Source: Chloroflexota bacterium (GTDB lineage Bacteria > Chloroflexota > Dehalococcoidia > Bin125). From it: a DNA stretch of 64,000 nt. The stretch is from the NCBI GenBank assembly GCA_028874365.1, contig JAPPJZ010000067.1:1-64000 (forward strand), read 5' to 3'. The notes below the pieces were generated by a model. The model searched no databases and was not told the DNA's origin. It worked only from the letters and a program-made list of their open reading frames with translations. A program made the position numbers and the translations under genes. The first letter of the stretch is position 1, and every line of letters begins with the position of its first letter. Below are positions 1-64,000 of the stretch, one piece after another.

Positions 1-1666
1 TGTCGTCGGGCACGTCGCCCCACTGGTAGGAGCCCCAGGACGGTCCGATGTCGGAAACGCCCCACATCGACCAGAGGTTGACGACCGGCGCGCCGGCGAT
101 GGCGGCCTTGAACCGGTTGACGTGGCCGATCAGCCAGGTAGTCATGTAGCCGCCATAGGAATAACCATGAACGCCGAGCCGATTCGCGTCGACGTACGGC
201 CGCTCGCAGACCACGTCCAGCGCGTGCAGCAGATCGAGGGAATCTTCTCCACCCCAGTCGACGGTGACGGCGTCGGTGAACTTCGCGCCATACGTGGATG
301 ATCCGCGCGGATTGATGAAGAGGACGAGGTATCCGGCGCCGGCGATGACCTGGTGGAGGACGTTGAAGCCTTCGCCGAAGAAGCCGTTCGGTCCGCCGTG
401 AATCTCCATCACCAGCGGGTATGACTGCTCCGAGTCGAAGCCGGGCGGATACATCAGACCGCAGGGGATCTCCCACCCGTCCCGTTCGACGGTGAAGAAC
501 TCGACGTCGCCGATGTCGTGAGCCTCGACGAAGTCCTCGGACGCATTGGTCAGCACGGCCTGCGTTTCTTCGCCGATGGCGACGATCTCGCCCGGGGCAT
601 CGGGCGTCGTGGAGACGATCGCAATCGAGCTGCCGTCGGCGGAGACGTCGAAGCCGTTGATCAGCTCGGCTTCGGAACGCAGCGCCTCGACCGGTTCGGA
701 GCCGTCCGACCTGACGCGGTAGACGCCGGAGCGGCCGCGGGCGTCGCCGGCGAAGGTGATCTGGTCTTCGTGCCAGACCATCGTCGGCGGCCCGGCGATG
801 GGGAAGAAGCCGGTCTGTGGATTGACGGTGTCGTCGGTCAGGCGGGTCCGCTCGCCGCTGTAGCGCTCGATGCGCTCGAGGTAGGCCTGGTGACGCTGAG
901 ACATGTCGGTCACCGATACCGCCAACGCCGAACCGTCGGGCGACCAACACGGCTTGCCGGCGGACATGACTCCGGGCGTCAGCCGTTCGATGTGTCCGCC
1001 GCGCGTGGACATCACACACAGTTCGGAACCGAATGGACGGCGCTTCTCGCGGTCGACATTACGGTCGGCCGTGAATGCGACCCAGCGTCCATCGGGCGAC
1101 ACGACCGGGTGGGCGTGGTTGTACGTGCCGGTGGTTAACTGCACAGCGTCGCCGGTCGCGGCGTCGATGCGGAAGAGTTGGTGCCAGGCGTCTTCCCGAT
1201 AGCCGAGCGCGTCGCCCCGGTAGTAGGTGTCGCGGACCACGGTCGTCTTCGATCCGTCGCGCTCGCCGCGATGGGGGTCGATGTCGACCGTGGCGATCAT
1301 GCCGGAGCCGTCCGGCAACCAGTCGAAGCCTGCGACCGAGTGGGGCAGGTCGGTCAGCCGCGTTGCTTCGCCGCCGTCGGTCGGCAGCAGCCAGATCTGG
1401 CGCGTGGCGTCGGATGCGTCGGAGCTTGGGCGGAGGAATGAGAGCGCCGAGCCGTCGGGGGACCATGAGGGCGCCGAGTCGGACTTGCCGGAGGTCAGCC
1501 GGCGCGATTCGCGGCCTGCGAAGGGCGCGGATTCGATCCAGGAGGTCCGCTTGCCCTCCGAGACTTGGGCGCGGACGTAGGCGACGGTAGAGGCGTCGGG
1601 AGAGATCGCGGGTGAGCCGACGCCGGCTAGCTGGTCGACGATGTCGGGGCCGATTGGGGATTTCAT
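1..1666 (-). CDS. S9 family (prolyl oligopeptidase-type) serine peptidase, C-terminus cut by window edge
   Basis: Reading the minus strand from the ATG at 1666 gives an open frame of 555 codons to the window edge. The N-terminal two thirds contains repeated segments of the type SPDGxxxAF and WSPDGSAL, typical of the WD40/TolB-like beta-propeller of S9 peptidases. The C-terminal part has the alpha/beta-hydrolase region with the oxyanion stretch EIHGGPNGF and the nucleophile elbow GYSYGGYMT near residue 500. The Asp and His of the triad lie outside the window. The family cleaves short peptides or releases aminoacyl groups, usually in the cytoplasm; no signal peptide is visible. The gene stands alone, with the long spacer 1667-2315 upstream. 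Confidence 0.9.
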   Translation of the reverse strand, partial: MKSPIGPDIVDQLAGVGSPAISPDASTVAYVRAQVSEGKRTSWIESAPFAGRESRRLTSGKSDSAPSWSPDGSALSFLRPSSDASDATRQIWLLPTDGGEATRLTDLPHSVAGFDWLPDGSGMIATVDIDPHRGERDGSKTTVVRDTYYRGDALGYREDAWHQLFRIDAATGDAVQLTTGTYNHAHPVVSPDGRWVAFTADRNVDREKRRPFGSELCVMSTRGGHIERLTPGVMSAGKPCWSPDGSALAVSVTDMSQRHQAYLERIERYSGERTRLTDDTVNPQTGFFPIAGPPTMVWHEDQITFAGDARGRSGVYRVRSDGSEPVEALRSEAELINGFDVSADGSSIAIVSTTPDAPGEIVAIGEETQAVLTNASEDFVEAHDIGDVEFFTVERDGWEIPCGLMYPPGFDSEQSYPLVMEIHGGPNGFFGEGFNVLHQVIAGAGYLVLFINPRGSSTYGAKFTDAVTVDWGGEDSLDLLHALDVVCERPYVDANRLGVHGYSYGGYMTTWLIGHVNRFKAAIAGAPVVNLWSMWGVSDIGPSWGSYQWGDVPDD

Positions 1667-2315
1667 GGATGCTTCCTCAGCGGATTGCCTGTTGGATTGC
1701 GGGCGTGGTTCGATGGCGAGGATAGGGTTGGAGAGGATTTGCGCGTGGGTGGATTTGCGCGGGATTTTTTCTTTCGGCGGCAAATCGTGAGGAAGTGCCG
1801 TGTTTTGCTGGGGATCGTGCGATCTGGGTGGGTAGTTTTGGTCAGTTTCGTGCTGGTTTTGTCGGTCTGAGGCAAGATTTGGCGTTCGGATTCGTTCGGA
1901 TTTGTTCGGTTCCGTTCGGCTGGATTCGAAATTCGGCGTCGGTTGACGTGTTCGCGGTGTTCGGCCGTGTTCGGATACGTTCGATTCAGGGCAGGGCTCC
2001 GTGATGGCGATTGTGGTTTAGCGGTCGAGTTCACGGGGTCGTTGGTTCGTTCGTGTGGGCCGAGATTCGGTCGGCGGGTTGTCGTGGGCGTTGTACACAA
2101 TATCGCTCTTGTGTTCTGTCGGGGTAGCGGAGGTGTGTCGTGGTAGACGGACGTTGGGCCGGGGGGAGCCTCACCCCAACCCTCTCCCAGAGGGAGAGGG
2201 AGCAAGAGGGAGCAACAGGGAGCGGGAGGGAGAGGGAACGGGCGAGGGAGTGCGAGCCAAGTGAGGAGATGGGGCGCGGCTGGCTTAGACTTTAGCGACG
2301 GATCGGAGCTTGACC
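1667..2315. other. Long spacer with G/T-skewed, TTCGG-rich sequence; no gene
   Basis: This 649-base stretch separates two divergently transcribed genes. From about 1740 to 2060 the plus strand is strongly enriched in G and T, and between about 1886 and 1990 the word TTCGG or TTCGT recurs many times. The open frames here translate to Pro/Thr/Ser/Arg-rich or Val/Gly/Phe-rich low-complexity strings with no recognisable fold, so I call no gene. The right end carries a REP-like palindrome (2169-2203) and runs of GGGAG. Promoters for both flanking genes should lie here but I could not pick convincing boxes. Confidence 0.6.
2169..2203. repeat. REP-like palindrome, copy 1
   Basis: CTCACCCCAACC is followed by a palindrome with arms CCTCTCCC (2181-2188) and GGGAGAGG (2192-2199) around AGA. 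The same core recurs at 3129-3165, 3174-3230, 43258-43292 and 47458-47490, always between genes. This is the widespread CCTCTCCC/GGGAGAGG repeat type found between genes in many high-GC bacteria. Confidence 0.8.
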
Positions 2316-3083
2316 ATGCCGAACATTTCCCGCGATGGGGTGAGCGTCTTCTATGAGGTCAGCGGCGAGGGACCGACGATTTTGCTGTCGCACGGCTATG
2401 GGGCGACTTCGCAGATGTGGGCGGGACAGCTTGAGCTGCTGTCGCGGGACCACAAGCTGATTACCTGGGACATGCGCGGACACGGGCAGACGGATTCGCC
2501 GGAGGATCCGTCCTGCTACAGCGAGGCCGAGACGGTGGACGACATGGCGGCGATTCTCGACGCGGAGGGCGTCGACAGCGCCGTGATTGGCGGACTGTCG
2601 CTGGGCGGTTACATGTCGCTGGCGTTCAACGTCGCCTATCCGGAGCGGACGCGGGCGCTGATGCTGTTCGACACGGGTCCCGGCTACAACAATCCGAAGG
2701 CTCGTGAGGGCTGGAACACCGGTATGGCGATTCCTCGGGCGGAGGCGCTGGAGCGCGACGGTCTGGCGGCGCTGGGCGGATCGGAGGAGGTCCGGGTATC
2801 GACGCACCGCTCGGCCGCTGGTCTGGCGCGGGCCGCTCGCGGGATGCTGGCTCAGTTCGACAACCGGATCATCCAGTCGCTGACGAGCATCGACAAGCCG
2901 ACGCTGGTGTTGGTCGGAGAGCACGACGAGCCGTTCCTGGCGGGGACGGACTACATGGCCAACAAGATTCCGGGCAGCACAAAGGTCGTGGTGCCGAATG
3001 CGGGACATGCGGCCAACATCGACAATCCGGCCGACTTCAACGACGCCGTGTCGTCGTTTCTGTCTTCCATTCCCACTCCCTGA
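2316..3083 (+). CDS. alpha/beta hydrolase
   Basis: 255-residue alpha/beta-fold hydrolase. The oxyanion segment LLSHGYGAT is near residue 23, the nucleophile elbow GGLSLGGYM has Ser96, and Asp204 (LVGEHDEPF) and His231 (NAGHAAN) complete the triad. There is no signal peptide, so it is probably cytoplasmic. The ATG at 2316 is preferred over the in-frame TTG at 2310 because GGAG at 2305-2308 sits seven bases before it. The nearest relatives by motif are 3-oxoadipate enol-lactonase-type or epoxide-type hydrolases, but the substrate cannot be read from sequence. A flavin monooxygenase follows after a repeat-filled 166-base gap. Confidence 0.88.
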   Translation: MPNISRDGVSVFYEVSGEGPTILLSHGYGATSQMWAGQLELLSRDHKLITWDMRGHGQTDSPEDPSCYSEAETVDDMAAILDAEGVDSAVIGGLSLGGYMSLAFNVAYPERTRALMLFDTGPGYNNPKAREGWNTGMAIPRAEALERDGLAALGGSEEVRVSTHRSAAGLARAARGMLAQFDNRIIQSLTSIDKPTLVLVGEHDEPFLAGTDYMANKIPGSTKVVVPNAGHAANIDNPADFNDAVSSFLSSIPTP

Positions 3084-3128
3084 GGGAGGTGGGATTGGTG
3101 AGTGTCTTGCCGTGCAGGTGCACGGGGA

Positions 3129-3230
3129 CCCTCACCCCAACCCTCTCCCAGAGGGAGAGGGAGTCAGAGTCGCTTCCTCCCCCCAGAGGGAGAGGGAGTG
3201 AGAGCTGATCCTCTCCCCAACGGAGAGGGA
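3129..3230. repeat. REP-like palindrome cluster, copies 2-4
   Basis: Three palindromic units in tandem between the hydrolase and the monooxygenase. The first has arms CCTCTCCC (3142-3149) and GGGAGAGG (3153-3160), the second is a degenerate unit at about 3174-3192, and the third has arms CCTCTCC (3210-3216) and GGAGAGG (3222-3228). They could stabilise the upstream transcript end or act as a weak terminator. Confidence 0.75.
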
Positions 3231-3249
3231 GCAAACGTTTGGAGACATC

Positions 3250-4431
3250 ATGCAGGTCAGTCTGTTCTTCCTTCCCTCGGTCGGCACGCGCGAGGACATT
3301 GAGGCCGGGATGGCCGGGAATCGGCCTGAGCTGTACCAGGACATGCTCGAGGACCTGTCGGCCTTCGCCAAGGCGGGCGATGCGCTGGGCTACGACTCGA
3401 TCGGGTTCACCGAGCACCACTTCCACATCGAGGGCTTCGAGGTCTCGCCGAATCCGATCATGCTTGACCTCTACCTGGCGATGCAGACGGAGCGGATCCG
3501 GGTCGGGCAGCTCGGATTGGTGCTGCCGGCGCAGAATCCGATTCGCGTGGCCGAGGACATTGCGATGCTCGACCACATGACCGGCGGTCGGGCGTTGGCC
3601 GGGTTTGCGCGCGGGTATCAGCGGCGCTGGGTCGACACGCTGGCGCAGCAGATCCACGGCGTGCATGCGGCGCATCCGGGCAATCACGACGCGATCGACG
3701 CGGCCAACCGGGCTGCGTTCGAGGAGCACTTCAACATCATCCGCAAGTGCTGGACCGAGGAGATGGTCGAGTACAAAGGCCACGCCTGGCAGATCCCGCC
3801 GGAGGGCACGCCGTGGGACATCGAGGCGACGAGGATGTACGGCAAGGGCGTTGACGAGAACAACATCGTCCGCCAAATCGGGGTCGTGCCGAAGCCGCTG
3901 CAGAAGCCGCATCCGCCGCTCTTCCAGCCGTTCGCGTCGTCGGAGCGGACGATCCGCTGGTGCGCCCGCGAGGGGATCACGGCGATTCTGCCGCCGATGT
4001 ACCCGGAGCTGCAGAATCGGCTGTACGACGTCTACCAGGAGGAGGCGGCATCAGTCGGCCGCGACCTGAAGCCGGGCGAGGGTCTGGGGGTACTCAGGGA
4101 CGTGATCATCACCGACACGGACGAGGAGGCGATGGAGCTCTGGCGGCATTCGGCCGCGTTTGCGGGCGGCGCCTGGTTCGCCCCCTTCGGCTTCGCCGAG
4201 GCGCTGCGTCCGCCGAACGGCGAGATCATGACGCCAGAGCAGCAGCTTGAGAACGGCCTGTTGTTCGCGGGGACGTTGGACTCGGTGAAGCGTCAGGTGC
4301 AGTCAATGCTCGACGTGACGCCGGTGTCGTGGATCTTCATGTGGCAGTACAACGGTCTGCTGAGTCAGGGACAGATTCTGCGGACGATCGAGGATTTCTC
4401 GGAGAAGGTGTTGCCGGAGTTTGGGAAGTGA
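3250..4431 (+). CDS. LLM class flavin-dependent oxidoreductase
   Basis: 393-residue protein of the bacterial luciferase-like monooxygenase superfamily (FMN or F420 TIM barrel). The N-terminus MQVSLFFLPSVG, the early TEHHFH motif (residues 54-59), the VGQLGLVLPAQNP strand and the DHMTGGRALAGFARGYQ segment are typical of alkanal-monooxygenase-like members that act with FMNH2. Length fits the longer subgroup. Such enzymes oxygenate aldehydes, sulfonates or other small organics; the substrate is unknown. It is transcribed with the hydrolase upstream but separated by REP repeats, and converges with the MmeI-type gene downstream. Confidence 0.88.
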   Translation: MQVSLFFLPSVGTREDIEAGMAGNRPELYQDMLEDLSAFAKAGDALGYDSIGFTEHHFHIEGFEVSPNPIMLDLYLAMQTERIRVGQLGLVLPAQNPIRVAEDIAMLDHMTGGRALAGFARGYQRRWVDTLAQQIHGVHAAHPGNHDAIDAANRAAFEEHFNIIRKCWTEEMVEYKGHAWQIPPEGTPWDIEATRMYGKGVDENNIVRQIGVVPKPLQKPHPPLFQPFASSERTIRWCAREGITAILPPMYPELQNRLYDVYQEEAASVGRDLKPGEGLGVLRDVIITDTDEEAMELWRHSAAFAGGAWFAPFGFAEALRPPNGEIMTPEQQLENGLLFAGTLDSVKRQVQSMLDVTPVSWIFMWQYNGLLSQGQILRTIEDFSEKVLPEFGK

Positions 4432-4484
4432 GGCCGAGCACCGAAGCTCCTTCGGCTCTTAGCCGGAACCCGGTCGCGAATCTC

Positions 4485-7274
4485 TTAGCTCGAGCGGCGT
4501 CTCCTACGCGGACGTTTAGGACGTGTCGCTTCGAGCGGGGCGACCATTCGCTCATATCGTGCCAGCAGATGTTCGACCCGTTCTCGATCTGACTCGAACG
4601 CGGCGCGACGATATAGGCGATCGACCGCGCGATCGAGCCGTTGGTGGGCCTTGCGAAGAGGAGGGGGCATCGCAACCCCATAGAGATCGGCCAGCGAGGA
4701 GTCGGGAAACTCCGCTCTGGCATCGAGCACGGCTTGAGCAAGGGGCGTGAGCGCCTGCAGTTGCTCGTCGTCCGAATCGGGAAGCGGGAAAGTGTTGTAG
4801 ACAAGTCCGCTTGAGTAGCGATAGTCACTCTTCAGACGTCCGCCAATATGTGCGAGCCAAGCCATGTGCATGGCGGATGAAATGAGTCCTAAGTGCCAGA
4901 GTTCAACCCGTTCAGCGACGAGTAACTGATTGCTCGGTACGGTGGGCGCTGCCAACCACCCGACGGGCATGTAAGTCCGTCTAGCTGAACTGGCTTCCGG
5001 AATCGCCATGAAGTCACCGGCAGGGACGACGGTGACGTGATACTCGGTCGGACGATCGGCGAGAGATTTGGCGAGTTGTCCACCCTCGGCGCGATACTCA
5101 GCTACCGCATGAATGCGGTTACGAACCTCAGGCAGCGTTTGCAAGTCGCCCGGCGAGATGCCGGATACGTGCAGAATCCAACGCTTGCGATTATTGATCA
5201 GCTCGTAGGCACCGGGGAAAGGCCGAATCAGCGGCTTGGCCTCCGGTTCAACGGCCAGAAAAGCAGAGCGTTCCGACTCGTCAAACAGGTAGTGACCGTC
5301 ATCGACCGGCTTTGTCCCAACCCGGATCAATGGCATTCGTTGATCGTGCGGCTGTCGCCGGCGCTGTACGACCAAGTGGGGGTCAGCAAGTCCACTGGCA
5401 TCGAGCAGGTAGGGGCTGATCGCATGTACCAACTGCTCGTTGGGATCGCCGCTCAGCGCGTCGTATGCGAAGAGTCGTCGTGTGGCTGGAACCGAATCAC
5501 GATCAGACAGGCCAACGATCACCACGTGAACATGCGCGACACCTCGTGCGTCGGAACCCCAGGAGAACGTCGTGTGTGCGAACGAGATCTCCAGTGCGTA
5601 GCGATCGAACAGCGCTGGCCAAAGTTGCGCCACCTGTTCGCCTTGTGTGATCGAGTTTGTTGCGACAAATCCGATCCGCGCGGTTCGGCCTTGCAGGTAC
5701 ATTGCGGCCTTGAGGAACCAGGCCGCCACGTAGTCAAGACGCGACCCGGATGCGCCCAAGCCCTGGAGTACTTGCTTCGTCTGCGTCTGTTTCTCGGGGT
5801 CTCGAAAGACGAATCCACCAAACGGCGGGTTACCGAAGACGTAGCTGCACTGTTCAGCCGGCAGTAATTCGTTCCAATCAATCTCTAGCGCGTCCGCGCA
5901 CCGGATGTGCGGTGACTCGCCCAGGGGAATGCGCGCAAAGTACTGCCCCAATTGCTCCGAAAGGCGCACGTTCATGATGTGGTCCATCATCCAGAGCGCT
6001 GTCTCGGCAATGCGAACCGGAAACTCGTTTATCTCGATTCCATAGAACTGGTGCACGTTGATGTTCGAGAGCTGAGACACGTCCAGTGCAGCCGTCTCAG
6101 GGGAGGGATACAGCTCCTTCAAAACTTCGATTTCAAGCTGGCGCAGCTCACGGTAGGCGATGATCAGGAAGTTGCCGCATCCGCACGCTGGGTCGAGCAG
6201 CCGCAGCTTGCCGAGTTTCTGCTGAAATCGCTCCAACTCGGCCCGCCGTCGCGTCCCGCGGTGTTGCCGGAGGCGCTCGAACTCCTGCCTGAGGTCATCG
6301 AGAAAGAGTGGCTCGATTACCTTGAGAATGTTCTGTTCTGTGGTGTAGTGCGCCCCCATTGCACGGCGTTCGTCAGGTTTCATCACCGACTGAAACAGAG
6401 AGCCGAAGATCGCTGGCGAGATCCGCGACCAATCGAATCGTGCCGCATCGATCAGTGCGGTTCGAAGGCTCGAGTCGAAGTCCGGCGGATCTAGTCTCTC
6501 TCTGAATAGGTCACCGTTCACGTGTGGAAACGCTGCGAGGTCTTCGTCGACCAACGTTGATCGGTCTGCCACCGGCGTGTCGAGCACTGTGAACAGACGG
6601 TTGATCCACATCCCGGCGTCCGCGCCGTCGACGGATGTGCGTTCCTCCAACAGCTGCAGGAATGCGTCGCGCTCGAAAATCCCTGTGTTGTCGGCGAACA
6701 GACAGAAGACAATTCGCACCAGGAATCGTTCGAGGTCGTGCCCCCGGTAACCCGATGCGTTGAGACCGTCGTACACCCTGCCAATCAGCTCCGAGGCTTC
6801 GATGTTGACCGGATCCTGGTCGCGGAACGGGCGTGAGTGCACTCCTTGTACGAAGTTGAAGCGGTCGATGTAATCGGGCAATTGAGCGAGGCTGAAGCGA
6901 ACTTCCTCCTCCAAATCGAGGTCAACCAGCTCCCAGTTTTGAAAGTCGCAGAGGAGGAGGTAGCGCGGGCGTTCGGACTCGCTCAGGGCATCGAAGTACT
7001 CGAAGGCTTGTGTTCGCGCGGTCGCCAGACTGCGACCGGCGCTCTTCTGCTCCACCAGCAGAACCTTGGGCCAAAAGAGGTCGATGTAGCCGTTGCTGTT
7101 GTCTAGCCGCTTCACATGCTCCTCGTATCGGGCCACACTGCGCCGCTTGACATCGAAGATGGCGAAGAAGTCGTTGTAAAAGCTCTGGGTTTCGGCCTTC
7201 TCGTACTCGGCGTCGGCCCACTCTGACGCAAACGCCGCAGCGGAAATCCTCAGCTTGTTGAGAGCGATCGCCAC
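4485..7274 (-). CDS. MmeI-type (type IIL/IIG) restriction-modification enzyme
   Basis: 929-residue single-chain enzyme. An N-terminal PD-(D/E)xK nuclease has Asp65, then nine residues, then Glu75-Gln-Lys77 (YIDLFWPKVLLVEQK), the spacing known for MmeI. A helical spacer follows, then a gamma-class N6-adenine methyltransferase with SAM motif I LDPACGCGNFL near residue 360 and catalytic NPPF near 482, then a target-recognition region and an Arg-rich C-terminus. One protein would both methylate one strand of its site and cut at a distance. The GTG start at 7274 lies 15 bases after the stop of a 57-residue membrane ORF. Codon use looks less GC-biased than the neighbours, which suggests horizontal gain. 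No separate R, M or S gene is near. Confidence 0.9.
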   Translation of the reverse strand: MAIALNKLRISAAAFASEWADAEYEKAETQSFYNDFFAIFDVKRRSVARYEEHVKRLDNSNGYIDLFWPKVLLVEQKSAGRSLATARTQAFEYFDALSESERPRYLLLCDFQNWELVDLDLEEEVRFSLAQLPDYIDRFNFVQGVHSRPFRDQDPVNIEASELIGRVYDGLNASGYRGHDLERFLVRIVFCLFADNTGIFERDAFLQLLEERTSVDGADAGMWINRLFTVLDTPVADRSTLVDEDLAAFPHVNGDLFRERLDPPDFDSSLRTALIDAARFDWSRISPAIFGSLFQSVMKPDERRAMGAHYTTEQNILKVIEPLFLDDLRQEFERLRQHRGTRRRAELERFQQKLGKLRLLDPACGCGNFLIIAYRELRQLEIEVLKELYPSPETAALDVSQLSNINVHQFYGIEINEFPVRIAETALWMMDHIMNVRLSEQLGQYFARIPLGESPHIRCADALEIDWNELLPAEQCSYVFGNPPFGGFVFRDPEKQTQTKQVLQGLGASGSRLDYVAAWFLKAAMYLQGRTARIGFVATNSITQGEQVAQLWPALFDRYALEISFAHTTFSWGSDARGVAHVHVVIVGLSDRDSVPATRRLFAYDALSGDPNEQLVHAISPYLLDASGLADPHLVVQRRRQPHDQRMPLIRVGTKPVDDGHYLFDESERSAFLAVEPEAKPLIRPFPGAYELINNRKRWILHVSGISPGDLQTLPEVRNRIHAVAEYRAEGGQLAKSLADRPTEYHVTVVPAGDFMAIPEASSARRTYMPVGWLAAPTVPSNQLLVAERVELWHLGLISSAMHMAWLAHIGGRLKSDYRYSSGLVYNTFPLPDSDDEQLQALTPLAQAVLDARAEFPDSSLADLYGVAMPPPLRKAHQRLDRAVDRLYRRAAFESDRERVEHLLARYERMVAPLEATRPKRPRRRRRSS

Positions 7275-7289
7275 GCCAGCGCTCGCTGC

Positions 7290-7463
7290 TCAGAGCCGCG
7301 TCAACAACGCGAACGCGGCGACGTTGATGATTGCGAACCCGACCATGATGAGGACAAGTCTGCGGGTGAGTCGTTGTAGAGAGGCGTCCAGCTCTGATTG
7401 CAGCAGCGGGTTTGTGAGAAGAGGTGAGTCGTTTTCGGTAAGTGTCGTAACACTGCTCTGCAT
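7290..7463 (-). CDS. small single-pass membrane protein (57 aa)
   Basis: The minus-strand ATG at 7463 opens a 57-codon frame. The product is a polar N-terminal half with a helix (QSELDASLQRLTRR) followed by one hydrophobic segment (LVLIMVGFAIINVAAFALL) and two final residues. Its start lies seven bases after the stop of the ketopantoate-reductase-like gene and its stop lies 15 bases before the GTG of the MmeI-type gene, so the three could be co-transcribed and translationally coupled. The layout resembles the 74-residue protein at 9627-9851. The function is unknown. The tight fit between neighbours and the clean membrane segment argue that it is real. Confidence 0.55.
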   Translation of the reverse strand: MQSSVTTLTENDSPLLTNPLLQSELDASLQRLTRRLVLIMVGFAIINVAAFALLTRL

Positions 7464-7470
7464 CTGCTGG

Positions 7471-8502
7471 CTACCCCAATCGATCCATGATCCGGTCGAG
7501 GTTCGCCGGATCGGAGCGCAGCTCCCCTACCGGGAATGACCTCACTACCTCTGTGACGGCTGCGTTGCTTGGGGTGGCGACTTCGACGGCTTTGCCTTGC
7601 TCGACGACCCAGCCGTTGAGGGCGTCGATTTCGACGCGGCGTCCTCGGATGACGTCCTGGAGGAAGCTGGGACGGCCGGCGCCCATCTCCTGTGCGCCGG
7701 AGATCAGGATGGCGTCCAGTTCTGACGGATCGCCGCCGTTGGCCACGTCGACGAACATTTGCGATGGGATGCCCCAGACCGTGTCGATCTGGTGGCCGTA
7801 GGCTCGGCCGACCTCGACGACTTCGGCCGCCAGGCGGATGCACAGCCAGCGCGAGTCATCGCGCCTGCGCAGCTCGCCGGAGGCGTAGCCGGAGAGTCCG
7901 GCGATGGGGTTTGCCATGCAGTTGACGGCGAGCTTGCCCCAGCGCTCGCCCCAGAGGTTGGTCGTCGACTCCGAGCCGGCGACGTGATTGAAGATCGCGG
8001 CGATGTCGCGTGCGCGGTCGGAGTCGGAGCCGTCCAGTTCACCGATCTTGAAACCCAGCGTTCGGGAGTCGGTGCGGATGCAGTGGCCGGGGTCGTACAT
8101 CCCGGCCCCGATGGTGATCACGCATCCCAGTGTGCGCTCGCGACCGGCGATCGCCGCGACGCGCTCGTCGTTGATCCCGTTCTGCATGTCGACGACCACG
8201 CCGTCCTCGCGCACCAACGGATTGAGGAGGTGTGTGGCCCACTCCGTGTCGTATGACTTGACGGAGACCATGCCGATGTCGAATGGCTCCGCGATGCCCT
8301 GCACTTCGTAGACGTGCAGCGCCTTGACCGGCACGCGAATGTCACCGATCAACGGACCCGTGAGGCGCAAACCGTCGGCCTTCATCGCGTTGATGTGGTC
8401 AACCCAGTGATCGATCAGGGTGACGTCGTAGCCGGCGCGAGTGAGTAATCCGCCGACGACACCGCCAATGGCGCCGGCTCCAATGATGCCGATTCGGGTC
8501 AT
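7471..8502 (-). CDS. ketopantoate reductase family (ApbA/PanE) oxidoreductase
   Basis: 343-residue NAD(P)-dependent reductase. The N-terminus MTRIGIIGAGAIGGVVGG is the Rossmann dinucleotide motif; SVKSYDTEW and the segment WGKLAVNCMANPI carry the Lys and Asn expected of ApbA/PanE proteins. The ATG at 8502 is preferred to an upstream TTG at 8532 because AAGGA sits just before it and the Rossmann motif starts directly. True PanE makes pantoate, but paralogs in catabolic clusters reduce or oxidise other 2-oxo acids. It follows two MaoC-type hydratases on the same strand, so a role in acyl-CoA catabolism is as likely as CoA synthesis. Confidence 0.85.
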   Translation of the reverse strand: MTRIGIIGAGAIGGVVGGLLTRAGYDVTLIDHWVDHINAMKADGLRLTGPLIGDIRVPVKALHVYEVQGIAEPFDIGMVSVKSYDTEWATHLLNPLVREDGVVVDMQNGINDERVAAIAGRERTLGCVITIGAGMYDPGHCIRTDSRTLGFKIGELDGSDSDRARDIAAIFNHVAGSESTTNLWGERWGKLAVNCMANPIAGLSGYASGELRRRDDSRWLCIRLAAEVVEVGRAYGHQIDTVWGIPSQMFVDVANGGDPSELDAILISGAQEMGAGRPSFLQDVIRGRRVEIDALNGWVVEQGKAVEVATPSNAAVTEVVRSFPVGELRSDPANLDRIMDRLG

Positions 8503-8528
8503 GTCGGTGTCCTTGAGTTTGATCGTCG

Positions 8529-8993
8529 TCAATTGCGACGCGGGAGGCGAACGGTCGCCCAGCCGGGCGTGGTGACGCCAAGGCGGTCGTTCTCCAGCCA
8601 GACCTCGAGATCGACCAGTCCGTGGTCGTCGTCCAGATCCGACTTGCCGACGACCTTGCCGCGGGCGTGGACCTCGTCGTCGGGGATGTTCATCCGCCGC
8701 ATCTCGAAGCGGAACTTCGACATCCAGCCGGCCGGTCCGGCCCAGTCGGTGACGACGCGGCAGAGCGCGGCCTGGGTCCAGCCAGTGTTGTAGAAGATCG
8801 CCGGGTGACCGGCTTCGGCGGCAAACTCGGGGTCGTGATGGACGGGGTAGAAGTCCTGAGAGCCTGAGACCTGCTCGACCATCTTGGTCCAGTCGAGCGT
8901 GAGGTCGTAGCCCTCGATCAGGTCACCGACGCGGACATCATCCCAGAAGGTCTGATCGGTGGAGATGCTGTTCGGAGTGCTCTTGGTCGTCAT
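8529..8993 (-). CDS. MaoC-like dehydratase (C-terminal-type partner)
   Basis: 154-residue hotdog-fold protein. Segments WDDVRVGDLIEGYDLTLDW and DFYPVHHDPEFAAEAGHP are typical of the MaoC family, in which an Asp and His near the start of the central helix hydrate enoyl-CoA. Its ATG overlaps the stop of the upstream hydratase by four bases (ATGA), so the two are translated together. The pair looks like the split halves of a 2-enoyl-CoA hydratase or mesaconyl/3-methylmalyl-type dehydratase. The substrate is not determined. Confidence 0.85.
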   Translation of the reverse strand: MTTKSTPNSISTDQTFWDDVRVGDLIEGYDLTLDWTKMVEQVSGSQDFYPVHHDPEFAAEAGHPAIFYNTGWTQAALCRVVTDWAGPAGWMSKFRFEMRRMNIPDDEVHARGKVVGKSDLDDDHGLVDLEVWLENDRLGVTTPGWATVRLPRRN

Positions 8994-9538
8994 AGCGGTC
9001 GCTCGCCTTCTTCTGCTTCGACTTGTTCGGGAGTCCGGTGGGTGCAGAGCGTGTTGGTGCCGACGGCGACCAACTCGCCGTCCTGGTTGGTGATTCGCGT
9101 CTCGGTGACGACCCAGACCGAGCGCGGGTCGAGCTTGATCGACTTCTCGTAGATGTCGGTCACCTCGGTCTGCGAGGCGAGGTGGTCGCCGACTCTCGCC
9201 GGGAGCAGATACTCCCACTCGGTGTTGAGGTTGATGTTCCGCTCTCCGCGTGTCGGGACGGACAGGAGCATGCTGACCTGGTTGTCGGCAGAGGGCGGCC
9301 AGACGCCGGCTCCGGCGAAGTACCGAGTCATGACCGGCGGCGCGATGACTGCGCCCCACTCGGAGGACTTGCCGTACTCGGGATCGAGGAAGAGCGGATT
9401 GGTGTCCTCGACCATGTGGCAATGGCGTCGGATGCTGTCGTACTCGACGGGGTAGCGTCCGGGAACCACGTCGGTCTTGCGACCGATCCACTCGCCGCGG
9501 ATGGCTTCAAGGTCGTAGGGTCCTTCGACACGAACCAT
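8990..9538 (-). CDS. FAS1-like/MaoC N-terminal-type dehydratase
   Basis: 182-residue hotdog protein of the MaoC N-terminal-domain type (PF13452-like). Features are GRYPVEYDSIRRHCHMVED near residue 30, NPLFLDPEYG, the APPVMTRYFAG segment and a NINLNTEWEYLLPARVGD strand. It is translationally coupled to the smaller MaoC gene at 8529-8993, and such pairs usually form a heteromeric enoyl-CoA hydratase. It is the first gene of a minus-strand run that continues to the ketopantoate-reductase-like gene. The ATG at 9538 starts directly in the conserved region. Confidence 0.85.
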   Translation of the reverse strand: MVRVEGPYDLEAIRGEWIGRKTDVVPGRYPVEYDSIRRHCHMVEDTNPLFLDPEYGKSSEWGAVIAPPVMTRYFAGAGVWPPSADNQVSMLLSVPTRGERNINLNTEWEYLLPARVGDHLASQTEVTDIYEKSIKLDPRSVWVVTETRITNQDGELVAVGTNTLCTHRTPEQVEAEEGERPL

Positions 9539-9626
9539 GTGCGTTGCCTGCCCGAGAGCCTGGTCCTGATACGATTGGCCTAAGCTATCAGACCTCGGAG
9601 ATTGGACGAGTCAGGGGAGTGGGACG

Positions 9627-9851
9627 ATGTCGGTGATGACTCCGATCTTGCGAATCCGCAAGGTGCTCCGTTCGATCGGCGCGAGTCCGGAGCAGGCTGA
9701 CGAATTCGCCGACGCGATGAATGACTATCCAGGTCGTCGTGAACTGCAGCTGATGCTGGACGAGGTATTCGCGCGTTGGTTCAATCGGATCGTGTTCTCC
9801 GTCATCGTCATTGTCGGACTGGCAGTCGCAATCATCGTCGCGGTCGACTAA
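9627..9851 (+). CDS. small C-terminally anchored membrane protein (74 aa)
   Basis: 74-residue protein: an amphipathic, charged N-terminal part (RIRKVLRSIGASPEQADEF) and one hydrophobic segment at the C-terminus (IVFSVIVIVGLAVAIIVAV). GGGGAGTGGGA lies just before the ATG. Size and layout resemble small coiled-coil/tail-anchored proteins often annotated as DUF1640-like, but I cannot assign a family. Its stop overlaps that of the convergent crotonase gene. Confidence 0.65.
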   Translation: MSVMTPILRIRKVLRSIGASPEQADEFADAMNDYPGRRELQLMLDEVFARWFNRIVFSVIVIVGLAVAIIVAVD

Positions 9852-10717
9852 CCCGCGCTCCTTGGACCGAAGGGCTCGGGGATGAATGGTTCGTCGCGGG
9901 CTCGGAGGAAGGCTCCGAATCCCCCTGTTTCTCGTGCTGCGTCGAGGTGGGCGACCTCCGGGCCATCGGCGGAGGCTTCGACCATGGTTGAGAGCATTGA
10001 GCCGACGTTGAGCGCGTTGCGCAGTCCCATGGCCTCAAGGCCGCGGGCCGTGATCAGCTTGTTGTAGCGAATCGAGTGGGATGGTACCTGTGCGAGCCGT
10101 CGGGCCAGCGCGTCGGCCTTCTCCATCAAGTCCTCACTCGGCACGATCTCGTTGATCACGCCGATTCGCAGGGCCTCCTGAGCGTCGAAGTGATCTCCGG
10201 TCAATGCGTAGCGATGTGCAGTCTTCCAGCCGGCCAGGGCGGCGAAGAGCACTGAGCTGTTCGAGATCATCCGCACTTCCGGCTGCGCGAAGACGGCACG
10301 GTCCGAGGCGAGCGTGATGTCGGCCGCCAGCGAGTACCAGAATCCGCCGCCGATGCACCAGCCGTTGACGGCGGCGATGATCGGCTTCTCGAGCGTCATC
10401 AGGTGCATCATCATGTCGGGATTCTTGGTCGAGAATCGGAACCAACGCTCGAGGTGCTCGGAGACCGGCTGGGTCGGTCCTCCGACCTCGCTGTCGATCC
10501 CACCGGCGATGTTGTAGCCCGACGAGAAGGCTCGACCAGCGCCGGTGAAGATGATTGAACGCGCCGAGGGATCGGCGTTGGCTACATCGAGGGCGTCGTG
10601 GAACTCGCGCTCGAGCGCCGGCGTGATTGCGTTGAGCGTCTCGGGGTTGTTCCAGGTGATCGTGACGACCGGGCCGTCCTGCTCGTAGAGGATGTTCTCG
10701 TAGTCGGGCATTGGCAT
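9848..10717 (-). CDS. enoyl-CoA hydratase/isomerase (crotonase) family
   Basis: 289-residue crotonase-fold protein. It has the N-terminal VTITWNNPETLNAIT strand, the first oxyanion segment TGAGRAFSSGYNIAGG, and the second oxyanion segment near residue 120 (VNGWCIGGGFWYSLAADI). The usual catalytic Glu positions are not obvious, so the exact reaction (hydration, isomerisation, or C-C bond cleavage as in other crotonases) is open. Divergent from the CaiB cluster, whose first gene begins 77 bases away, so the two share an upstream region. An alternative start at the second Met (10711) is possible. Confidence 0.88.
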   Translation of the reverse strand: MPMPDYENILYEQDGPVVTITWNNPETLNAITPALEREFHDALDVANADPSARSIIFTGAGRAFSSGYNIAGGIDSEVGGPTQPVSEHLERWFRFSTKNPDMMMHLMTLEKPIIAAVNGWCIGGGFWYSLAADITLASDRAVFAQPEVRMISNSSVLFAALAGWKTAHRYALTGDHFDAQEALRIGVINEIVPSEDLMEKADALARRLAQVPSHSIRYNKLITARGLEAMGLRNALNVGSMLSTMVEASADGPEVAHLDAARETGGFGAFLRARDEPFIPEPFGPRSAG

Positions 10718-10793
10718 GCTCGTTTCTTGGCACTGGGTTCAGCCTGAGTCTACGCGCCGGGCTCGCGTAACCTGCTCGATTGAGGAGGCGCCC

Positions 10794-12086
10794 ATGCCGG
10801 GACCGCTCGACGGGATCAAGGTGCTCGAACTGACCCAGATCATCGCCGGGCCGTACTGCGGTGTGGCACTGGCTGATCTGGGGGCTGAAGTCATCAAGCT
10901 CGAATCGCCGGCTGGTGACGCATCGCGCAAGATCGCTCAATTCGCGCCGGGCGAGAGCAAGGCGTTCCATGGCCTGAACCGAGGCAAGCGAGGGCTTGTG
11001 GTTGATCTGTCCAAGCCGGCGGGACAAGAGGTGACGCACCGACTGATTCGAGACTTCGATGTCTTCGTGACCAATGTCCGTCCGGGCGTGGCGGAGCGAA
11101 TCGGAGTGGACTACGAGACCCTGCGACAGTTCCGCGAGGACTTGATCTACTTCGAGGTAACGGGCTACGGCGATCGCGGCCCGAGCGCGCAGCGTGCCGG
11201 CTCCGATCTGGTCGTGCAGGCGTACTCGGGACTGCTGGCCGGAGACCTGAAGGTCGGTGCCAACGGCGCGCCGGAGCACATCACGGCGACGGCGCCGTCG
11301 GACTACGTTGCCGCACTCGGTGGAGCCATGGGCGTGTGCGCCGCACTGTTTCATCGTGAGCGGACGGGTGAGGGCCAACGCGTTTCGACCACGCTGCTGG
11401 GCGCCGGGCTCGCCTTGCAGGCCCCGTGGGCCGGCGACGTGCCCGTGTCGGACTCGATCCTGCTCGACCCGCTGCGTCGAATGATGTCCGACTTGCGCGC
11501 CAACAACGCAACGTATGCCGAGATGATCGAGGCACGGCGCAGTCGTCCGAACCAGGGCAAGGCCTTCCGCATCTACTACTCGGGTTATCCGGTCAAGGAC
11601 GGCGCGATCATCCTGGGCGCGTTGACGCCGCAGAATCGCGACCAGATCCGGGCTGCCCTTGAGATCACGGACGATCCGACGGACGACGAAGACTTCAATG
11701 CGATCGGTCCGGATGCGGACGTGATCGTAGCCCGCGTGGAAGCGGAAATCAGATCCACGCTCGCCGGCGGCACGATGTCCGATTGGATGGCGAGGCTCGA
11801 CGCCGCCGGTGCGCCCGCTTCGCCGGTCAACTGGCTGGAGGACATGGCCGACGATCCGCAGGTCGTGGCGATGGACCTAATGCCCTCGATCGAGCATCGG
11901 CTGACAGGGCCCGAGCGGCAGGTTGGGGCGTTGGTCGAAATGTCGAAGACAGAGACCGGATCGAGCCGCCCGGCACCGACGCTCGACGCGGAGACGGACG
12001 ACATTCTGCGGGAACATGGCTTCGCAGCGGAGCAGATCGCCCGGCTCCGGGCATCTGGGACCATCGGCGTATCCGCTGGCGACTAG
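10794..12086 (+). CDS. CaiB/BaiF family (class III) CoA-transferase, paralog 1
   Basis: 430-residue family III CoA-transferase. It has the start MPGPLDGIKVLELTQIIAGP, the LADLGAEVIKLESP strand, and AGSDLVVQAYSGL, whose Asp matches the catalytic Asp that forms the acyl anhydride in formyl-CoA transferase. The C-terminal ASPVNWLEDMADDPQV segment is also typical. GAGGAGG at 10782-10788 fixes the ATG at 10794, not the upstream in-frame codon. It is the first of three tandem paralogs with nearly the same N-terminus. These enzymes move CoA between organic acids in the cytoplasm; donor and acceptor are unknown. Confidence 0.9.
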   Translation: MPGPLDGIKVLELTQIIAGPYCGVALADLGAEVIKLESPAGDASRKIAQFAPGESKAFHGLNRGKRGLVVDLSKPAGQEVTHRLIRDFDVFVTNVRPGVAERIGVDYETLRQFREDLIYFEVTGYGDRGPSAQRAGSDLVVQAYSGLLAGDLKVGANGAPEHITATAPSDYVAALGGAMGVCAALFHRERTGEGQRVSTTLLGAGLALQAPWAGDVPVSDSILLDPLRRMMSDLRANNATYAEMIEARRSRPNQGKAFRIYYSGYPVKDGAIILGALTPQNRDQIRAALEITDDPTDDEDFNAIGPDADVIVARVEAEIRSTLAGGTMSDWMARLDAAGAPASPVNWLEDMADDPQVVAMDLMPSIEHRLTGPERQVGALVEMSKTETGSSRPAPTLDAETDDILREHGFAAEQIARLRASGTIGVSAGD

Positions 12087-12132
12087 TTGCCTATCCTCGT
12101 CCAAGTCAACCGTTGGAAGTGAGGAGGTTCCC

Positions 12133-13434
12133 ATGCCCGGTGCGCTGGATGGAATCAAGGTTCTGGAGGTGACTCAGATCATCGCCGGCCCAATGTGCGG
12201 TGTGATGCTCTCCGATCTCGGCGCCGACGTGATCAAGATTGAGTCGGCGGCGGGGGACGGCATGCGCTTGCTCGGTCAGATCTCGCCCGGTGAGAGCAAA
12301 GGTTTTCACGTGTTCAACCGGGGCAAGCGCGGGATGGTGCTCAACCTGCAGGATCCGGATGGTCAGGCGGTCGTGCAGCGGCTGATTGCCGAGATGGATG
12401 TCTTCCTGATCAATGCGCGTCCTGGCGTGCCGGAACGACTGAGTATCGACTACGACGGCCTGCGCGCGCACAAGCCGGACCTGATCTATCTCGAGAACAC
12501 CGCCTACGGACCGACCGGGCCCTCCGCGCACCGGGCCGGGGCGGACATCATTGCGCAGGCGTATTCGGGATTGATGGCCGGCGACGAGAAGGTCGATGAG
12601 CACGGCGGTCCGGACCTGATCACCGCGACGACCCCGGCCGACTTCGTGGCGGCGTTTACGAGCACGATCGCCGTCTGCGCCGCGCTCTTCCATCGCGAGC
12701 GGACCGGGGAGGGTCAGAAGATCGACACGTCGCTGCTTGCCGGAGCGATGGTGCTGCAGAATGCCTTTGCGTCGAGGATGCCGGTTTCCGACGCAGTGCT
12801 GCTCGATCCGATTCTGAGCGGCCTGGCTGCCGTGCGCGATAGAGGCGGGAGCTATCGCGATCTGTTGGGCGCTCGCGGCGGACTGCGCGCGCTGGTCGGC
12901 GGGGCGTTCTTCCTCTACTACGGCGGGTACCAGACATCGGACGGCGCGATCATGCTCGGCTGCGTCACGCCTCCGAATCGGCAGCAGGTTCGCAATGCGC
13001 TGGGGCTGGAGCCGGGCGACGATCCGACCGACGGCGGCGATTTCAATCCGCTTGCCGACGGCTCTGAAGAGATCGTCGCGGGCATTCGCGCAAAGATCTC
13101 CGACGCCTTTGCTTCAGACACGACGGAGAATTGGATCGCCAAACTCGATGCTGCCGGCGCGCCGGCCTCCCAGGTGAACATCCCCGAGGAGATGATCGAC
13201 GATCCGCAGGTCCAGGCTCTTGGGATCATGGTCGACCTCGAGCACCGGCTGACCGGCCCTGAGACGATGGTCGGGCCACCGTTTCGCATGTCGGCGTCCC
13301 CGCTCGCTGCGCAGGGCGCATCGCCGCCGCTTGACGGCGACACCGACGAAGTGCTGATCGAATATGGCTACACCGCTGAGGAAGTCGCCGCACTGCGCTC
13401 GTCCGGGGCGGTCGGTCTCCCTGCCGATAGCTAG
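12133..13434 (+). CDS. CaiB/BaiF family CoA-transferase, paralog 2
   Basis: 433-residue family III CoA-transferase, starting MPGALDGIKVLEVTQIIAGP. The catalytic Asp is in RAGADIIAQAYSGLMAGD. It has an ASQVNIPEEMIDDPQVQALG C-terminal segment. GAGGAGG eight bases before the ATG supports the start. It lies 46 bases after paralog 1 and 9 bases before paralog 3, consistent with one operon. It is closer to paralog 3 than to paralog 1 by eye (shared FLYYGGYQ and GCVTPPNRQQVRNALGL-type segments). Confidence 0.9.
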   Translation: MPGALDGIKVLEVTQIIAGPMCGVMLSDLGADVIKIESAAGDGMRLLGQISPGESKGFHVFNRGKRGMVLNLQDPDGQAVVQRLIAEMDVFLINARPGVPERLSIDYDGLRAHKPDLIYLENTAYGPTGPSAHRAGADIIAQAYSGLMAGDEKVDEHGGPDLITATTPADFVAAFTSTIAVCAALFHRERTGEGQKIDTSLLAGAMVLQNAFASRMPVSDAVLLDPILSGLAAVRDRGGSYRDLLGARGGLRALVGGAFFLYYGGYQTSDGAIMLGCVTPPNRQQVRNALGLEPGDDPTDGGDFNPLADGSEEIVAGIRAKISDAFASDTTENWIAKLDAAGAPASQVNIPEEMIDDPQVQALGIMVDLEHRLTGPETMVGPPFRMSASPLAAQGASPPLDGDTDEVLIEYGYTAEEVAALRSSGAVGLPADS

Positions 13435-13443
13435 GGGCACCGA

Positions 13444-14745
13444 ATGCCGGGACCGCTCGACGGGATCAAGGTTCTCGAACTGACCCAGATCGTCGCGGGG
13501 CCGATGTGCGGGGTGATGCTCTCGGACCTTGGTGCCGACGTGGTCAAAATCGAGTCGCCGCAAGGCGACGCGGTGCGTCTCGTGGGTCAGTTCATGCCGC
13601 ATGAGTCCAAGGTGTTTCACGTCATGAATCGAGGCAAGCGGGGGATTGTCCTGAATCTGCAATCCGAAGCAGGCCGCGCGGTCGTCCGCCGGTTGGTCCG
13701 TGACTTCGACGTGTTTGTGATAAATGCTCGTCCCGGCGTCGCCGAGCGGTTGGGAGTGGACTACCAGAGCCTCAGTGCGGAGAATCCGCAGCTCATCTAC
13801 CTGGAAAACAGCGCCTTTGGTCCCGAAGGACCATCGGCCAACCGGGCCGGGGCCGACATTATTGCCCAGGCCTACTCGGGACTTCTGGCGGCGGACGAGA
13901 AGCTGGATGAGCAGGGCGGCCCTGCGGCGAGCTCGGCGACCGTACCCGTCGACTACGGCGCCGCATGGACCAGTGCGATGTCAGTTTGCGCCGCACTCTT
14001 TCACCGTGAACGCACCGGCCGCGGTCAGCGCATTGAAACGTCGTTGCTGGGCGCGGCGCTCACGTTTCAGAACGTCAGCGTTGCCAGAGTGCCCGTCAGC
14101 GATGCTGACCTGCTCCAACCGTCAATCGATGCGGTGAATGAGATCCGTTCGCGGGGCGGGACGTATCGCGAGATGCTTGACGCGCGCAACGGCACACGCA
14201 CAATGCTTGGCGCGGCTTATTTCCTCTACTACGGCGGATATCAAGCGGCCGACGGCGCAATCATGCTGGGCTGCGTGACCTCGTCGAATCGGCAGCAGGT
14301 GCGTAATGCGCTTGGTCTCACCGAGGCTGACGATCCCACGGATTCGGAGCATTTCAATCCGCTCGACCCTGATTCGGCGGAGATGGTTGAATATGCGCGG
14401 AAGAACATCTCAGCCAGATTTCTCAGCGACACGACCGCCAACTGGATTGCCAAGCTGGACGCTGCCGGCGCGCCGGCGTCACAAGTTAACTTCCCCGAAG
14501 ATATGATCGACGATTCGCAGGTCCAGGCGATCGGCGCGATTGCCGAGATCGAGCATCCGCTCACTGGCCCGGAGCAACTGGTCGGACCGGTCTACCGAAT
14601 GTCCGACTCGCCGCCCGCTCCAAGCGGACCATCGCCCGTCTTCGACGCTGATACCGACGACATCCTGCGCGAACACGGCTATCAGGACGCTGAGATCGCG
14701 GCTCTGCGCAGGTCAGGCGCGGTCGGGGTGGACGCAGCCGGCTGA
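13444..14745 (+). CDS. CaiB/BaiF family CoA-transferase, paralog 3
   Basis: 433-residue family III CoA-transferase with the start MPGPLDGIKVLELTQIVAGP, catalytic-type RAGADIIAQAYSGLLAAD and C-terminal ASQVNFPEDMIDDSQVQ. It begins only nine bases after the stop of paralog 2, with AGGGGC as ribosome site. Three paralogs in a row suggest either distinct substrates or a heteromeric enzyme; known class III enzymes are usually interlocked homodimers, though heterodimers exist. The stop lies inside a 7-bp stem-loop at 14740-14757. Confidence 0.9.
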   Translation: MPGPLDGIKVLELTQIVAGPMCGVMLSDLGADVVKIESPQGDAVRLVGQFMPHESKVFHVMNRGKRGIVLNLQSEAGRAVVRRLVRDFDVFVINARPGVAERLGVDYQSLSAENPQLIYLENSAFGPEGPSANRAGADIIAQAYSGLLAADEKLDEQGGPAASSATVPVDYGAAWTSAMSVCAALFHRERTGRGQRIETSLLGAALTFQNVSVARVPVSDADLLQPSIDAVNEIRSRGGTYREMLDARNGTRTMLGAAYFLYYGGYQAADGAIMLGCVTSSNRQQVRNALGLTEADDPTDSEHFNPLDPDSAEMVEYARKNISARFLSDTTANWIAKLDAAGAPASQVNFPEDMIDDSQVQAIGAIAEIEHPLTGPEQLVGPVYRMSDSPPAPSGPSPVFDADTDDILREHGYQDAEIAALRRSGAVGVDAAG

Positions 14746-14757
14746 GACGGCTCAGCC
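14740..14757. terminator. stem-loop between convergent genes, possible bidirectional terminator
   Basis: Perfect 7-bp hairpin: arms GGCTGAG (14740-14746) and CTCAGCC (14751-14757), loop ACGG. It contains the stop codons of both the CaiB gene (plus) and the cytochrome c gene (minus). No clear U-tract follows on either strand, so intrinsic termination is only a possibility. Confidence 0.4.
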
Positions 14758-15252
14758 TTCGTCGATGGGGTAGGGATCGGCTTCGCTGAGTTCTCGTTGG
14801 GACTCGGCGATTGGAAAGCCGTCGATCGCTTTGCCTTCCCACCACGTCTTGACGTACTCGAGCACCGCGACGATCTCTTCGCGGGTCAGCTCTTCCTTGA
14901 ATCCGGGCATGTTGCTGCCGAAGCCGATGCCGGCTCCGCCCTCACTGACGATGCCGTAGAGCACGCCGTCGGAATGGTGCCAGGTGTGGCCCTCACCGTT
15001 GAGCGGCGGCGGCGGCAGGCGGCCGTCCTCGTCGCGCACCATCCAGTTCTCCGCTCCCTTACCGTCGGCGCCGTGACAGGCGGCGCAGGTTGCGGCGAAG
15101 ATTTGCTGGCCGGTTCGAGGTCCGCTGACCTGGCTTGCCTGGTCCGCAGCCGGTGAGGCGGCCGGCTCCGACTGCCCGCAGGCGACGATCAATCCAACCC
15201 AGCCGACCAGGACCATCAGCACGACAGAGGTCTGAGCCCAGCGCCTCACCAC
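14752..15252 (-). CDS. class I cytochrome c lipoprotein
   Basis: 166 residues. A hydrophobic signal segment ends in the lipobox VAC with Cys25, so the protein is likely lipid-anchored outside the cytoplasmic membrane. The heme site is CAACH (Cys56, Cys59, His60), and SNMPGFKEEL supplies the probable Met axial ligand. A single mono-heme domain fills the chain. It would carry electrons to or from a membrane oxidase or dehydrogenase; no partner is adjacent. The start is one of two consecutive GTG codons (15252 or 15249). Confidence 0.9.
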   Translation of the reverse strand: MVRRWAQTSVVLMVLVGWVGLIVACGQSEPAASPAADQASQVSGPRTGQQIFAATCAACHGADGKGAENWMVRDEDGRLPPPPLNGEGHTWHHSDGVLYGIVSEGGAGIGFGSNMPGFKEELTREEIVAVLEYVKTWWEGKAIDGFPIAESQRELSEADPYPIDEG

Positions 15253-15342
15253 AGTCTCCGTGGGGCAATGGTATCCAGTGGCTGAAGCTTGGATGCCAAG
15301 TACCCTCGGTGCAGAACGTCACGATGGGATCGGAGGTTGACG

Positions 15343-16515
15343 ATGGTGCTCCCGACAACCGCGGCGCAGAACCTTGGCACGGAAACCGCGTTTGAAGTCC
15401 TGGCGCGAGCGAACAAGCTGGCGGCGGAGGGTCGCTCGATCATCAACCTGGGCATCGGACAACCCGATTTCGCCACGCCCGAGAACATCGTCGATGCCGG
15501 TTCGCGGGCCCTGGCCGAGGGCAAGCATGGCTACACGCCGGGCGCCGGCATCCCCGAGCTGCGCGAAGCGGTGGCGCGCGACCTCCAGCGCCGCCACGGG
15601 GCGGAGGTCGACCCGGAATCGGTCCTGATCACGCCCGGCGCCAAGCCGGTCATGTTTTTCGCCGCGCTGCTGATGGGTGAGGCGGGGGCGGAAATCATGT
15701 ATCCGAACCCCGGGTTTCCGATCTATGAGTCGGTGATCCGCTTTTCCGGCGCGACTCCGGTGCCGATCGAGCTGCACGAATCGGATGGGTTCACGTTTGA
15801 TCCGGATCAGGTGCTGAGCCAGATCAACGAGCGCACTCGTCTGATCATTCTCAACAGCCCGGCCAATCCGACCGGCGGCGTCTATTCGCGCGAGCAGGTC
15901 GAGCGATTGGTTGAGGGGCTGGAGCAGTGGCCCGATGTCGCGATCCTGAGCGACGAAATCTACTCGCGCATCCTCTACGAGGGTCTGGAGCACACGTCCT
16001 GGCTCAACTATCCGCAGTTGCGTGACCGTCTGATCGTGCTTGACGGCTGGAGCAAGACCTACGCCATGACTGGCTGGCGGCTGGGCTTCGGCGTCTTCCC
16101 ACCGGGTCTCTTCCCCTTCGCTGAGCGGCTCGCGATCAACAGCTACTCCTGTCCCAACGCGGCCACGCAGTACGCGGCGATCGAGGCGCTGGACGGTCCG
16201 CAGGAGGCAGTGGATATCATGACGACCGCCTTCGACGAGCGGCGCCAGGTAATCGTGAAGGAGCTCAACGACGTGCCGGGCGTGAGTTGCGTTACTCCGC
16301 TTGGGGCGTTCTACGCCTTCCCGAACATTTCGGGCACCGGCATCGACGCTCGCACACTGCAGGAGCGGCTGCTTGAGGACGCCGGTCTGGCGGTGATCGC
16401 GGGGACCAGCTTTGGTCACCTCGGGGAGGGCTACCTGCGCTTCAGCTACGCCGCTTCGCTGGAGGAGATCGTCGAAGGCGTCGACAGAATGCGTACCCTG
16501 TTGGCCAACAGCTAG
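15343..16515 (+). CDS. PLP-dependent class I/II aminotransferase
   Basis: 390-residue fold-type I aminotransferase. It has NLGIGQPDFATP near residue 35, the substrate/PLP segment NSPANPTGG near 171, SDEIYSRILYEG near 203 and the Schiff-base Lys238 in WSKTYAMTGWRLGF. The family uses aspartate, alanine or aromatic amino acids with 2-oxoglutarate. GGAGG at 15332-15336 supports the ATG at 15343 rather than an upstream Met. The putative OsmC-like selenoprotein starts 18 bases downstream, so the two may be one transcript. Confidence 0.92.
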   Translation: MVLPTTAAQNLGTETAFEVLARANKLAAEGRSIINLGIGQPDFATPENIVDAGSRALAEGKHGYTPGAGIPELREAVARDLQRRHGAEVDPESVLITPGAKPVMFFAALLMGEAGAEIMYPNPGFPIYESVIRFSGATPVPIELHESDGFTFDPDQVLSQINERTRLIILNSPANPTGGVYSREQVERLVEGLEQWPDVAILSDEIYSRILYEGLEHTSWLNYPQLRDRLIVLDGWSKTYAMTGWRLGFGVFPPGLFPFAERLAINSYSCPNAATQYAAIEALDGPQEAVDIMTTAFDERRQVIVKELNDVPGVSCVTPLGAFYAFPNISGTGIDARTLQERLLEDAGLAVIAGTSFGHLGEGYLRFSYAASLEEIVEGVDRMRTLLANS

Positions 16516-16533
16516 GGGACCAAGGAGCCGCAC

Positions 16534-17004
16534 ATGGCCCGCTTTGAATACATCTCACGCAACCAGCTCGAACTGAAGAACGGCTTTCGCCACGCGACGC
16601 TCGGCGACGTGCCGGAGCAGGTGGTCTACGGCGTCCAGGGCAAGCTCAAAGAGCACTACGGCGTGCCCGAGAGCGCGCCGCCGATGACGGCGACGCTGGA
16701 CCACATTGTCGCCGCGGTCGGCGGTTGAATGTACGGCACGTTGGCGCGGGCGATGTCCGCGCGCAAGGTCGAGTTCGACCCCAACACCTACAAAGCCGAC
16801 GTCCTGGGCACAATCGAGGGCGAAGACAACCAGACGATTCGGATCACGAAGATCCATGTCGTCTTCCACATCCCCGGCATTGCTGCTGAGCAACGAGCGG
16901 CTGCCGATCGAGCGGTCAAGTTCCATGCTCCGGGCTGTCCGGCGCATGAGAGCGTGAAGGACGCGATCGACATCACCTGGGAAGCCGACTACGGCGACAA
17001 CTAG
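16534..17004 (+). CDS. OsmC-like protein with in-frame TGA: probable selenoprotein
   Basis: Two same-frame ORFs (64 and 91 codons) are separated by a single TGA at 16726-16728. Read through it, they give a 156-residue OsmC/Ohr-fold protein: LDHIVAAVGG, then codon 65 TGA, then MYGTLARAMSARK. OsmC proteins have the peroxidatic Cys at exactly this place at the start of the central helix, and a second Cys downstream, here Cys135 in FHAPGCPAHESV. OsmC/Ohr enzymes reduce organic hydroperoxides with thiols, and Sec-containing OsmC-like proteins are a known selenoprotein family. AAGGAG six bases before the ATG fixes the start. A SECIS-like hairpin lies at 16741-16766. A nonsense mutation is the alternative, but both halves are intact. 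Confidence 0.82.
16741..16766 (+). promoter_or_regulatory. candidate bacterial SECIS element of the OsmC-like gene
   Basis: Hairpin inside the reading frame: TTG (16741-16743) and GCGCGG (16744-16749) pair with CCGCGC (16757-16762) and CAA (16764-16766), with one bulged G at 16763. The apical loop GCGATGT begins 21 nt after the TGA and starts with G. Bacterial SECIS elements need a loop about 16-37 nt downstream of UGA with an early G or GU for SelB binding. Short GC-rich hairpins are common at this base composition, so this is supporting evidence only. Confidence 0.6.
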
Positions 17005-17243
17005 TCCTCGATCGGACGGCGCGCGTTCCAGATCACTTCCTTGGGCAGCGGCTCCGGCTGTGGTTTTGGTTCCACTCTCGGACGATTGGCGATGTCGCCG
17101 GTGGTGATGTCGATGAAGTCATCGAGCACCAGCGGCTTCCCTGAGATTGTGAATCGAGCGTTCTCCGAGATCGGGAAGTCCCGGTCGGGCTCTTCCGACT
17201 CTGCCTCGTCGACTTCTGGGGCTTCCTGCTCCTGATCCGACAT
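17001..17243 (-). CDS. acidic hypothetical protein (80 aa)
   Basis: 80 residues. The N-terminal third is very acidic (SDQEQEAPEVDEAESEEPD), followed by a compact-looking part FTISGKPLVLDDFIDITTGD and a Pro-rich tail. No family recognised. It is convergent with the OsmC-like gene (stops overlap) and divergent from the RibD-like gene, which begins 22 bases away. Confidence 0.6.
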   Translation of the reverse strand: MSDQEQEAPEVDEAESEEPDRDFPISENARFTISGKPLVLDDFIDITTGDIANRPRVEPKPQPEPLPKEVIWNARRPIED

Positions 17244-17265
17244 GCCCGCAACCTAGCATGAGCTC

Positions 17266-18018
17266 ATGCCACAACTCGGTCCGGACGAGATCGATTACAC
17301 CGCACTGAACTTTCCCGATCCGCCCCGGGATCGGCCGCTCGTCGCAATCAACATGGTCATGTCGGCCGACGGTCGTACGGTCGTTGACGGCACCGAGCGG
17401 GGTCTGGGGTCGAAGCTCGACCAGCGTCTGATGCGAGAGCTGCGCGTCCACTTCGACGTGGTGTTGAACGGTGGTGCGACCTTCCGCGCCTCGGGCACTT
17501 CGGCCCGCCTCAATGATCCCGGCCTGGAGCGGTGGCGCCTGGATCGAGGGATGACGCCGTCACCGATCGCCGCTGTATTGACCCGTAGCGGAGACCTCCC
17601 GCCCGGGCGCCGATTCTTCACCGACGACGGATTCGACGCCGTGATCTACCTCTCCAGCGCCTCGCCGGACGACGTGCGGCGAGAGCTGGAGTCCAGAGGA
17701 CGGCCGGTCGTGGTTGTGCCGGAAGGTGACGAAGCCGCCGCCGCGCTTGATCACATGCAGCGCGAACTGGGAGCGTCTCGGGTGCTGGTCGAAGGCGGCG
17801 CGATCCTGAACGGGGAGTTGGTTTCGCGCGGCCTTGTGGACGAGTACTTTCTCACGCTGGCGCCGAGGATCGCGGGTGGCGACAGTGCTCACCCTGCGGT
17901 CCAATGGCCCGGTGTGCCGACTGCGGCGGGCATCAGACAACTGTCGTTGGTCCACGCCAAGGCGGCGCAGACCGGCGAACTCTTCCTGCGGTATCGCGTC
18001 GAACCGCTGAGCGGCTAG
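17266..18018 (+). CDS. RibD C-terminal domain (dihydrofolate reductase-like) reductase
   Basis: 250 residues with the RibD-C/DHFR-like fold: RPLVAINMVMSADGRTVVDG near the N-terminus, DVVLNGGATFRASG near residue 64, the SRVLVEGGAILNGELVSRGL segment near 170 and DEYFLTLAPRIAGG. RibD proteins reduce a pyrimidine riboside in riboflavin synthesis using NADPH. This protein lacks the N-terminal deaminase domain and has no rib neighbours. It could be a stand-alone pyrimidine reductase or a paralog with another substrate. Flavin supply would suit the many flavoenzymes nearby, but that link is inference. Confidence 0.85.
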   Translation: MPQLGPDEIDYTALNFPDPPRDRPLVAINMVMSADGRTVVDGTERGLGSKLDQRLMRELRVHFDVVLNGGATFRASGTSARLNDPGLERWRLDRGMTPSPIAAVLTRSGDLPPGRRFFTDDGFDAVIYLSSASPDDVRRELESRGRPVVVVPEGDEAAAALDHMQRELGASRVLVEGGAILNGELVSRGLVDEYFLTLAPRIAGGDSAHPAVQWPGVPTAAGIRQLSLVHAKAAQTGELFLRYRVEPLSG

Positions 18019-18959
18019 CCCTCCCGGACCAGCTTGCTCAGCGAATGGAGCTCGACGCCGAGGGCTTTGCCTCGGATCGTGTTGCAGACTTCTCCGACGT
18101 AGATGTCGCCCTTGGAGTCGACGGCGATGCCGTGGGGGGCGATGAACTTGCCGGCCTCGTCGCCCTCGTCGGGGTGACCGAGGAGGGCGAGGCGGTTGCC
18201 TGAGCGGTCGTAGACGCTGACCCGATGGCCGAGCCCCGGCGCGTCCTGCATGCCGCCCATCTCGTTCAACTCGCCGATGTAGATGTTGCCGTCGGGCGCG
18301 AGGGTCAGACCGTCGGGTCGGTGAATGTTGTTCCACATCGTTACGAACTGGCCTGACTCCGAGAAGATCTGCACCCGGTGGCACTCGCGGTCGGCGATGT
18401 AGAGCAGCCCGTCCTCGTCGATGGCAATGTTGTGCGGACGGATGAACTGGCCGGCGTCGATGCCCGGCGTTCCCCAGGTCTGCTTGTGGTTGCCATCGGC
18501 GTCGAAGCGGTGGACGCAGCTGTTGCCGTAGCCGTCGGTGACGAAGATGTCGCCCGAGTTGGGGCTGACCGCCGCGTGCGTCGGCCGGTTGAACGGCTTG
18601 CCGGCCCATGCCGGAGCCGGGTTATATGGGTCGCCGAGCGTTTGCAGCAACTCGCCGTCGGGCGACCAGCGGGTGATCGTGTGGGTGCCGTCGTCCGCGC
18701 CCCAGACGTCGCCCTCGGGGCCGATCCAGATGCCGTGCGACCGGTCCGTAAAGTTGCCCTGGCCCCAGCTTCCTTGCCACGTGCCGTCGGCAGCGAAGAC
18801 CATCACCGGATGGTCGGTGTTGCGGGTCAAGACATAGACGGTGTCATTGGCGTCGACGGCCACGCCCGGACACTCGACCAGCGTGACTCCGTCGGGCAGC
18901 TGCTCCCAAATGTCGAGGGCGGTGTAGCTGAGGTTCCCGTCAGAAAGTTGCGCAGTCAT
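18015..18959 (-). CDS. NHL-repeat beta-propeller protein
   Basis: 314 residues without signal peptide. Repeated NHL-type units can be seen: [80 protein letters not shown] and [20 protein letters not shown], giving about five or six blades. The family includes peptidyl-alpha-hydroxyglycine amidating lyase-like and SMP-30-like propellers. Such proteins are frequent in SAR202-type genomes; the function here is unknown. Convergent stop overlap with the RibD-like gene. Confidence 0.85.
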
Positions 18960-19081
18960 CGTTATGCTCCCGTGATTTGAGGTCGTTTACGAGGTCGGCC
19001 ATGAGATGGCCTGCGGACGAGTCTAGCCCGCGAATACGCTGCCCACATGGTGTGGAAGAGGCGCCTGTTCGGGAGCGTCCG

Positions 19082-20746
19082 ATGACCAATAGCGGCGGAT
19101 CTCACGAACTCTCCTATCGAATCGACGCATCAACGCCGATTCAGTCGACGGTCGATACCGGCTCGGCTGAGTTTGGTGAGAACGCCGCCTGGATGCGCGG
19201 ACTGGTTGAGGAACTGCGCGAGCACGAGGCCGTCGTCCGGGGCGGCGGAGGCCAGCGCAGCGTCGATCGGCACCACTCGCGCGGGAAGCTGCTCGCTCGA
19301 GAGCGGATCGAGCGGATGCTCGACCCCGACTCTCCGTTCCTCGAACTCTCACCGTTGGCCGCCAACGGTATGTACGGCGACGAAGCGCCCGGGGCGGGTA
19401 TTGTCACCGGGATTGGCCGCGTGTCGGGTCGCGAGATCATGGTGGTTGCGAACGACGCGACGGTGAAGGGCGGCAGCTACTACCCGGTCACTGTGAAGAA
19501 ACATCTGCGCGCACAGGAGATCGCGGCGCAGAACCGCCTGCCCTGTGTCTACCTGGTCGACTCGGGCGGGGCCTTCCTGCCGATGCAGGCCGACGTCTTC
19601 CCCGACCGCGAGCATTTTGGGCGGATCTTCTACAACCAGGCCACGATGTCGGCGGCCGGCATTCCCCAGATCGCCGCCGTGATGGGCTCGTGCACCGCCG
19701 GCGGCGCGTACGTCCCGGCGATGTCGGACGAGGCAATCATCGTCGACGGCGTCGGCACCATTTTCCTGGGCGGCCCGCCTTTGGTTCGTGCGGCGACAGG
19801 GGAAGAGATTTCGGCCGAAGAGCTCGGCGGCGGACTCGTCCACACGCAGATTTCCGGCGTGGCCGACCACCTCGCCGAAGACGACGAGCACGCGCTGGAA
19901 CTGGTCCGCGCGGCGGTCGCCAATCTGGGCAGCGAAGCGGCGGCCGACTGGGACGTCACACCATCCGAGCAGATCGAACCGCCGCTCTACGATCCGGCCG
20001 AGATTTACGGGATCGTGCCACAGTCGACGCGTAAGTCGTACGACATCCGCGAGATCATTGCACGAATTGTGGACGGCTCGAGATTTCACGAGTTCAAGCC
20101 GTCATACGGAAGTACGCTCGTCTGTGGGTTTGCGAGGGTGATGGGTCATCCAATCGGCATCGTGGCGAACAACGGCATTCTGTTCTCGGAGTCGGCGCTC
20201 AAAGGGGCGCACTTCATCCAGCTTTGCGCCAAGCGCGGTACGCCGCTGCTGTTCCTGCAGAACATCAGCGGCTTCATGGTCGGCCGGCGATACGAGCACG
20301 AAGGCATCGCCAAGCACGGCGCCAAGATGGTTACCGCCGTCGCCTGCGCGGAGGTGCCTAAATTCTCAATCGTCCTCGGCGGTTCCTTCGGCGCCGGCAA
20401 CTACGCCATGTGCGGCCGCGCCTACTCGCCTCGTTTGCTCTGGACCTGGCCCAACGCCCGCGTGTCGGTGATGGGCGGCGAGCAGGCGGCCAACGTACTG
20501 CTGACGATCCGCCAGGATGCGCTGGCTCGGCAGGGGCAAGAGATGTCGACCGAGGAACAGCGCGAGTTTATGGCGCCGACCCTGGAGAAGTACGAAGAGG
20601 AAGGCGCCGCGTACTACGGCTCGGCGCGGATCTGGGACGACGGCATCCTCGACCCGATCGACACGCGACAGGCTCTCGCGGTTGGACTCGCCGCGGCGCG
20701 CAATGCGCCGATTCCGGAGTCCAACTTCGGGGTCTTCCGGATGTAG
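19082..20746 (+). CDS. acyl-CoA carboxylase carboxyltransferase (beta) subunit, methylcrotonyl-CoA carboxylase-like
   Basis: 554 residues of the biotin-dependent carboxyltransferase family. The N half has the acyl-CoA site region ([36 protein letters not shown]). The C half has the carboxybiotin side ([56 protein letters not shown]), a combination typical of the methylcrotonyl-CoA carboxylase beta chain of leucine degradation. GGGAG seven to eleven bases upstream supports ATG 19082 over the longer frame from 18977. No biotin carboxylase/carrier alpha subunit lies near, so it must come from another locus. Confidence 0.88.
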
Positions 20747-20752
20747 CGACCG

Positions 20753-23257
20753 ATGCGGGCGCCTGGGAACATCCGCGAACCCGATCGCGTGGCCGGCCAG
20801 CGCGGCCTCCCGCATCTCAGCGGCCTGGATGGAATCCGCGGACTCGCGGCCCTGGCGGTGGTGCTGTTCCACGCCGGCGTCTGGTGGCTGCCGGCGGGAT
20901 TCCTCGGCGTTGATGTCTTCTTTGTTGTCTCGGGATTCCTGATTACGTCACTGCTGATCTCGGAGCGGGAACGCAGCGGCAACACCGACCTTGCCCAGTT
21001 CTGGCTGCGACGGGCGCGTCGGCTGCTACCCGTGTTGGCGTTGGTGCTGATCGTGACCACGGTCTATGCCGTGCTCGTGCTCCAGGAGACGCTCTCGCAG
21101 CACCTCCACGAAGTGTTGATGGCCGCGCTCTATGTGACGAACTGGGACCAGATCATCCGCGGGGTTTCCTACTTCGAGATGTTTGAGCGGCCGTCACAGC
21201 TACGCCACCTCTGGTCGCTCGCCGTTGAAGAGCAGTTCTACATCATCTGGCCCGTTGTTTTCACGGTGGTGCTGCGATTGCTGAATCTGCGCTGGCTGTG
21301 GTGCATCGTCGCGGCGCTCGGCGTGTTGTCGGTGGCCTGGATGGTGATGCTCTTCACGCCAGGCGACGAGCCGTCACGCGTCTACTTCGGTAGCGACGCG
21401 CGCGCATTCACGATCCTGATTGGTGTCGCCGTCGGGCTCTACTGGAAACCGTGGCGTCGGCGCTGGAGTGTCCCCGCCGGTCATCTGATGGACCTGCTCG
21501 CCTTCGCCGGCCTGGTCGGCATCGGGGTGATCATGGTGGTCGGCCGGCACTGGCACGACTGGATGTACCCCTGGGGCCTGCTGCTGACCTCGTTTGCAGC
21601 AATTGCCCTGGTCGCGTTCTCCGTGCGACCGGGATCGCTTGTGGGTCGCGCGCTGGACCTGTCTGCGCTTCGCTGGCTCGGACGGCGCAGCTACAGCATC
21701 TATCTCTGGCACTGGCCGGTGCTGCTCTCGTTGCAATGGGAGTTCGGCTTCGCGCCCAACACGGTCGCAATCGTCGTCGCCGGACTCGGAGCGACTCTGC
21801 TGCTCTCCGAGCTCAGCTACCGCCTCGTCGAATCGCCGATGCGCAAGCCTGAGTTCTGGAATCCACGACGCTATCGCAGCCGAATCGCCAACCCTCGAGG
21901 CCTGGCCGCGATTGCCGCCTCGATCTCCGTGGCCGTCCTGCTGGCGCTCGTCATCGGGTTCACCATCATGCCGGGACGCTCACCATCGCAACTGCTGTTC
22001 TCCGCGTCGGCCGAGCAGGCGAGCGATGGCGACACCCTGGCTGAGCAACGGGCTGCGGAACCGCAGGCCGCGCAGTCGGTGGTGGCGCAGGGTTCGCTCA
22101 CTGCGACTTCTCCCACGGCGACCAGTTCAGTGGCGTTGACAGATAGCGACTCCGGCAACACGTCGAAAGCTGATACGGACATCAGCCGGACGCCGCCTGA
22201 GGGACGCGTGGTAACCGGCGTCCGCGCTACACCGGCCGGTGATCAACCCGCGGGCAAGCCCGCGGAGAGAGTCGCCGAACCGGAACCGCTGATCACGTAC
22301 CCGCCAGGAGACTACTTTGTCAGCTACGTCGTGCGTCCGGGTGATTCGCCCTACGGGCTCATGCGTCGTTTCAACATGTCCCGGGAGCAGCTCATCGAAC
22401 TGAACGGTGAGCGGATCATGAAGATCATTCATCCCGGTGACGTCCTGACGGTGCCCTGTCCCGGCTCGGCGCCATGCGCGGTTGTCCGCCTGGAGCACGT
22501 CGGCCGCGGCTGCGTGACCTGGGAGAACCACGCCGACTTCGGCCGGCTCTGCGAACCCGCAACCATGCTCGTCGACCTTCCGATCCGCTTCACCGCGGAG
22601 CCGGGCGGCCCGCTGTACGACCTGCCCACGTGGGCCTGGAACGGCTCCGAGACGGAACGAATCGACTTCCTCCTGCTGCTCGAACATCTGCAAGAGACCG
22701 AGGGCGAAGCGTCAACGCTCAAGCTGCGCTTCGGGCTGCCGCCCCTGGCGATTGGCGACTCGGTCATGGTCGGCGCGCGCAGCAGGCTGGAGGCCGTCGG
22801 CATCGAGGTCGATGCCGAAGTCAGCAGACTGGCCCACACCAGCATCGACATCCTCCGCGAGCAGATTCGACGCAACGGCGCTCGCGATACGGTGATCTTC
22901 CACGCCGTTGGTTCCGGATTCCTCGACGCCAAGGGCTTCCAGAACCTGCTCGACGCCGCGGAGGGCGTCCGTCACCTGATTGTCCTCACGCGACAGTTCC
23001 CGCCGCGAGAGCCGCTACTGAGCTACGAGCGAGACACCAACAAGATGCTGCGCGAACAGGCGGCGAAGTACGACTGGGTCACGCTCGTGGACTGGAACGA
23101 AATCACCAACGGCCGCGAGGACGAGATCACGTGGGATGGTACCCACCTCAACGCGTTGGGCCGACAGCTCTACACGGACGAGATTCTCGCCGCGGTGATG
23201 AGCCGGCCGCCGGGTCAGTTCTGGGACACGAGCGTTACCGACATCGGCGGGAACTAG
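20753..23257 (+). CDS. membrane acyltransferase (acyltransferase-3) fused to LysM and SGNH-like domains
   Basis: 834 residues. Residues about 20-400 form an acyltransferase-3 (OafA/YrhL-type) membrane domain with about ten hydrophobic segments; it starts HLSGLDGIRGLAALAVVLFH and has RHLWSLAVEEQFYIIWP. A Ser/Thr/Ala-rich linker follows. A LysM-like domain (VRPGDSPYGLMRRFNMSREQ, ending IIHPGDVLTVPCPG) lies near residues 520-570. The C-terminus is SGNH-hydrolase-like with GDSVM and the late WDGTHLN. OafA-type proteins O-acylate surface glycans with the SGNH domain outside the membrane; a LysM domain in between is unusual and would tie the catalytic domain to peptidoglycan. The start is six bases after the carboxylase stop. 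Confidence 0.87.
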   Translation: MRAPGNIREPDRVAGQRGLPHLSGLDGIRGLAALAVVLFHAGVWWLPAGFLGVDVFFVVSGFLITSLLISERERSGNTDLAQFWLRRARRLLPVLALVLIVTTVYAVLVLQETLSQHLHEVLMAALYVTNWDQIIRGVSYFEMFERPSQLRHLWSLAVEEQFYIIWPVVFTVVLRLLNLRWLWCIVAALGVLSVAWMVMLFTPGDEPSRVYFGSDARAFTILIGVAVGLYWKPWRRRWSVPAGHLMDLLAFAGLVGIGVIMVVGRHWHDWMYPWGLLLTSFAAIALVAFSVRPGSLVGRALDLSALRWLGRRSYSIYLWHWPVLLSLQWEFGFAPNTVAIVVAGLGATLLLSELSYRLVESPMRKPEFWNPRRYRSRIANPRGLAAIAASISVAVLLALVIGFTIMPGRSPSQLLFSASAEQASDGDTLAEQRAAEPQAAQSVVAQGSLTATSPTATSSVALTDSDSGNTSKADTDISRTPPEGRVVTGVRATPAGDQPAGKPAERVAEPEPLITYPPGDYFVSYVVRPGDSPYGLMRRFNMSREQLIELNGERIMKIIHPGDVLTVPCPGSAPCAVVRLEHVGRGCVTWENHADFGRLCEPATMLVDLPIRFTAEPGGPLYDLPTWAWNGSETERIDFLLLLEHLQETEGEASTLKLRFGLPPLAIGDSVMVGARSRLEAVGIEVDAEVSRLAHTSIDILREQIRRNGARDTVIFHAVGSGFLDAKGFQNLLDAAEGVRHLIVLTRQFPPREPLLSYERDTNKMLREQAAKYDWVTLVDWNEITNGREDEITWDGTHLNALGRQLYTDEILAAVMSRPPGQFWDTSVTDIGGN

Positions 23258-23269
23258 GCGCGCGGCTCG

Positions 23270-23686
23270 CTAGTCCGGCAGCGACTGCTGATAGCCGGTC
23301 ACCGAGACGACGTCACGCCGCTGGAACAGCCACTCGCCGTTGACCTTGACCACGATGTCCTCGTAGCCCAGCAGGACCGACGCGACCGAGCCGTCCGGTG
23401 ACGGCACCTTGAAGTCGAGGAAGCACTTGTGCTGACAGGTGTCGCCGTCGACCTCGAACAGGTGGTTGTCGGTGAAGTGCATCCCACCGGGGAACGCCTC
23501 GGCCAACTGACCGCAGAAGGCGACCAGCGCCTCGCGCCCCTCGGCCTGGCCGGCCGGACCGTTGAAGATGCCGTCCTCGGTAAAGGTGGCTGCCCAGCCT
23601 TCACCATCGGCCTGGTCGACGGTGTAGTTATAGACCGAACACAAGTCGATGATGGCAAACCGATCCTCAAGCGAAATCTTGCCCAT
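23270..23686 (-). CDS. SnoaL-like/NTF2-fold protein
   Basis: 138 residues with the cone-shaped NTF2-like signature: MGKISLEDRFAIIDLCSVYN at the start, DGEGWAATFTEDGIFNGP in the middle, and a C-terminal beta sheet with GYEDIVVKVNGEWLFQRRDV. Such proteins are small hydratases, isomerases, or ring-hydroxylase-like subunits. No catalytic residue can be assigned with confidence. It lies on the minus strand with RidA upstream, separated by a dispersed repeat. Confidence 0.8.
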   Translation of the reverse strand: MGKISLEDRFAIIDLCSVYNYTVDQADGEGWAATFTEDGIFNGPAGQAEGREALVAFCGQLAEAFPGGMHFTDNHLFEVDGDTCQHKCFLDFKVPSPDGSVASVLLGYEDIVVKVNGEWLFQRRDVVSVTGYQQSLPD

Positions 23687-23727
23687 GCTTCTGCTCCTTC
23701 TCAGCGATGGTCCTTCCGCCTACTCGT

Positions 23728-23768
23728 TCTCCCCCCGCGCAGCGGCGGGAGATGCCGAAGGCAAAGAA
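23728..23768. repeat. second dispersed intergenic repeat family, copy 1
   Basis: CTCCCCCCGCGCAGCGGCGGGAG followed by ATGCCGAAGGCA. A related copy at 45283-45325 reads TTCCCCAGCGTCAGCGGGGAGAG then ATGCTGAAGGCAGGAGGG. Both are imperfect palindromes followed by a conserved GAAGGCA tail, and both lie between genes. This family differs from the CCTCTCCC palindromes. Confidence 0.6.
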
Positions 23769-23790
23769 GGGCTTACGTTCGGCGACGCGC

Positions 23791-24189
23791 TCAGTCCAGA
23801 ACCGCGATCGCCTCGACCTCGATCATGAACTCCGGCGCTGCCAGCGCCTGAACGCCGATCAGCGTGCTCGCCGGCGACGTCGTGCCCCCGAATAGTGCCT
23901 TATGGGCGGCGTACTGCGCTCGCCCCATCGACGGTTCGTAGTTGACGATATAGACGGTCGTCTTGGCCACATCGGCTGGCGTCGCGCCGGCCGCCGCGAG
24001 CGCCACCCCGAGGTTCTCGTAGGCTTTCATCGCCTGGGCGGCGAAGTCACCCTTGCCGACGATGACACCATCGCCGTCCCAGGAAACCTGGCCGGAGATG
24101 TAGATCGTCCTCGTGCCTGTCGCCGCCACGACCTGCGTGTAAGAGCTGTAGTTCACCAGCCCGTCCGGGCGGATGTGTTCCAGACCCAT
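23791..24189 (-). CDS. RidA family protein
   Basis: 132-residue YjgF/YER057c/UK114 (RidA) protein. It has the IYISGQVSWDGDG strand, the helix AAQAMKAYENLGVALAAAG, VAKTTVYIVNYEPSM and the C-terminal PASTLIGVQALAAPEFMIEV. The usual Arg of the RidA active site (as in xSRPARxx) is not present: the position reads SPASTLIG, so classical 2-aminoacrylate deaminase activity is doubtful. GAGGAG five bases before ATG 24189 fixes the start. Confidence 0.88.
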   Translation of the reverse strand: MGLEHIRPDGLVNYSSYTQVVAATGTRTIYISGQVSWDGDGVIVGKGDFAAQAMKAYENLGVALAAAGATPADVAKTTVYIVNYEPSMGRAQYAAHKALFGGTTSPASTLIGVQALAAPEFMIEVEAIAVLD

Positions 24190-24289
24190 GGCAACTCCTC
24201 TAGCTGTGCTCGCTGTCAATCAGACTTGTTGGACGCTTACGATAGCGTCGAATGAAATCGCCTGCCTGATTGCCGAAGAGGAACAGATC

Positions 24290-24922
24290 ATGCCTCGCTA
24301 TGGACGACTCGGCCTCCCGCTCTACGAAGCGATCTACTCGATGCGCGCCATTCGCCGCATCCGCCCCGATCCAATCTCGGACGAGGACCTGGAGATCATC
24401 CTCGACGCCGCCCGTCAGGCGCCGAACGGCGGCAACGCGCAACCCTGGCACTTCCTGGTCGTGCGCGACCCGGCGAAGAAGGCGGAACTGGGGACGCTCT
24501 ACCACGAAGCCTGGTGGGCCAAGCGCGCCGATGAGGGCATCGAAGGTCCCGACCATCCCGCGTTCGAGAATCCCGTCCGCCGTTCAGCCATGCGGCTGGC
24601 CGACGAGATCGGCGACGTCCCGGTCATGATCTTGCTCTGCGCCACGGCGCCGGGCGCTGGGACCGCGCAGTCGGTGATTCCTTCGGTGCAGAACATGCTG
24701 CTCGCCGCGCGAGGCCTCGGCATCGGAGGGACGATCACGACGCTGCACCCGGTTGTCGACGAACGGGCCAAATCGCTGTTTGGGATTCCCGACGAGGCCC
24801 AGATCGTCTACTGCGTCCCGCTCGGCTATCCCAGAGGCCGCTTCGGCCCGCTGAATCGGAAGCCGTTGCGGGATATCGTCTCGGAGGACGCCTGGGGCGC
24901 GACACCCGAGTGGATTGACTGA
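24290..24922 (+). CDS. nitroreductase family protein
   Basis: 210-residue FMN-dependent nitroreductase-fold protein. YEAIYSMRAIRRIRPDPISD carries the N-terminal FMN-phosphate binding Arg residues; AARQAPNGGNAQPWHFLVV is the family hallmark; IPSVQNMLLAARGLGIGG lies at about residue 127. Family members reduce nitro groups, quinones or flavins with NAD(P)H. AAGAGG upstream and the position of the conserved YEAI segment favour ATG 24290 over the longer frame from 24173. Confidence 0.9.
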   Translation: MPRYGRLGLPLYEAIYSMRAIRRIRPDPISDEDLEIILDAARQAPNGGNAQPWHFLVVRDPAKKAELGTLYHEAWWAKRADEGIEGPDHPAFENPVRRSAMRLADEIGDVPVMILLCATAPGAGTAQSVIPSVQNMLLAARGLGIGGTITTLHPVVDERAKSLFGIPDEAQIVYCVPLGYPRGRFGPLNRKPLRDIVSEDAWGATPEWID

Positions 24923-24925
24923 TCG

Positions 24926-26035
24926 CTACGGCACCAGCATCGAGCGTGACACGCTCGTATCGCGCTCGTGCCATTCGCTGTCCTCGAAGGCTTGGTTGAC
25001 GTCGGCGAGTGGGTAGGTGTGCGAGACGATCTTGTCGTAGGGGATGTCGCGCTGGTTCTTGAGCAGCATGTCCATCATCAAGGGCAGCAAGTGCGGCCGG
25101 TACATGACCGAGCCCATAATCTTCTTGCCGCTGAGGATTGTGCTCGGGTCAATCTCGACCGTGCGGCCGCGCACGATGTCGCCGATCTCGACGAACGTGC
25201 CGCCGTTGGCCAGATAGGTCAGACCCTCGGCCAGTAGCTCCGCCCGGCCGACCAGCTCCATCACGATGTTCGCGCCTCGGCCCTCGGTCAGGTCCCAGAC
25301 GGCACGGCGGCGCGTTTCGGGCGTGTTGAACTCTTCGATGTTGATCGTGTGGTCAGCGCCAAACTCCTCGGCCAGCGCCAGTCGCTGCGGCAGCCGGTCG
25401 AGCACGATCACCTTGTGTGCGCCCATATCCTTGGCCATCGCGGTCGCGTTGAGGCCCAGGCCTCCGGCACCCTGGATGACGACGAAGTCGTTCTCCTTGC
25501 AACCGGCCCGCATCAGGCCCTCGGTCGTGGTACCCATGGCGCAGTTGACGAAGCCGAGTACCTCGTCCGGCAATTCGTCCGGGACCTTGAAGACGGGATG
25601 ATTCGGTTTCAGGTAGTAGTAGTCGGCGTAGGTGCCGGTGAAGTACGGCTCGACGCCCGCTTCGCGAGACCAGGCGCCGCGGTCGGAGCACCAGTTCGGC
25701 TCGCCGCGGGAACACTGGTAGCAGCGCCCGCACGGGGTGATCGCCGAGTACATCAGCCGGTCGCCGACCTCGATGTCGCGGTCCAGCGAGTCGGTTGATA
25801 CGCCGTCGCCCATCGCGTGGACGACGCCTGTGCCCTCATGTCCCATCACGCGGCCGTTGGCCGGCAGGGGCGTCTCGACCATGTCGCCGCGCCAGGTGTG
25901 CAGATCGGAGCCACAGACGCCGGCCTGGGTGATGCGAAGCACGATCGCACCGGGCTCCGGCTCTGGGACCGGATACTCCTCAATCACAAATGGCTCTTGG
26001 TACTCCTTGACAACGACAACTCGTCCGGTCGCCAT
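24926..26035 (-). CDS. zinc-dependent medium-chain alcohol dehydrogenase
   Basis: 369-residue MDR protein. The catalytic zinc region is AGVCGSDLHTWRGD and MGHEGTGVVHAMGDG; the structural-zinc cysteines are CGRCYQCSRGEPNWC; the NAD(P) motif is QGAGGLGLNATAMAKDMGA. Likely oxidises secondary alcohols or polyols in the cytoplasm. GGAGAGGAGCG upstream of ATG 26035 supports the start. It converges with the nitroreductase gene and is followed upstream by the ABC permease genes, which are on the same strand. Confidence 0.9.
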   Translation of the reverse strand: MATGRVVVVKEYQEPFVIEEYPVPEPEPGAIVLRITQAGVCGSDLHTWRGDMVETPLPANGRVMGHEGTGVVHAMGDGVSTDSLDRDIEVGDRLMYSAITPCGRCYQCSRGEPNWCSDRGAWSREAGVEPYFTGTYADYYYLKPNHPVFKVPDELPDEVLGFVNCAMGTTTEGLMRAGCKENDFVVIQGAGGLGLNATAMAKDMGAHKVIVLDRLPQRLALAEEFGADHTINIEEFNTPETRRRAVWDLTEGRGANIVMELVGRAELLAEGLTYLANGGTFVEIGDIVRGRTVEIDPSTILSGKKIMGSVMYRPHLLPLMMDMLLKNQRDIPYDKIVSHTYPLADVNQAFEDSEWHERDTSVSRSMLVP

Positions 26036-26109
26036 GATCGCGCTCCTCTCCAGACTCCAGGTGCTGGAATTCTAGGCATTTCGCGATGCCTGAGTCGGAA
26101 CGAAGCGGG

Positions 26110-27015
26110 CTAGCCGGAGCCGCGGAGACGAGGATCGAAGGCGTCGCGGAGGGCGTCGCCGATGATGTTGAACGAGAAGACGGTGAGGAAGATCGCCAGG
26201 CCCGGCCACACCGACAACCAGGGCTGCTCGATCATGTGGATCCGCGCCTCGGCGCCCAGCATGAACCCCCACGACGCGGCCGGCGGTTGGATCCCGTAGC
26301 CGAGGAAGGATACGGAGGCCTCGATCAGGATTGCGACGCCCAGGTACGCGGTCGCAATCACCATGATTGGCGGTAGCGCGTTGGGCAAGATGTGACGCAC
26401 GATGATCCGCGGCGTGGTCGCGCCAATCGTCCGCGCTGCTTCTATGTACGGTTGCGAACTGACCTGGATCGCCGCCGCGCGCGAGATACGTATCCCTCCG
26501 CCCAACAGCGCGATTGCGATCACCACCACGAGGAGCGAAACGCTCGTGCCGAAGAAGGCGGTCAGCGAGATCACGATGATCAGACCGGGGAACGCCATCA
26601 GCATGTCGACGATCCGCTGGACGAGCACATCGAACCAGCCGCTCAGCGCCCCGCTGACCAGTCCGACGGCCGTCGCGACCATCACGCCGAGCGCGACCGA
26701 GGTGACGCTGACGCCCAGCGAGGCACGGCCGCCGTAGAGGACGCGAGTGAAGACGTCGCGGCCGAGCGCGTCGGTGCCCATCCAGTAGGTGGAGTTGGGG
26801 CCCTGCAGACGGTCGGTGGGATTGATCGCGTTGGGGTCATACGGGGCGATGAAGTCGGCCAGGCCCGATCCTGCGCCGATCAGCACGAGCACCAGCGTGA
26901 TCAGGCAGGGGAACGGATAGCGCCGGACGACCCGGAACAGCGCCGTTCCGACGCGCCGCGCGTCCAGAGCCCGAGGCTCAGCTACTGACGCGGATGCGTG
27001 GGTCGAGGAAGCCAT
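26110..27015 (-). CDS. ABC transporter permease, DppC/OppC type
   Basis: 301-residue inner-membrane permease. The N-terminal membrane segment FPCLITLVLVLIGAGSGLAD and the NPTDRLQGPNSTYWMGTDAL segment are typical of DppC. The EAA loop lies near residue 190 (YIEAARTIGATTPRIIVRHI). It overlaps the upstream DppB-type gene by 38 bases, so both are one transcript. Oligopeptide/nickel-type import; no ATPase genes are adjacent. Confidence 0.92.
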   Translation of the reverse strand: MASSTHASASVAEPRALDARRVGTALFRVVRRYPFPCLITLVLVLIGAGSGLADFIAPYDPNAINPTDRLQGPNSTYWMGTDALGRDVFTRVLYGGRASLGVSVTSVALGVMVATAVGLVSGALSGWFDVLVQRIVDMLMAFPGLIIVISLTAFFGTSVSLLVVVIAIALLGGGIRISRAAAIQVSSQPYIEAARTIGATTPRIIVRHILPNALPPIMVIATAYLGVAILIEASVSFLGYGIQPPAASWGFMLGAEARIHMIEQPWLSVWPGLAIFLTVFSFNIIGDALRDAFDPRLRGSG

Positions 27016-27928
27016 ATGACACGTCCACGATCAGATTCGTCAGGATCACCGCGCCGGCGATCCAGACGTTGACGGCCTGCACGACGATGTAGTCGCGATT
27101 CGCGATCCCGTCGAGCAGATAGATGCCGACACCCGGCAAGGCGAAGATCAACTCAAACACGACCGAACCGCCGAGCACCACCGGAAACTGCACTCCAATC
27201 ACGGTGATGAATGGGATCAACGAGTTACGCAGCGCATGGCGGCGCAACAGCATGACTCGGGACAATCCTTTCGCCCGCGCGGTCAGCATGTAGTCCTGCC
27301 GCAGCACGTCGAGCAACGCGGTGCGAAGGATCCGGGTCTGCACGCCGGCGAGGATCAGTCCGAACAGGAGCGCCGGCAACCACATCTGTTGCAGGTTGGT
27401 CAGCGGCGCCTCCCAGATCGGTTGATAACCCAGCGGCGGCGACCATCTGAACCACTTCGCCCCGAACACGATCGCCAACGTGGCGAGCCAGAATCCCGGG
27501 ATCGCCAACGCGAACACAGCAATGCTGCGAGCGAGGTAGTCGGGCCATTGGCTACGCCTGAGCGCTGCGACGATTCCCAGCGGGACCGAGATCAACGTCG
27601 CGATCAGAATTCCGAGGACCGCCAGCTCAATGGTCACGTCGATCCGGTTGACGAGGTCAGCCCGCACTTCGCGCTGAGTGCGCAGCGCCTTGCCGAAGTC
27701 CCCCTGTACCGCGTCCCCAAGCCACTTGCCGAAGTAGACCAGGAACGGATCCTCGAGTCCGAGCTCCTCGCGCAGCCGTTCCTTCTCTGTGTCGTTGTAG
27801 AACGCCTCAGCGGCGAGCACATCCACGACGTCACCTGGCAGCGTCCGCATCACCCCGGCCACGATCACACTGATGCCGAACAGCGTCAGAACCGCGAGTA
27901 ACAAGCGACGAACGAGGTAGCCGCGCAT
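26978..27928 (-). CDS. ABC transporter permease, DppB/OppB type
   Basis: 316-residue permease. The first membrane segment RRLLLAVLTLFGISVIVAGV, the GKWLGDAVQGDFGKALRTQ segment and the EAA-like loop MLTARAKGLSRVMLLRRHAL near residue 218 are classical for DppB. It forms a heterodimeric channel with the gene at 26110-27015. GAGGAGGCGGCGAG precedes the ATG. The Q-rich binding protein is encoded 56 bases upstream on the same strand. Confidence 0.92.
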   Translation of the reverse strand: MRGYLVRRLLLAVLTLFGISVIVAGVMRTLPGDVVDVLAAEAFYNDTEKERLREELGLEDPFLVYFGKWLGDAVQGDFGKALRTQREVRADLVNRIDVTIELAVLGILIATLISVPLGIVAALRRSQWPDYLARSIAVFALAIPGFWLATLAIVFGAKWFRWSPPLGYQPIWEAPLTNLQQMWLPALLFGLILAGVQTRILRTALLDVLRQDYMLTARAKGLSRVMLLRRHALRNSLIPFITVIGVQFPVVLGGSVVFELIFALPGVGIYLLDGIANRDYIVVQAVNVWIAGAVILTNLIVDVSYGFLDPRIRVSS

Positions 27929-27984
27929 CTCGCCGCCTCCTCGTCCGCCGGTTCAGAGTCCGGAGCCTGCTGTCGACAAGTGAC

Positions 27985-29847
27985 CTACAGGTTGTTGAAC
28001 CACATGTCCTCCAGCGATGGCGACGGGGCGAAGGTCTGGATGAACTGCACGCCCGACAGCTCGGGCCGTGCGACCTGCGAGATCGGCGGGTTGACCCAGG
28101 GCACCGAGTACATCTGGTTGGCGATGTGCAACTGCAGGTCGTAGAGCAGCTTGCGCCGCGTCTCGACATCGCCTTCGGTGCGCTGCGCGTTGAGCAGATC
28201 CAGCATCTCCTGGTCCTCGCCCATCAACTCGCCGTTGGGAATCGGCGAGCGTGGGCTGTCGGGAATGAAGACGTTGCGCAGCGCCTCGTCCGGCTCGATC
28301 GACGCCACCGACAGGGTGTGACCGATCACGCCGGTGTTGCTGCCGTTGAAGATCGTCGAGTAGTGAACGGTGGGCTCGTTGACGACCAGGTCGACGCTGA
28401 TGCCGACCTGGAGCAGGTTGGCCTGCACGACCTGCGACTGCTCCGCGAAGATTGGGCCGTACGCGGTCGTCGTGTGGAACGGCACGCCGCTCAGTTCGTC
28501 GATCCCGGCCGCGTCGAGCAACTGTCTCGCCTTGTCCGGGTTGTAGCGATAGAACTCGCCCAGCGCATCGTCCTCTTTCGGATCGACCCACCAGCCGGCC
28601 AGCGGCGGCAGCGCCGTCGACCACTGCCCCTTCTCCAGCGCCCCACCGACCGTGAGGATCGAGTCACGGTCGATCGCGACGGACATCGCCTGTCGCACGC
28701 GCGGGTCGGTGAACGGCTCCAGGGCGAGGTCAGGGAATACGCCGCCGATCACGAGACTCGGCTGGTACTCCCAGGTCGCGCCGGGAATGCCGTTCTCCAG
28801 CTCTTCGACGATTGGCGGTGCGACGCCGAACCAGGTCGTGTTCAACTCGCCGCTGAGGAAGGCGGCGGCGATCGCGGAGTTGTCGCCGATGAAGTTGATC
28901 ACCAGCGAGTCCGCGTACGGTTTGGGGGCGTCGAAGTAGTTCGGGTTGCGCTTGTAGACGACACGCGAACCGGGCTCGTACTCGTCCAACAGGAACGGTC
29001 CGGCGCTGATCATCGTCTGTCGCGACATCTCGTCGACCAACAACTCGGGCGGCATCACGTACGGACCCGCGTGGTGGCCCAGGTAGAGCAGGAAGGGCGC
29101 CAACGGACCATTCAGGTCGAAGCGCACCGTGCGATCGTCAGTCGCGTCTACACCGACCAGACTCGGCAGGATCGCGCCGCGGTTGGGATAGCCGCCGTAG
29201 CGCTCCTCCTTGAATGAGAAGGCCACATCCTCGGCGGTCACCGCGCGTCCGTCGACCGGCGGGCGGTCCTCCCAGACCGCGTTCTCCTTGATTGTGAACA
29301 GCCAGGTCACATCGTCGGGCTGCTCGTACGACTCCGCCAGCCAGAGCTCGGGCTGGAAGTCGATCGACGACTGCCCCGGGTTGTTCGAGAACTGGGTCAG
29401 CATCGGATAGCAGTTGTGCCCGTGCAGGAACGCCTTGTAGCCGAAGGTCAGGAAGCCGTCGAACGAGGCCAGGTCGGACGTATCCGAGATCCGCAGTTCA
29501 CCGCCGATCGGCGGCGTGTCGTCGGCCTGTTGCGCCTGCGCGACAGCAGCTTGCTCTTGCTGCTGTTGCTGCATCTGCTGTTCTTGCTGCTCAGCCTGCT
29601 GAGCCGCCTGGGCAGCAGCCTGTTGCTGCTGTTGCTCCTGCTCCTGCTGAGCTGCCGGCTGGGGCTGGTCCTGCTGCTGTTGCTGCTGCTGCGCGACGGC
29701 CGGCGCTGCGTCGTCGTCATCGTCGTCGCCGCAGCCGACCAGGGCAAGGCCGGCGGCGCCCACTCCCGCCGTGGCCGCCGATCGCAGCACTGCCCGGCGA
29801 GACAGCCGCCGGTTCCGCATTCGCTTCCAGTAGTTCGAGCTCGACAT
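27985..29847 (-). CDS. ABC transporter substrate-binding lipoprotein (SBP_bac_5) with polyglutamine linker
   Basis: 620 residues. A twin-arginine signal (LSRRAVLRSAATAG) is followed by the lipobox LVGC (Cys39) and six Asp, so it is probably a Tat-exported lipoprotein. Residues 53-107 are a linker made mostly of Gln, Ala and Glu. The folded part begins near residue 112 with GGELRISD and has the family-5 solute-binding layout (WLFTIKENAVWEDRPPVDG, DPRVRQAMSVAIDRDSIL, FNGSN). It binds oligopeptides or other organics for the permeases next to it. GGGAGG before ATG 29847 is better than the upstream ATG at 29889. Confidence 0.9.
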   Translation of the reverse strand: MSSSNYWKRMRNRRLSRRAVLRSAATAGVGAAGLALVGCGDDDDDDAAPAVAQQQQQQQDQPQPAAQQEQEQQQQQAAAQAAQQAEQQEQQMQQQQQEQAAVAQAQQADDTPPIGGELRISDTSDLASFDGFLTFGYKAFLHGHNCYPMLTQFSNNPGQSSIDFQPELWLAESYEQPDDVTWLFTIKENAVWEDRPPVDGRAVTAEDVAFSFKEERYGGYPNRGAILPSLVGVDATDDRTVRFDLNGPLAPFLLYLGHHAGPYVMPPELLVDEMSRQTMISAGPFLLDEYEPGSRVVYKRNPNYFDAPKPYADSLVINFIGDNSAIAAAFLSGELNTTWFGVAPPIVEELENGIPGATWEYQPSLVIGGVFPDLALEPFTDPRVRQAMSVAIDRDSILTVGGALEKGQWSTALPPLAGWWVDPKEDDALGEFYRYNPDKARQLLDAAGIDELSGVPFHTTTAYGPIFAEQSQVVQANLLQVGISVDLVVNEPTVHYSTIFNGSNTGVIGHTLSVASIEPDEALRNVFIPDSPRSPIPNGELMGEDQEMLDLLNAQRTEGDVETRRKLLYDLQLHIANQMYSVPWVNPPISQVARPELSGVQFIQTFAPSPSLEDMWFNNL

Positions 29848-29943
29848 GAGGTACCTCCCGCTCATCTGGCGGGAGGCTAGCGAATTCAAATCGACCGGAT
29901 TGTCAAGCGTTCCGGATACGACGGAAGGCGCGCGAGCCGCTCC

Positions 29944-30861
29944 CTAGCCCTTCCGCCGGTCCTCATACGTGTCGAAGAAGCGGTTCTTGACCGTCTTCTG
30001 GTTTTCGTAGATCGAGCCCTGCTTCGGTGAGGCTGGGAGGGGCAGGTAGGCAGGGACTTCGGTCTGGCGCGGCTGCTCTACCGGTTCGCCGGCGCACATG
30101 AAGCTCCAGTACTGCTCCAGTGTCTGCGGCCCCAGACCCATGATCGGCCAGGAGTCGGCGGCGGCGTAGCCGAAGAGCAACAGCCGGCGCTGAATCTCCG
30201 AGCGGTTCAGCGCCGAGCCGTGCATCGTTCGCACGTGGTGGAACGAGACGGATCCGGCCGGACCCTCAAGCGCGACCAGATCCTTTTCCATGTCCCAGTC
30301 GAACTCGTCCGGCTCCACGGCGCCCGTGAAGTAGCGGCCCTCGGGGTGGTGGTGATCGTAGATCTTGCGCTTGTGCGATCCGGGCACGACCAGCAGCGGG
30401 CCGTTGATCGCGTAGCAGTCGTCGAGCAGGATGCCCGCAGCGACGAGGTCGTCGTTGGTGTGCGGATAGAAGGGCCAGTCCTGGTGCCACTCGACGGGCG
30501 CGCCGTACTCGGCCGCCTTCATGTTCAGCTTGTCGTTCTGCAGGCGAACGTTGGGGCCGATCAGCGCTGTCACGACCTCCATCAGCACCGGGTGCTGGGC
30601 CAGCTCGCGGAAAAACGGCCAGTGCGTTGACGGCGACTTCAGCCGTCGCACACGCGGCTCCTCGGGCGTGTGTGAGTCTTCGAGGTCGTACTGCGCATTG
30701 TGGTCGGTCAGCCCGGCGGCCTCGGCCACGATGCGGTCGGTCTCGTCGCGTAGCGCCTGCAGCACGTCGTCGGGCAGCAGTTTGGGCATCAGCAGGAAAC
30801 CGTTTTCGTGGTAGAAGTCAACCTGCTCCTGGGTGATCGAAGGTGCGGCGGCGGTTGTCAT
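29944..30861 (-). CDS. phytanoyl-CoA dioxygenase (PhyH) family protein
   Basis: 305-residue Fe(II)/2-oxoglutarate-dependent oxygenase. The facial triad is visible: His126 and Asp128 in EWHQDWPFY, and His214 in RTMHGSALNRS. GPLLVVPGSHKRKIYDHH and a downstream Arg (SEIQRRLLLFGY) fit co-substrate binding. PhyH members hydroxylate alkyl chains alpha or beta to a carboxyl or modify small molecules; the substrate is unknown. GGGAG upstream of ATG 30861 argues against the longer frame from 30957. Downstream comes the ABC binding-protein gene, 96 bases away. Confidence 0.9.
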   Translation of the reverse strand: MTTAAAPSITQEQVDFYHENGFLLMPKLLPDDVLQALRDETDRIVAEAAGLTDHNAQYDLEDSHTPEEPRVRRLKSPSTHWPFFRELAQHPVLMEVVTALIGPNVRLQNDKLNMKAAEYGAPVEWHQDWPFYPHTNDDLVAAGILLDDCYAINGPLLVVPGSHKRKIYDHHHPEGRYFTGAVEPDEFDWDMEKDLVALEGPAGSVSFHHVRTMHGSALNRSEIQRRLLLFGYAAADSWPIMGLGPQTLEQYWSFMCAGEPVEQPRQTEVPAYLPLPASPKQGSIYENQKTVKNRFFDTYEDRRKG

Positions 30862-30985
30862 AGAAACTCCCAAACTCCAGGCGGGACTGCGCCTATCAGG
30901 ATAGACACTCGATCCCACAGACGGCCCCGTGCCCGTCTCCCGCCTGCGAGCAGGCACAGGAAAAAAATCGGGACCGGGCTGGGGA

Positions 30986-31297
30986 CTATAGGGGGTCGTC
31001 GTCCTCGTCGGCGAATTCGTCGTCCTCGTCGCGGCATTCGCACTGGACGGAGGCGATGCCGTCGCGGACGCCTTTCATGTAGGCCTCCGACTCAGAGAGG
31101 ATGCCGGTCTGGACAGAGACCGAGGTCTCGTCGATGCCGAGTTCGCGCTTGACCTCGGCGCAGCGTTCGTTGAGCGGCGAGAGTTCGCGCACGAGCGTGA
31201 CCAGGGCGCGGACCCGGACGTATCCGGGTTCCTGTCTGTTCATCGCCAGGTTGGCGACCTCGGTCATGGTGTCGTGATAGGTCACGGGAAACGACAT
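30986..31297 (-). CDS. hypothetical protein (102 aa)
   Basis: 102 residues with no recognised family. The N half looks helical (TYHDTMTEVANLAMNR, VRALVTLVRELSPLNERCAE); the C-terminus holds a Cys pair (VQCECRDED) and a very acidic tail (EDDEFADEDDDP). GAGGAGG seven bases before the ATG at 31297 gives a strong ribosome site and favours this start over 31393. Divergent from the gamma-glutamyltransferase gene. Function not known. Confidence 0.65.
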   Translation of the reverse strand: MSFPVTYHDTMTEVANLAMNRQEPGYVRVRALVTLVRELSPLNERCAEVKRELGIDETSVSVQTGILSESEAYMKGVRDGIASVQCECRDEDDEFADEDDDPL

Positions 31298-31419
31298 TGT
31301 GGTACCTCCTCGTCGTCCGCACGTCTTCGTCGGGATCGATAATAGCAACAGGTGTTCGGTGTTGCGAGTTCGGAGGGTGTTCCTGGTTGACAAGCGGGTG
31401 CGATGCCTAGACTGCGCCC

Positions 31420-33054
31420 ATGACGATCCTCCGCGAACATCCCTTCCGCTTCGAATCCCGACGCTCCCCCGTCCTCTCTACCAAGGGCATCGTCGCCACG
31501 AGCCAGCCGCTCGCCTCGATGGCCGGTGTGCGCATCCTGGCCGAGGGAGGTAACGCAGCCGACGCGGCCGTCGCGGCCGCTGCGACGCTCGCGGTCGTCG
31601 AGCCCACGTCGACCGGTATCGGCGGCGATTGCTTCGCACTCTTCTACAACGCCGACGATCAGAGTGTCTCCGCCCTCAACGGCAGCGGCCGATCGCCGGC
31701 GGCGCTCGACCTCGATGTGGTCGAACGCTGCGGCGGCTGGGAGCGGCAGGGTCCGCACGCCGTGACGGTCCCAGGATCGATCATGGGCTGGCACGACACG
31801 GTGACCCGCTTCGGCCGGATGCCGCTCGCCGACGTGCTCCAGCCGGCCATTGAGTACGCCGAGCAGGGCTTTGCCATGACGCCGGCTATCGCTCGTGGCT
31901 GGGACTTCCAGGCCGAGCTGCTGGCGGAGAAAGGACCGGCCGGAACCGATCTGCTGCTCAACGGCAACGCGCCCCGGGCCGGCGAAGTCTGGAGCAACCA
32001 GCACATCGCGCGGGTGATGCGCGAGGTCGCGGACGGGGGTCCCGAGGCCTTCTACCGTGGACGCCCGGCCCAACGCATTGTCGAGGCGCTCGAAGAGCAC
32101 AACGGCGTGATGGCGCTCAGCGACCTCGCCGATCACTGCTCCACCTTCGACGACGCCATCTCAACCACCTACCGCCGTCATCGCGTCTGGGAATGCCCGC
32201 CCAATGGACAGGGCATTACGACGCTGATGGCGCTCAACATCCTTGAAGGCTTTGAGATCGGCGAGTACGACGCCCGCTCACCCGAGGTGCTGCACATCGT
32301 CATCGAGGCGCTTCGGCTCGCCTTCGCCGACGCCCGCTCGCTGGTCGCCGACCCGGCCAAATCGGAGGTGCCGGTCGAAGCGATGCTGAGCAAGGCGTAT
32401 GCCGCCAAGCGGCGACAACTGATCTGCGAGGACCAGGCGATCGAACTCGCCTCCTCAGGATTCCTGCCGGGCCGTTCCGATACGGTCTATCTCTCGGCCG
32501 CCGACGGCGACGGCAACGCCTGCTCGTTCATCAACTCCAACTACGAGGGCTTCGGCAGTTGCATCGTCCCGCGCGAGTGCGGCTTCAGCCTGCAAAACCG
32601 AGGCGCGGGGTTCGTCGTCGACGATCCGAATCATCCCAACGCGCTCGCCGGCGGCAAGCGGCCCTATCACACGATCATGCCCTCGATGATCACCCGCCAC
32701 GACGGCAGCCTCTTCGCCAGCTACGGGGTGATGGGCGGCTGGAACCAGCCGCAGGGGCAGACACAGGTCGTGCTCAATCTGATTGACCGCGGCATGGACG
32801 CCCAGACCGCGATCGACGCGCCGCGCGTCTCGATGTACGAAGAGCCGCCCAACGGCCCCATCTACGTCGAAGACACCTTTGGCATTGAAGTGCTCTCAGC
32901 GCTCGCCCTGCTCGGCCACCCGGTCGTGCCCGCCAGTGGAGCGATGCGCACCGGTGTCGTGGGCAAGGGTCAGATCATCGTGCGGGACCCCGAACGAGGC
33001 GTCCTCTGGGGAGGATCGGACCCACGCGCCGACGGTTGCGCGATCGCCCTCTAG
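31420..33054 (+). CDS. gamma-glutamyltransferase family protein
   Basis: 544-residue Ntn-hydrolase of the gamma-glutamyltranspeptidase family. It has GGNAADAAVAAAATLAVVEP and TGIGGDCFALFY near residue 45-75, PGSIMGWHD near 118, the autocleavage/nucleophile Thr355 in SDTVYLSAADGDGN, and the small-subunit signature FGSCIVPRECGFSLQNRGAGF. The precursor cleaves itself before Thr355. No signal peptide is evident, unlike periplasmic GGTs, so the protein may be cytoplasmic and act on other gamma-glutamyl or acyl substrates (cephalosporin acylase-like relatives exist). Confidence 0.9.
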   Translation: MTILREHPFRFESRRSPVLSTKGIVATSQPLASMAGVRILAEGGNAADAAVAAAATLAVVEPTSTGIGGDCFALFYNADDQSVSALNGSGRSPAALDLDVVERCGGWERQGPHAVTVPGSIMGWHDTVTRFGRMPLADVLQPAIEYAEQGFAMTPAIARGWDFQAELLAEKGPAGTDLLLNGNAPRAGEVWSNQHIARVMREVADGGPEAFYRGRPAQRIVEALEEHNGVMALSDLADHCSTFDDAISTTYRRHRVWECPPNGQGITTLMALNILEGFEIGEYDARSPEVLHIVIEALRLAFADARSLVADPAKSEVPVEAMLSKAYAAKRRQLICEDQAIELASSGFLPGRSDTVYLSAADGDGNACSFINSNYEGFGSCIVPRECGFSLQNRGAGFVVDDPNHPNALAGGKRPYHTIMPSMITRHDGSLFASYGVMGGWNQPQGQTQVVLNLIDRGMDAQTAIDAPRVSMYEEPPNGPIYVEDTFGIEVLSALALLGHPVVPASGAMRTGVVGKGQIIVRDPERGVLWGGSDPRADGCAIAL

Positions 33055-33362
33055 AAGCTGCCGACGTCGCCGCCGAAGCCGCCACCGTCGAAGCCGCCGC
33101 CGACATCGTGACCGCCCCCGTGGCCGCCGTGATGGCCGCCATCGAAGTGACCCGGGTCGTAGCCGCTCGCGGCCTGTCCTGCGTCACCGGCGTGGTGATC
33201 GCCGACCATGTAGCCCACCGCGGCGGCGCCCAGCACCCAGGTCCACATCCCGTCCTGCCAGTCCCGCACCCTGGCGTTCGCCCGACGCCCGAACAGACGC
33301 GAGACAATGCGCAGCGGGAAGAACACGATCAGTGTGATCAGTTCCAGAATCAAGGTCTTCAC
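33051..33362 (-). CDS. small membrane protein with Gly/His/Asp-rich tail
   Basis: 103 residues. The N-terminal hydrophobic segment is LILELITLIVFFPLRIVSRL, a second short hydrophobic patch WTWVLGAAAVGYMVGD follows, and residues about 60-103 are almost only Gly, His and Asp (GGHHGGHGGGHDVGGG). The tail could bind metal ions. GTG start at 33362 with AGGAGG five bases upstream. Convergent stop overlap with the gamma-glutamyltransferase gene. Function unknown. Confidence 0.65.
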   Translation of the reverse strand: MKTLILELITLIVFFPLRIVSRLFGRRANARVRDWQDGMWTWVLGAAAVGYMVGDHHAGDAGQAASGYDPGHFDGGHHGGHGGGHDVGGGFDGGGFGGDVGSF

Positions 33363-33456
33363 GATCGCCTCCTAGCCAACGCGTTGCGTCAGTCCTCTGT
33401 ACGGTCTGTCCTGCGAAGCTACCCGATTCCCGGCCCGATCGGGGGCCCGTCCCCCG

Positions 33457-35016
33457 TTAGGGCCGGAACGTCGGGCCCGACCCGGGCCCGAGTTGCGTCC
33501 TGATCACGCCCTGGGCCATCTCGACGAAATCGCAGAGCCGAGCCCGGGTCTCACGCGGGTCGATCAGATCGAGTCCACTCGCCTCCGCCGTGCGGAAGGG
33601 CGAGGAGATGCGCTGGAACGTCTCTTCCAGTTCCTGCCGCTTCGCCTCCGGGTCGGGGGCGGCTTCGATGATCCGCCGGAAGGCGGCGCTGGTGCCGCCC
33701 TCGATGTGCATCGAACCCCAGTGACCCGAGACCCAGGCGTAGCGCCGGTATAGATGCGGGCCGGGTCGGTACTGCAGACTGCCGGCCAGCCCGAACGACT
33801 GTCGGCAGATGAACGAAATCCAGGGCATCGTGCTATGCACGATCGAGTGAACCAGCCGCGAGCCGGCCCGCTCGATCCCCTGCTCCTCCGACGCCGGGCC
33901 GACGAGGAAGCCGGGATCGTCCATCAGCACCACCATCGGAATGTGGAAGGTGTCGCAGAGCTGGACCAGCCGCGTCGACTTCTCGGCCGCGGCGACGTCC
34001 ATTGAACCGCCGCGGTGATAGGGATTGTTGGTCATCACGCCGACCGGATAGCCGTGCGCCCGACCCAAGCCGACGATCCGTGAGGTGCCGTAGTCGGGCG
34101 CGATCTCAAAGAACGAGTCCTTGTCCAGCACGCCCTCGAGGATCACACGTGCGTCGTACGGTCGACGCTTGTTGCGTGGAATCAGCGAAAGCAGGCGTTC
34201 GTCGCGGCGGCTGGGATCGTCCGACGTGTCGCCGCGCGGCGGCATTTCCCAAACGTTGTCGGGCAGATAGCCGAGGAATTGTTTGACCTGCTCGATCGCC
34301 GCCGCTTCATCCTCGGCGACGTTGTCGACGACGCCGCTGATCCGCGTGTGTACGGCGTGTCCGCCGAGGTCTTCCTTGTCGATGTCGAGCCCAAGCGCCG
34401 CTTTGACGACCGGCGGTCCGCCGGGGAACACCTGACCGGTGCCCTTGGCGATCACACTGAAGTGGCTCAGGCAGGGAATCGGCGCGAGCCCGCCGGCCGC
34501 CGGGCCGAGCACCGCCGAGGCGACGGGCGCGACATTGAGGATCTTGCAGAACTCCCCGAAAAACGCGCCATCCGGGATGTAGGTCCGGCCCAGATCGGAG
34601 AACTCCGTCACGCTGCCGCCGGCGCCGTCGATCAGGTTGACCGTCGGCAGCCGCAGCTCCATCGGGCTGGGGTGCCCGTGCCCGATGTCGACGCCGCCGT
34701 CGTCGGTCCGGGCGGAGCCGCCGCGAATCGTGAAGTCCTGCCCCGTGACATAGACCCGCCGGCCGTTCACCTTGGCCAGCCCACGCACGCGGCTGACGGG
34801 CGTGAACGACGCCAGCTCGCCGCGTTCGTCGTAGGTCGCACTGCCCTGCAGCTTGCCCATCTCGTCGAAGCTTCCGGGATCGGCCAACAGCTCGATGCGT
34901 TCGCGCACCGTGAGCTTGCCTTGCGAATGCTGCCGCTCGATCCCGCTCGGACCGCCCATCGCCTCCTTCAGCGCATGGCGGCGCGCCAGCTCCTCGATCT
35001 CCTGTTGCCAGCTCAT
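33457..35016 (-). CDS. acyl-CoA carboxylase carboxyltransferase subunit
   Basis: 519-residue biotin-dependent carboxyltransferase. N half: ERQHSQGKLTVRERIELLAD and LGPAAGGLAPIPCLSHFSVI. C half: VLMDDPGFLVGPASEEQGIE, RQSFGLAGSLQYRPG. The usual G-A-G oxyanion motif of the C half reads FGLAGSLQ, and the overall pattern is that of propionyl/acetyl-CoA carboxylase beta paralogs of uncertain substrate. It is clearly different from the methylcrotonyl-type gene at 19082. GGGAG before ATG 35016. No biotin-carboxylase subunit is nearby. Confidence 0.85.
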   Translation of the reverse strand: MSWQQEIEELARRHALKEAMGGPSGIERQHSQGKLTVRERIELLADPGSFDEMGKLQGSATYDERGELASFTPVSRVRGLAKVNGRRVYVTGQDFTIRGGSARTDDGGVDIGHGHPSPMELRLPTVNLIDGAGGSVTEFSDLGRTYIPDGAFFGEFCKILNVAPVASAVLGPAAGGLAPIPCLSHFSVIAKGTGQVFPGGPPVVKAALGLDIDKEDLGGHAVHTRISGVVDNVAEDEAAAIEQVKQFLGYLPDNVWEMPPRGDTSDDPSRRDERLLSLIPRNKRRPYDARVILEGVLDKDSFFEIAPDYGTSRIVGLGRAHGYPVGVMTNNPYHRGGSMDVAAAEKSTRLVQLCDTFHIPMVVLMDDPGFLVGPASEEQGIERAGSRLVHSIVHSTMPWISFICRQSFGLAGSLQYRPGPHLYRRYAWVSGHWGSMHIEGGTSAAFRRIIEAAPDPEAKRQELEETFQRISSPFRTAEASGLDLIDPRETRARLCDFVEMAQGVIRTQLGPGSGPTFRP

Positions 35017-35220
35017 GATTGGCTCCCTCGGTTGCCTCGGTCATGCCGTCGCGTTCGCGCGCGGACGCTCCAACAGGCTAAGCGCGGCAAACGCGCGGAG
35101 ACCGTGGCCCTCGCCGGTCTGTCCTCGAGTCGGCATCGCGCGCAACGCTCGGCCGCTGACTGTATTCTGCAGCAACGCCGCCGACGACCGGGCGGCGCTG
35201 TCAGTTCGCAGGAGAAACCG

Positions 35221-35634
35221 ATGACCAAGCAAGGCGTCGAGCCGGACAGCTTCAGTCAGCCCTTCTGGGACGCCGCGAACGAAGAACGCCTGGTGATCCA
35301 GAACTGCGTCGCCTGCGATCGGCTCCAGCATCCGCCGTCTGACACCTGCCGCGAGTGCGACGACGGCGGGGAGCTCGAATGGAAGCAGGTCAGCGGTCGC
35401 GGCACGATCTACAACTATGGCGTCGTGCATGACTGTCCGGTCCGCCTGCTGCAGGAGGATCAACCCTTCAACCTCGCCGTGATCATGCTCGACGAAGATC
35501 CCGGGATCCAGATGTACTCGCACCTGCCCGGCGTACCGGTCGACGAGGTACCGGTCGGCTCGCCAGTCGAGGTGATCTTCGAGCCCTCGGACAACGGTCA
35601 GCTCGTGCCCGAGTGGCGCGTGATCGACGGCTGA
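35221..35634 (+). CDS. Zn-ribbon/OB-fold protein (DUF35)
   Basis: 137 residues. An N-terminal helix (SQPFWDAANEERLVIQNC) is followed by a rubredoxin-like zinc ribbon CVACDRLQHPPSDTCREC and an OB-fold beginning GRGTIYNYGVVHDC. DUF35 proteins partner with thiolase-like enzymes and bind acyl-CoA; a thiolase-like gene follows 40 bases downstream. AGGAG before the ATG at 35221. Confidence 0.9.
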   Translation: MTKQGVEPDSFSQPFWDAANEERLVIQNCVACDRLQHPPSDTCRECDDGGELEWKQVSGRGTIYNYGVVHDCPVRLLQEDQPFNLAVIMLDEDPGIQMYSHLPGVPVDEVPVGSPVEVIFEPSDNGQLVPEWRVIDG

Positions 35635-35674
35635 TCCCAATTCTTCTGACAACCTGTCTGGCTTGGAGCACGCA

Positions 35675-36997
35675 ATGACGACGCCAACCGCCCCCGACTC
35701 CATGTACCGCAACGACGAGGGGCTCGGGATCTGGGAGCATCGCGGCAAGGTCGCCGCCGTCGGCGTCGGCCACGCACCGACATCCCGGCGCTGGGACGGC
35801 CGACCCGAGACCTGCGTCGGCGCGATCACCATCGACGCGCTGCGCAAGGCGATCGCGGACGCCGGCGTCGCGCCCGATCAGATCGACGGCCTGGTGGTCG
35901 TCCCCGTGACTACGACGGGCGCGTTCTGGGAGCAGGGCAAACCGCTGCCGATGGACGTGATCCAGAGCTTCAACCAGACCGACGACCCGCTCGACGGCAT
36001 CGCCAAGCTCAGCGCCGAGTGGCTGCTCGCGAACATGCCCGAGCTGACCAATGTCCAGTTCACGATGTACGGCCCCGGCTGCATGTCGAACGCGCTCAAC
36101 GTGACCGCCCAGGCAGTGGGCGACGGCCTGACCCACACCTGCCTCGTGGTCAAAAGCTGGCACAACTTCGAGGGTCGCTACTACCAGGGCGGCGCCAACG
36201 CCGGCAACGCCCTGCCCGGTACCCCGGCGATCACGCAGCTGTGGGGCGGTCCCGCCTCCTACAGCACGGCTCTGCAATTCGCCGAGTATTGCCGCAAGTA
36301 CGGCAAGACGCACGAGATGATGGCCCCCTTCATGGAGAACTCGCGTCGCAACGGGCTCCGGTTCCCCGAGGGCTACTGGGCCCAGCACCGGCCCGAGGAA
36401 CTGATCCCCGAGGACTACCTGGCCTCCCGCTGGATCGCCAAGCCGGCCAACCTGTTCGACAACGACATCCCGATCATGATGTCGGGCGCCTATCTCTTCT
36501 CCACCGCCGAGCGCGCGCAGGACATGCAGCAGAAGCCCGTCTACATCCTCAATCACGCCTCCAGCAACACGCGACCACGCAGCCTGTTGCCCACGCTCGA
36601 CGAGGTGGAAGCCGACACTGCCCGCACCGGCCGCAAGATCTACGAGGGCGCGGGAATCACGGCCGACGATCTCTCGTTCGAGAACATGTACGACGGCTTC
36701 TCGCTCTTCCACCAGTTTCACCTGGAGGGTCTTGGCTATCGCGGGATCAAGTTCGGCGAAGCGCTGGACTTCTACCAGACTGACATCAGCATTGAGGGAC
36801 CCAACCCGGTGTCGCCCAGCGGCGGCAACGTCGGCAGCGGCCGCAGCCGGGTCTGGATGCACACGGACTGCATCCAACAGTTGCAGGGCCGCGCCGGCGC
36901 GCGGCAGGTCACCGGTGTCAAGCCGGAGGTAGGAGTTTCCGGCGGGCCGATGCCGCTCGGAGGCAACTACACCGTCTGGAGCGCCAGCCCCGACTAG
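35675..36997 (+). CDS. thiolase-like protein (SCP-x/Ltp2-type), partner of DUF35
   Basis: 440-residue thiolase-fold protein. The N half has VAAVGVGHAPTSRRWDGRP and IDALRKAIADAGVAPDQIDG; the nucleophile region reads YGPGCMSNALNVTAQAVGDG with a Cys. The C half has SPSGGNVGSGRSRVWMHTDC where classical thiolases have GGxxxxGHPxGA, so the active-site His of the GHP motif is missing. That pattern, and the DUF35 gene upstream, resemble the DUF35-Ltp2 aldolase pairs that cleave beta-hydroxyacyl-CoA (steroid side chains), so retro-aldol cleavage is more likely than thiolysis. GGAG six bases upstream favours ATG 35675. Confidence 0.85.
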   Translation: MTTPTAPDSMYRNDEGLGIWEHRGKVAAVGVGHAPTSRRWDGRPETCVGAITIDALRKAIADAGVAPDQIDGLVVVPVTTTGAFWEQGKPLPMDVIQSFNQTDDPLDGIAKLSAEWLLANMPELTNVQFTMYGPGCMSNALNVTAQAVGDGLTHTCLVVKSWHNFEGRYYQGGANAGNALPGTPAITQLWGGPASYSTALQFAEYCRKYGKTHEMMAPFMENSRRNGLRFPEGYWAQHRPEELIPEDYLASRWIAKPANLFDNDIPIMMSGAYLFSTAERAQDMQQKPVYILNHASSNTRPRSLLPTLDEVEADTARTGRKIYEGAGITADDLSFENMYDGFSLFHQFHLEGLGYRGIKFGEALDFYQTDISIEGPNPVSPSGGNVGSGRSRVWMHTDCIQQLQGRAGARQVTGVKPEVGVSGGPMPLGGNYTVWSASPD

Positions 36998-37029
36998 TCC
37001 CCCGATATGCCACAGTCGAGGAGCAGCCT

Positions 37030-37383
37030 GTGACGATACTCATCAGCTTCGACATCGATGGCACGCTGGAAGTCGGCGATCCGCCTGGCCCGTTGACCAT
37101 GGACATGGTCAGGTTGGTCCGCGACAAAAACTACCTGATCGGCAGCTGTTCAGACCGCACGCTCAGCAGCCAACGAGCGATCTGGGCAGACCACGAGATC
37201 GAGGTCGATTTTGTCGTCGGTAAGCACATGCTGCCCGACGTCAAGGCGAAGTTCGAGGCAGATGTCTACCTGCACATCGGCGACCGCGAGGACCTCGACC
37301 GCCAATACGCCCTCAAAGCCGGTTTCGACTTCCTCTGGCCCGACGAGGCCGTCGCCCATCCCCATTTCCACCCAGATCCCTGA
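37030..37383 (+). CDS. small HAD-like protein
   Basis: 117 residues from a GTG start. The N-terminus ILISFDIDGTLEVGDPPGPL is the HAD motif I with the DxDGT nucleophile pattern; IGSCSDRTLSSQR looks like motif II, and VYLHIGDREDLDRQYALKAG like motif IV with GD. No cap domain is present, so it is much shorter than most HAD phosphatases. Likely a small phosphatase-like protein of unknown substrate. It follows the thiolase-like gene by 32 bases. Confidence 0.7.
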   Translation: MTILISFDIDGTLEVGDPPGPLTMDMVRLVRDKNYLIGSCSDRTLSSQRAIWADHEIEVDFVVGKHMLPDVKAKFEADVYLHIGDREDLDRQYALKAGFDFLWPDEAVAHPHFHPDP

Positions 37384-37410
37384 TCCCGACCCCCTCCGGC
37401 GGCGCGCCGC

Positions 37411-37623
37411 CTACGACTTCGCCCGGATCGGCTCGTCCCAGTCGATCCCACACTCCGAGCACCAGCGCCTCAACCAGATATCTCCACTCTCGCTCTCATC
37501 CCCGCGCTCCGCGTGGATCTGCCCACCGCACCGACACGCCCGAGGAAACGACCTCACGCAGCCACCGCAGCCCTCATCGGGTCGATGCGTCTGGAGAAAC
37601 TGAGGGTGCGTAGACAGACTCAT
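37411..37623 (-). CDS. small zinc-ribbon protein (70 aa), tentative
   Basis: 70 residues with six Cys in ribbon-like spacing: GCGGC, then CRCGGQIHAE and RWCSECGIDWDE. The ordered C-terminal half looks like a real zinc-binding knuckle pair. No good ribosome site is seen at 37623, and the first 20 residues look less protein-like, so the true start may be internal. Convergent with the HAD-like gene. Function unknown. Confidence 0.45.
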   Translation of the reverse strand: MSLSTHPQFLQTHRPDEGCGGCVRSFPRACRCGGQIHAERGDESESGDIWLRRWCSECGIDWDEPIRAKS

Positions 37624-37758
37624 CCGCAGACATCGCTCCAGCTGTGGGCATTCGGAGTGCCCAGTCTAGTGCGCGGTCCAGCGATCAATCTTCCTGTCAG
37701 CGCTTCCTAGACTGACCGCGGCATACATCTTCAGTTGCACGACTAGCAGGGATTTCCG

Positions 37759-38535
37759 ATGACAGACCGATTCGAAGGCAAGGTCGTCGTGATCACGGGA
37801 GCCGCCGGCGGAATCGGCAGGGCGACGGCCGTTCGCTTCGCCTCAGAGGGCGCCCGCATCCTCGCCGTCGATTTGCCGAACTCCGATCTCGACGAAACAG
37901 TCGCCGCGGTACAACGAGCCGGCGGCGACATCGCGACCCACGAAGCGGATGTCACCGTGGCCGGCCAGGTCGAGGGCTACGTCCGGGCGGCGCTCGACCG
38001 GTTCGGGCGGATCGATGTCTTCTTCAATAATGCGGGCATCGAGGGCTGGGTCGGGTCGCTGCTGGATTACCCGGAGGACGAGTTCGACCGGGTATTCGCC
38101 GTGAACGTCAAGGGCGTCTTCCTTGGCCTGCAGGCTGTGGGACGAGCCATGCAGCAAGCGGGCGGCGGAGCGATCATCAACACGGCGTCGGTCGCGGGAC
38201 TGCAGGCCACTGCTGCTGCGGCGCCTTACGGAGCCAGCAAGAGCGCGGTCGTCGGGTTGACGAAGTCAGCCGCCATTGCCTTTGTCGACGACGGCATCCG
38301 CGTGAACGCCATCTGCCCCGGTCCGATCGAGACGCGCATGATGCGCGCCATGGAACGAGGCGTGAACCCGGACGACCCGGAGGCCGTCCACCGGAACCTC
38401 GCCGCCTCGACCCCGATGGGACGCTACGGCGAAGCCGAGGAGATCGCCGCCATGGTCGCGTTCCTCGCCAGCGACGACGCCTCCTACATCACCGGAGGCA
38501 TCTACAACGTCGACGGCGGCACTCGCGCGCGCTGA
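37759..38535 (+). CDS. short-chain dehydrogenase/reductase (SDR)
   Basis: 258-residue classical SDR. It has the cofactor motif VVITGAAGGIGRA (from residue 10), NNAG near 90, and the catalytic set Ser144 (NTAS), Tyr157 and Lys161 (YGASK); the C-terminus YITGGIYNVDGGTRAR is typical. NAD(P)-dependent alcohol/ketone interconversion in the cytoplasm. It lies 65 bases upstream of the putative AhpD-like selenoprotein on the same strand, so it may be the first gene of that operon. Confidence 0.93.
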   Translation: MTDRFEGKVVVITGAAGGIGRATAVRFASEGARILAVDLPNSDLDETVAAVQRAGGDIATHEADVTVAGQVEGYVRAALDRFGRIDVFFNNAGIEGWVGSLLDYPEDEFDRVFAVNVKGVFLGLQAVGRAMQQAGGGAIINTASVAGLQATAAAAPYGASKSAVVGLTKSAAIAFVDDGIRVNAICPGPIETRMMRAMERGVNPDDPEAVHRNLAASTPMGRYGEAEEIAAMVAFLASDDASYITGGIYNVDGGTRAR

Positions 38536-38600
38536 GCCAACCCCGCATTGTGACCCCGATCGACCGCCGCTAGCATCGACTCCAACACGAGGAGAATCTC

Positions 38601-39086
38601 ATGGCCCGCATCGACATCGCCCCGGGCGAAGGCGAAGAAAGCAGCCGTCTCTTCCAGGCGCGACCCGAGTTGGGGGCGGCGATGAGCGCGCTCTCACGCG
38701 CCGTTATAGAGCACAGCCAGTTGCCGGTGCGCGAGCGGGAGCTCGTGCGCATGCGCATCGCCGAGATCAATCAATGCTCGGTTTGACTGGCGACGCGCTC
38801 TGCATCGGCGATGCAGAACGGCCTGACTGAAGAGGAATACGCGCAGGTCTCCGACTATCGCGAGAACCCGCTGTACACCGATCGAGAACGCGCGGCGATC
38901 GACTTCGCCGAGCGCTTCTGCTACGACCACTCGTCGATGGACGACGACTACTGGGTTGGCCTGCGAACGCTGTTCTCAGATGACGAGATCCTCGATCTCT
39001 CCACCTGCGTCGCCTGCTTCGTAGGCGGCGGCCGCCAGCTTGCCGTGCTCGGCATCCATCGCGAGTGCCCAACGCAAATCCCCTGA
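38601..39086 (+). CDS. AhpD/carboxymuconolactone decarboxylase-like protein with CxxU: probable selenoprotein
   Basis: A 61-codon ORF ends at TGA 38784-38786 and the same frame continues without another stop to 39086. Translated through, it gives 161 residues: RMRIAEINQCSV, TGA, LATRSASAMQNGLTEEEY. AhpD and CMD-family proteins have the redox motif CxxC followed by a helix with His or Arg at this position, so the TGA replaces the second Cys and gives CxxU (Cys59, codon 62). Sec-containing AhpD-like proteins are known. The rest has the normal fold (RERAAIDFAERFCYD, CVACFVGGGRQLAVLGI). GAGGAG precedes the ATG. A SECIS-like hairpin lies at 38799-38817. The UGSC gene starts 21 bases later. Confidence 0.87.
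38799..38817 (+). promoter_or_regulatory. candidate bacterial SECIS element of the AhpD-like gene
   Basis: Perfect 8-bp stem: TCTGCATC (38799-38806) and GATGCAGA (38810-38817), loop GGC. The loop begins 20 nt after the TGA and starts with G. This is the strongest of the three hairpins, because the stem is fully paired and contains several A-T pairs, so it is not explained by high GC alone. Confidence 0.7.
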
Positions 39087-39107
39087 TGCCTGCGTAGGAG
39101 ACCCACC

Positions 39108-39638
39108 ATGCCCGTTACGTTCCTCGAACCCACGGCCGAGCGCGGTATCGAGCTTGAGCCGTACGAGCTGTTCATCGACACCAGCGGCCCGATCACGGTC
39201 GGCATGATCTCGAACGCCTTCCCCGACGGCACAGAGTTCATGCACAAACTCGAATCGGAACTGGCGGCCGTCATGCCGCAGGCCACGTTCCGTCACTACC
39301 AGAAGCCCAACGTCGCCGCCGTGGCCGACGAGTTGGTCGACGTCATCGGCGAAGAGTGCGACGCGGTCCTCGCCGCCTGGGGGCATTGAGGCGGCTGCAC
39401 ATCCGGCACCGTGCGTGACGGAGCGATCTTCGCCAAGGCCGGTCTCCCATCGATCGCGATCGTTACCGAGGCCTTCGTCGAGTTGGCCGCCTTCACCGCC
39501 GAGGCGGTCGGCATGCCCGCCGTGCCTCGCTACGTCCTGCCCCACCCCTGCTCCGGCACCGGCGACGAGAACCTCGCCCGCGTCGCTCGCGAGGCCGCGC
39601 CCGGCATCATCGACCTGCTCGAGGGGCGCACCCGGTGA
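39108..39638 (+). CDS. UGSC family protein with in-frame TGA: probable selenoprotein
   Basis: A 93-codon ORF ends at TGA 39387-39389; the same frame runs on to 39638. The read-through product has 176 residues with the junction CDAVLAAWGH, TGA, GGCTSGTVRDGAIF, i.e. U-G-G-C (codon 94 and Cys97). This is the motif of the UGSC (seleno)protein family, which is named for U-G-S-C. The C half (AKAGLPSIAIVTEAFVELAA, PRYVLPHPCSG) is typical of that family, which is related to the GrdB side of glycine-reductase-type selenoproteins. Function unknown. AGGAG precedes the ATG, and the stop overlaps the GTG of the next gene (GTGA), so the two are translationally coupled. Confidence 0.88.
39402..39422 (+). 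promoter_or_regulatory. candidate bacterial SECIS element of the UGSC gene
   Basis: Hairpin TCCG-G-CAC (39402-39409) with GTG-A-CGGA (39415-39422): a 4-bp and a 3-bp helix around one G/A mismatch. The loop CGTGC contains GU and begins 20 nt after the TGA, the same distance as in the other two genes. Confidence 0.6.
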
Positions 39639-40705
39639 ACCTGCGCTCCACGCGCCACCAGGCGCCGGACGAGGCAACGGCACTCGAACTGTTCCATCTG
39701 CGCGAGTGGACCGACGGCCTGCCCGTCGTCATCCCCACGGAAGAGCGCGTCGGAGATCTGCTGGCCGGGGTGGAACTCGAACCCGATGTCGTCATCGGCG
39801 AGATCGGTCCGGGTCAGGCGACGGTCGAGAAGATTGCGATCAACGCCGTCATGGCCGGCTGTCGACCGGAGCACTTCCCGGTTGTGCTGGCCGCCGTCCG
39901 CGCCGTCACCGATCCCGAGTTCGACATCGACAACATGCAGTCGACCACGCACGGAATGGGACCCGTGATCATCGTCAACGGCCCGGCGCGTGACGTCTGC
40001 GGCCCGATCGCCTCCGGCTGGGGCGCGCTCGGCCCCGGACATCGCGCCAACGCCAGCATTGGCCGCGCACTCCGACTCTGTCTGATGAACATCGGCGGCG
40101 CGCGGCCCGGCCACGGAGACATGGCCGCGCTCGGTCAGCCGGGCAAGTTCACCTGTTGCCTCGCCGAGGACGAGGAAGGCAGCCCCTTCCCGCCCCTGCA
40201 CACCAGCTTCGGCTACGACTCCGAACAGTCCGCCGTCACCCTCGTCGGCGTCGACGCCCCGCACTCCGTCATGATGCAGACCAACGACGACGACCCCGAG
40301 GCTCACGAACGCATCCTCCGCGTGGTCGCCGGGGCCATCGCGATTCCCGGAGCCAACAACACGCAGATCGGCAACGGTCCGGTCATCGTCGTCCTCAACC
40401 CCGTACACGCCGGCGTTCTCGCTTCAGCCGGACTCACCCGCGATGACGTCGTCGAGCGCCTCGTGGAGCTGGCCGTGACCCCGAACGCAACAATGCTGGG
40501 CTGGGCCACAAAGCGAGCCTTCCGCGACGACAACGCCCACCTACCGGCACTGCGAGGTCCTGAAGACCTCGTTCTCATCGTCGCCGGGGGCGGTGGCATG
40601 TACTCCGCCGTGTTCAGCGGCGGCCTCGCCGGCTCAACCCACCCGGTGCATGCCCCGATCGACTTCGACTTCTCCTGCGAACTTCCCCGGGTCCCAGCGC
40701 CTTAG
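39635..40705 (+). CDS. conserved-looking protein of unknown function coupled to the UGSC selenoprotein
   Basis: 356 residues from a GTG that overlaps the UGSC stop. No signal peptide. Distinct segments are LREWTDGLPVVIPTEERV, INAVMAGCRPEHFPVVLAAV with one Cys, DNMQSTTHGMGPVIIVNGPA, an RLCLMNIGGARPGHGDMA segment and GPEDLVLIVAGGGGMYSAVF. The regular mix of Gly-rich turns and strands suggests an enzyme, possibly built of two similar halves, but I do not recognise a catalytic motif. Translational coupling strongly suggests that it works with the UGSC protein, perhaps as the subunit that supplies the substrate site. Convergent stop overlap with the CaiB gene. Confidence 0.8.
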   Translation: MNLRSTRHQAPDEATALELFHLREWTDGLPVVIPTEERVGDLLAGVELEPDVVIGEIGPGQATVEKIAINAVMAGCRPEHFPVVLAAVRAVTDPEFDIDNMQSTTHGMGPVIIVNGPARDVCGPIASGWGALGPGHRANASIGRALRLCLMNIGGARPGHGDMAALGQPGKFTCCLAEDEEGSPFPPLHTSFGYDSEQSAVTLVGVDAPHSVMMQTNDDDPEAHERILRVVAGAIAIPGANNTQIGNGPVIVVLNPVHAGVLASAGLTRDDVVERLVELAVTPNATMLGWATKRAFRDDNAHLPALRGPEDLVLIVAGGGGMYSAVFSGGLAGSTHPVHAPIDFDFSCELPRVPAP

Positions 40706-41985
40706 ATCGTTCCCGACTCAAGCAGTCTCCGCAACTCTTCAGACGTCATCCCAAGCTCCCCGACGTACACCTCATGGTTGTGTTCACCAACCAGAGGAGG
40801 CCGACGCCGCAGGCGTACCGGAGACCGCGTAAACCGGTACGGAGCCCCCGGATAACGCACGGTCCCGTCAACGCCCGGCACTTCGCCCTCCCAGAAGAAC
40901 CCCCGATCGGCCCAATGTGGATCGTCGAGGTTCTCCTCCGGCCGACGCACGATCCCCCAGGCGAAGTGCAGTGACTGGCTCCGCCGATACACCTCTTCAG
41001 CAGGCCGACTCTGGACGAACTGCCCGATCGTATCGGCGACATGCCGGCGACCCTCCGGGTTGGCGCGAGGATCGCTGAACAGAAGTTCCTGATACTGCTC
41101 GTCGCGGAGGTCGCCCGCCGCATCGTGCTCGTCCATCCAGTCGAGCAGGCCATCCCAGGCCGAGTTTCCCCGCGGCAGACCGCCGTTGATCAGGCAGACA
41201 TACTGGCCGTCGGCCGCCAGGAACTGCCAGGCAGCCGTCGGATCGGGCGCCGCGTGACGACCGGTCTGCCGCTGCACCAGCCGGCCGAAGTACTCCCAGT
41301 TCGGAAACGCCCCTTCGGTTGTCGCCGAAACCGCCTCGTGGATTGACACATCGACCAGTTGGCTTGGATGCCCGGCGTTCCTCATCCATAGCGCGGCGAG
41401 GATCCCCGAGACCGCATACTCGTTGCTCACCGCGATGCTGTGTTCGCCCTCGGGGCGAATCGGCGGCAAGCTGTGGTCGTCGTATCCGTTGCTCATCATC
41501 GGCCCGCCCAAGGCGAGCTGCACCAGGTCGTTCGCCGCCCAGTCCCGCCGCGGACCTGTGCGCCCGAACGGAGTGATGCTGCACCAGACGCAGGCGTCCA
41601 AGTCCGGCTGGGATTCGGCCCACTGCCAACCGGCGCCGAGGTCGTCGAGGAAGGTCGGCGTGGTCGCGTCGATCACCACATCGACCAGGCCAACCAGCCG
41701 TTTCCAGATCTCGAGTCCCTCCGCCTGCGTGACATCGAGCGTCACCGCCCGCTTACTCGTGTTGCGCGACGCATGCAGCAACGACGGTTGACCCGGATCG
41801 TCATCAACGAACGGCCCCACGTGCCGGCTGCGACCGCCCCCGGGCGGTTCGACCCGGATCACATCGGCTCCGGCGTCGGCCAGCAGTTTGCCCGCCACCT
41901 CGCCCAGATTGCCTATCTCCAGCACCCGCAGACCCTCAAGCGGACCGGGAAGCGAATCGTTGGGAACGCTTTTCGGAGTCGTCAT
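40702..41985 (-). CDS. CaiB/BaiF family CoA-transferase, paralog 4
   Basis: 427-residue family III CoA-transferase. Start MTTPKSVPNDSLPGPLEGLR, then VLEIGNLGEVAGKLLADAGA; the catalytic-type Asp is in WAANDLVQLALGG. The C-terminus FTRSPVRLRRRPPLVGEHN is typical. Its ATG at 41985 shares one base with the stop of the upstream paralog (TGATG), so the two are translated together and may form one heteromeric transferase. The longer frame from 42234 is only overlap with the upstream gene. Confidence 0.88.
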   Translation of the reverse strand: MTTPKSVPNDSLPGPLEGLRVLEIGNLGEVAGKLLADAGADVIRVEPPGGGRSRHVGPFVDDDPGQPSLLHASRNTSKRAVTLDVTQAEGLEIWKRLVGLVDVVIDATTPTFLDDLGAGWQWAESQPDLDACVWCSITPFGRTGPRRDWAANDLVQLALGGPMMSNGYDDHSLPPIRPEGEHSIAVSNEYAVSGILAALWMRNAGHPSQLVDVSIHEAVSATTEGAFPNWEYFGRLVQRQTGRHAAPDPTAAWQFLAADGQYVCLINGGLPRGNSAWDGLLDWMDEHDAAGDLRDEQYQELLFSDPRANPEGRRHVADTIGQFVQSRPAEEVYRRSQSLHFAWGIVRRPEENLDDPHWADRGFFWEGEVPGVDGTVRYPGAPYRFTRSPVRLRRRPPLVGEHNHEVYVGELGMTSEELRRLLESGTI

Positions 41986-43211
41986 CAGATCGCCAGCTCC
42001 GCCAGCATCGACGCAAACTCTTCGTCGCTGTAGCCCAGCAGCTCGGTCAGCACCGCGTGATTGTGCTCCCCGAGCAGCGGCGCGCCCCGATCCATCCGCC
42101 AACGCGCCTTCGAGAACTGCATCGGCACGCCCTCGTAGCGGTGCTCGCCCAACTCCTCGTGCGGCGCAGTCGGATAGAAGCCTCGCTCGGCCAGTTGCGG
42201 ATCGCGCTCCTGCTTGTCGTCCGTCCGCTGACACACGCCCGCCGGAACGCCGCGAGCCTGCAGTTCGAGCATCAGATCGAACGGCTCCCGCTCGCAGGTG
42301 GCGCCGCGGATCAACGCATCGAGCGCATCTTCGCTCGTTTTGCGTGAAGCCATGTCTGCGAATCGGGAGTCTTCAAGCAGTTCATCGAGCCCAAGCACCT
42401 CGCAGAGCGAAGCCCATTGCGCCTCGTCGTCAACCGCGATTGCAATCCAGCGATCCTCGCCCGCGCACTGGTACGTATTGTGCGGCGCCGTCGCGGGATA
42501 TCGCGACCGATTTCCAACCCGCTCATAGCTCCGACCGTTGACATGGTAGTCGAGCATCGGCACCGCACTCACGACCATGCCGCATTCAATCTGCGACATG
42601 TCGACATGCTGCGCCTCGCCCGTCCGAGCCCGATGATGCAGAGCCATCAGCGCCCCGATCGCCGCGTAGTAGCCCGCGCTGTGGTCGAGATAGGAGAACC
42701 CCCAACCGGCCGGAGGCTGATCGGGAAGTCCCGACATCGCCGTCGCCCCCGAGATCGCCTGCGCGCTCGGACCCCAGGTCGTGTAGGACGCATCACGACC
42801 CACATGACCGAATCCCGACACAGACACGTAGATCAATGACGGATTGATCTCCTGCAACCGCTCCCAGGAGAACCCCATCCGCCCAAACGCGCCGGCGCTG
42901 AAGTTCTCGATCACCACGTCCGATTCAGCCAGCAGCCGCTCGACCGCCTCGCGCCCCTTGGGGTGAAACAGATTCGCCGTGATCGACCGCTTGTTGCGGC
43001 TCAGGTTCGAGTGAAAGCCGGAACGATTGAGTGACGGATTCTTCGGGTCCTGACGCATCCCAAGCCGCATCGAGTCGATGTAAGACTCGTTCTCGACCTT
43101 GACCACATCCGCTCCGAGGTCCGCCAGAATCCGGGTCGCCTGAGGCCCCGCAACGATCCACGAGAAGTCGGTCACCCGCACACCATCAAGCGGCAGAGGC
43201 AACTCATCCAT
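41985..43211 (-). CDS. CaiB/BaiF family CoA-transferase, paralog 5
   Basis: 408 residues, start MDELPLPLDGVRVTDFSWIV after GGAGG at about eight bases. It has ILADLGADVVKVENE and the C-terminal GAPLLGEHNHAVLTELLG. At the place of the catalytic Asp (RxGxDxxxQA in paralogs 1-3) it reads TTWGPSAQAISG, with no Asp. Many CaiB relatives have this form, and some act with a partner that carries the Asp; the translationally coupled paralog 4 has it. The gene starts downstream of a REP palindrome. Confidence 0.88.
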   Translation of the reverse strand: MDELPLPLDGVRVTDFSWIVAGPQATRILADLGADVVKVENESYIDSMRLGMRQDPKNPSLNRSGFHSNLSRNKRSITANLFHPKGREAVERLLAESDVVIENFSAGAFGRMGFSWERLQEINPSLIYVSVSGFGHVGRDASYTTWGPSAQAISGATAMSGLPDQPPAGWGFSYLDHSAGYYAAIGALMALHHRARTGEAQHVDMSQIECGMVVSAVPMLDYHVNGRSYERVGNRSRYPATAPHNTYQCAGEDRWIAIAVDDEAQWASLCEVLGLDELLEDSRFADMASRKTSEDALDALIRGATCEREPFDLMLELQARGVPAGVCQRTDDKQERDPQLAERGFYPTAPHEELGEHRYEGVPMQFSKARWRMDRGAPLLGEHNHAVLTELLGYSDEEFASMLAELAI

Positions 43212-43257
43212 CACGTTTCCTCCGGTCCCCTTGCTTCCGGCCTCCTCCCTTTCCAAT

Positions 43258-43292
43258 CCCCTCTCCCCGAGGGAGAGGGCTAGGGTGAGGGC
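43258..43292. repeat. REP-like palindrome, copy 5
   Basis: Arms CCCTCTCCC (43259-43267) and GGGAGAGGG (43271-43279) with loop CGA, followed by CTAGGGTGAGGGC. This is the same family as the copies at 2-3 kb, in the opposite orientation, between the CaiB pair and the ABC permeases. Confidence 0.8.
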
Positions 43293-43344
43293 CCTCCGAC
43301 TCCAGCCTCACCACACCCTACCCCTTTGGTGAATATCCCAGACC

Positions 43345-44247
43345 TCAATGCAGATGCCGCAGTCGCGGATCCAGGCGATCCCGCAGCCAGTCACCCATCA
43401 GGTTTCCCGTCAGCGAGATGATCAACAGCGCCAGCCCCGGCAGCCAGATCGGCCACCAGGCCACGATCATTACCTCACGTCCCTCGGTAATCATCCGGCC
43501 CCACGAGGCCGTGCCCGCCGGCACGCCCACGCCGAGGAAGCTCAGCGCCGCCTCCACCTGGATCACGATCGCGACCTCCAGGGTCATGATGATGACCACC
43601 GTGTTCACGACGTTGGGAAACAGGTGCTTGCGCATGATCCACCAGCCGCCCGCACCCAGCGCCCGCGACGCCGTCGTGAAGTCGCGCTCGCGCAGCGACA
43701 GCACCTCCGCCCGAACCAATCGGGCATAGCCCGACCATGTCCAGACCAGCAGGATGATGATCACATTGCGCAGGCTCGGCCCGAAAATGCTGCCCAGCAG
43801 CAACGCGAACAGGATCCCCGGCAGCGCGAGCTGGATATCCACGATCCGCATCAGGATCTGGCCGGTGGCGCCCCCCTTCCAGCCCGAGGTCATCCCTACC
43901 AGGGTGCCGAACAGGGCCGAGCCCGGCACCACGATCCCCACCACGATCAGCGACAGCCGCGCTCCGTGCATCAGCCGGCTGAGGATGTCGCGGCCGACAT
44001 CGTCCGTCCCTAGCGGGTGCGCCCAGGTGCCGCCGTCAAAGACCGGCGGCTCGAGGCGCGCGCCGAGATTGACGAAATTCGGGTCGTGCGGAGCCAACAC
44101 ATCCGCCAACGCCCCGGCCAGGACGAAGACCAGCGCAATCGCCAACGGCACCGACAGGCCCAGCCAGCGCCGCCAGCGGATTGGGCCGCGCGGCCCGGCG
44201 AACTCGGCATCAAGAGGTGCGGCAACTACCTGACTGCGCTCGGTCAT
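43345..44247 (-). CDS. ABC transporter permease, DppC/OppC type
   Basis: 300-residue permease. A cytoplasmic N-terminus of about 30 residues precedes the first membrane segment (LGLSVPLAIALVFVLAGALA). HPLGTDDVGRDILSRLMHGA is the DppC hallmark. The EAA loop FTTASRALGAGGWWIMRKHL lies near residue 188. The start ATG shares one base with the stop of the upstream DppB gene (TGATG). Confidence 0.92.
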   Translation of the reverse strand: MTERSQVVAAPLDAEFAGPRGPIRWRRWLGLSVPLAIALVFVLAGALADVLAPHDPNFVNLGARLEPPVFDGGTWAHPLGTDDVGRDILSRLMHGARLSLIVVGIVVPGSALFGTLVGMTSGWKGGATGQILMRIVDIQLALPGILFALLLGSIFGPSLRNVIIILLVWTWSGYARLVRAEVLSLRERDFTTASRALGAGGWWIMRKHLFPNVVNTVVIIMTLEVAIVIQVEAALSFLGVGVPAGTASWGRMITEGREVMIVAWWPIWLPGLALLIISLTGNLMGDWLRDRLDPRLRHLH

Positions 44248-45179
44248 CAGATCGCTCCCGCGCGGATTCGCGGATCGATCAGGCGGTACGACACGTCGAC
44301 CAGCGCGTTGGCCAGCGCGATCGAGGCGGCCAGCACGATGATCGCCGTCTGCACCATCGGATAGTCGGACTGCACGATCGAGTCGATGATCAGCCGGCCG
44401 ATCCCCGGCCAGGCGAAGACGACCTCGATGATCACAGCTCCCGCAATCAGGCGTCCCAGCCCCAGCCCGAGAATCGTCACGACCGGCAGCAGCGCGTGAC
44501 GCAGCGCGTGCCGCATGATGACCGTCGACTCGCGCAGCCCTTTCGCCCGCGCGGTGGTGATGAAGTCAGAGCCCATCACGTCGATCATCCCCGAGCGGGT
44601 CAGCCGCATGATCGCCGCCATCTCCAGCAGCCCCAGCGACAGCGCGGGCAGGATCAGCGACCTGAACCCCTCAGCCCCGCCGGTCGGGAACCATCTCAGC
44701 TCCACGGCGAAGAAGAAGATCACCATCAACCCCAGCCAGAAGCTGGGCGTCGCCTGACCGAACACGGCGAGGAAGCGCGCTATCCAGTCGGTCACCTTGC
44801 CACGCCGCAACGCCGCCGCAATGCCCAGCGGGATCGATAGACCGACCGCGAACACCATCCCCGCCACCGTCAACTTCAGCGTGTTCACGGCGCGTTCGCC
44901 GATCGCGGCAATCGTCGACGTGCCTGCGCCGCGGTACGACGTGCCGAAGTCCAGGTTCACGAGGTCCCAGAGGAAGTCGCCGTACTGCACGATCAGCGTG
45001 TCGTTGAGGCCTAAACGATCGCGAATCGTCTCGATTTCCGCGTCCGTCGCCTCGTACGGCAGCAGGAACGCTTCCGGATTGCCCACCAGGCGTGCCACGA
45101 AAAAGACGATGCTCACGACGACAAACACGACCACCACGGCCTGCAGTAGCCGAACAATCAGATAATTCCAGAACTGCAC
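44247..45179 (-). CDS. ABC transporter permease, DppB/OppB type
   Basis: 310-residue permease from a GTG start. It has LLQAVVVVFVVVSIVFFVAR, LRDRLGLNDT-type and NLDFGTSYRGAG segments, and the EAA loop FITTARAKGLRESTVIMRHA near residue 205. It pairs with the DppC-type gene downstream. It is divergent from the Q-rich binding protein at 45441, and the 261-base gap between them should hold the promoters for both. No ATPase genes are adjacent. Confidence 0.92.
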   Translation of the reverse strand: MQFWNYLIVRLLQAVVVVFVVVSIVFFVARLVGNPEAFLLPYEATDAEIETIRDRLGLNDTLIVQYGDFLWDLVNLDFGTSYRGAGTSTIAAIGERAVNTLKLTVAGMVFAVGLSIPLGIAAALRRGKVTDWIARFLAVFGQATPSFWLGLMVIFFFAVELRWFPTGGAEGFRSLILPALSLGLLEMAAIMRLTRSGMIDVMGSDFITTARAKGLRESTVIMRHALRHALLPVVTILGLGLGRLIAGAVIIEVVFAWPGIGRLIIDSIVQSDYPMVQTAIIVLAASIALANALVDVSYRLIDPRIRAGAI

Positions 45180-45282
45180 GCTGAACTCCGCCTCGACCCC
45201 GGGCCAAACAGAGCCGAGGCCACACGCCGCATGCTAGTCAAACCACGCCTGCCCGGTTCTTCGCCCTGGCTCCGTTCCCCGT

Positions 45283-45325
45283 TGTTCCCCAGCGTCAGCG
45301 GGGAGAGATGCTGAAGGCAGGAGGG
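45283..45325. repeat. second dispersed intergenic repeat family, copy 2
   Basis: Imperfect palindrome TTCCCCAGCGTCAGCGGGGA followed by GAGATGCTGAAGGCAGGAGG. Matches the layout of the copy at 23728-23768. It lies in the divergent region between the ABC permease and binding-protein genes. Confidence 0.6.
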
Positions 45326-45440
45326 CGCCGGAATGCCTTACGCATTGCAACCCGATCGCGCACCAGCGATACTTTGCGGCAATCGAACTGTTTCAACGGA
45401 GCGAAACATCCTGCTCGTGAAACACAGGTTGGAGATTGAC

Positions 45441-47408
45441 ATGAGCGAGAGAAACTACTGGACCAGATTGTCGCGCAGGCATCTGACGCGGCGGACCCTG
45501 CTGCGCACCAGCGCTCGCGCCGGGGTCGGCGCCGCCGGACTCGCCCTGGTCGGCTGCGGCGACGATGATGACGACGCCCAGCCGGCCGCAGCGCAGGCCC
45601 AGCAACAACAGCAGGACCAGCCCCAACCCGCCGCTCAGCAGCAGCAACAGGACCAGCCCCAGCAGCAGGCCGCTCAGCAGCAGGCCATGCAGGAGCAACA
45701 GCAACAGCAGGCCGAGCAGCAAGCCCAGCAGGCCGAGGCCCAGCAACAGACCGTTCAGGAACAGGAGCAAGAGCAGGCCGAACAGCAGGCCGTCGCTCCG
45801 GCGCCCTTTGCCGATGTCGACCTGGACGCCACGGTCACGACCGCGGTCGCCCGCGACGGTGGCGGGCTCGACCCGATCCGCTCCGGCAGCCACGTCAACT
45901 ACATCTCCCACGGCAACGTCTACGACGCCGGGATCGTCTTCGACCCGGACGACAACTCCATTCGCCCGCACATGATCGCGCCCGAGTTCGTCGACGACGT
46001 GACGATGGTCGCGCAGGTCATGCCCGCGATGTTCCACGACGGCTCGATCCTCACGGCGGAAGACCTGGTCTTCACATACGAGCGGATGGGCAACATCGCC
46101 GAATACCACCAGGGCGGCGAGACGACCGATCACCCGGCCGGTTGGACCAGCGCGCGCGTCTCCTTCGGCTCGCAAAACTGGGTCAGCAGCCAAGCGGTCG
46201 ATGAACGCACCTGGAAGGTCGAGTTGAACGCGCCCGATGCCGCCTGGGTCTCCAACCAGATGCCCAACGCCTCAACGGTCGGGGCGATCTTCTCCAAGGC
46301 CTATGTGGAAAGCGTGGGCGACGCGGCGATGGACCGCGAGCCGATGGGCACCGGCCCCTACCGCTTCGTCAGCCACACCGACGACACCGACTTCGTCATG
46401 ACCCGCTTCGACGACCACCTCAAGCCGCTCGACCACCCGGTCAACGTCAAGCACGTGCCCTTCCACAAGGACCTCAAGGTCCTGATTCGGCCCGAGGTGC
46501 TGACGCAAATCGCGGGACTTGAGGCCGGAGAGCTGGACGTGGTTTACGGCCTGGCGACCAAGGACGTAGAGGGGTTCATTGACGACCCCGCGTTTACCAT
46601 CCACTACCAGGCAGCCACCACGATGCTGCCCAGGTTTAACCTGAACAACCCCCTGTTCGAGGACGGCTCGCCCAATCCGTTCTTGGACATTCGCGTCCGC
46701 GAGGCGGCCAACATTGCGGTCAACCGCCAGGCGATCATTGACGGCCTGCTGACCGGCACTGAGAGGCAGCCGTTGTTCACCGGCCGCAGCGCCTTCGGCT
46801 ATCCCACCGAGGAGGAGATCGAGGCAGCGGGCCTGATGCACGACTACAATCCCGACCGGGCCAGGGAGTTGATGGCCGAGGCGGGCTACGCCGATGGCTT
46901 CGACACCACGTTCCACATCGTCGTCGGGTTCTCCCCGGGCATCCCCGATATGGCGCTCGCGGTCAAGCAGGACCTCGAGGCGATTGGCATCCGGCTGACG
47001 ATCAAGGAGTATCCCGCCTCGGAGTACTTCACCGACGCCGGCATTCGACAGGCTGGAAGCGGCAGGACCGACGGGGCGCCCGGAATCTGGTGGTTCATCG
47101 ACGGCCAGCGAACGGACATCCAGACAACCGTCAACATCTCCGTCTTGCCGGAGGGCGTCTACACCCTCGGGAGCAGCGAAGAGGTCGCCGAGCTCGCGCG
47201 GGCCCAGAGGCTGGAACTCGACCCGGACAAGCGGAGCGAGCTGATCAGCCAGCTGTTCATCGAACATACCCTCGGCTACTACATGCTCCCCTTGGTCGAA
47301 ATCCAGACTGCGGGCGTCGTGCGCTCAGGAGTGCGCTGGCCCGCCGGCAAGGTGCAGCCCAGAGGCAACGAGCAGCTCTTCGCGGTCCAAAAGCTCAAGG
47401 ACGCCTAG
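45441..47408 (+). CDS. ABC transporter substrate-binding lipoprotein (SBP_bac_5) with polyglutamine linker
   Basis: 655 residues. The N-terminus mirrors the protein at 27985: Tat motif LTRRTLLRTSARAG, lipobox LVGC with Cys39 and then GDDDDD. Residues about 47-150 are a linker of Gln, Ala, Pro and Glu. The folded part starts near ATVTTAVARDGGGLDPIRSG and has DIRVREAANIAVNRQAIIDG and NPDRARELMAEAGYADGFD, typical of family-5 binding proteins. It serves the divergent permeases at 43345-45179. GGAG six bases before ATG 45441 selects this start over 45333. Confidence 0.9.
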   Translation: MSERNYWTRLSRRHLTRRTLLRTSARAGVGAAGLALVGCGDDDDDAQPAAAQAQQQQQDQPQPAAQQQQQDQPQQQAAQQQAMQEQQQQQAEQQAQQAEAQQQTVQEQEQEQAEQQAVAPAPFADVDLDATVTTAVARDGGGLDPIRSGSHVNYISHGNVYDAGIVFDPDDNSIRPHMIAPEFVDDVTMVAQVMPAMFHDGSILTAEDLVFTYERMGNIAEYHQGGETTDHPAGWTSARVSFGSQNWVSSQAVDERTWKVELNAPDAAWVSNQMPNASTVGAIFSKAYVESVGDAAMDREPMGTGPYRFVSHTDDTDFVMTRFDDHLKPLDHPVNVKHVPFHKDLKVLIRPEVLTQIAGLEAGELDVVYGLATKDVEGFIDDPAFTIHYQAATTMLPRFNLNNPLFEDGSPNPFLDIRVREAANIAVNRQAIIDGLLTGTERQPLFTGRSAFGYPTEEEIEAAGLMHDYNPDRARELMAEAGYADGFDTTFHIVVGFSPGIPDMALAVKQDLEAIGIRLTIKEYPASEYFTDAGIRQAGSGRTDGAPGIWWFIDGQRTDIQTTVNISVLPEGVYTLGSSEEVAELARAQRLELDPDKRSELISQLFIEHTLGYYMLPLVEIQTAGVVRSGVRWPAGKVQPRGNEQLFAVQKLKDA

Positions 47409-47457
47409 CGAGCCGGCCAAATCAGCCCAACTCGGCGCTGCTCTTGCTGTTTCTGGC

Positions 47458-47490
47458 CCCTCTCCCCGAGGGAGAGGGTTAGCGTGAGGG
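47458..47490. repeat. REP-like palindrome, copy 6
   Basis: Arms CCCTCTCCC and GGGAGAGGG around CGA, then TTAGCGTGAGGGC, between the binding-protein gene and the beta-lactamase-like gene. It may help end or stabilise the upstream transcript. Confidence 0.8.
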
Positions 47491-47518
47491 CGCTGTCAGC
47501 GTTGACTAGGAGTCCACA

Positions 47519-48808
47519 GTGAGTTCAATCGACACGCTGCCCACCGCCGATCCAGCCGCACTGGGCTTTGACCCCGACCGTCTCTCGTTGATCGAAGGCA
47601 TGGTCGATGACGCAGTCGCCGCGCGCGACCTCCCCGGCGCGGTGACCATCGTCCTGCGTCACGGCCAGGTCGTCCACGCCCATGCGGCCGGCCGGCTCGA
47701 CGTCGAGCGCGACACACCGCTCGGCATGGACAGCCTCTTCCGCATGTACTCGCAGACCAAGCCAGTGGCGGCCGTCGTGCTGATGAGCCTCTTCGAGGAA
47801 AACGCCTTCGAACTCAACGACCCGGTCTCCCGATGGATTCCCGAGTTCGCCAACCGCCTGGTGGCGATCGAGACGCCGCCCCACGATCGACTGCGCGGCG
47901 CCTTCCCGCCGATGAACGTCGAACCCGCCCGGCGCGACATCATGATCATGGACCTGATGACGATGACTTCGGGTCTCCCCGCCATCGGCAAACTTTCGGC
48001 CGCCTACTATCCGCTGCTCGTGCGTTCCTCCCAGGGCACCGGCTTTATGCCCGGCGACACCTTAATCAACGATCCCCCGCGCAGCTATGAGGAGATGGTC
48101 CTCGCCATCGCCGACATGCCGCTCTACGCCCATCCCGGCGACCGCTGGAACTACGGCTCCGACTTCGACGTGCTCTCGCTCTTCCTCACCCGGCTGACCG
48201 GCCAGAACCTCGATGAGCTCTTCCGCGAGCGCGTCTTCGATCCGCTCGGCATGGACGACTCGGGCTTCTACTGCGACGACGCTGACGAAGGACGCCTCGT
48301 TACCGATCACACCTGGGATGCCGAAGGCAACCTCATCACGCGCGACCGACCCGAGACCGCCGAGAAGGTCCGTTCACGTTCGCGGGATCTGCGCTCAGGC
48401 AATGGCCTCTTCGGCGGCATGCTCTGCAGCCCGCCCGACTACGCCCGTTTCGCCCAGATGCTGCTCAACGGCGGCGAACTGGACGGCGTCCGCATCCTGG
48501 GCCGCAAGACGGTCGAGCTGATGACCTCCGACCACCTCGGCGATCGTGAGATCGATCTGTTGCCGATCCCCAACTACGGCTTCGGCCTTGGCTACTCGGT
48601 TCGCAAGTCGATCGAGCGATCGTTCTATCAGGGCTCGGCCGGCACCTTCGGCTGGGGCGGCGCAGCCGGAACCTGGTTCTTTGTCGACCCGCGCGAAGAC
48701 CTGGTCGGTTGCTTCTTCAACCACGTCTTCCTCTACGGCAACCGACCCGGGGGCATGGCCGACCTCACCCGCCGCTTCATGAAGATGACCTACCAGGCGC
48801 TCGTCTAG
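47519..48808 (+). CDS. beta-lactamase/penicillin-binding-like serine hydrolase
   Basis: 429 residues, GTG start, no signal peptide. It has the SxxK motif Ser78-Gln-Thr-Lys81 in FRMYSQTKPVAAVV and the YxS-type motif in DRWNYGSDFD near residue 200. The third motif region reads GWGGAAGTWFFVDP (HTG-like in esterases of family VIII). This is the class C beta-lactamase fold commonly used by esterases, transesterases and D-aminopeptidases; antibiotic resistance is not implied. Convergent with the LLM gene, whose stop overlaps. Confidence 0.88.
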   Translation: MSSIDTLPTADPAALGFDPDRLSLIEGMVDDAVAARDLPGAVTIVLRHGQVVHAHAAGRLDVERDTPLGMDSLFRMYSQTKPVAAVVLMSLFEENAFELNDPVSRWIPEFANRLVAIETPPHDRLRGAFPPMNVEPARRDIMIMDLMTMTSGLPAIGKLSAAYYPLLVRSSQGTGFMPGDTLINDPPRSYEEMVLAIADMPLYAHPGDRWNYGSDFDVLSLFLTRLTGQNLDELFRERVFDPLGMDDSGFYCDDADEGRLVTDHTWDAEGNLITRDRPETAEKVRSRSRDLRSGNGLFGGMLCSPPDYARFAQMLLNGGELDGVRILGRKTVELMTSDHLGDREIDLLPIPNYGFGLGYSVRKSIERSFYQGSAGTFGWGGAAGTWFFVDPREDLVGCFFNHVFLYGNRPGGMADLTRRFMKMTYQALV

Positions 48809-49893
48809 CTGGGCGACCTCCTGGCGATCACCTCGCGGCCGAAGTCGGCGATCAGATCACGAGCCCCCGCAGCATCCACGCAGGCGATCGCGACGTTGTC
48901 GATCCCCGCCGCCTCCATCTCCTCCAGCCGCTCGATGATCTGCGCCGGCGTTCCGGTCAGCGTCGCCCCGATCGAGTCTTCGTTGATGAACTGCTCCTCG
49001 CCGGGCTTGAGATAGACCATGTGACCCGTGTGCACGTCCAGGTAACGCCGGTCCGGTTTGCTCCCGCGAGCGTCGCCGTATTCCACGATGTAGCGATGGA
49101 ACGCAGCCGCAGCATCAGGGTCCTGAACCCCCAGGTTGGCCCCCGGCCCATAGTGCGACTCCCACATCGCATGCAGACCCGGCAGCGCGTTCGGTCCGAC
49201 CCGCTCGATCACGCGCGGCGATGTCAGCGATTCGCCCTCACGCAAGACGCATCCGCCAGTCAGCCCGACCGTGTACGGCTTCTCGGTTGACCGACCCGCA
49301 GCGGCAGCAGCAGTGCGAATCGCGTCGAACCCTTCGGCGAGGTTGGGCGTCAGCGCACCGGTGACCCAGCCGTCCGCCAGTTCGCCGGTGGCAGCAAGCG
49401 CTCTCGGACCGTTCGCGGCCAGGTAGATTGGGATCTCGTCCTCGATGTTGATGAAGCCGCCGCGATCCGGATGCAGCAGCCGAATCCAGCGCTCACGCTC
49501 GCCCTCGCGAATCAGAACCTCTTCGCCCTGGAGCAACCCGCGCACCTGTTGCGTGTGCTCACGGAACTCCTTCACCGTCACGGCGGGAAGGCCCATCGTG
49601 TTGCGACCCGTGTAGCCCGTGCCCAGACCCAGGACGACCCGCCCAGGGGCCAGGTAGTTGATTGTGCCAATCGCGGAAGCGGTCACCGCCGAGAGCCGGT
49701 TGCTCGGAATCGAGACCAGCGTGCCCAGCGTGATGTGGCTCGTGTGCTCCGCCGCCAACGCCATGGTGGCGTAGACGTCGCTGTAGATCAGTTGCGAGTC
49801 AAAGAACCAGGCGTGGGTAAAGCCCGCCGCCTCGGCAGCGGCCGCCTCACGCCACGCATCGATGTACGACGGAAAAGCGATGCCGTAGTCCAT
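48805..49893 (-). CDS. LLM class flavin/F420-dependent oxidoreductase
   Basis: 362-residue luciferase-like TIM-barrel protein. It has MDYGIAFPSYIDAWREAAAA, a FDSQLIYSDVYATMALAAEH strand-helix, TLGTLVSIPSNRLSAVTAS and APGRVVLGLGTGYTGRNTMG, which match the F420-dependent methylene-H4MPT reductase-like branch rather than the alkanal-monooxygenase branch of the protein at 3250. It is therefore likely F420-linked. The substrate is unknown. Confidence 0.88.
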   Translation of the reverse strand: MDYGIAFPSYIDAWREAAAAEAAGFTHAWFFDSQLIYSDVYATMALAAEHTSHITLGTLVSIPSNRLSAVTASAIGTINYLAPGRVVLGLGTGYTGRNTMGLPAVTVKEFREHTQQVRGLLQGEEVLIREGERERWIRLLHPDRGGFINIEDEIPIYLAANGPRALAATGELADGWVTGALTPNLAEGFDAIRTAAAAAGRSTEKPYTVGLTGGCVLREGESLTSPRVIERVGPNALPGLHAMWESHYGPGANLGVQDPDAAAAFHRYIVEYGDARGSKPDRRYLDVHTGHMVYLKPGEEQFINEDSIGATLTGTPAQIIERLEEMEAAGIDNVAIACVDAAGARDLIADFGREVIARRSPS

Positions 49894-50014
49894 GAATCCT
49901 CCGGCCTGCGATCATGTTCGCAGCGAAGATAGAACACCCCAGCCACCACCGACCACACGCGATGGAACGGCCCACCCGCAGACAGTCAGGAGCAGTATCC
50001 CGCCAGGTCACCCT

Positions 50015-50044
50015 TTGACATGCAACCCTACGGTTGCGTATGGT
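50015..50044 (+). promoter_or_regulatory. sigma70-type promoter with inverted-repeat operator for the ArsR-type regulator
   Basis: TTGACA (50015-50020), an 18-base spacer and TATGGT (50039-50044) form a good housekeeping promoter. The spacer holds a perfect inverted repeat, GCAACC (50022-50027), CTAC, GGTTGC (50032-50037). Such repeats between -35 and -10 are typical operators of autoregulated ArsR repressors. Transcription would start near 50051, almost at the ATG at 50053, so the mRNA may be leaderless. Confidence 0.65.
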
Positions 50045-50052
50045 ATGCGGAC

Positions 50053-50325
50053 ATGCACAACGAACTCGTCTTCAAGGCACTCGCTGACCCAACACGAAGG
50101 TTGATGCTGGACGAGCTCTCTGAGCGCAAGGAGCAGACGCTTTACGAACTCACGGCGCGCTTGATCATGCGGCATGAAGTCGGCATCTCTCGACAGGCCC
50201 TGGCCAAGCACATTGATCTCCTGCAACAGGCAGGGCTCGTACGCTCAGAGAAGCGTGGCAAGTATCGGATGCTCGTCTTCACCGACGAACCCCTTAGAGT
50301 CGTCATGGATCGATGGCTCAAGTGA
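50053..50325 (+). CDS. ArsR family HTH transcriptional regulator
   Basis: 90 residues: MHNELVFKALADPTRRLMLD starts the winged helix; GISRQALAKHIDLLQQAGLV is the recognition helix region; the wing is SEKRGKYRMLVFTDE. There are no Cys pairs of metal sensors, so it belongs to the non-metal (SdpR/Rv2034-like) branch that often sits next to VOC or SRPBCC genes. I choose ATG 50053 over 50020 because the longer start lies inside the promoter/operator. It probably represses its own operon with the VOC gene. Confidence 0.85.
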   Translation: MHNELVFKALADPTRRLMLDELSERKEQTLYELTARLIMRHEVGISRQALAKHIDLLQQAGLVRSEKRGKYRMLVFTDEPLRVVMDRWLK

Positions 50326-50352
50326 CTCTGCGAAAAGAAATGGAGGCCAGAG

Positions 50353-50736
50353 ATGCGCATTACGCTTACCGGCGTCTTCGTCAGTGACCAGGACCAAGCT
50401 CTGAGGTTCTACACGGAGACCCTCGGCTTCGTGAAGAAGAATGACGTTCCTGTGGGCGAATTCAAGTGGCTCACCGTCGTCTCTCCTGATGAGCCAGATG
50501 GGACCGAACTTCTGCTTGAACCAGATGAAAATCCTGTCGCACAGGCATATCAGCAAGGGCTGTTTGAACAGGGCATTCCAGCGGCGTCCTTTGGGGTTAC
50601 CGACATCTATGCCGAGTATGAAAAACTGAAGTCACTGGGTGTAGCGTTCTCGGTGGAACCAACCGAAATGGGCGATGTCACTATTGCGGTCTTCGATGAC
50701 ACCTGCGGCAACCTGATCCAGATCATGCAAACGTAA
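50353..50736 (+). CDS. VOC family (glyoxalase/bleomycin-resistance-fold) protein
   Basis: 127 residues with paired beta-alpha-beta-beta-beta modules: VFVSDQDQALRFYTETLGFV, then GTELLLEPD, then ASFGVTDIYAEYEKLKSLGV and AVFDDTCGNLIQIMQ. The metal ligands Glu (LLLEP) and a late residue are partly recognisable. AT-richer codon use than the neighbours suggests acquisition together with the ArsR gene 27 bases upstream. Role unknown; detoxification is typical of the context. Confidence 0.88.
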   Translation: MRITLTGVFVSDQDQALRFYTETLGFVKKNDVPVGEFKWLTVVSPDEPDGTELLLEPDENPVAQAYQQGLFEQGIPAASFGVTDIYAEYEKLKSLGVAFSVEPTEMGDVTIAVFDDTCGNLIQIMQT

Positions 50737-50890
50737 CGACCGCCGGCCGCACTACCCCACTTGGGATCGGGATGCAGTCTGATCCATGTTGGCATCTGGT
50801 GGGCGTAACGTTACCGAACTGCGAACTTTCGTTTGGTCGGTCAATCTGTAGGTCGCCTAACGGCGACCGAGGCGAACAAGCCTTGGGCCC

Positions 50891-51739
50891 TCAGGGCTCA
50901 ATCTGAGGCGGCGGGGGCGGTTGTCCCGGAGCCGCCTGCTGATTGATGCGGGTTTTGATCTCTCGCAACGCCTCGTCGAGTGACAGCGACTGAGCGTCCG
51001 GCGGCAGCGGCACAGCTTCGTAGCCCGATCCATCACTCGATGTCCGCCACGCAACAATCCCCCCGCCATCCAGGTAGGTACCGACTACGCGCTCCACCTG
51101 TCGAGTCACCCGTTCGATTCGATCATCAGGACGTAGACGGGCGCCCCAGAGGATGTAGGTTGCCGGCGGAGCATCGCGTCGCCAGACTCCCCAAGAATCG
51201 ATCTGGGTGTCGTGCTTCCGCCGACCCAGCTTGAGGTCGGTAGCCGCAAACTTGAGCTCCTTCCGCCTGTTCGACCAATCGCTCATCGCGCCCCGCGCCC
51301 TTGTCGAGCCATAGGCAGGTCCGCCTGTCACCTTGGACTCGGCGCACACCAATGGGTCATCTTCTCGGGCCGGCCATGCGATATCGATCTGGTGCGTTTG
51401 CGAGAAGCCCTGCACCTCTTGCCGCGGTCTGATCTCTTGGCCTGTGGCGTTGGTCAGTAGCTGCGCAAGTATCGCCGCGAACCAGTTGCCCTTCGCGCGG
51501 TAGATGCCGCTGAGCCTGTTCTCGATCGACGCCTCTTGGTTGCCCATGCCGATCGGGGCCGCCCCAACGGATCGATAGCGATCCAGACACCACATTAGGT
51601 TGAACCACTCAGCGGAGATCGAGCTAAAGGTCTGGACGTTTGAGTCCGCTGCGACCCGAGCCGCCAGTGCCTCCCACAGACGCCCTGGATGCCCCACATC
51701 GGCCTCGAGTTCAAGGGCAATGTCATCGTTCTCGGTCAC
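50891..51739 (-). CDS. candidate type II restriction endonuclease
   Basis: 282 residues from a GTG that overlaps the stop of the methyltransferase gene (GTGA). A PD-(D/E)xK-like core can be seen: Asp119 in THQIDIAWP, then Glu134-Ser-Lys136 in VCAESKVTGG. A helical N half (WFNLMWCLDRYRSVGAAPIG, GNWFAAILAQLLTNATGQEI) and a Pro-rich C-terminus flank it. Position behind an N6-adenine methyltransferase makes it the probable cognate nuclease. Its site and class cannot be read from sequence. Confidence 0.7.
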   Translation of the reverse strand: MTENDDIALELEADVGHPGRLWEALAARVAADSNVQTFSSISAEWFNLMWCLDRYRSVGAAPIGMGNQEASIENRLSGIYRAKGNWFAAILAQLLTNATGQEIRPRQEVQGFSQTHQIDIAWPAREDDPLVCAESKVTGGPAYGSTRARGAMSDWSNRRKELKFAATDLKLGRRKHDTQIDSWGVWRRDAPPATYILWGARLRPDDRIERVTRQVERVVGTYLDGGGIVAWRTSSDGSGYEAVPLPPDAQSLSLDEALREIKTRINQQAAPGQPPPPPQIEP

Positions 51740-53418
51740 CGCGCCCCCCGCGCCATCCCGAGACGACCATCCCGCATTGCGTCGCAGGCGGACTGCAGAA
51801 GCTGAACACGCGTCGGACTCATTCCCATCGTCGAGCGCAGCAGCACCTCGTTCACACGATTCACGACCGGGTCGCGCTCGCCGATACTCAGCTGTTGGTC
51901 CAGGTACCCCCACTCATCCTTAATGACGGCCCAAAATGTTTCAAGGACCTCAAGTGATGGGACGGGGAGAAGAGCGGCCTCTCGGGGCTCCAGCTTGAGA
52001 ACGCCGCCTCCGTAGGAGCGCCCGCCCAGCTCGCCCCCAAGAACGGTGAGGGAGTTCAGCATTGCCAGGGGGAGAGCTCGGCGCACAAAGCTGGGCGCGC
52101 CGGAAGCAAGGTGGAGGCCGTGCATTGAGTTCAGGAAGGTGACGCGGGCGTCGTTTGCAACGAGCCGCGGGAAGCGGTGGCTCATGTAGGTGAAGAAGAA
52201 GTCAGGAGGGGTGCTTGTGGGCGGGCGCCACCACTCAGGTCGAATCCGGCACTTGTATCGGCCGGGGATCTCGAGCCGCTCGCCGACCCGCTTGTATGCC
52301 TCGACAGCAGGAGCCTGATCTTCGGAGTCTGGACGGAACAACCAAACCGGACGCCCTTCGTCGCGCAGCCGATCCCAATCCTCTTCGGTGAACTCCAGGC
52401 CCGCCAGATGTCTCGTTCCGGGCGGGCTCGTCCGCTGGACTTGGCCTTCAGCGAGGCCGAACTCCCGCCGGGTTTCCTCGTCAATGACGAAGTACTCGTT
52501 CGCTCCAGTCACGGCGCCCAGTTCGACTCGTCCGTACTCCGCTTCCAGCTCTGCGAAGGCCTTCACCCCACGTCGGTAGGCTGACGCCTGACGCTCGGTC
52601 AAAAGGAGCACCGACCACTTCTCGCTGTTGAGTGCAACGTCCCGTCCGCTCCCGAATGGGTCGATGCGGTCGAGAGCGGACGAATCCTCTACTTGGGTGA
52701 TGTGGGCCTGGTCGGTGCCGCCCTGGCCGTCGGCGAGGATCAGCACGACGTTCGCGAGGGCGTCAAACTGCAGGCGCCTGAAGGCGACAATGCCGATGCG
52801 CCCGAAGCGAGAGCGGAGCCAGTCCCTCACGGGGGCGGCGTAGTTGACGGTCAGCAACTCTGCTGGGAGGACCATCGCCAAGCGCCCACCGGGCTTCAAG
52901 AAGCTCGCGGCGTGGACGAGGCAGGCCGCCCAGGCCGACGCCAATCCGTTCAATGCCACGCCCTGGGCTCGCGCAGCAGCGTTGGCTGCGGAGCGCATTT
53001 CACCGGAATGACCGTGGTAGCGGATGAATGGGGGGTTGCCGACGACTGCGTCTGCTTGGAGACCGCCCTCTACCAGCATTCCTGGGGCGATGTCGAAAAC
53101 GCTGGAGTGGAGAAGCGTCGCTGAGAGATCATCCTGCCTGAGCCGCTCAGCTGTTTGCTGGAGCGCCTGGTTGTCAATATCGATTCCAACGATATCCGGC
53201 TCGGCCGCCCCGACATCGCGAAGCTCCTGGCCCGCTGCTTGGAGAAAGATGCCGTCACCGCAGGTGGGATCCAGAACGACGGCAGGGCGACGATTGATGG
53301 CCCAGCGACCCAGGAAGGCGGCGATCTCCGGTGGTGTGTAGTATGCGCCCCGGGCCTTGCGGTCTTGGTGGGTCACTGTGGTCACGGCGGAACTCCGTCG
53401 TCGCTCATTGAGAGTCAC
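51736..53418 (-). CDS. N6-adenine DNA methyltransferase (type II restriction-modification)
   Basis: 560 residues. Start region RGAYYTPPEIAAFLGRWAI is the known TPPxI entry of gamma/Eco57I-like methyltransferases; SAM motif I is LDPTCGDGIFLQ (Asp50) and the catalytic motif IV NPPF is at 128-131 in VVGNPPFIRYHG. The C half (EVYGRVELGAVTG-like, TGANEYFVIDEETRREFGL) would hold target recognition. It protects host DNA from the coupled nuclease at 50891. GTG start at 53418 with AGGA upstream. Confidence 0.88.
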   Translation of the reverse strand: MTLNERRRSSAVTTVTHQDRKARGAYYTPPEIAAFLGRWAINRRPAVVLDPTCGDGIFLQAAGQELRDVGAAEPDIVGIDIDNQALQQTAERLRQDDLSATLLHSSVFDIAPGMLVEGGLQADAVVGNPPFIRYHGHSGEMRSAANAAARAQGVALNGLASAWAACLVHAASFLKPGGRLAMVLPAELLTVNYAAPVRDWLRSRFGRIGIVAFRRLQFDALANVVLILADGQGGTDQAHITQVEDSSALDRIDPFGSGRDVALNSEKWSVLLLTERQASAYRRGVKAFAELEAEYGRVELGAVTGANEYFVIDEETRREFGLAEGQVQRTSPPGTRHLAGLEFTEEDWDRLRDEGRPVWLFRPDSEDQAPAVEAYKRVGERLEIPGRYKCRIRPEWWRPPTSTPPDFFFTYMSHRFPRLVANDARVTFLNSMHGLHLASGAPSFVRRALPLAMLNSLTVLGGELGGRSYGGGVLKLEPREAALLPVPSLEVLETFWAVIKDEWGYLDQQLSIGERDPVVNRVNEVLLRSTMGMSPTRVQLLQSACDAMRDGRLGMARGAR

Positions 53419-53980
53419 CGATATCCTAATGCGCGGGGGAGCAGTTGGCGCGCGCCTCTTCAGTCTGTCAGAGGCAGTCCGCTCGTGGGAACCTGGTCCC
53501 AGTGCGGCTGTAAGGCTTAGTTTCTAGTTTCCGTGGGTCCAGAACTGATCGGGCGCCAAAGTCGAACTTCCCAGACGTGATCCCGTTCAGGAGAGGCGGC
53601 GGTCCTCTCTCTTGTTCCCTGATGGCTCGATACTGCGACCCATGACGACGAAAACAGGGTGCCGCACGGTGTCAGGGGAGCTCCAACCGCGAACACAGCT
53701 GCCTACTTCTGCGGCTCCATGGGCTCGGTCGTGCCGAGGGGATCTGCGGCATCGGCCTGCAACGCCTCAGCCCAACCCACATTGAATCAGCGACTCTCCG
53801 CCTGTGCCTGGCTACCGTCTGGTGTCGGACAACGCGATGCCGCTCGTTGGATCACGGAGCCAGGGCCGTCGTGTTTCACCAAGTCTGGCTAGAGAACCGC
53901 CGCCGAGGTGCGGTAGCTCGAACTGGGAAGAGTGTTGTCGACCGATTCAGGTCTGCGTTAGCGGATTGCACGAGCCTGAT
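53419..53980. other. 562-base region without a supported gene
   Basis: Only short frames with no family signature on either strand. Base composition varies and no repeats, tRNA or clear promoter elements were found. Given the decayed genes nearby it may be remnant sequence of lost genes. Confidence 0.5.
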
Positions 53981-54412
53981 CTACAACCAGTTCAAACGCC
54001 GGCTCTTGTTTGTCCATGTGAGTATCCTCGCGGGGTTTTCTGCGTTGCCGATTAGTCGAACAACGGCATCAAGGGACTCCCAGTCTCGCGCGAGGTCCGC
54101 GAATTGCGTTCGGTCCGTCTCCACATAGAGATCGACCATGTTGCCTTGGCTCAGCTTCGAGCCGCAATATTGAAGCACTTCCCTTGCGAGCGTAGCCCGA
54201 ACCTCGTCAAGCGGCTGCTTCTGTTGGTCGCGCCTGCTCTGGCCGGGCCAGCAATGCTGATCGTCTGCGCGATAGACGGCCCAACACCAGGCACGGCAGG
54301 AATCCGAATACGGACTGCGGTCGTACGCGAGGAATGCTCGCCATGCGCCTTCGCGTGGATGCTGTGCGTCGCATATGTCGATCATCGCTCGGCCCTCAGC
54401 ATGCTTCTTCAC
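53981..54412 (-). CDS. hypothetical protein (143 aa)
   Basis: 143 residues with a plausible globular composition: HPREGAWRAFLAYDRSPYSD, SCRAWCWAVYRADDQHCWPG, QPLDEVRATLAREVLQYCGS, VETDRTQFADLARDWESLDA. It has several Cys and Trp but no known motif. It lies 122 bases downstream of the large helical gene on the same strand, so it may be in the same operon. Unknown function. Confidence 0.5.
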   Translation of the reverse strand: MKKHAEGRAMIDICDAQHPREGAWRAFLAYDRSPYSDSCRAWCWAVYRADDQHCWPGQSRRDQQKQPLDEVRATLAREVLQYCGSKLSQGNMVDLYVETDRTQFADLARDWESLDAVVRLIGNAENPARILTWTNKSRRLNWL

Positions 54413-54534
54413 ATTACATCGTGGGCAGCCGACAACGCGTGCATTGCGCGTGGGTCCGTTACATGCTCACGGTCAGCCCGGCTGGCGGACCGTTCCCCAA
54501 CGCTACGACAGCTCCCGATTAGAGGGACCACACC

Positions 54535-57300
54535 TTAGGGTGTCTGGTTGGCGAACTTCTCAAATCTCTCATGACCTGCCCTGGCGAGAGAGTCCGCTGC
54601 TCTGCGACCACGGTGCGTCGTGTCCGGATTGGCGATGGCGTCGGCGAGAATTCTGTCAGCAGACTCCAGATAGCGGAGATGCAGCCTCGCTTCGTCTTGC
54701 CGCAACACGATTTCCAGAACCTCGACGGCCATTCGCGAGTGGTGCTCGGATGCCTCGGCGACCTCCCGCATCATGGGCTCGAGAGGAATGTAGCCGCCGA
54801 TGTTGTCGCCGCTCGACCTCAGCGCACTCGGGAGTCGCGGAGCCCACCAATCCACGGCAAATCTGCCGGAAGCCACAAGCCATCCGAGCATCCGAAGCTC
54901 ACCGGGATCTAGTGCGTCTTCCCTGACACGCAGTTCCCGCCACTCCACGAAATGCCGCGCTCGGTCGTACCAGTAGTCGGGCAGGTCTTCCTGAGCAGCG
55001 ACCCGTCCAATCCAACCATAGACGCGCGTGCGCACAGGTGCCGATGATCGCCGAAAGAAGGCATCGAGGTTTGCGTCATCGAGTTCGATATCACGGCGCA
55101 GGAACATCGCCGCCAGCTGGATGCCCAACAGAACGACGCGGTCGTCGCGACCGCTGATCCGATGACCTTCGTCGACTCGCTCAATCGCCACTTTGTACAG
55201 AGGAATCATCTCCCTGAGCATGGCTCGGGAGAGCATTGGCGCCGAGTGACGCAGATAGGCATCCCAAGCGGCCGACCAGTGCTCTGGATTCGCAGAAGGA
55301 TCGGGGAAGATGTCCGGCAGGAGCTCGATCAACCACTCCTCGTTCACATACGCAAGCTGGGGCAGCTTGTGAGCGACGGCGGCGCGCATCCCGATGAAGG
55401 GCTCCAGGTGCGGGTCGAGGATGCGCATGAAGAAGGCGCGCACATCGTTCGGAATCTCGTCAGCTTCATCGCTGCGCAGCCACGGCAGATACGCCACGGC
55501 TGCATATGCGGCCTGGGATCGCGTGGAGTTGAGCGCGGCGAACACGGAATCTCTCGCGTCGTCTAGGGGGTCGTCGAACACCGCCTCACCGTTGACAGCG
55601 AGCATCTCGATAGTCTTCCAGGTCGGTGTCGCGTAATGCGACGGCAGCAAATGCTCACGGCCAAGAGCGGTCCGCAAGAGATCGAGCGCGGCGTGCTTCG
55701 CCTCGGACCATGAGACGTCACGGCCGAACCGGTTCTCGTGGGCATCTTCGATCGCTTCGTTCTCCGGCGCGATGTGCCGCATCAGCTGGAGAGTCGAACC
55801 CCAGTCGAGAGAACCGCCGTCTCGAACCGCTTCCTTCAAACCGCGAAACAGAGCGTTGACGATCGTTCGTTCCAAGCCGGCGAATGAGTTAGCGGCCTGC
55901 GAAAACTCGAGGGGGCGTGCCTTGGCCTCACGCTCTACCTCCGCAGCGAGCCCCTTCCAGGTTGGTTGCTCGAAAAAGAAGTCGTTCTCCGGCTGAGTCC
56001 ATTCTCGCGCGTAAGCCGCTAGTTGCGCGGCCGACATAGACCCTGCTTGGCCGGGATCCAGAGGGCTTTGCTTCTCGGGCGACTCCAACTTGACCGACGG
56101 GCGCGAGTCTCGTTGAGGAGGCGGACCGAATCTCTCGATGAAGTCCCTGAAGAGACTCCGCTCATCAGCCGGCAAGTCGTCGGAAATGACCGCCAACCGC
56201 CCAAACAGCCAATAGTCGCTCTGCTCACCGCCTCCAGCGGCGGCCGAGGCCAGAGCCTTCAAGATCGCATCTTTGGTGTCCTGCGAACCTCTTTCGAATG
56301 CGGCCTGTAGAAGGGAATCGAACTCTGGACACGGAGGGTACTCGGATGCCTGCGCCGGATCGCCGAGCGCGGTGAGCATCGGCGGCTCTAGAACCCCAGC
56401 GGCGGCGCGGCAAGACATGTTGCGGAGGCGGAGGCGACGGAACACAGCCCAGTTGTCTTGCACCAGCAGATCCGACACCGCTTCAAGCGGCACCGCCGGC
56501 AACAAGGCGATGGCGTCTAGGCTCTGTCCGACGAGATATGCCAACGACTCGCCAGTTTCGCGAGAATCGTCCTCTTCCGAAGACTCCGGCAGCCACCATG
56601 CCGTGAAGTCGTATCCACTTGTAGGAGATGCGTCGCTGCCACCTTGAACCGCAATCTGTTTGCGCAACGAATCAAGAAGCGCAGTGACTGTCAGCTCCCA
56701 GTTTCGCTCAATGAGATTTGGGAGGATGCGGGAGGCGAACTCCGTTGCTTCCCACCAGCGGATGCTCGGATCTGGATACATAGAATCGCGGCTGACATCT
56801 CGAGGCTCGAACAGAGCGAGCAGGAGCGCCTTGACGGCGCTCTCATTCTCTCCACATGCGAGCGCCTGCACGCAGAGCTCTCCAACGAGATCCAAAGTCA
56901 GGAACATTGCTGGCCGCGCCGTGACCCAGCTCTCGACTCTCGGCAAGAGATCGGCGATGCCGCACGGATCGAGTGCGGTCATCGCGCGTATGAGATCACC
57001 GCGCACGGCCACGTTTTCCGTGTCTACAAGCTCCGCGATGATGGCCGCGACGCGAGCGTGGTCTGGGTGAGCGCCCGCCACTCTTGCGAGGTATCCCGAG
57101 AATGGCCACTGCTTATGGCTGACGGTACCGTCGTCATCAACAGTCGGCGCAGGAGGTTCCAACTTCCCCTGATCGCTCAGTGCGTCGAGCCAGAGCGGAT
57201 TCTCCAGACGGGAAAAGAAATAGCGTTCCTCTTGTGGGCGCAGTGTCAGCTGGTCAACTCGGCTAATCTGCTCGGCGGTTGGTCTCTGCCAGGATGTCAT
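54535..57300 (-). CDS. large alpha-helical protein of unknown function (921 aa)
   Basis: 921 residues, no membrane segment or signal. The N-terminus has the string YFFSRLENPLWLDALSDQG, PPAPTVDDDG and WPFSGYLARVA, a pattern I associate with helical-repeat proteins of accessory loci. Most of the chain looks like HEAT/ARM-type helical pairs (AAIIAELVDTENVAVRGDLI, VTALLDSLRKQI, AAVAYLPWLRSDEADEIPND). No Walker, nuclease or TIR motif was found. It overlaps the upstream gene by 38 bases. Lower GC and the restriction-modification neighbour suggest an anti-phage or other mobile function, but this is speculation. Confidence 0.75.
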   Translation of the reverse strand: MTSWQRPTAEQISRVDQLTLRPQEERYFFSRLENPLWLDALSDQGKLEPPAPTVDDDGTVSHKQWPFSGYLARVAGAHPDHARVAAIIAELVDTENVAVRGDLIRAMTALDPCGIADLLPRVESWVTARPAMFLTLDLVGELCVQALACGENESAVKALLLALFEPRDVSRDSMYPDPSIRWWEATEFASRILPNLIERNWELTVTALLDSLRKQIAVQGGSDASPTSGYDFTAWWLPESSEEDDSRETGESLAYLVGQSLDAIALLPAVPLEAVSDLLVQDNWAVFRRLRLRNMSCRAAAGVLEPPMLTALGDPAQASEYPPCPEFDSLLQAAFERGSQDTKDAILKALASAAAGGGEQSDYWLFGRLAVISDDLPADERSLFRDFIERFGPPPQRDSRPSVKLESPEKQSPLDPGQAGSMSAAQLAAYAREWTQPENDFFFEQPTWKGLAAEVEREAKARPLEFSQAANSFAGLERTIVNALFRGLKEAVRDGGSLDWGSTLQLMRHIAPENEAIEDAHENRFGRDVSWSEAKHAALDLLRTALGREHLLPSHYATPTWKTIEMLAVNGEAVFDDPLDDARDSVFAALNSTRSQAAYAAVAYLPWLRSDEADEIPNDVRAFFMRILDPHLEPFIGMRAAVAHKLPQLAYVNEEWLIELLPDIFPDPSANPEHWSAAWDAYLRHSAPMLSRAMLREMIPLYKVAIERVDEGHRISGRDDRVVLLGIQLAAMFLRRDIELDDANLDAFFRRSSAPVRTRVYGWIGRVAAQEDLPDYWYDRARHFVEWRELRVREDALDPGELRMLGWLVASGRFAVDWWAPRLPSALRSSGDNIGGYIPLEPMMREVAEASEHHSRMAVEVLEIVLRQDEARLHLRYLESADRILADAIANPDTTHRGRRAADSLARAGHERFEKFANQTP

Positions 57301-57922
57301 CGATGATGCCTTTGTTGGGACCGTACTCGGCTAACAGGCCGGCGATTGCTGTCTCAAATCTACCTAACTCCGCGCGGTACGCACCGAGATCGGGCTCCGT
57401 GGTCGGCGCGGCTGGCTGATGAGCGCGCGCCTGAGCCCATTGGTACACCAATAGCAGCTGACCCGCCCACCGGCCTGCCGCATCGCGGTGCGCATCAGGA
57501 ACCTGAGCGTCAGCCAATCTCAAGAGTCTCTGTCGCTGCGTTGGTCGCTGACGATTCTCTCGGATCAGCGAACCAATCTCTCCAAGAAGCTCGACGGATG
57601 GCGTTGCAACGCTCTGGTCCTGCCGAGCGAATCCAAACCCTTCTAGGGGCAGGCCTTCTCGCTCCCATCGGCTCGCGATTGCATCGAGTCGATTCGCGTA
57701 CTCGATCCGTGGCTCCGCCACAACTTCAAGCCTCTCCGGGAGGCGTGAGATGATCTCGCGGATCGCATGCGGCACAAACCTGGGCCACCCGGGCAAGGGA
57801 TGGTCTGCGGCCAGGATTCAGCGGGCACCTTCGTACAGATCCGCGAGCGCCGGATCCAAGGCGGACAAGGCCTGATAGATCGATTCCTGTGGAACGGAAC
57901 GCGGCGTGCACATCTGAGCCAT
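57263..57922 (-). pseudogene. helical hypothetical protein interrupted by in-frame TGA
   Basis: A 177-residue frame from a TTG at 57796 begins in the middle of a domain. Upstream in the same frame an ATG at 57922 gives MAQMCTPRSVPQESIYQALS and LDPALADLYEGAR, then TGA (57818-57820), then ILAADHPLPGWPRFVPHAIR. The join looks like one continuous domain (LYEGARxILA, HAIREIISRLPERLEVV), so the TGA has probably replaced an Arg or Trp codon. Selenocysteine is unlikely because no redox motif surrounds it. Overlaps the 921-residue gene by 38 bases. Either a young nonsense mutation or internal initiation at 57796. Confidence 0.6.
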
Positions 57923-59051
57923 TCAGCAGGGTCTAACTCGGCATTGCTTCATGGCTGCAGGCTACCGGTGTGCTTCCTTGATAATGGCGCGTCGCGGCAA
58001 ACGACAGCGCTGCCGTCTCCATGGCCGCAAGCACATCACGACCGCAGCCAGGCATCAGTGTGGGGCACATCCTCCTGATGGAGCAGGCTGCACCCCAGCT
58101 GCTCGTCATAGGAGCCGATGGTCGATTCAATGAGGCGAGCCGCCTCCCGGTGGCTGACCGCTGCGAAGACTCAGGCGTACTCGGTCATCACATAGGCGCC
58201 AGAGTCGGGCCGCTAGGACTTCCACTCGTACTAGAGCACCCAGGCGACCGTTCCAGCTTCGTCGGATTTGGAATCGCGGCCGTGGAAGCGGTGAGCATGG
58301 CCGATGTACCGGATCTACTGCTCGAGGCGACTGCGCGCAACGGTCGCCCTGCCGAGACAGACCCGTTCCTCGTGGCGGCGCTGGATCTCGGCCCGGCGCT
58401 TCTTTTCGCGGTGCGCGTCGCACGCGGCCTCTATAGGCAACTCGTCGAAGTGTTCCTGGACTGAGGCAGTCAGGGCCGGGCCGAAATGGCCGGCAATCGC
58501 GCCGGGGCTGTTCGCAGTGATGGCGAGGCGCGTCAGAACGGCGAGCGTCACGATGGGTCCGCTCGTGTCGGGCTCAGGAGCGTTTCTCGGCCGGTCGCTC
58601 TGGATGTGCGCCGGTGTTAGGCGCGGATGTTGCGATCGCGGAGGGTCTGACGCTTGCGATTGAACTCGACGCGGCACTGGATGCAGATCGAGTCTCGGCT
58701 CTTGTTGCTGCAAGGCGCGAGGCGCCGCGAGAACTCGACGATGATGGGGAGGGCGCTCGGCCGCAGCGCGTGTAGGGTCACTTGGGGCCAGCCTTGGGGC
58801 ATCCGGTGGGTCTTATCATGGCCCCAGCGTGCCGCATTGTGTTGAATCGGTTAGGAGGGGCGTAGGAGGCACCTTCGCGGAGTCCTGAGGCGGCGCTTTC
58901 GGGGCGGTGCAGAGTCCGAGGCTTTGGTCGTTGGCGTGTGTTCGTATCCGGCGCGGCAGCTTGTTGATGCGGGCTGCTGCTGTTGGGCTGGGTGTGCGGA
59001 TTGTGGGGTTGGTTTTGGCCGGCTATGCGCTCCAACAGATAGCCTTTCGTT
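57923..59051. other. 1.1-kb region of decayed coding sequence
   Basis: Many overlapping short frames without family signature. On the minus strand, fragments such as SRDSICIQCRVEFNRKRQTL (58617-58802) and AACDAHREKKRRAEIQRRHE (58315-58713) look like pieces of a zinc-ribbon protein and its basic tail in two frames, which suggests a frameshifted remnant. I cannot name the ancestral gene. Confidence 0.4.
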
Positions 59052-60521
59052 ATGGAGGGAGCGTGGTCTCAAGTGCTGACTCCGGCCGGTCGTTCAGCTG
59101 TTGCATGTCTGCTGGTGCTGCTTGCGCTTTCTGGTCTCGCATTCGGTCTCGCTCAATCGCAGCCCAGCGTAAGCACCGAGGTCCGGATCAGCGCCCGCGA
59201 GCTCGATGACGGACGGGTCGAACTCGCGCTCCAGCAGCGGGAAGGGTCCGGCTGGGGCGAGCGGCAGTTGCTCGATGCTCGGTTCTTCCCTGCGCGGAGC
59301 GACGGGCGCTGGCTCAACACGGCCCCATACACAGTGTCGATTGAACTGCCGGAGCGGGCGGGCGATCGCGAAGCAACGCGGGCGAGGGCGACATGTGCGC
59401 TCTCCGATCACACGGACCGCGTCGCGGTGGCGACCTTCCAGGTGCAGTCCGACGCTGGAGCCGGTACCGCGTTCTATATCGGCCGAGACGAGTGGATCAC
59501 CAATCATCACGTCGTCGGGGCGGCAGGTGAGGTGCGGCTGGTACGCGGCGACTACACGATCCTGGCATCGGTGATCGGCCGCCTGCCCGACTACGACCTG
59601 GCGCTGCTGCGCGCGCCGGTGCCTCACTACGTGGTCCCGCTCAGCTTCGCCGAGAGCCCGCAATCGTTGGGCGCAAACGTATCCGTGCTCGGGTACCCGT
59701 CGGGCGTGTTGGGCACGCCCGCGCTGACTCGGGGCGTGGTCTCGAAGCACTCGCCGTTCTCGGAGTTTGCGGGATTCAGCGGAGCCGGCCTGATGGTGCA
59801 GATTGATGCGGCGCTGAACCCCGGCAACAGCGGTGGGCCGATGATCAACGACTGCGGTGAAGTGGTCGGCGTCGTCACGCTCAAGCTGTTCTCGACGGCG
59901 GATGGTCGTGATGTTGAGGGCATTGGTTACGGGGTCTCAGCGGGGACAGTTGTGGCGCAACTGCAAGCGCTGCGGTCCGGATCCCCATCAGCCCAGGACG
60001 TGAACGACGAAGGCGCCGAGTTCGGCCTGACCGTTGAAGGAAGCGGGCGCGGCGGACAGATCTTCTGGCTGCACCACCCTCACGATGAGTATGGGCCGGC
60101 GACCATAGTCGCGGCTTATGGAGTGGTCGATCATTACTTCTGGGGCGAAGCACAGATGGTTGTGAGCTGTTGGCATGACTTCGACACGCTCGAAGTCGCT
60201 CTCAGCGTAGGCACCAGCGACGAGGCAACTGGCACGTGGACCGAGATGGGGATGCAGGAGGGGGTCCAACCGTCGCTGATTCTCTATGACGAGCTGCACG
60301 GCGGTCTGCGATGGTCCGATCTGGGGTTCGTCACCAAGCGGGATCGGATCCGCTCGGGCGACCATGAAGCCGCTGTGGCGTTCACGCTGGAGGCGACCCG
60401 ACGCGACGCTCTGGCACTCGCGGTCTGGTCTGGTTCGAGCTACCTACAGGGCACGATCCTGCTTGAGGGGGTGTTCGAGACGCCGGTACAGCATTTGCTT
60501 GAAAGGTGTCTCGGCAAGTAG
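59052..60521 (+). CDS. trypsin-like (S1C/HtrA-type) serine protease, secreted or membrane-anchored
   Basis: 489 residues. An N-terminal hydrophobic segment VACLLVLLALSGLAFGLA anchors or exports it. A beta-rich region of about 100 residues precedes the chymotrypsin-fold domain, whose triad is His153 (ITNHHVVG), Asp182 (DYDLALLRAP) and Ser260 (LNPGNSGGPM). No PDZ domain follows; instead there is a C-terminal domain of about 170 residues with no recognised family (FWLHHPHDEYGPATIVAAYG). Likely extracytoplasmic quality control or specific proteolysis. No obvious partner nearby. Confidence 0.87.
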   Translation: MEGAWSQVLTPAGRSAVACLLVLLALSGLAFGLAQSQPSVSTEVRISARELDDGRVELALQQREGSGWGERQLLDARFFPARSDGRWLNTAPYTVSIELPERAGDREATRARATCALSDHTDRVAVATFQVQSDAGAGTAFYIGRDEWITNHHVVGAAGEVRLVRGDYTILASVIGRLPDYDLALLRAPVPHYVVPLSFAESPQSLGANVSVLGYPSGVLGTPALTRGVVSKHSPFSEFAGFSGAGLMVQIDAALNPGNSGGPMINDCGEVVGVVTLKLFSTADGRDVEGIGYGVSAGTVVAQLQALRSGSPSAQDVNDEGAEFGLTVEGSGRGGQIFWLHHPHDEYGPATIVAAYGVVDHYFWGEAQMVVSCWHDFDTLEVALSVGTSDEATGTWTEMGMQEGVQPSLILYDELHGGLRWSDLGFVTKRDRIRSGDHEAAVAFTLEATRRDALALAVWSGSSYLQGTILLEGVFETPVQHLLERCLGK

Positions 60522-60714
60522 CACAGTGGGCTCGACCTGACTGCGTGGAGTCGACCGGCAGTGTGGCTTTCGACTTGAGCGGCGGCCAGGTTGGCAGGGC
60601 ACCGGCCAAGCATCCCCGGGCGTGGCGTGCTGGACGGCTCATAGCGCGGCCTTGCTCTCGTGTAGTGATCGCTCCAAAAGCTCGTCCAGTGGTTGTTGTA
60701 GAGCAGCGACTCTG

Positions 60715-61429
60715 TCAGTCCAACTGAATAGCGACCAGCGTTCCGCTCTGCTCGGAGGGTCGGCCAACCTCGAGCAGGTCATCAACACGTTGCTCCAGGC
60801 GCGCTGCGATATTGGCGCCCGTATGGCCGTAGCCAAACTGGCGAGCCGTCATGCGCACCAGGTCGGCACGTTCTACGCCGAAGGTCGCCCGCGCGACTGC
60901 CAACAGCCCAACGTCCAATTCGGCATCCGAGACTCGGGTGATCCCACTGCTTCCATCGCAGCGCGGCCGCACATCGAGGCCGCCTAGCGCGAGTCTGAGG
61001 AATCGGTCCGGAACTCGGACCACGCCCCCGTTGTCAACCGTCTCCCGGAGCGCCGAGGCCAAGCGCATCCGAACGTTCGAACTGAGCCGTGGTATGCCAA
61101 GTCCAGTCTTGAGCCGCTCGAACACGGTCTCAACGTGGACGGGTTGTTCGATCTTTACAATCTGCTGGGCCAGCCAGCCGAGGTCGCTGAGCGGCACGGA
61201 GAACGGATCATGGGCAGGGCCCGAATGGCTGAACCTCTCATAACTCTCGAACTGCGATGAGGAATCTTGCGTCGCAGGGATATCAGCGACGCTAGTGTGC
61301 GGCGCATCTAGGCGATCCTTCTCGTCGCCTACGACTACCGGAGACGGAGCAGACGGCTCCACGACGCGCTCACGCTCGGGCGGTTCGGCACGGGCCCGCT
61401 TGAGCGCCTGTTCGATGGCGGCTAGCTCG
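60715..61429 (-). pseudogene. C-terminal fragment of a DUF3320-type helicase, cut by an IS21 element
   Basis: The minus-strand frame ending at 60715 codes for about 238 residues with PLSDLGWLAQQIVKIEQPVH, VFERLKTGLGIPRLSSNVRM and VVRVPDRFLRLALGG. This is the DUF3320 domain that closes very large helicase-like proteins (DUF4011/AAA type). The N-terminal bulk is missing: the frame runs straight into the left end of the IS at 61430. The sequence beyond the right end of the IS (63863-64000) has stops in all minus-strand frames, so the rest of the helicase is not there. Confidence 0.75.
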
Positions 61430-61516
61430 TGTTTTGATCGCTCTTGATCTAGGCCAGTTGATCGGTCTAAGAGTAGGCCACCTGGAGGCGGACGTGGTCT
61501 CTCCCGACGGTGGTTG

Positions 61517-62299
61517 CTAGGCCTCACCTCCTGCCGGCTGCGGCGACGCGGTTGTTTGACGCGCGTTGCGTGTCCTGTAGGACTGACCTTTGGTCGTGAG
61601 GATGTGCGCGTGGTGGCCGAGCCGGTCGAGCAGCGCGGTGGTCAGCTTCTCGTCGCCGAAGACCTGGACCCATTCGGAGAAGGCGAGGTTGGTGGTGACG
61701 ATCGTCGAGCGCCGCTCGTAGCGGTCGGCGAGCAGGTTGAAGAGCCGTTCGCCGCCGGCTCGCTTGAAGGGCACGAAGCCGAGTTCGTCGACGACCAGCA
61801 GGGCCACGCGCAGGTAGCGCTGATGCAGGCGCGAGAGCGTGAGTTCATCGCGGGCCTCGACCAGTTCGCGGACGAGGTCGGCGGCGCGGATGAAGGCGAC
61901 CCGCTGGCGGCGCTGGACGGCCTCCACGCCGAGCGCGATCGCGAGGTGGGTCTTGCCGGTCCCGATCGGACCGGCGATCACGACGTCCTCGCCGCGCTCG
62001 ATGTAGTCGCAGGTGGCGAGCTGGGCGAGCTGCGGCCGCTCGATCCCGCGCAGCACGTCCCAGTCGAGCTGCTCCAGGGTCTTGTGGTCGGGGAAGCGGG
62101 CCTGGCGCAGCAGGCGGGCGACGGCGCCGTCGCGGCGGACCAGGACCTCGGCTTCAAGCAGCTGCAACAGGAACGCCTCGTAATCCCAGCCGTCGTGCGC
62201 GGCCTGGCGGACCAGCTCGGGGTACTGGCGGCGCACGGTGGGCAGCTTGAGTTCGCGGCAATGGGCCTCGAGCACGGCTCGCCGCGCGGCGTCGCTCAC
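61517..62299 (-). CDS. istB: IS21 helper ATPase IstB
   Basis: 260-residue AAA+ protein related to DnaC. Walker A is AGPIGTGKTHLAIALG near residue 92 and the Walker B-like segment is VALLVVDELGFVPF. It has the IstB N-terminal helical region (YPELVRQAAHDGWDYEAFLL). IstB drives assembly of the IstA transpososome on target DNA. Its ATG overlaps the istA stop by four bases (ATGA). The copy looks intact. Confidence 0.95.
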   Translation of the reverse strand: MSDAARRAVLEAHCRELKLPTVRRQYPELVRQAAHDGWDYEAFLLQLLEAEVLVRRDGAVARLLRQARFPDHKTLEQLDWDVLRGIERPQLAQLATCDYIERGEDVVIAGPIGTGKTHLAIALGVEAVQRRQRVAFIRAADLVRELVEARDELTLSRLHQRYLRVALLVVDELGFVPFKRAGGERLFNLLADRYERRSTIVTTNLAFSEWVQVFGDEKLTTALLDRLGHHAHILTTKGQSYRTRNARQTTASPQPAGGEA

Positions 62300-63753
62300 G
62301 ATGCCCCTCGTTCCAGTAGACGGTCGTAGTCAGCGACCGAAGCGCGCTCGACGCGATAGCCGCGCAGGCGTTCCGGCACGGTCACCTCGTTCGGAGCCTG
62401 GGCCGCGGCCAGCGAACGCCGGATCGCCAACTCGTCGAAGCCGCCCTCGGCGAGACCTACCTCCAGCGCCACCCGCACCCGCTCCTCGCCGTGTTCGGCG
62501 GCCGCCTGCAACAGCCGCGCCAGGGCGCGGGCCGCCTCGTGACCGCCGCGTTCCTCCTCCAGCAAGTCCCAGAGCCGGTCATAGGGCCCGCCCAGTTCGT
62601 CGATCAGCTCCGGCGCCACCTGACGCAAGGCCTGCGGCTTGCGCGAGAGCTGGCCGAGGTAGTGGCGGTAACGCACCCGCCGGCCGCCGAAGCGCAGGCG
62701 GGGATGGCCAACCTGCTCCGCGCCGCGCTGGAAGGCGACCTCGGAGACGCCGACCCAGGCGGTCACCCTCAGCCCGGCCCAGCGCTCCGGGACGGAGTAC
62801 CAGGCCCCTTCCAGGCGGACCATGGCGCTGCGGTTGACTGAGACCGGCTGCATCCGCCGCGGCTCGAACGCGACCGCCGGCAGCGGACGCAGCAACGGCC
62901 CTTCTGCGGCGAAACGCTCCCAGACCCGCTCGGGCGCGAGCCGGTCGACCTCCGCTTGCATCTCGTCCGAGATCTGCTGCAGCGAGTCGCCGCGCGGCAG
63001 CGGCGTCAGCACCTGCCAGCGCAGGCCCCGGCCGCGGCCCTCGACGCCGCCCTTGTCGTGTCCCTGACCGGGACGGGCGAAGCTGGGCTCGAAGGCGTAG
63101 TGACTGGCCAGCGCGGCGAAGCGCTCGGTCAGCCGGCGGCGCGGGAACTGCACCCGCCGGACCGCCGCCGAGAGGTTGTCGTAGACCATCCGCCGGGGCA
63201 CGCCGCCGAAGTGGGCGAAGGCACGCACGTGCCCGTCCAGGAAGGCGAGTTGGTCCTGGCGCTCATAGAGCCGGACGTAGTCGCGGCCCGAGTGCATCAG
63301 CCGGAACACCAGCAGCCACACCCGACGCCGCTCGCCGGCCAGGTCGACTCTGACCTCGAAGAAGTCGACCTGCGCGCTCTCGGCCGGACGATGGACCAGC
63401 GGCGCGTAGACCTCGGCCCGCCGCCGGCGCCACTCGCGCAACTCGGCCAGGACCAGGGTCAGGCCGACCTCGTAGCCCTCCTCGCGCAACTGCCGATGCA
63501 GTCGGCGCCCCGTGATCCGCTGCTTCGCCGTGGTCCGGTGCGACCACTCCTCCAGCAGCTGCTCCAACCGCGGCCGGACCCGGTCCAGCACCGGGCTGGA
63601 GCGTTGCCGCTCTTGTCGCTCGGGCGCCGGCGTCTCCAGGTAGCGGCGCACCGTGTCTCGCGCGACCCCCATCTCTCGGGCCACGCGGCGTTGACTCTGG
63701 CCCTCGACCAGCACCTTGCGCCGCAGCGCGTAGATATCCATCACTCCGAGCAT
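62296..63753 (-). CDS. istA: IS21 transposase IstA
   Basis: 485 residues. An N-terminal HTH (YALRRKVLVEGQSQRRVARE, MGVARDTVRRYLE) is followed by an integrase-like DDE core: SAQVDFFEVRVDLAGERRRV carries the first Asp, RRMVYDNLSAAVRRV the second, and the Glu lies near GHDKGGVEGRGRGLRW. A C-terminal beta-barrel-like region (GAWYSVPERWAGLRVTAWVG) binds DNA. Full length with no frameshift, so the element may be active. Confidence 0.95.
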   Translation of the reverse strand: MLGVMDIYALRRKVLVEGQSQRRVAREMGVARDTVRRYLETPAPERQERQRSSPVLDRVRPRLEQLLEEWSHRTTAKQRITGRRLHRQLREEGYEVGLTLVLAELREWRRRRAEVYAPLVHRPAESAQVDFFEVRVDLAGERRRVWLLVFRLMHSGRDYVRLYERQDQLAFLDGHVRAFAHFGGVPRRMVYDNLSAAVRRVQFPRRRLTERFAALASHYAFEPSFARPGQGHDKGGVEGRGRGLRWQVLTPLPRGDSLQQISDEMQAEVDRLAPERVWERFAAEGPLLRPLPAVAFEPRRMQPVSVNRSAMVRLEGAWYSVPERWAGLRVTAWVGVSEVAFQRGAEQVGHPRLRFGGRRVRYRHYLGQLSRKPQALRQVAPELIDELGGPYDRLWDLLEEERGGHEAARALARLLQAAAEHGEERVRVALEVGLAEGGFDELAIRRSLAAAQAPNEVTVPERLRGYRVERASVADYDRLLERGAS

Positions 63754-63862
63754 CCCTCTCTCCCAACCGGCGTCGGCTCACGCCGATCACGGGTTGGGGC
63801 TTGGCCTCCAAGTGGCCGAGCTTTAGAGCGATCACTGGACGAGTTTTATAGCGATCAATGCA

Positions 63863-64000
63863 GTTGGGCGAGGATTGAAACCGGGATCGATGGGACGGCA
63901 TGACGAAAGCCGAGCAGCCTGCGCCCGGCCTTCGGGTCGGGGGAGGTGCGCTAGCTAGGCCAACGCCGTCGCATCATCTTGGGTTGCTGCATTGTGCCTG
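63863..64000. other. 138 bases right of the IS, no gene
   Basis: No open frame on the minus strand continues the DUF3320 helicase, and no other signature is visible. It may be the edge of a different locus joined by an IS-mediated rearrangement. Confidence 0.5.

Follow-up and report, generated by a model that had tools for sequence, protein, structure and literature searches.

The AhpD-like gene at positions 38601–39086 on the forward strand of the window, the whole 64,000-nucleotide stretch of Chloroflexota DNA analyzed here, encodes with a probability of about 0.93 a selenoprotein of the CxxU type (Cys59-Ser-Val-Sec62), a reading of the sequence from which we infer the insertion of selenocysteine (Sec) itself. 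The frame contains one internal stop, the TGA at 38784–38786 on the same strand, which forms codon 62 in the context INQCSV-U-LATR; beyond it come 99 sense codons and then the terminal stop, also TGA. Codon 62 coincides exactly with the second Cys of the CxxC motif in the AhpD-like (CMD) gene, as the original prediction had stated, and the 161-residue read-through product matches the Pfam CMD family (PF02627) with an E-value of 6.5e-16 and 58.5 bits against a cut-off of 23, which bears out the further claim that the 99 codons beyond the TGA carry AhpD/CMD sequence. The protein stays below the curated cut-offs of TIGR01926, peroxidase-related enzyme (46.1 against 81.8 bits), and of NF053654, YciW-related (seleno)protein (57.7 against 310 bits).

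A profile search of 400 Chloroflexota genomes gave matches in 144 of them. Codon-by-codon inspection covered the 36 best full-length loci, and at the position aligned to codon 62 these loci carry TGA in 28 cases and TGC or TGT in 8, with no other residue; the variability that, according to the original prediction, would have refuted the assignment is not seen among them. TGA also occupies this codon in distant homologs of many families. The genome that contains the window (3.12 Mb in 82 contigs, 96.1% complete) has Chloroflexota MAGs as its nearest named relatives, and three congeneric genomes hold orthologs that are 91–94% identical, with TGA at codon 62 in all three. MPNM01 bin125, a relative holding an ortholog, comes from the sponge Aplysina aerophoba (PMC5649159), and with it selenoprotein use is firmly established for a Chloroflexota genus of which at least one member has a marine sponge as its source. 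Repeated CMD sequences were observed at a few of the wider loci: L034 (1033–2063, minus strand) has two AhpD-like matches in tandem, at least one of them with TGA in the CxxC motif, and at L044, L050, L053 and L062 the Sec-type AhpD gene is closely followed on its downstream side by a second CMD match, which is partial.

The TGA is followed on the forward strand by a candidate SECIS hairpin at 38799–38817 (TCTGCATC-GGC-GATGCAGA), assigned from comparative pairing and from bSECIS rules. Its perfect 8-bp stem is formed by 38799–38806 and 38810–38817 (+13 to +20 and +24 to +31 after the TGA) and its GGC loop by 38807–38809 (+21 to +23), in agreement with the perfect downstream stem of 8 bp and loop at +20 that had been described from the letters. 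The published rules for bSECIS elements specify a loop of 3–9 nt with a G within its first two positions, an upper stem of 4–16 bp, a spacing of 16–37 nt and an energy of at most −7.5 kcal/mol (PMC13188914), and the hairpin conforms to them with a GGC loop, 8 bp, a spacing of 20 and −15.7 kcal/mol. Its folding energy is unremarkable when taken alone (z −1.5; 16 of 200 shuffles fold equally well), and a comparative test was needed because folding energy by itself fails to identify a SECIS. Across 25 distinct Sec homologs, positions +14 to +20 pair with +24 to +30 in one fixed register with a mean of 6.72 of 7 pairs, as against 2.4–3.9 pairs when the 3′ side of the same sequences is slid; each of the seven core pairs occurs as at least two Watson-Crick types in this set, and 18 of the 25 have a GGC loop. 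The 7-bp core is absent from the Cys homologs, six distinct sequences of which form 1–3 of the 7 pairs at this register. Relative to synonymously recoded versions, the Sec sequences fold with a mean z of −1.15 (n = 28) and the Cys sequences with one of −0.07 (n = 8); of these two tests, conservation of the register is the stronger. An Rfam scan of the 64,000-nt window returned nothing at gathering thresholds. The seven codons that hold the stem (66–72) show no synonymous change among the window gene and its three orthologs, while the rest of the gene has many of them. As judged from these comparisons, the signal beyond chance is one of conservation, namely of the TGA in the window and in three intact orthologs, of stem codons free of synonymous change, and of a covarying stem held in a fixed register. 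In the mechanism that we propose, the hairpin, which begins 12 bases past the UGA, would guide SelB and a Sec-tRNA(UCA) in inserting Sec at codon 62.

The product would be a 161-residue protein of the CMD/AhpD type with the redox pair Cys59-x-x-Sec62. By analogy with AhpD, Sec62 would stand in for the second catalytic Cys and cycle with Cys59 through a selenenylsulfide, and the pair would donate electrons to, or accept them from, a partner or a small oxidized substrate. The closest solved structures by sequence are PA0269 and related AhpD-like proteins (PDB 2o4d and 2ijc; E 1.5e-22), which share with the window protein a Glu, a Cys and a second redox residue at equivalent spacing. Mapping by spacing sets Glu47, Cys59, Val61, Sec62 and Arg66 against Glu36, Cys48, Tyr50, Cys51 and His55 of PA0269, from which the window protein differs in having Sec for Cys51, Arg66 for His55 and Val61 for Tyr50. 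The AhpD relay (Glu, Cys, Tyr/His, Cys, His), the last His of which is invariant in the structures compared (PMC3141380), is incomplete in these last two respects, and AhpD-type chemistry can therefore not be assumed. Either His or Arg occupies the relay-His position in other Sec and Cys homologs alike, and the Arg therefore marks a subfamily and is not an effect of Sec. A selenol is ionized at neutral pH, so Sec may not need the His for its deprotonation. Of the original proposal of Sec in a peroxidase or disulfide reductase, the Sec is thus supported, and the enzyme class, given Arg66 at the relay His and Val61 at the Tyr/His position, stays conjectural.

Knowledge of AhpD-like CxxU selenoproteins dates back to 2005. 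Such proteins were described in the Sargasso Sea set (PMC1088965); the GOS set includes AhpD-like 1 and AhpD-like 2 selenoproteins and one read with Prx-like 1 beside AhpD-like 2 (PMC2398784), and a 2026 review has entries for 'AhpD-like protein TIGR01926 CxxU' and 'CMD-like protein PF02627 CxxU' (PMC13188914). The window protein resembles these known proteins in its CMD/AhpD domain, in the predicted Sec at the second position of CxxC and in a bSECIS just downstream (PMC1088965, PMC2398784, PMC13188914); it differs from them in falling below the NCBIfam cut-offs, in the Arg that replaces the relay His, and in the UGSC selenoprotein gene that comes next. In the literature consulted we found no report of an AhpD-like gene adjoining UGSC; the AhpD-like CxxU kind is already known and the gene arrangement is the fresher part.

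The adjoining gene begins after a gap of 21 bases, at 39108–39638 on the forward strand, and encodes a 176-residue UGSC-family selenoprotein with the motif GH-U-GGC. With its in-frame TGA (39387–39389, forward strand; Sec94) read through, the product matches Pfam PF24696 with an E-value of 1.5e-38 and 133.1 bits (cut-off 25) and scores 99 bits against the NCBIfam equivalog NF041046, for which the cut-off is 125. The list of open reading frames cuts the gene short at 39389, where the stop is the in-frame TGA, and a table-11 gene caller would truncate both genes at their TGA codons, losing the probable selenium-dependent redox unit. This second TGA had gone unmentioned in the original prediction. 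It is present in the window and in all three orthologs, nearly all Chloroflexota UGSC matches contain one in-frame TGA, and the window genome has four UGSC matches with one each. In the window, the UGSC gene has a hairpin of lower regularity than the AhpD-like gene, with one stem mismatch and a 5-nt loop. Compared with the UGSC family as defined by PF24696 and NF041046, the gene is alike in its UxxC motif, its full-length Pfam match and a partner gene that is adjacent or fused, and unlike in the motif UGGC instead of UGSC, in the low NCBIfam score and in the AhpD-like selenoprotein gene directly upstream. Structure prediction gave a confident alpha/beta model (pLDDT 88.5), but comparisons by Foldseek and VIA-align brought up numerous unrelated folds, flavodoxin-like and receiver-like, with scores close to one another, and no function therefore follows from it. 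GrdB and PrdB have a UGxC motif; a sequence link between UGSC and these proteins, suggested by that motif, found no support in Pfam, as PF07355 was not among the families matched at E ≤ 1 in a search whose HMMER filters drop weak matches.

The stop of the UGSC gene is overlapped by 4 bases by the GTG start of a third gene (39635–40705, forward strand), whose 356-residue product has no match in Pfam, NCBIfam or PDB sequences and belongs to a family that recurs as a neighbor of UGSC. Of the 30 other Chloroflexota UGSC loci, 26 have a member of this family no further than 1.5 kb from UGSC (four being paralogous loci of the genus), and at L095 the two are joined in one 577-residue frame, a fusion that recalls, by analogy, the fusion of UGSC to 'Unknown_1' in the GOS set (PMC2398784). 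The predicted structure of the 356-residue protein (pLDDT 83.4) has its only matches, all weak, among the fumarate hydratases and the Toblerone-fold hydrolases (TM near 0.27, Z near 4), and these were not used. Elsewhere in the window genome (G000), a UGSC paralog on contig C55 (L079, 3571–6999) is flanked by several same-strand copies of the 356-residue family. The UGSC family, long known without a characterized function, is here tied to one recurrent partner protein and to a second selenoprotein, and concrete protein pairs to co-express and assay follow from these links. On the other side of the AhpD-like gene, an SDR-family oxidoreductase gene (37759–38535, forward strand; PF13561, E 6e-65) ends 65 bases upstream and may or may not share a transcript with it; the SDR gene is also upstream at L004, L005 and L031 and was not found by homology at L006. 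A search around the cluster revealed no sigma-70-like promoter, a result that says little for this phylum.

The gene that follows the AhpD-like gene encodes a second selenoprotein, so the AhpD-like and UGSC proteins probably form a small selenium-dependent redox unit; for the more specific proposition that the two are partners, we see the odds as about even. The AhpD-like, UGSC and 356-residue genes occur together in the genus, and the likeliest role of the AhpD-like protein would be that of a thiol/selenol relay serving the UGSC and 356-residue pair. We favor this role over its main rival, in which the protein is a selenoprotein but a free-standing one, peroxidase-like, disulfide-reducing or reductive dehalogenase-like, that has nothing to do with the UGSC unit and stands beside it by incidental gene order; this is a serious possibility, to which we give somewhat less than even odds. 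Consistent with a free-standing enzyme, the CMD homologs of solved structure include the debrominase Bmp8 (6ohi, E 4.2e-12) along with AhpD-like proteins, the sponge that yielded one ortholog belongs to a genus, Aplysina, that has been screened for halogenases (PMC6644159), and further Sec AhpD-like genes of the phylum do not adjoin UGSC. The adjacency was seen in four genomes, all of one genus, and 30 UGSC loci read with flanks of as much as 1.5 kb showed no AhpD-like gene beside UGSC outside that genus; the AhpD-UGSC partnership therefore rests on one genus. Incidental gene order is, however, at odds with a gap of only 21 bases and with the presence of both genes in the same four genomes, and also with the congeneric genome G103, in which the AhpD copy has decayed and UGSC and the third gene are missing from the 1.5 kb read downstream. 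In this copy (locus L031, 1480–1851) the frame is broken near its start and the C-terminal part is lost, the TGA and the hairpin are still there, and the SDR gene upstream is intact. The relay that we prefer could be extended to a scheme in which the three genes form an undescribed two-selenoprotein module, the CxxU of the AhpD-like protein feeding electrons to the UxxC of UGSC in complex with the uncharacterized family, and in which UGSC and the 356-residue protein would be a widespread selenium-dependent enzyme of Chloroflexota; in this full form the proposal is tentative and rather unlikely.

Readings that dispense with Sec fare far worse. Functional termination at codon 62, without read-through, would yield a 61-residue product and/or a separate 91-residue product from the internal ATG at 38811, which does open a 91-residue frame (38811–39086). 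We consider this very improbable, as conservation embraces both parts of the CMD domain along with the TGA and the hairpin, the Cys homologs run continuously across codon 62, and the split would cut the domain at its active-site motif. Among the window gene and its three orthologs, pairwise dN/dS is 0.036–0.064 before the TGA and 0.057–0.158 after it, values that indicate purifying selection on both sides of codon 62. The window gene ends in TGA and its three orthologs end in TAG, whereas the TGA at codon 62 is constant; terminal stops therefore drift and the internal TGA does not. A pseudogene, in which a decaying AhpD gene would owe its TGA to nonsense mutation or to faulty sequencing, is more improbable still: decay of this gene does occur in the genus, in G103, but the TGA is common to four separate assemblies and recurs at the same codon in the distant homologs, and the selection that persists downstream of it is incompatible with a pseudogene.

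Least probable is an altered code or suppression by which TGA would stand genome-wide for Cys, Trp or another residue, for which the open frame itself speaks and nothing more. TGA serves other genes as a normal stop, ending the SDR gene (38533–38535), the UGSC gene (39636–39638) and 3 of the 15 large frames sampled, and this use as a terminator speaks against a recoded genome; the Sec machinery, moreover, is present. The concern that the organism might lack this machinery is dispelled by a complete set in the same genome, comprising SelA (529.9 bits, cut-off 267.9), SelB (342.5 bits together with its neighbors in the frame, cut-off 242.25), tRNA-Sec with the anticodon TCA (70.2 bits, cut-off 47) and SelD (352.1 bits, cut-off 125). 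The SelD gene (L025, 1501–2442) has an in-frame TGA of its own, in the motif CGG-U-GSK, and SelD is therefore probably a selenoprotein too.
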